Part shown: piece by piece, positions 1 through 23,360 of the stretch
How the letters are laid out: each line of letters begins with the position of its first letter
Numbering within the stretch: position 1 is the stretch's first letter
Virus record (IMG/VR): IMGVR_UViG_3300037246_001013
Location: 1-23,360 of that record
From: a virus
Strand: one strand, 5' to 3'
DNA: 23,360 nucleotides
The notes under the pieces: generated by a model
Seen by the model: only the letters and a program-made list of their open reading frames with translations
The model's database searches: none
What the model was told of the DNA's origin: nothing
Program-made: the position numbers and the translations under genes

Positions 1-212
1 ACGCTATCACGCGCCATTATTTCCTGAATCTCAACCTGCAACTGCTTCAATATCCTGCCTATCTTCGTATGCGCTCCAGTGCCCATGCAATCAATCTGTA
101 GCTCACATATCCGCAAGATAGTAGCCTGTGCAAGGTCATAGCGTTTGTTGCTGCGCTGCTTCCTGACACGTGCTGCGAGTGCCATTGCCTTGTGTACTGC
201 TTCTTCTGTCAT
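1..212 (-). CDS. Hypothetical phage protein, 3' part outside window
   Basis: An open leftward frame runs from an ATG at 212 to the window edge with no stop (70 full codons visible). A good ribosome-binding site, GGAG, lies about 7 bases upstream of this ATG. The visible protein begins MTEEAVHKAMALAARVRKQR and is basic and predicted helical, with two Cys in the middle and a Gln/Glu-rich helix at the edge. I recognise no family. It lies downstream of the 83-residue leftward gene (270-521), separated by 57 bases holding a hairpin, and is probably co-transcribed with it from the divergent region near 560-590. Its true length is unknown. Confidence 0.6.
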   Translation of the reverse strand, partial: MTEEAVHKAMALAARVRKQRSNKRYDLAQATILRICELQIDCMGTGAHTKIGRILKQLQVEIQEIMARDS

Positions 213-240
213 TGTCCTGCTCCAGTTAGGTTGCCTGTAC

Positions 241-259
241 TAGCCCCCAGTAGGGGCTA
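241..259. repeat. Intercistronic GC hairpin (inverted repeat)
   Basis: TAGCCCC and GGGGCTA form a perfect 7-bp inverted repeat around a 5-base loop. It sits between the stop of the leftward 83-residue gene and the ribosome-binding site of the next leftward gene. There is no U-run on either side, so it is more likely an RNA-processing, stability or attenuation hairpin than a full intrinsic terminator. It belongs with the CCCC/GGGG-type hairpins found elsewhere in the window. Confidence 0.6.
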
Positions 260-269
260 ACCCAGTGGC

Positions 270-521
270 CTATGCTGCGTAAGTGCCGCTACATGGTACG
301 CCGCTGTTGCTGTTGCGGTCAGTGTATGATCCGTCATTGCGTACTACGTGCCATGTATAACTAGAGGCATATTGTCCAGAGTGAACTGAAGACCTTCTGC
401 CAGTTTGCCTCCATGATTCTGCTGCCACTGCTACTGCATCTTGGTAGGAACCATGAACCGTTTGTGTATCTTCACCCATTGACGGGGCTGGATGTGCTGT
501 TGCTACAGTGTATGTTCTCAT
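270..521 (-). CDS. Hypothetical small phage protein (83 aa)
   Basis: A leftward frame can be extended upstream to 575, but the ATG at 521 is preceded by GGAGA at a 6-base distance and gives a protein starting MRTYTVATAHPAPSM, so I chose it. The 83-residue product is polar, Ser/Thr/Gly/Tyr-rich at its C-terminus, and has no membrane segment or recognisable catalytic motif. The middle part (GSYQDAVAVAAESWRQTG) looks like one amphipathic helix. The gene is first in a leftward unit and faces the rightward early genes across a promoter region. Function unknown. Confidence 0.6.
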   Translation of the reverse strand: MRTYTVATAHPAPSMGEDTQTVHGSYQDAVAVAAESWRQTGRRSSVHSGQYASSYTWHVVRNDGSYTDRNSNSGVPCSGTYAA

Positions 522-558
522 GTCGTTCTCCGTTGTGTTGTTTGCTTCAGTGGGATCA

Positions 559-586
559 ATAATACAGGAATTCATGAAGACCGCAA
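559..586 (-). promoter_or_regulatory. Candidate sigma70 promoter for the leftward genes
   Basis: On the minus strand, TTGCGG (581-586) and TATTAT (559-564) are separated by 16 bases. The -10 matches TATAAT in five of six positions; the -35 keeps only the TTG. Transcription would start near 550, about 30 bases before the ATG at 521. This fits the divergent gene layout but is a sequence-only prediction. Confidence 0.4.
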
Positions 587-606
587 GCGTTATCGCAAAA
601 TAATTA

Positions 607-635
607 TTGTATAATTCATGACCTGCGGTTAATAT
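607..635 (+). promoter_or_regulatory. Candidate sigma70 promoter for the rightward early genes
   Basis: TTGTAT (607-612) and TAATAT (630-635) have a 17-base spacer and point to the ribbon-helix-helix gene at 673. A perfect TATAAT (610-615) overlaps the -35 and could serve as the -10 of an alternative promoter, though I see no convincing -35 for it. The nonamer aattcatga occurs at 569-577 and 613-621, 44 bases apart, bracketing the divergent region, so repressor operators are possible here. Confidence 0.4.
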
Positions 636-672
636 GTATACAAATCAGGCAGGTTAACCAATGGAGAATATG

Positions 673-822
673 ATGACTAAGAAAGTATTTATACAAGTGC
701 AGGCAACCAAGCGGGAGCGCGAGATGCTGGCAGAGATAGCAGAGCATAGGCGTACAGATATGTCGAAGGTGGTCAGGGAATGGATCTGGAACGCGCATAA
801 GCGGATGGTGGTGGTCAAATGA
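673..822 (+). CDS. Ribbon-helix-helix (Arc/MetJ-type) small DNA-binding protein
   Basis: A 49-residue protein. GGAG at 663-666 is 6 bases before the ATG at 673; in-frame ATGs at 661 and 670 are worse placed. Residues 4-10 (KVFIQVQ) form a short beta strand with alternating side chains, followed by helix A (residues 12-25) and a turn and helix B around TDMSKVVREWIWNA, the layout of Arc/CopG-type ribbon-helix-helix repressors, which bind DNA as dimers through the strand. It is the first rightward gene after the divergent promoter region and overlaps the next gene by ATGA. A role as early repressor or autoregulator is inferred. The family call rests on pattern only. Confidence 0.6.
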   Translation: MTKKVFIQVQATKREREMLAEIAEHRRTDMSKVVREWIWNAHKRMVVVK

Positions 823-1325
823 CACAGAAACAGCGAATACTGGAATGCCTGACCTACGATCCTATAGCAGGCATCTTTACTCGTAAGAGTGACGGGGCAG
901 GGTTTGGTCGTGTTTATTCTGATAGATATATGTGCGGCTATGTTGCATCCGTCAAGTATAGGTGTCATAGGTTGGCATTTCTTTTCATGGAGGGTGAATT
1001 CCCGGCATCTGGTGTAGACCACATAGACAGAAATCCACTTAATAATAAATGGGAAAACCTGCGCCATGCCACCCAAGCAGTGAATATGAAGAACAAGGGG
1101 CTGTATCATAAAAACAAGACTGGCATATCTGGGGTTAGGAGTGAGATACGATGGAGTAATTGGTGCTGGCTTGCTCAGATAGGACGCAATGGCACGACAG
1201 TAAAGATTCTTAGAACTAAAGACTTTTTTGAGGCTTGTTGCGCAAGGAAGTCAGCAGAGAACAGGGGAGGATATTTGTCAAAACCTGAAGACAAAAAAGC
1301 CGATGATATAGGGATCACCGGCTAA
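819..1325 (+). CDS. HNH endonuclease with AP2-like DNA-binding domain
   Basis: A 168-residue protein starting at an ATG that overlaps the previous stop (ATGA). Residues 50-85 carry the HNH_3-type signature: HRLAFLFMEG, then VDHIDRNPLNNKWENLRHAT with His68, Asn75/76 and His83 as the likely metal and catalytic residues. Residues 94-149 (TGISGVR, a Trp-rich strand, then an FEACCARKSAEN helix) match the AP2-like module often fused to such enzymes. Proteins of this type are free-standing, homing-type endonucleases common in phages, and they nick or cut DNA at specific sites. It is followed by 91 non-coding bases, so it may be a selfish insertion between the early regulator and the replication genes. 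The family call is strong; the target is unknown. Confidence 0.85.
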   Translation: MTQKQRILECLTYDPIAGIFTRKSDGAGFGRVYSDRYMCGYVASVKYRCHRLAFLFMEGEFPASGVDHIDRNPLNNKWENLRHATQAVNMKNKGLYHKNKTGISGVRSEIRWSNWCWLAQIGRNGTTVKILRTKDFFEACCARKSAENRGGYLSKPEDKKADDIGITG

Positions 1326-1416
1326 TTTGCCGCCCGAAGGCGAAACCTGTTTACAGTGGGACTGGGGACAGGTACTGTCGTAGAACGCTAATTCACAACA
1401 ATGGACACATCCTACC
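1326..1416. other. Short intergenic stretch with weak hairpin
   Basis: These 91 bases separate the HNH gene from the replication initiator. They contain a small imperfect stem, GCC GCCCGAA GGC with flanking T-rich and GAAA arms, just after the HNH stop. No clear promoter or ribosome-binding site was found before the ATG at 1417. Confidence 0.35.
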
Positions 1417-1872
1417 ATGCAATATAAGCCAAGAACAATCGTTATAGATTGGCTAAATACCATCTGGAAGACAGACCTCCCATCCAACGCAAAATATATC
1501 GCTTGTTACCTCAGAAGATTTATGAATTCTGAGCATGATATGGCGTGGCCTAGCCTCCGGAAAATTGAAGGCGAAACAGGATTATCAAGACCGACAGTAG
1601 TCAAGTATTTGAAGATTCTTGAGGCCGAAGGCTGGCTTGCAATTAAGCGCGGAGACATGGAATCGAGCAGCATTTATTACGCCTGTTTCCCAGAGGGGGT
1701 GGTAAAGGAGCTTAACCAGGGTGGTAAAACTGAGAGCAATAGGGTGGTAAAGGAGCTTTACCGTAATAAACAAGTAGAAGTAAACAAGAGAAATAAGGGG
1801 AAAGGGAATTTTGTATCTACCAGAGGCAGAACACTTCAAGAAGACCTGTCTGACACATCGTGGGCAGACTAA
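1417..1872 (+). CDS. Replication initiator, lambda O-like, with N-terminal winged HTH
   Basis: A 151-residue protein. Residues 21-78 form a winged-helix domain of the HTH_36 type (LPSNAKYIACYLRRF, then AWPSLRKIEGETGLSRPTVV with the recognition helix, then a wing around EGWLAIKRG), the usual N-terminal domain of phage O-type initiators. The middle part repeats VVKEL twice because the DNA beneath carries iterons (1697-1758). In lambda the origin also lies within the O gene, and O binds it. The protein ends in TLQEDLSDTSWAD, a motif repeated at the end of the neighbouring 95-residue protein. It lacks the longer C-terminal domain of O proteins, which the downstream protein may supply. No Shine-Dalgarno is obvious at the ATG. 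The initiator role is inferred from fold plus in-gene repeats. Confidence 0.7.
   Translation: MQYKPRTIVIDWLNTIWKTDLPSNAKYIACYLRRFMNSEHDMAWPSLRKIEGETGLSRPTVVKYLKILEAEGWLAIKRGDMESSSIYYACFPEGVVKELNQGGKTESNRVVKELYRNKQVEVNKRNKGKGNFVSTRGRTLQEDLSDTSWAD
1697..1815. other. Candidate replication origin: three iterons plus A-rich tract
   Basis: GGGTGGTAAA occurs three times, at 1697, 1719 and 1742, so the period is 22-23 bp, about two helical turns. Copies one and three extend to an identical 17 bases, and copy three is a perfect dyad, GGTAAAG-GAG-CTTTACC (1746-1762); copy one has one mismatch. Directly downstream lies a strand-biased A-rich, C-poor tract to about 1815. Iterons followed by an A-rich segment inside the initiator gene is the layout of lambda ori. 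The repeats also encode the duplicated VVKEL, so protein-level constraint alone cannot be excluded. Confidence 0.6.
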
Positions 1873-2176
1873 TGGTTAAGAACTGATAGTCAGATGTAAT
1901 CTGGCCTGATGATTCCAAAAGGATGAAATCAGCACTTTAACTGTAAATCCGCAACAGCCTTATGGCGAGCGGTAGGAGATTTACCATGTTTAGCAAAGCA
2001 AAGCACAAAACAGATATCACTATGGATTGGGTCACCATCACCTTTCGCTACCAATAGGGACTTAAAGGTTAAGCTTCAAGAAAAGACGGAGAAGGGATGG
2101 AGATGGCGAGAAGGGATTTAGGTTTGGTTAAATTCACAACACCACCAAAAGATAGATGGTTTTTGGAGATATAGAT
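1873..2176. other. Gene-poor stretch between the two replication genes
   Basis: About 300 bases with one possible tiny ORF (1986-2057). Visible elements are a perfect interrupted palindrome CAGAT-GTA-ATCTG (1891-1903), a purine-rich direct repeat gagaagggat at 2089 and 2108 (19-base period), and an inverted repeat CCAAAA/TTTTGG (2145-2150, 2161-2166) whose right arm touches the GGAG ribosome-binding site of the next gene. These could be regulatory or part of an extended origin. No tRNA or clear promoter was seen. Confidence 0.4.
1986..2057 (+). CDS. Possible 23-residue micro-ORF
   Basis: An ATG at 1986 is preceded by TAGGAG about 7 bases upstream and opens 23 codons (MFSKAKHKTDITMDWVTITF, then RYQ) before a TAG. 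The ribosome-binding site is as good as those of accepted genes nearby. The ORF is too short to show codon bias or family membership, so it may be a leader peptide, a small phage protein or chance. Confidence 0.3.
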   Translation: MFSKAKHKTDITMDWVTITFRYQ

Positions 2177-2464
2177 ATGACACTAGCACTGGTACAACAG
2201 CAGACAATCGGGATCAACCAAGAATATTTTGCAGAGTGGGTAGCCTACAGGGAGGAAGACCTACACAAGCCGATGACACCGCGAGCCATCAAGATGCTCC
2301 AGAAGAAACTTCTCAACTACAGTGAATCAGAGCAGGAGAGGCTAATCTGCAACGCCATAGAAATGAATTGGCGAGGCGTATACTGGACAGACCCCCCCCG
2401 GCAATGCAGCACAAAGCAAACCACACTCCAGCAAGACCTCACAGACGTAAGTTGGGCCAACTGA
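2177..2464 (+). CDS. Second replication protein, O/DnaD-like C-terminal domain
   Basis: A 95-residue protein. An ATG exists at 2156, but the one at 2177 has GGAG 8 bases upstream and is preferred. Residues 20-68 (EYFAEWVAYREEDLHKPMTP, a basic helix, then CNAIEMNWRGVYW) match the pattern W.xYR..x.kPxTp...xxxAIxxxWxGxxx seen at the C-terminal end of many phage replication initiators. It ends in TLQQDLTDVSWAN, nearly identical to the end of the upstream initiator. Together the two proteins look like the two halves of one O-type initiator, each with a copy of the terminal peptide. A host helicase or loader interaction is inferred. Its stop overlaps the next start by one base. Confidence 0.55.
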   Translation: MTLALVQQQTIGINQEYFAEWVAYREEDLHKPMTPRAIKMLQKKLLNYSESEQERLICNAIEMNWRGVYWTDPPRQCSTKQTTLQQDLTDVSWAN

Positions 2465-2727
2465 TGGGTGATATAGCCGACATGATGCTTGATGGCACTC
2501 TATGCCAGTGTTGCGGTGAGTATCTCGGTGGTGAAGATGGCTTCCCGGGGTACTGCCATCCTTGTCAGGTTGACCAAGACCGACACGATAAAGCAGCACG
2601 CAAAGCGGGCAACATAGAGAGAAACGCTCGCCAGAAGAAAGTAAAATGCCCGGAGTGCGGCAAGAAGGTGAAAGAGGTAGGTCTTGAAGATCATAGGCGT
2701 GACTCTCATGGCGCGGGGGCACACTGA
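2464..2727 (+). CDS. Small protein with two zinc-binding motifs
   Basis: An 87-residue protein whose ATG overlaps the previous stop (TGATG). A longer frame back to 2368 would overlap the replication protein and is unlikely. Cys14, 16, 17 and Cys31/Cys34 (CQCC ... CHPC) form a first candidate zinc knuckle. Residues 62-82 (CPECG, then EDHRRDSH) give a second of Cys2His2 spacing: C62, C65, H77, H82. A basic linker (KAARKAGNIERNARQKK) joins them. Such small zinc proteins often bind nucleic acid; its actual role is unknown. It sits in an overlapping early gene string (2177-3665). Confidence 0.65.
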   Translation: MGDIADMMLDGTLCQCCGEYLGGEDGFPGYCHPCQVDQDRHDKAARKAGNIERNARQKKVKCPECGKKVKEVGLEDHRRDSHGAGAH

Positions 2728-3035
2728 TGACAAAAGGCATACCCATCTCCCAAACCCGTACTCAAGGCGAGAAAAGGCGCCAATCCATCCTGCATTGCCA
2801 AGCTTACCTTGGTGGAGATCGCTTCAATGTCTATGAGGCAGCCCGTGTACTCCGCTGTAAGCCAAAGGCCACCTACCATGTCCTATCAGGCCTATGCCGC
2901 GATAAGCTGTTACAGAGCCATACAGAGGGCCGTAAGATACAGTACAGCAAGCCGGGGGTGGATTATCTGAAGATACCGTGGCGCTCGATATCGAATGATG
3001 AGCTGTTGTTGGATGAGAGTCTGGGGGTGTTATGA
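2727..3035 (+). CDS. Winged-helix DNA-binding protein, putative
   Basis: A 102-residue protein beginning at an ATG overlapping the previous TGA. Residues 30-75 look like a helix-turn-helix with wing: NVYEAARVLRCKPKATYHVL as the HTH, LSGLCRDKLLQ as the following helix, and SHTEGRKIQYS as a wing hairpin, similar to small ArsR- or MarR-like folds. The C-terminal 20 residues are acidic. It ends inside the start of the NinB-like gene (ATGA overlap). A regulatory or replication-accessory role is inferred; no specific family recognised. Confidence 0.55.
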   Translation: MTKGIPISQTRTQGEKRRQSILHCQAYLGGDRFNVYEAARVLRCKPKATYHVLSGLCRDKLLQSHTEGRKIQYSKPGVDYLKIPWRSISNDELLLDESLGVL

Positions 3036-3493
3036 CAGCAAAATCAGGCCAGCGGTGGAGTCTCGACAGTGCCGACAAGATCGACTTCTTTAATCAGCAC
3101 GTAGTCAATCTGTTTCAGGCCGGGAAGTCAGCCACGGTGCAATTCATAAAACCGGGTAGGTCAGTTGATCAGAATTCGATGATCTACGCATTGTACCGCC
3201 AGATCAGTGAGCAGAATGAATCGGAGGCGATGATCGATATCAAGCGCCACTGCAAACTCCATTTTGGGATAGGTATACTCAAGTCACATGATCCTGACTT
3301 CAGCGAATTCTATGACAAATGCATCAAGGGCATGTCATATCCGGACAAGTTGCTCCTGATGACGTATTTTGAGGTGACGAGTCGCTTTGATAAGGAAATG
3401 GCGACTGAATATATCGATACTGTGATCAGGGAATACACGAAAGAGGGTTATAGTTTGATCAATCCAGCGGAGATGAACAGTTATGTCAGATGA
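3032..3493 (+). CDS. NinB/Orf-like recombination mediator
   Basis: A 153-residue protein. RSVDQNSMIYALYRQISEQN (residues 43-62) corresponds to the RSLDQN-type signature of lambda NinB (Orf), which binds single-stranded DNA and SSB and can bypass RecFOR needs. The N-terminal part is a predicted beta/alpha segment, and the C-terminal part (ending near YIDTVIREYTKEGYSLINPA) matches the final helix after which NinB ends. Length is close to that of the family. A NinG-like gene follows two ORFs later, as ninB and ninG occur together in the lambda nin region. Identity beyond the signature is low, so this is a family-level call. Confidence 0.6.
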   Translation: MTAKSGQRWSLDSADKIDFFNQHVVNLFQAGKSATVQFIKPGRSVDQNSMIYALYRQISEQNESEAMIDIKRHCKLHFGIGILKSHDPDFSEFYDKCIKGMSYPDKLLLMTYFEVTSRFDKEMATEYIDTVIREYTKEGYSLINPAEMNSYVR

Positions 3494-3665
3494 AGAGAAA
3501 ATCATGTGGATTCTGGCTTATTCAGCCAAAGCATTCAGGGGTGAGATGAGCAAGGACTGCGTAGACTTCGCCGACAAGTCCCGAGCGGCGTATGTGGAGC
3601 GGTTTGTGGATGGTGCTGCCAATGATGAACATGGATGGTGTGGCGATGGTCCGGAGGCAGCGTAG
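3483..3665 (+). CDS. Hypothetical small acidic protein (60 aa)
   Basis: A 60-residue protein beginning at an ATG inside the end of the NinB-like gene, with GGAG about 9 bases upstream. The first 40 residues look helical and mildly amphipathic (MWILAYSAKAF, then SRAAYVERFVDG); the tail is Asp/Glu/Gly-rich. No known family. It overlaps the NinG-like start (TAGTG), so it is translated in the same string and may be a partner of either recombination protein. Confidence 0.55.
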   Translation: MSDEEKIMWILAYSAKAFRGEMSKDCVDFADKSRAAYVERFVDGAANDEHGWCGDGPEAA

Positions 3666-4072
3666 TGGCCTATTACAATAACAAGAAGCCGGGTGTCACA
3701 AGGTCTACAGCTGATTCATGGTTCTCAAAGGCTATAAGGCTCAGGGATGACCACCTGTGCCAAGCCTGTGGCAAATTAGGCACCGATAATGCGCACATTG
3801 TGGGGAGAAGGAACGGTTCCACTAGATATTGCGCTGAGAACTGCCTTTGTCTTTGCCGATCCTGCCACAATAAATACGGTGAGAATCCATTGGACTTCAG
3901 AGACCTCATCGTACGACTGTACGGCATTGACCGGCCTGATTACTTAATGGTCAAGAAGCGCGGCATACTCAAAAACACCGACGAGACCAAGAAGCTAGTG
4001 AGTAATCACTATCGACTTGAGTACCATAGGATGAATAACACCGGGACCAGAGACTTGGAGAGCTTCAACTGA
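3665..4072 (+). CDS. NinG-like HNH protein (putative recombination endonuclease)
   Basis: A 135-residue protein. I place the start at the GTG at 3665, which overlaps the previous TAG and has GGAGG 7 bases upstream; the ATG at 3635 lacks a site. Residues 18-31 (SWFSKAIRLRDD) and Cys32/Cys35, His44 (DNAHIVGRR), Asn59 and CRSCH (Cys64, Cys67, His68) follow the NinG/Rap and HNH pattern, with a likely structural zinc. NinG of lambda (Rap) resolves recombination intermediates. GENPLDF after the CxxCH is typical of this HNH subfamily. Co-occurrence with the NinB-like gene supports a recombination role. A stand-alone HNH nuclease is the alternative. Confidence 0.65.
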   Translation: MAYYNNKKPGVTRSTADSWFSKAIRLRDDHLCQACGKLGTDNAHIVGRRNGSTRYCAENCLCLCRSCHNKYGENPLDFRDLIVRLYGIDRPDYLMVKKRGILKNTDETKKLVSNHYRLEYHRMNNTGTRDLESFN

Positions 4073-4091
4073 ATCTGCTATCATTCAATGA

Positions 4092-4529
4092 ATGGATGTA
4101 CTGCAGTTAACAAGAAAGTGTGCCTACTACATGAACATGACCTGTAGAGAATTCGACCTGGGTAATCAAGCCGAGCACTTTGATGGCGAAAACCCCAACG
4201 ACTGGTCAGTGGTCAATGAAAACGAGATAAGATGCCTTAAAAACGGCAAGTTCGTCGCTGATATATTCATCCGCGATGGCGAAACCATCGAAATCATCAT
4301 ACCCGATAATTTCATGCTCATCAGATCAGAACACCTGGGGGAATACGACCCAAGACTCCACGGCATCGAAACCAAAACAGCCAGAGACTTCAAAGGTGAC
4401 AAAGAACCCGATTTGCCCATAGAATGGACACTACCCGAACAACCCGTGCTATTAACCGGCCCCAGACAGTTCATACCCCAACACACTATGGGCCGTAAAC
4501 CCGTCATCAAAAGAGCATACCACCGATGA
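4092..4529 (+). CDS. Hypothetical phage protein (145 aa)
   Basis: A 145-residue frame between the NinG-like gene and the small terminase. The ATG at 4092 has no clear ribosome-binding site, nor does the next ATG (residue 14), so the start is uncertain. The N-terminal half is acidic with a likely beta domain (residues 50-80, NGKFVADIFIRDGETIEIII). The C-terminal third is Pro-rich and basic at the very end (MGRKPVIKRAYHR). It overlaps the terminase start (ATGA), implying translational coupling. No family recognised. Confidence 0.6.
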   Translation: MDVLQLTRKCAYYMNMTCREFDLGNQAEHFDGENPNDWSVVNENEIRCLKNGKFVADIFIRDGETIEIIIPDNFMLIRSEHLGEYDPRLHGIETKTARDFKGDKEPDLPIEWTLPEQPVLLTGPRQFIPQHTMGRKPVIKRAYHR

Positions 4530-4942
4530 GCCGCCCGCCAATACTAAAAATCACCAAGGCCTTACTGGATAAGGTGGGGCAAATGGCATCAAGAGGGTTA
4601 ACAAATGAACAGATAGCTTGCTGCCTGGGCGTTTCTGAAACTACGGTTTATAAAAACAAACGCAATAGTCCACAGTTTGCGCAGGCTATAAAAAATGGAC
4701 AGGCCAAAGGGGTAAAGGACATAAGCAATGCCCTCTTTGATAAAGCCGCAGGAGGAGACACCATAGCCCAGATATTCTACCTCAAAAACCGCTCACCCGA
4801 AGAATGGAAAGACCGTAAAGAGATCAAACAGGAAATCAACCAAACCGTCAGTATCGATACTAATCAACTCGCCGATGAAGTCATGCAAAGCATAGTGAAA
4901 GATGAGCGCACGCGCCGCGAAGAAGAAGCTAGCCTACACTAG
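4526..4942 (+). CDS. terS: Terminase small subunit
   Basis: A 138-residue protein directly upstream of, and overlapping, the large terminase gene. Residues 10-40 carry a helix-turn-helix (LTNEQIACCLGVSETTVYKN), the DNA-recognition part of TerS. The central part (FAQAIKNGQAKGVKDISNAL, then AAGGDTIAQIFYLKNRSPEEW) is the oligomerisation core with the characteristic ending in which many small terminases carry NRxPExWxD. The C-terminal end is charged and helical. TerS proteins assemble as rings, recognise the packaging site (cos or pac) and stimulate the large subunit. The start overlaps the upstream stop by ATGA. Confidence 0.8.
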   Translation: MSRPPILKITKALLDKVGQMASRGLTNEQIACCLGVSETTVYKNKRNSPQFAQAIKNGQAKGVKDISNALFDKAAGGDTIAQIFYLKNRSPEEWKDRKEIKQEINQTVSIDTNQLADEVMQSIVKDERTRREEEASLH

Positions 4943-6455
4943 TACCATACCCTGGCTACCTCAAGAAGGCCCACAAGAAGCGGCTATGTTCTCCAAAGCC
5001 GATGTCCTGCTATATGGAGGAGCAGCGGGAGGAGGAAAGACCAGCCTAGCCTGTGGACTAGCCATCACCCGTCACGAAGAAACCCTCATCATGCGTAGAG
5101 AAGCAACGCAGATGAAGGGCATTATCAAAGAGATATCCCGTATAGCAGATCCCCTCAAAAACGGACTCTCAAGACAACACGGCGAATGGCGTATTCCCCC
5201 ATGGGACGGCAGGGAGCGAATGGTCATGCTGGGTTCATGTCCCAACCTGGGCGATGAGAATAAATGGCAGGGTATCGCTCGAGACTTACTGGTCCTGGAT
5301 GAGGCGGTTAACTTCCTGTATGAACAAGTGGTCTTCCTGATGGGCTGGACACGCTCAGTAACGACATTCGACGGCGGTAAGGGCTTACAAGATAAGCAGA
5401 GAACCCGAGTCATCCTGTGTAGCAATCCCCCCACAAATGCCAATGGCTACTGGGTTATAGAGATGTTCTCGCCCTGGCTTGATCCCATGCACCCCAATCC
5501 CGCTGAACCAGGGGAACTTAGGTGGTATACAACTCTGGCCGGAGTGATGACCGAAGTGGCCAATGGTGATCCAATCCCCAATCCCCAGCCAATCCGAGAG
5601 GATGACCAGTGGATATACCCGAAATCATTCACCTTCATACCCGCCAAAGTCCAAGATAATAAATACCTCGACTCCGAATACATACGCGAACTTCAAGCCA
5701 TGCCAGAACCCCTGAGATCACAGTTCCTCCTCGGTGACTTTATGGCGGCACAGGAGGATAGCCAGTGGCAGGTCATACCCAGCGCATGGGTAGATGCCGC
5801 ATTCAACCGCTGGGAAGAAAGACCCATCGACCCCTCAAAGCTCACCAGCGTAGGCGTAGACCCGTCCAGGGGCGGCAAGGACGAGACTATCATCGCTCCG
5901 AGGGAGGACTGGTACTTCCACAAGCTTATCGCTCTACCGGGCTATGAGGTGCCCACAGGCAATGAGGTCGCCAAGGCGGTTATTGAGATAGCAGGACAAG
6001 GTATGTCACCCATCCACGTTGATTCAATCGGTATAGGGGCTGCAGTCATCGATGCACTATCCATGCACCTGGGGCATAGGGTTGTTCCCATGGTGGCATC
6101 GGAGCGGGCGACAGAACAGAAGGATATGTCCGGATCACTCAAGTTCACCAATAAGCGGGCGCAGTGGTGGTGGCGCTTTAGAGACCTGCTCAACCCTGCC
6201 AGTGGTAAGAGAATAGCCCTGCCACCCGACCAACAACTCAAGGCTGAACTGTGCGCCCCAACCTATGACGTAATATCCACCGGAATAAAGATCGAGAGTA
6301 AGAAAGACATCATCAGACGCCTGGGAAGATCAACAGATAGGGCCGATGCGGTGATCATGGCTGCGGAGAGAACAGCCGTAATGAGCCTCGCTGGCGCAGC
6401 AAAACCCCGGTTTGCAGTCAAAGGTGCCTTGCACTCAACCAGAATCAGGCGGTAA
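4902..6455 (+). CDS. terL: Terminase large subunit (packaging ATPase/nuclease)
   Basis: A 517-residue protein. Residues 39-48 are the Walker A loop GGAAGGGKTS, and residues 129-135 (LLVLDEA) are Walker B with the catalytic Glu. The coupling motif is likely ILCSNPP at 171-177. The nuclease half has the acidic residues Asp320 (VGVDPSRGG), Asp374 (HVDSIGIGA) and Asp482 (RADAVIMA), the RNase H-like metal site. The protein pumps DNA into the prohead through the portal and cuts concatemers. It overlaps the small-subunit gene by 41 bases, and the start ATG at 4902 is the first in this frame. The portal gene follows after 33 bases, which is the usual order. Length is typical. Confidence 0.95.
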   Translation: MSARAAKKKLAYTSTIPWLPQEGPQEAAMFSKADVLLYGGAAGGGKTSLACGLAITRHEETLIMRREATQMKGIIKEISRIADPLKNGLSRQHGEWRIPPWDGRERMVMLGSCPNLGDENKWQGIARDLLVLDEAVNFLYEQVVFLMGWTRSVTTFDGGKGLQDKQRTRVILCSNPPTNANGYWVIEMFSPWLDPMHPNPAEPGELRWYTTLAGVMTEVANGDPIPNPQPIREDDQWIYPKSFTFIPAKVQDNKYLDSEYIRELQAMPEPLRSQFLLGDFMAAQEDSQWQVIPSAWVDAAFNRWEERPIDPSKLTSVGVDPSRGGKDETIIAPREDWYFHKLIALPGYEVPTGNEVAKAVIEIAGQGMSPIHVDSIGIGAAVIDALSMHLGHRVVPMVASERATEQKDMSGSLKFTNKRAQWWWRFRDLLNPASGKRIALPPDQQLKAELCAPTYDVISTGIKIESKKDIIRRLGRSTDRADAVIMAAERTAVMSLAGAAKPRFAVKGALHSTRIRR

Positions 6456-6488
6456 ACTGCGATTCATATCCGTTAATAGGCAAAAACT

Positions 6489-13886: not shown

Positions 13887-14156
13887 ATGAGTATTTCAAA
13901 GGTAAAGGCTAGTTCCACTGATTGGCCGACATCAAGTCTGACATGGAAGGTTGAGCTTCCAGAGCAGCTTGAGGGTGTTGATCCCGGCCTGTTGATTAAG
14001 CAGAGTCTTGCATACAACAACGCGATGTATACGCTGATCGGTGTCACTATGGATAAGCTTGGCGTGGAGTTCACAAAGCTGTGTCTGGGGTCTATCTCTG
14101 ACAGTGATTTTGATAAATGCGTCTGTGATTGCTGTGATCGAATCACCAACGGTTGA
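13887..14156 (+). CDS. Hypothetical protein following the RebB-like gene (89 aa)
   Basis: An 89-residue protein with GGAG 7 bases before the ATG. The first 30 residues are polar with a Trp-containing strand (SLTWKVELPE). Residues 34-66 are helical (GLLIKQSLAYNNAMYTLIGV), and the C-terminus is Cys-rich (CLGS, then CVCDCCDR), perhaps metal-binding or disulfide-prone. No family recognised. Directly downstream of the RebB-like gene in the same orientation, so a partner role is possible but unproven. Confidence 0.55.
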   Translation: MSISKVKASSTDWPTSSLTWKVELPEQLEGVDPGLLIKQSLAYNNAMYTLIGVTMDKLGVEFTKLCLGSISDSDFDKCVCDCCDRITNG

Positions 14157-14238
14157 GTTGGTGCTATGGGCCATCTTAGCTACAGTCGCGTTTCTCGGTT
14201 GTGTCTTGTTGATAAACCCGATGGTCTGGTTGGGCTGA
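14104..14238 (+). CDS. Possible small membrane protein, overlapping neighbours
   Basis: An open frame with only GTG or TTG starts (14104, 14110, 14125, 14134) ends at TGA 14236-14238. The end encodes a convincing single membrane span (ELVLWAILATVAFLGCVLLI, then NPMVWLG). It overlaps the end of the previous gene and the start of the next annotated frame. There is no good ribosome-binding site. The hydrophobicity is what suggests a gene; it may equally be a shadow frame. Confidence 0.3.
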   Translation: MILINASVIAVIESPTVELVLWAILATVAFLGCVLLINPMVWLG

Positions 14239-14435
14239 GCAGTAAGCAAGTCATGGCTCTTGCCGAGAAGGTTCGGCAGGGGCTAACTTACAAAGAGGCT
14301 ATCGTTGCCCTTGGGTTAAACAGGCTGGCGGTAGAGCATGAGTTAAACGATGTAAATCTGAGAGGTTTCATTGTGTACATAAGCGAGAAGGCTTACGAGG
14401 AGAGGAAGAATGCCAGCAACACTACTAATCACTGA
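14166..14435 (+). CDS. Hypothetical HTH-like small protein, start uncertain
   Basis: The frame from the ATG at 14166 gives 89 residues; an internal ATG at 14253 gives 60. The section LSSKQVMALAEKVRQGLTYK, followed by EAIVALGLN, resembles a helix-turn-helix, and its first helix begins upstream of 14253, favouring the longer form. Against this, 14166-14238 also encodes the membrane span of the overlapping frame. Neither start has a strong ribosome-binding site. The C-terminus is basic. Its end overlaps the next gene start by 26 bases. Function unknown. Confidence 0.45.
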   Translation: MGHLSYSRVSRLCLVDKPDGLVGLSSKQVMALAEKVRQGLTYKEAIVALGLNRLAVEHELNDVNLRGFIVYISEKAYEERKNASNTTNH

Positions 14436-15024
14436 GTCTGATAGACCTGTACCCCCGTCAGCAGGACGTTGGCTCGAAGGTGAAATCTGCACCATACAGG
14501 AATCTACCCATACGTGGGGCAGTGGTGAACTGGATTTAAACAAGTTCCTGCGCTTTACCGTCACTGACAAGACCCCAGCGGAGATGAATGCTTACCTTCA
14601 GCAGTGGAACAGATTGATAGATATGTCTGTGATTTCAGGTGGGCCGGGAGATGATGACCGCACGATTAACGTCCGTAACAACCGGGTTAACCAGAGTGGT
14701 GACATGGGCGAATGGACTGTGTCCAATACGGAAGCCATACGCGATGAATGGAACCTGCTCTACCCGACTTGCAATCTGGTGATTGACTCCATCTTTACCG
14801 ATGCTGCCCCGAACGATGTATTCCAATGTACGGGCTTTTTCACTGTAGGCCAAGCTGTCGAGTTTGAGGCCACGATCATAGAGAAGGGATTGGCTGACCT
14901 ACTCAAGCGGAAAATCTGGTACATCACTTCCGCAGGCATGACCAACATCCGCAATGCTGGTGGTAGTCAATCAGGCACTGCAGCACAACTTAATCCCATA
15001 CTCCGTGATGGGTTGCTCGACTAA
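14410..15024 (+). CDS. Hypothetical virion protein (204 aa)
   Basis: A 204-residue protein with an excellent purine-rich site (GAGGAGAGGAAGA) before its ATG, overlapping the previous gene. The N-terminal part is Pro/Ser-rich with likely strands (AGRWLEGEICTIQES, then HTWGSGELDL); the middle has an Asn/Arg-rich beta region (DDRTINVRNNRVNQ), and the C-terminus has helix and strand mix (FEATIIEKGLADLLKRKIWY). No catalytic motif recognised. Position before the tailspike-like genes and the smooth TAATG junction suggest a tail-associated structural protein. Confidence 0.55.
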   Translation: MPATLLITESDRPVPPSAGRWLEGEICTIQESTHTWGSGELDLNKFLRFTVTDKTPAEMNAYLQQWNRLIDMSVISGGPGDDDRTINVRNNRVNQSGDMGEWTVSNTEAIRDEWNLLYPTCNLVIDSIFTDAAPNDVFQCTGFFTVGQAVEFEATIIEKGLADLLKRKIWYITSAGMTNIRNAGGSQSGTAAQLNPILRDGLLD

Positions 15025-16268
15025 TGGCTGAAATCTTCTCAACAGTATCGCCCGAAGGCAATCTAGGTACGCCTGCCAATACGGGTGCTCAATATACTGG
15101 CCTTGCGGCATGGGAGAATGCACAACAGACTGATTTAACAACCGCAGCAAACCCCACGGGTGAACCTTCAACAAGTGTTGTGGAGTGTTACGCAGGTGAT
15201 TATGAGAACGATACTAATGGTGACCCAAATACGCCATTAGAGGAACAGTTATATATCAATGGCTGGACAACAAGCGAAGCCTTCAGGCCAATAGTACGAG
15301 CGGCGGCTGGCAGTGAGAATAACGGCGTTAGCATTAATGACGGGGGTTCTGGCTTTGCTATTACTAATACAGGTGCGCCATTAAGATTAAATGAAGCTGC
15401 TGCTACCTATGAAAACATAGAGGCCATAGCTGCAAGTGGTATTGGCCTTGATATACTTGCTGGTGCCGCATTTATAGACGTATACGGCTGTATTATAACT
15501 AGCTTTAACAACAACCCGATTAGTAATACAGAGAGCAACAGGAAAGTCAGGGTAATTAATTGCTGGCTTACTCAGAAAGGCTCAATGACCGGCGATGCGC
15601 AGATTTATAAGAATGTTGCTGCTGGCAGTGTCTTTTATAACAACACCCTGAATGTTAGTACTTCAGGCAGAGGATTGGAGGTAAATGCTAATACAGTTCA
15701 GTGTATTAATAACGTTGTTAGCAATATCGGTGCGGGGGTTGATTACGGACAAGACGCCTCACCCGGCGTAGGTGAGTTCACCAACAATGCATCTACGGAT
15801 GCTACTGCAAGTGGTATAGGTAACAGCACGGCCGCTGTAGATAACGTATCGTTAACCCCCGGTGTTGATTTTGTAGACCCATCTTCTGGTGACTACAACC
15901 CTGTAGCAGCAGGCGCGCTGGATGGTGCAGGTACTTCACCTCCAGTTGTCGCTGTTGATATAGCAGGTGCAACTCGTAATGATCCTGACGAGATTGGTGT
16001 CTATGCAATACCCTCAGCAGTCTACGAATTCGATGGCGAAGACATTATCGCTCAGACAGGCACACAGGACGTAGCCTACACATTCCAAGACGGTGGTGAT
16101 GGTGATGTCTCTACCCGCTTCAGTGCTGCTGGTACATACACTCTAGACTCAGGCAGCGCCCCCCTTCCTTTAGGAATGTCTATAAACAATACGACAGGCA
16201 ATCCAGAAGGCACGCCGACTGAGGCAGGTACGTTCGCTGGTATCGTCATATTGGGGACAGAAACCTAA
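15024..16268 (+). CDS. Tailspike/fibre-like protein: beta-helix plus putative Ig domain
   Basis: A 414-residue protein. Residues 95-270 carry repeated short strands with Asn-rich turns (NNGVSINDGGSGFAITN, ENIEAIAASGIGLDILA, then VINCWL, GSVFYNNTLNVST, VQCINNVVSNIG), the pattern of a right-handed parallel beta-helix as in many phage tailspikes. Residues 340-414 look like a He_PIG type Ig-like domain (AAGTYTLDSGSAPLPLGMSI, then GTPTEAGTFAG), but the last strand is missing and appears to be at the start of the next ORF. No signature of a glycan hydrolase active site was spotted. It joins neighbours by TAATG overlaps at both ends. Confidence 0.6.
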   Translation: MAEIFSTVSPEGNLGTPANTGAQYTGLAAWENAQQTDLTTAANPTGEPSTSVVECYAGDYENDTNGDPNTPLEEQLYINGWTTSEAFRPIVRAAAGSENNGVSINDGGSGFAITNTGAPLRLNEAAATYENIEAIAASGIGLDILAGAAFIDVYGCIITSFNNNPISNTESNRKVRVINCWLTQKGSMTGDAQIYKNVAAGSVFYNNTLNVSTSGRGLEVNANTVQCINNVVSNIGAGVDYGQDASPGVGEFTNNASTDATASGIGNSTAAVDNVSLTPGVDFVDPSSGDYNPVAAGALDGAGTSPPVVAVDIAGATRNDPDEIGVYAIPSAVYEFDGEDIIAQTGTQDVAYTFQDGGDGDVSTRFSAAGTYTLDSGSAPLPLGMSINNTTGNPEGTPTEAGTFAGIVILGTET

Positions 16269-16735
16269 TGGCTACTGATGTCACTAATACCTTTACTATA
16301 ACGATAGCCAGCGGTGTAACTCCGCCAACGGTAGAAGCTGGAGGCCCTTATTCTGGGGATGTAGATACAGCAATACAGTTAGCGGCGACTGTTACGCCGG
16401 GGTCAGATGCAAGTCCTGTTTTAACGTGGTCCATTGACTCAGGCGGTACGGGCACTTTTTTACCGAATGCAAATGCTGAAGATCCTACGTTTACACCCGA
16501 CGATGTGGACTCTTATGTCCTGCGCTTCTCGGTTGATCCTGATGACGGGGCTCCTGTAGAAGATACAGCTACACTGGAATCCAATGCGCCTTCGGTTAAG
16601 ACAGAGGAGATGTATATAAACAACACAGGCACATTTGTGAAGCACACCCCGAACGTGCTGGTTAGTGGCACCTTTCAGGAAGTTGATGCGTACGTTATAG
16701 AGGGAGGAGCATGGGTGCAAGTCCATGAGAAATAA
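16268..16735 (+). CDS. PKD-like domain protein, possible continuation of preceding spike
   Basis: A 155-residue protein. The first 17 residues (MATDVTNTFTITIASG) look like the final strand of the Ig-like domain that ends abruptly in the upstream ORF. Residues 18-100 are a PKD-type beta sandwich (EAGGPYSGDVDTAIQLAATV, then LTWSIDSGGTGTF and SYVLRFSVDPDDGAPVEDTA). The last 45 residues (EMYINNTGTFVKHTPNVLVS, then GTFQEVDAYVIEGGAWVQVH) form a small module common at phage-fibre C-termini. Either an independent small fibre protein translated by TAATG coupling, or the 3' half of a split gene. Confidence 0.6.
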   Translation: MATDVTNTFTITIASGVTPPTVEAGGPYSGDVDTAIQLAATVTPGSDASPVLTWSIDSGGTGTFLPNANAEDPTFTPDDVDSYVLRFSVDPDDGAPVEDTATLESNAPSVKTEEMYINNTGTFVKHTPNVLVSGTFQEVDAYVIEGGAWVQVHEK

Positions 16736-18219
16736 TGGCATATCATCCCTCACTGCAAGGTCCGCGCAACATACGCGAAATATGGCACACGCTGTATGGT
16801 GAGCTTGTTCGTGTAGGCGGTGATTCGTCCGACCAAGAACAAAATCTGCTTGACCATGAGAATGCCTACAACCCCCACCAGACTGTAAAATGGGTGAATG
16901 GTGGGCAGTGGGTTCCCGGCACGTACCAGCAGTTTGACCAAGTCCGTGAGAATGGCTGGACGATGATCGCCAACAAGGTGACATCTGACTATCCATCACC
17001 ACAACAGGTAGGTAGTCCGTTCTGGACTTACGAGGGTGCTGCCCCAACAACTGATGATAATGCCAACCAGATCATATCTGGACAACGCTACACCAACACA
17101 ACTATTGGATTTCAGATTGAGCGTTATAGGCTCTATACATTTGTGGATCAGCAATATGATGCCTTCCTTGTAGTAGATCCATTGGGAATACCAATCGTTA
17201 CTCCATTGGTTAGTTTTACAGCCCCAACAACGGGGTGGATAGAGTTTTCTGTAAGTCCTATTATCATTCCTCCCGGCACTACATTTGATCTGTCTGTTGC
17301 CACGATTGAGCCAGACCCAGCCCCCACACCTATACAAGCGACCTATAACTACCTGACACCACAGAATCCTGTTATTCCTACTGCTGGCCAGATTCAGCAT
17401 TCACGTGGTCAGTCTGATCTGATGAGCATCAGCTACACCGATGATGCGGCGGGTGACAGGACAGCTCTGATACAGAATCTGGCCCTTGGTGACCAGATAC
17501 AGACAGGTGGTGTAACGTGGACGGTGCAAAGCAATAGTGATCAGACAACCTACGCTAATATCACTGTCACTCCTGCTGTAAATGGCGCTGCTGGGGTGCA
17601 GACGGTGACATTTTTGACCAATGTCCCTCAATTAACAGAGTACATGCAGGATACGGATTACTGGCTGACATCCCCATTGGCAGGCACCATAAATGGGATT
17701 ATAGGTGTTGATGCTGATTACGACACAATAACAATAAATGATTCTGCTTATGGCACTGATGTTTATATTGTTCAGGTTGAACTGTCACCAGACTGGGACG
17801 TTATTACTCCCGCTGAAAGCGCAGCAGGAGGTCAGACACAATTAAGCAGAAGTGAGGTTTCGTGGGTTCAGATCAACACTGAAAGGATAAATTTTGAAGA
17901 GGTGATGACCACTGACAATACGTGGACAACGATGGGAATCATCACCCTGCCTGTAGATACTGGGTTTCGAGCAAGGTCTATTGTCACTGCAAAGCGTACA
18001 GATGGCTTTGGTTTCTATCACGCTGAATACTTTGCAACCATGGTAAATGACGCGGGGGCTGTATCCAGTGATGTGTCCGTGATACATGAATCCGCAACTA
18101 ACCCTGTACTGGATACCAGAGTGAACGTATCAGGCTCAGATGCTGAGTTTCAGGTCAGGGGCATGGAAGTCGAGGACTGGCACTGGATGACAGTTATATT
18201 TAACCGGGAAATTGTATGA
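16735..18219 (+). CDS. Large tail fibre/baseplate-like protein (494 aa)
   Basis: A 494-residue protein starting MAYHPSLQGPRNIREIWHTL after a TAATG junction. Residues 1-90 contain Trp-rich repeats (VKWVNGGQWVPGTYQQFDQV, NGWTMIANKVTSD) of carbohydrate-contact type; the middle is beta-rich with long Thr/Asp-rich segments. The C-terminal 120 residues (SWVQINTERINFEEV, then TAKRTDGFGFYHAEYFA and HESATNPVLDTRVNVSGSDA) form a domain I recognise from C-termini of phage fibres. No enzymatic motif. It overlaps the endolysin gene by ATGA, linking the tail and lysis modules. Confidence 0.6.
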   Translation: MAYHPSLQGPRNIREIWHTLYGELVRVGGDSSDQEQNLLDHENAYNPHQTVKWVNGGQWVPGTYQQFDQVRENGWTMIANKVTSDYPSPQQVGSPFWTYEGAAPTTDDNANQIISGQRYTNTTIGFQIERYRLYTFVDQQYDAFLVVDPLGIPIVTPLVSFTAPTTGWIEFSVSPIIIPPGTTFDLSVATIEPDPAPTPIQATYNYLTPQNPVIPTAGQIQHSRGQSDLMSISYTDDAAGDRTALIQNLALGDQIQTGGVTWTVQSNSDQTTYANITVTPAVNGAAGVQTVTFLTNVPQLTEYMQDTDYWLTSPLAGTINGIIGVDADYDTITINDSAYGTDVYIVQVELSPDWDVITPAESAAGGQTQLSRSEVSWVQINTERINFEEVMTTDNTWTTMGIITLPVDTGFRARSIVTAKRTDGFGFYHAEYFATMVNDAGAVSSDVSVIHESATNPVLDTRVNVSGSDAEFQVRGMEVEDWHWMTVIFNREIV

Positions 18220-18572
18220 GCGAGTGGGATAGCCAGTATTTCGAACGTGAAGAATTTGCCTGTAAGTGCGGATGCGGGTTTGACACTGTTGACTATGAGT
18301 TAATTAAAACTCTGGAGTATATCCGTGAACATTTTGAAAAACCTCTCATCGTTAACAGTGGGTGCCGTTGTCCTGTCTACAATTCCAGTCGTGGCGTTAA
18401 CGGGTCTGTTAATAGCCAGCACCTTGTTGGTAGAGCTGCTGATATTCGAGTCGATGGAATTAATCCTCCGTTGGTTTATGAACTTGCAGAGCAAATGGAA
18501 GTAGGTGGATTGGGTAAGTACGATACGTTTACACATATTGATACTCGAAGTAGTGTGTTTGCGAGGTGGTAA
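18216..18572 (+). CDS. Endolysin, peptidase M15 (D-Ala-D-Ala carboxypeptidase-like)
   Basis: A 118-residue protein of the peptidase M15_3 type. Zinc ligands are His69 (NSQHLVGRAAD), Asp76 and His107 (FTHIDTR), with Asp109 next to it. Upstream, SGCRCPVYN (residues 48-56) is the usual family start of the catalytic core. Length and content agree with single-domain phage endolysins that cut stem peptides of peptidoglycan. No signal peptide or membrane anchor is seen, so it needs a holin for release. It starts ATGA inside the fibre gene's end and leads a four-gene lysis cassette. Confidence 0.85.
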   Translation: MSEWDSQYFEREEFACKCGCGFDTVDYELIKTLEYIREHFEKPLIVNSGCRCPVYNSSRGVNGSVNSQHLVGRAADIRVDGINPPLVYELAEQMEVGGLGKYDTFTHIDTRSSVFARW

Positions 18573-18737
18573 GTGGCTTGTAGAGGATGTGAAAGACGAA
18601 GGGCAGCAATTAAGGCGGCACTCAGTAAACGCCGTGCGGATGTTAACCGCCTGCGGGGGCCACAAATGGATCAAGAACGTGGACATACTAGAGAGTCAGT
18701 TAGTGGCAAGACTAACGATAATCGCCATTACGGCTAG
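18573..18737 (+). CDS. Small Cys/Arg-rich protein in the lysis cassette (54 aa)
   Basis: A GTG at 18573 directly follows the endolysin stop, and GAGGT (18563-18567) is 5 bases upstream, inside the endolysin's end. The 54-residue product starts with a CRGCERRRAA block (two Cys, three Arg), then a basic helix (IKAALSKRRADVNRLRG) and a polar tail. It overlaps the start of the next gene. Small proteins with such an N-terminal C-x-x-C-x-R-R-R block occur in phages, but I cannot give a function. The two Cys could coordinate metal. Too short for many gene finders, but well supported by its start. Confidence 0.55.
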   Translation: MACRGCERRRAAIKAALSKRRADVNRLRGPQMDQERGHTRESVSGKTNDNRHYG

Positions 18738-19005
18738 TCTTATCGGCGGTGGTATAGCGTGGCTGGATTCGCGCCATGCTTCAGCCAGTGATGTCAGTCA
18801 ACTGAAGACTTCGATAGACAGGGAACGTATTGAGAGAATCGAATTTGAGATTAGCGAACTGGAAAGGGCTGCGCAACGAATAAAGCGCATGCCAGAATTA
18901 CAACAAATTTTGCCAGACACAAAGGCAAGGATAGCTGAGATAGAGGCAAGGAGAGACAGGTACTTACGTAAACGTGAAGAACTGCTGATGGAGATGCGTA
19001 AATGA
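18679..19005 (+). CDS. Membrane-anchored coiled-coil protein (i-spanin-like)
   Basis: About 108 residues from a GTG at 18679 (VDILESQLVARLTIIAITAS), though the frame is open back to 18505, where it would overlap the endolysin. The start is uncertain: no strong ribosome-binding site. Residues 8-28 form one membrane span (VARLTIIAITASLIGGGIAW), followed by a long charged coiled coil (SDVSQLKTSIDRERIERIEF through KREELLMEMRK). One N-terminal span plus periplasmic coiled coil is the layout of inner-membrane spanins (Rz-like). No lipoprotein o-spanin partner was seen. Located between the endolysin and holin genes. Confidence 0.6.
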   Translation: MDILESQLVARLTIIAITASLIGGGIAWLDSRHASASDVSQLKTSIDRERIERIEFEISELERAAQRIKRMPELQQILPDTKARIAEIEARRDRYLRKREELLMEMRK

Positions 19006-19409
19006 TTGAGTCACTGGTCAGCACCCTAGTCGGCCCCATCACTGGGTTGATCTCAAAGTTTATCCCCGACAAGGATAAGGCTGCAGCACTGGCCCACGAA
19101 ATCGCCACCCTCGCAGACAAGCAGGCACATGACCAGATTATGGCCCAGTTAGAGGTCAACAAGGTCGAAGCGGCACATAAGAGTTTGTTCGTGAGTGGTT
19201 GGCGACCCGCAGTGGGTTGGGTGTGCGTAGCAGGCATGGCATTCAACTTCATTGTGGTGCCCCTTGTAGGGCCGCCAGTGGCAGCTTATTCCCAAGTCCA
19301 TCTTGAACTGCTGGAACTGGAGATGATGATGCCCGTCCTATTAGGTATGCTCGGTCTGGGCGGAATGAGATCGTACGAAAAGCGCAATGGCGTGGCACGA
19401 AATAACTAG
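19002..19409 (+). CDS. Holin, 3-TM gene-transfer-agent type
   Basis: A 135-residue protein starting by ATGA overlap. The pattern VNKVEAAHKSLFVSGWRPAV, then GWVCVAGMAFNFIVVPL is characteristic of the GTA_holin_3TM family (holin of 3TMs, for gene-transfer release). An amphipathic N-terminal helix (residues 1-20) and two further hydrophobic stretches (residues 70-95 and 100-122) fit. Holins open the inner membrane so that the endolysin reaches the wall. It ends in a positively charged tail. The two-and-a-half copies of a hairpin repeat follow its stop. Confidence 0.8.
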   Translation: MIESLVSTLVGPITGLISKFIPDKDKAAALAHEIATLADKQAHDQIMAQLEVNKVEAAHKSLFVSGWRPAVGWVCVAGMAFNFIVVPLVGPPVAAYSQVHLELLELEMMMPVLLGMLGLGGMRSYEKRNGVARNN

Positions 19410-19461
19410 CAGCGGCTAGCCCCTGCGGGGCAGCGGCTAGCCCCTGCGGGGCAGCGGCTAG
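19410..19461 (+). repeat. Tandem GC-hairpin repeat after the holin gene
   Basis: Two identical 21-base units (19410-19430 and 19431-19451) plus the first 10 bases of a third (19452-19461). Each unit contains the palindrome GCTAGC and the hairpin GCCCC-TGC-GGGGC. They begin right after the holin TAG and may fold as a double terminator or stability element. Tandem identity suggests recent duplication. Confidence 0.85.
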
Positions 19462-19482
19462 GTTACTACGGAGAAGAAGGAT

Positions 19483-19779
19483 ATGAGATATTTGATAGCA
19501 GGGTTATTGATGGCGAGTAGTCTGGCTCATGGTCGGGCTTTCGTGACACTCGGTAATGGTGCTGTGATACCCATCATAGGTACACTGGGTGATACGCTGT
19601 GTCTCTATCATAAGATGTATTGCCCCAACGGGTTTACTTTCAAGGGAGAGTTCCCGCATCGGGATGGTGACGAGCAGGATCACGATGAGAACCTGCTCAT
19701 ACACCCTATTTGTGAGGAGGGGTTGGTAGTCAGTCCTGGGGTAGCTGTACGACCCTGTTATAAGTTAATTGAGGAATAG
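19483..19779 (+). CDS. Small secreted protein, function unknown
   Basis: A 98-residue protein with a clear N-terminal export signal (MRYLIAGLLMASSLAHGRA): positive start, hydrophobic core, small residues before the cleavage. The mature part has four Cys (CLYHKMYCPNG, HPICEEG, VRPCYKL), apt for disulfides in the periplasm, and an acidic middle with several His and Asp (FPHRDGDEQDHDENLLIH) that could bind metal. No lipobox Cys follows the signal, so it is not an obvious o-spanin. It ends 2 bases before the next start. Lysis-accessory or host-modifying roles are possible. Confidence 0.6.
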   Translation: MRYLIAGLLMASSLAHGRAFVTLGNGAVIPIIGTLGDTLCLYHKMYCPNGFTFKGEFPHRDGDEQDHDENLLIHPICEEGLVVSPGVAVRPCYKLIEE

Positions 19780-19781
19780 TT

Positions 19782-22214
19782 ATGGCCGCGTGGGAAAACA
19801 TACAGGTTGACTTTTCAGGGGGAGAAGTTTCCTCCCGCATGTATATGCGTGCTGATACGGAGATGTTTGCCAAATCCGCACTGCAGATGGAGAATTTCCA
19901 GCCCACCCTACAGGGTACTGTTGAACGCTCCCCCGGCACCCGGTTTGTGCATGACCTCGATTTTGCCACGCCTAATATGCGCATTATCCCCTACCTTACC
20001 CCGGCCAATGAGCGCGGGCTTGTTGAGATTACCAGTTCAGGACTCAAGCTGTTCCCCAATATACTGAGAGAGCTTATTGATGATGGTGCGGATACTGGCC
20101 CTCCAGTGGGAGGCATAGTCCCCATCCGTGAACAGATTGTGCCCAACCACGATATTATCGGTGGCCCTGACCCTTGGGTGATGGACCCTGAGTGGTATCC
20201 AGCGGGAGGGGAAAGACCTGCGGGCGCTGAGTGGCGTGAAGAGGACGGCGGTAAGATTATGCTGCAGGCCCGGTGGTGGAAGGCGATTGATCCACATACG
20301 GTTACCGTTACCAACGAAGCTGAAATCACCTTTGCTACAGATATTGTCACCATCAGCTTTGACTTTGAATATGTCGATAACGACATGTTACAAGACGGGG
20401 GTGATTACACAGCGTTTATACGCGTCGGCTCGACTGAGGGCGCCAGCGACGTTATGAACTACGAGTTTACCGGAGAGATAGGAAAACGTGCTACGCGGGT
20501 CTTTAACGAATCCCTGCCAACCGGCGCGTGGACCGGCACCCTATACGCCACCATCGAAGTCAATGCGGTAGCCCCGGACGATGGTGAGCACAGTTCACCG
20601 CTATTCGCTTTGTACCGGCTGAGTATGTTCTCCGACAATGAGGTGGACATAAATGGCACGGCAGTGTGGGGTACCGTCCCATACACATTCGATGAGATCA
20701 GGGAATTACAGTATGTGCAGAGTCCCTATGCGGGTTCGGCAGGCACCGTCCCCGCCTTTATCGCACCATCTAAACAACTGGTGATCACGCACCCCAACCA
20801 CCCGCCGATGCAATTATATTTCAACACTGACGTAGATAAGCTGGACCCCGCTGATGGAGTGACCCCAGTGCCCGTAGGGTATGCCTTTATCGAGATGGAT
20901 TTTGGTAGTCAGACGCCCATTAACTGGACCAATGGCTATCCCCTCGCCTGTGCGTCGTTTAACGGGCGTTTAATCCTCGGTGGGTCGCAGGGTAAGCCCA
21001 TCCCCGGACAGGCCACCTCTGTCTCTACAGAGACTGTGTGGGGTACTGAGGTGGGGCTGTGGGAAACCTTTACCGACCCCGATGCCGACCCCGGCGTTAT
21101 TCCCTCTGACTCTATCGAGTTCACCACCATCTATCGCAGCCCCATCCAATGGCTGTACGGGCAGAAGCAGTTATTGATCGGCGCTCTTGAGATGGAGTAC
21201 ACAGCCAGTGCCGATGGCATATTCCAGCCTGCTGATATTGGCGTGTCCATGCAGCACACGCATGGCAGTGTGGCGGTTCAGCCGGTAGGCTTTGGTGAAA
21301 CCGTATTGTTCCCAGCCGACGCAGGCACCCGCGTTCGGGCGATGAATTATCAGGAGGACGATCAGGGTTGGGTGGCCCCCGACTTAACTCTGTTTCATCC
21401 TGAACTGTGCGCCTCTGGTATCCGCCGCATGGTGCGCATGCGTAACCCCCACCAGATGTGTGTTGTCCTGCTCAATAACGGGACGTTGGCGATACTTCAC
21501 CAAGACAGCTATGCCAATGTCATGGGCTGGTCCCGCATAAAGTACAACGGGGCACCCATAAAGGACATCTGCGTGGTCACTACAGAGGAGGGGGAGGACG
21601 TTTTATTTTGTACTGTCTGGCGTGTTATCGCGGGGACTCGGGCGCTCTATCTTGAAGCGATCACAGACTGGGCAGTGAATAAAGTGTGGGCGTACGTACA
21701 GTCCAACAAGCGGTACAATTTTGATGTGGCAACTAATGTCCTCCCCCGGCTGGAGCATATAGAAGGCAAACGAGTTCTGGTTATTGGTGACGGCGAATAC
21801 CTCGGCGCGTTTATAGTCACCAGCGGGGTTGTCACGTTACTTGATGACCTTGGTCAGGCTATTAATGTTGTCGCGGCTATTGTCGGTTTGCCCATGGAAT
21901 CACGGTTCATGTCCCTGCCAGTGCTGGGTACTGACCCCTCGGCCATGAAGCGGTTCTCCCAGCTTACTGTCAAGACGCGTGGCTCTATACGTCCACGTAT
22001 TGTAGTGACTGGTAGCGGTGATGATTGGCAGCGGTTCGCAGATCGTGACCCGGCTACACCATTGAATGTGACGCAGAAGACAGATAATGTTTTCGATAAC
22101 GAGATCATGAACATGGGGTGGGATAAGCACCAGATTGTTCACATCCGCGAACAGATACCTTTACGTGTGGAGATACTGGGCATCTACGGCAAGATCCAAG
22201 GAAATGCGTTATGA
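19782..22214 (+). CDS. Large tail protein (podovirus tail tubular/stabilisation-like)
   Basis: An 810-residue protein. Its opening (VDFSGGEVSSRMYMRADTEM, then MENFQPTLQGTVERSPGTRF) is a hallmark of a podovirus tail protein family with the pattern SGEVSxRxxxRxD...NFxPxxxGxxxRxPGTxFV, comparable to tail tubular protein B or tail stabilisation proteins. Long beta-rich stretches follow, and the middle includes NGRLILGGSQGKPIPGQATS and SIEFTTIYRSPIQWLYGQK-like segments common in these nozzle proteins. It likely forms the tail tube or nozzle beneath the portal. The ATG has no clear ribosome-binding site; it lies 2 bases after the previous stop. Overlaps the next gene by ATGA. Confidence 0.7.
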   Translation: MAAWENIQVDFSGGEVSSRMYMRADTEMFAKSALQMENFQPTLQGTVERSPGTRFVHDLDFATPNMRIIPYLTPANERGLVEITSSGLKLFPNILRELIDDGADTGPPVGGIVPIREQIVPNHDIIGGPDPWVMDPEWYPAGGERPAGAEWREEDGGKIMLQARWWKAIDPHTVTVTNEAEITFATDIVTISFDFEYVDNDMLQDGGDYTAFIRVGSTEGASDVMNYEFTGEIGKRATRVFNESLPTGAWTGTLYATIEVNAVAPDDGEHSSPLFALYRLSMFSDNEVDINGTAVWGTVPYTFDEIRELQYVQSPYAGSAGTVPAFIAPSKQLVITHPNHPPMQLYFNTDVDKLDPADGVTPVPVGYAFIEMDFGSQTPINWTNGYPLACASFNGRLILGGSQGKPIPGQATSVSTETVWGTEVGLWETFTDPDADPGVIPSDSIEFTTIYRSPIQWLYGQKQLLIGALEMEYTASADGIFQPADIGVSMQHTHGSVAVQPVGFGETVLFPADAGTRVRAMNYQEDDQGWVAPDLTLFHPELCASGIRRMVRMRNPHQMCVVLLNNGTLAILHQDSYANVMGWSRIKYNGAPIKDICVVTTEEGEDVLFCTVWRVIAGTRALYLEAITDWAVNKVWAYVQSNKRYNFDVATNVLPRLEHIEGKRVLVIGDGEYLGAFIVTSGVVTLLDDLGQAINVVAAIVGLPMESRFMSLPVLGTDPSAMKRFSQLTVKTRGSIRPRIVVTGSGDDWQRFADRDPATPLNVTQKTDNVFDNEIMNMGWDKHQIVHIREQIPLRVEILGIYGKIQGNAL

Positions 22215-22777
22215 CCATTGAATCGACATTCTACGTACCTGTCGTTGTGGCCTACACCGGGCAGGAGGAGATTGCGTTCTTACTGGAAAATAGCGGAGCG
22301 TCGTCCATTGAGGTGTGGATTATTACTGATGGTGGTATTCGATATTTAATGCCGGTACAGAATTATGGCTTGTCTTTGCCAAGTAACCGCCCGTTGTTTA
22401 ATGGAGGGACAATAATCTTTACGGCTGAAGTCCCCGTACAAACTGCAAGCATTTCCATTGAACGCAACACGCCCATTGTGCAGGTTACTGATTATCAATT
22501 AGCGGGTGGGTTTTCCAACCAATCCCACAGCAGTGCGAGTTTCCCCAGCCCGTCGATAGAGTTTGCATTGGACAAGGCCACAATGATCGCTCAAGAGATA
22601 GCCTACAGGAAGTGTAATGCGGTGGTTACGATAGACATGGATCAACTGATCTCGTTTACACGCTACACACAGTTCACAGCGGCCATGCTGAACGGTGCGC
22701 TGGATAAACTGACGGCCATCCTGCTTGAGATTGATACCTCAGCAGATGACTGCCGCGACTGCCCGGAGGAAACCTGA
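22211..22777 (+). CDS. Fibre-adaptor-like tail protein, first of a tandem pair
   Basis: A 188-residue protein. Residues 13-126 follow the layout of N-terminal domains of T7-type tail fibres that attach to the tail: strands around EEIAFLLENSG and IEVWIITDGG, a Gly-rich loop (FNGGTIIFT), the sequence ISIERNTPIVQ, then FALDKATMIAQEI. The C-terminal helix (AMLNGALDKLTAILLEI) repeats the ALDK motif and ends in CRDC. The next ORF has the same plan (SIERKTPI and ALDKICFIEQEI), so the two are paralogues. Overlaps both neighbours by ATGA/TGATG. Confidence 0.6.
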   Translation: MTIESTFYVPVVVAYTGQEEIAFLLENSGASSIEVWIITDGGIRYLMPVQNYGLSLPSNRPLFNGGTIIFTAEVPVQTASISIERNTPIVQVTDYQLAGGFSNQSHSSASFPSPSIEFALDKATMIAQEIAYRKCNAVVTIDMDQLISFTRYTQFTAAMLNGALDKLTAILLEIDTSADDCRDCPEET

Positions 22778-23360
22778 TGACGATTGACTCGGCCTACTAT
22801 ATTGAACAATACCTCGCTGATGATGACGTCACCTATGTCTTCACTATCGAGTCTATTGGCAATGTCGCACTGGAAGTTTACACGACCACAGCGGAGTGCG
22901 GCGGCACTCGCGTAAAGCTGGTTGAGGATACGGATTACACGCTGAAGTTTGACCCATACCGTAATCCCATCTTCAAGAACGGCAAGGTGATACTGACCGA
23001 ACCCCTCGATGCCAGTCTGATTCTGTCCATTGAGCGCAAGACCCCTATCACGAACGAGGTACTGTTCGTCGCATTCGACGAGTTCAACTCCGAGCAGTTC
23101 GAGTACGCGCTGGATAAGATTTGCTTCATTGAACAAGAGATTGAAGGTAGTGCCTGTGATTGTCGTGGAGTGGAGTTCCCGTGGCCGCCACCAGATCCAG
23201 AAGGCCCTGAAGTCCCTCCGGTACTTTGCAAGACCTATGAGTGTGATGCTTTTATAACGCAGTTAAACCTCACCGCATCCTATGTGTGGCCCATGGATGA
23301 CCCGACAGGCTCTAATTCAATAGCGCCCAGTTCTGGCGGCATAACGGTTCCACAATATGG
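22777..23360 (+). CDS. Tail fibre with adaptor domain and LamG-like start, truncated by window
   Basis: An ATG overlapping the previous stop (TGATG), with GGAGGAAACC upstream, opens a frame that continues past the window end (194 codons seen). Residues 1-127 are paralogous to the upstream protein: SIERKTPITNEV, then YALDKICFIEQEI. A Cys/Pro-rich linker (CDCRG, EFPWPPPDPEGPEVPP, CKTYEC) follows, and the last visible residues (ASYVWPMDDPTGSNSIAPSS) read like the start of a LamG/concanavalin-like domain, which typically opens with YWxLDE..G. A fibre with a carbohydrate-binding domain is inferred. Confidence 0.6.
   Translation, partial: MTIDSAYYIEQYLADDDVTYVFTIESIGNVALEVYTTTAECGGTRVKLVEDTDYTLKFDPYRNPIFKNGKVILTEPLDASLILSIERKTPITNEVLFVAFDEFNSEQFEYALDKICFIEQEIEGSACDCRGVEFPWPPPDPEGPEVPPVLCKTYECDAFITQLNLTASYVWPMDDPTGSNSIAPSSGGITVPQY

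Follow-up and report, generated by a model that had tools for sequence, protein, structure and literature searches.

A candidate origin inside a phage initiator gene

Does a short repeat inside a predicted initiator gene mark the place where an uncultivated phage begins to replicate its DNA? The record that raises this question, IMGVR_UViG_3300037246_001013, is a viral contig of 23,360 bases, and the window analyzed here covers all of it. Judging from sequence comparisons, we consider it very probable that the locus is a tailed-phage replication origin lying inside its own initiator gene and working by iteron binding, melting of an A-rich tract, and helicase recruitment. The original prediction had likewise called it a likely lambda-like origin, a reading that now draws support from the profile of the initiator, seven relatives with the same layout, and constraint at the level of DNA.

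The gene that contains the candidate origin, ORF1 (1417 to 1872, plus strand), encodes a protein of 151 amino acids. This protein matches HTH_36 in Pfam (7.9e-10). The phage families that it matches best, which include phrog_270 (6.8e-12) and the O-like phrog_678, consist of replication initiation proteins. In the predicted structure (mean pLDDT 62), a winged helix spans approximately residues 12 to 90 and the remainder is of low confidence. A fold search with this model returned a generic winged helix; chains 4pql, 4pt7, and 5kbj, which we take to be RepA, match only at that level. Searched by sequence against the PDB, ORF1 produced MarR-type matches at E values of 0.0017 or weaker, while a search of NCBIfam returned nothing useful, and RepA_N (PF06970) was absent from the 14 Pfam families listed for ORF1 at E values up to 0.1. 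On its Pfam and PHROG profiles and its predicted fold, ORF1 is assigned as an O-like/HTH_36 phage replication initiator, the function originally predicted for it. An HNH endonuclease gene lies just upstream (819 to 1325; phrog_99, 8.2e-42), and NinB-like (3032 to 3493) and NinG-like (3635 to 4072) recombination genes are found downstream, as in lambdoid phages.

Three copies of GGGTGGTAAA occur within ORF1 on the plus strand, at 1697 to 1706, 1719 to 1728, and 1742 to 1751. The repeats and their period of 22 to 23 bp were recovered just as predicted, with spacings of 22 and 23 bp, and no further match with at most one mismatch was found on either strand of the 23,360-base record. Iterons 1 (1697 to 1717) and 3 (1742 to 1762) have 20 of 21 bases in common, with 6 and 7 of 8 dyad pairs, respectively, while iteron 2 (1719 to 1739) is a half site in which only the first 10 bases are retained (11 of 21 bases as in iterons 1 and 3; 1 of 8 dyad pairs). 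Inverted-repeat iterons of the kind known from lambda O/ori are thus seen in two of the three copies. Two copies had been predicted to share 17 identical bases with dyad symmetry. The 17-base identity stands (1697 to 1713 and 1742 to 1758), but this stretch differs from the dyad itself, GGTAAAG-GAG-CTTTACC, which is best developed in iteron 3 (1746 to 1762), the only copy with perfect arms in this 7+3+7 arrangement.

Directly after iteron 3 begins an A-rich tract (1763 to 1800, plus strand), which we regard as a candidate unwinding element given its low stability, its repeats, and the presence of TAATAAACAAGTA in relatives. It carries TAAACAAG at 1767 and 1781, in different reading frames, and Tandem Repeats Finder reports this array as well as that of the iterons. 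The strand bias noted in the original prediction is evident in the composition of positions 1763 to 1815 (27 A, 14 G, 10 T, and 2 C), and in stability the 40-mer at 1757 to 1796 ranks within the lowest 0.13% of the window's 40-mers.

Constraint on the repeats as DNA

Ten bases alone are weak evidence, and it is their clustering that decides. At least three matches of the GGGTGGTAAA type, allowing at most one mismatch, occurred somewhere in 15 of 100 shuffles of the whole window, but a 10-mer present three times within 100 bp is found at just two places in the window, the iteron array and a GC-rich hairpin repeat at 19409 to 19461. The latter might itself be proposed as the origin, since it comprises 2.5 perfect copies of a 21-bp unit in tandem within a 73-bp intergenic gap. 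We consider this extremely improbable: the unit is GC-rich and able to form a hairpin, the repeat, behind a holin gene, is distant from the initiator gene and has no A-rich neighbor, and it resembles a terminator or a REP-type element.

Alternatively, the array could reflect a repeated peptide in a flexible linker, with no role for the DNA. Iterons 1 and 3 share a reading frame and encode VVKEL twice (VVKEL...VVKEL), and the linker is predicted to be disordered or is modeled with low confidence. Iteron 2, in contrast, is read in another frame and encodes GGK. Because the spacings of 22 and 23 bp are not multiples of three, the same bases are read as VVK, GGK, and VVK, and two reading frames point to the DNA as the entity that repeats. 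Furthermore, when the synonymous codons of the ORF at 1417 to 1872 were permuted 20,000 times with the protein and codon usage preserved, a 10-mer appeared three times in only 6 permutations and an exact repeat of at least 17 bases in only 17. Dinucleotide shuffles gave these outcomes in 2 and 0 of 20,000 cases, respectively. Since the DNA repeat is rare even when the peptide is kept, and since relatives likewise carry iteron copies in mixed frames, we find the peptide explanation very improbable and conclude that the iterons are constrained as DNA, not as peptide.

This constraint sets ORF1 apart from the other genes of the window. None of 300 permutations reached its best-repeat score at offsets of 17 to 60, while none of 30 other window genes stood out by the same score, which was reached by at least 8% of permutations in each (100 permutations per gene, 40 for the two longest). 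In a wider set of 15 initiator-like genes, which leaves out the tailed proteins of contigs L016 to L019 described below, 13 had a repeat whose score was matched in no more than 3 of 300 permutations; the genes of L011 (180 of 300) and L020 (121 of 300) are initiator-like but lack such repeats.

Relatives with the same layout

A search of phages with the ORF1 protein matched 12 records, of which 8 were taken; H8 and H12 were left out, and H3 and H7 represent additional entries for pYD38-B and PVA1. Matches to Vibrio phages PVA1, 1.054.O, pYD38-B, 381E49-1, and 1.079.O had E values from 8e-29 to 6e-33, with 47 to 56% identity to ORF1 in the winged helix. A search with an alignment of these relatives added the viral contigs L012 and L013, while L014, the IMG/VR copy of PVA1, was dropped from counts as a duplicate. 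Since L009 closely resembles L006, and L013 closely resembles L004, the seven relatives represent about five lineages. HTH_36 was found in four of eight records searched. Peptide patterns taken from single proteins recovered no relatives in viral_contigs, and none of the 83 stretches that matched a pattern in a scan of genome_contigs encodes one. A plasmid search returned four weak matches at ~30% identity. In the literature searched, judged by title and the opening of the abstract, we found no paper dealing with replication origins in these Vibrio phages.

All seven relatives have a single gene of ~229 to 295 amino acids in which iterons just past the winged helix are followed by A-rich DNA. 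The core of the first iteron, T-GT-N5-AG-N4-AC, is kept in all eight aligned sequences (the window and its seven relatives), while the inner bases differ from phage to phage. The iteron sequence, originally described as private to this phage, is therefore private in its inner bases but shared in its core. In PVA1 and 1.054.O, the last three iterons start at positions 321, 343, and 366 of the coding sequence, compared to 285, 307, and 330 in the window, so that the 22/23 spacing and the reading frames are identical in all three. The middle copy of the window is a half site, and its position corresponds to that of the third iteron in PVA1. The same three phages also have TAATAAACAAGTA in common after the last iteron. 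Given the shared core, spacing, frames, and TAATAAACAAGTA, we take the array to be homologous between phages by sequence, with inner bases that have evidently changed in concert in each phage. In pYD38-B, 381E49-1, and 1.079.O, the dyad is weakly developed (2 to 4 of 7 pairs). Counted by themselves, GT-N11-AC dyads did not reach significance in the window (227 of 2,000 permutations) or in these three phages, and since this motif was derived from these very sequences, we keep it as a description only.

The placement of the array also bears on whether it might be an operator, through which the winged-helix protein regulates its own gene or genes downstream at the level of transcription while replication starts elsewhere. 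A winged helix that binds repeats in its own gene could be regulatory, and phage SPP1, according to excerpts of PMC6316719, has a second origin ~13 kb from that in gene 38, so a single site within a gene need not be the sole origin. However, the sites lie ~280 to 345 bases inside the gene, not at a promoter, in the window and its seven relatives, and they adjoin a conserved tract that melts easily, a feature not required of an operator. We therefore regard an operator as improbable and favor the origin.

An initiator that appears split over two genes

Overlooked in the original prediction was the C-terminal domain of the initiator, which appears to lie in a separate gene downstream. ORF1 stops after the A-rich part and a short tail, and the C-terminal, partner-recruiting domain is not in the same protein, unlike in lambda O. 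ORF1 matches the N-terminal part of phrog_678, while the C-terminal part (positions 222 to 308 of 346; 4.3e-7) is matched by ORF2 (2177 to 2464, plus strand), which encodes 95 amino acids with GGAG upstream of its start, or 102 amino acids from an alternative start at 2156. A search of phages with the ORF2 protein returned no match, and its structure model is poor (mean pLDDT 48). ORF2-type domains are found within longer replication proteins in contigs L020, L021, and L022.

Both proteins end in the tail TLQxDLxDxSWA(N/D). The ORF1 tail, GRTLQEDLSDTSWAD, is encoded at 1825 to 1872 (plus strand) and is identical to that of ORF2 at 11 of 18 residues, while the DNA of the two tails agrees at 30 of 51 bases and 8 of 17 third codon positions; since they differ in DNA, the duplication is not recent. 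The tail pattern was found in 6 of 11 records searched, the window alone having two tails, and it led to five viral contigs, L015 to L019. In L015, a single gene for a full O-like initiator (2367 to 3239, minus strand) combines TCCAACTTGGA-type repeats, an A-rich tract, the C-terminal domain, and a SWAN tail, while L016 and L017 encode stand-alone C-terminal domains with the same tail. A tail of the form DLTDTSWA also ends proteins of other families in L018 (3524 to 3760, minus strand; phrog_15768) and L019 (3038 to 3466, minus strand; phrog_2161). Another DNA sequence spelling the tail had no matches in viral_contigs, and none of four spellings was found in the literature searched.

The 304-bp gap between ORF1 and ORF2 (1873 to 2176) contains only tiny ORFs, at 1986 to 2057 (with AGGAG) and 2103 to 2174. 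An imperfect hairpin is present at 1943 to 1984. A group I or II intron between the ORFs was considered and rejected: the best Rfam match in the window (E value of 3.1) is unrelated, and an intron would not explain why both ORFs end in tails of their own.

The two ORFs might instead be remnants of a one-piece, O-like initiator gene that was broken, in which case the origin or the protein may no longer work. The single gene of all seven relatives, the match of ORF1 and ORF2 to opposite ends of one profile, and the gap devoid of larger ORFs are consistent with such a history. A mere stop, though, would not have supplied ORF1 with its own copy of the tail, the divergence of the tails in DNA argues against a recent duplication, and tailed C-terminal domains stand alone in L016 and L017. 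While we consider a broken gene unlikely, its probability is appreciable. We think instead, from the profiles and tails, that the initiator is split over two genes and probably works as two proteins. More tentatively, and with more doubt than confidence, we propose a split-initiator replicon in which origin recognition and partner recruitment reside on two proteins and the shared C-terminal peptide is a portable docking tag, carried by otherwise different phage replication proteins, that would direct the two halves to a common partner, for instance the replicative helicase.

How the origin might work

Based on analogy with the origins of lambda and SPP1, we envision binding, melting, and recruitment as successive steps. 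The winged helix of ORF1 (approximately residues 12 to 78) would bind the three iterons, with each dyad iteron probably taking two subunits and the half site one. As 22 and 23 bp amount to about two helical turns, the bound proteins would line up on one face of the DNA. The bound complex would then melt the adjoining A-rich TAAACAAG tract, and the O-like C-terminal domain on the ORF2 protein may bring the replicative helicase, probably that of the host, to the opened strands. The shared tail may dock the ORF1 and ORF2 proteins to the same partner. Among the window proteins scanned, a subset of the ORFs, there was no match named for a helicase or a loader, and no P-type loader was recognized. 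The original prediction had suggested a cumulative GC profile as a check; GC skew showed no clear turn at the iteron site, which counts against the origin. As this linear contig may be a fragment, a further origin could be located beyond its ends.

This uncultivated phage now has a candidate origin, as does a group of Vibrio phages. With a shared core, phage-specific inner bases, fixed spacing, and mixed frames, the array offers a system for examining how an initiator evolves in step with the binding sites inside its own gene. Should the initiator prove to be split, the binding of the origin and the recruitment of the helicase would be separable on two proteins, and the shared C-terminal tail would point to a docking peptide that we did not find described in the literature searched.

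Comparison with known systems

The closest analogy is to lambda and lambdoid phages, in which, according to excerpts of PMC7466680, the origin lies inside the O gene as tandem inverted-repeat iterons mid-gene, beyond the part for DNA binding, and an A+T-rich tract comes next. The window shares this order. It differs in its iteron sequence, in having three sites of which one is a half site, and in placing the C-terminal domain on a separate gene, with no P-like loader recognized among the proteins scanned. Similarly, excerpts of PMC6316719 describe oriL of SPP1 within gene 38, which encodes the origin-binding protein, as direct repeats with an A+T-rich unwinding element, an arrangement inside the initiator gene that resembles that of the window. 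SPP1 encodes both a helicase loader and a helicase, according to the same excerpts, whereas neither was recognized among the window proteins scanned.

The five Vibrio phages have a homologous winged helix, the same iteron core, nearly the same spacing, and an A-rich tract. Unlike in the window, their initiators are one-piece genes with differing C-terminal parts and other inner iteron bases, and no SWA tail was seen in their translations. Among plasmids, excerpts of PMC5703833 place the origin of pSK41 centrally within rep and report that the N-terminal domain of pPR9 Rep, a phage-like pfam13730 (HTH_36) domain, was exchanged together with the origin region. These staphylococcal plasmids differ from the window in that their C-terminal domain is fused, and RepA_N was not matched in ORF1. 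Origins within genes are already known from lambda O, SPP1 gene 38, and pSK41 rep, and the site in the window joins that kind. What looks new here, as far as sequence comparison can suggest, is an initiator encoded by two genes whose products share a C-terminal tail.
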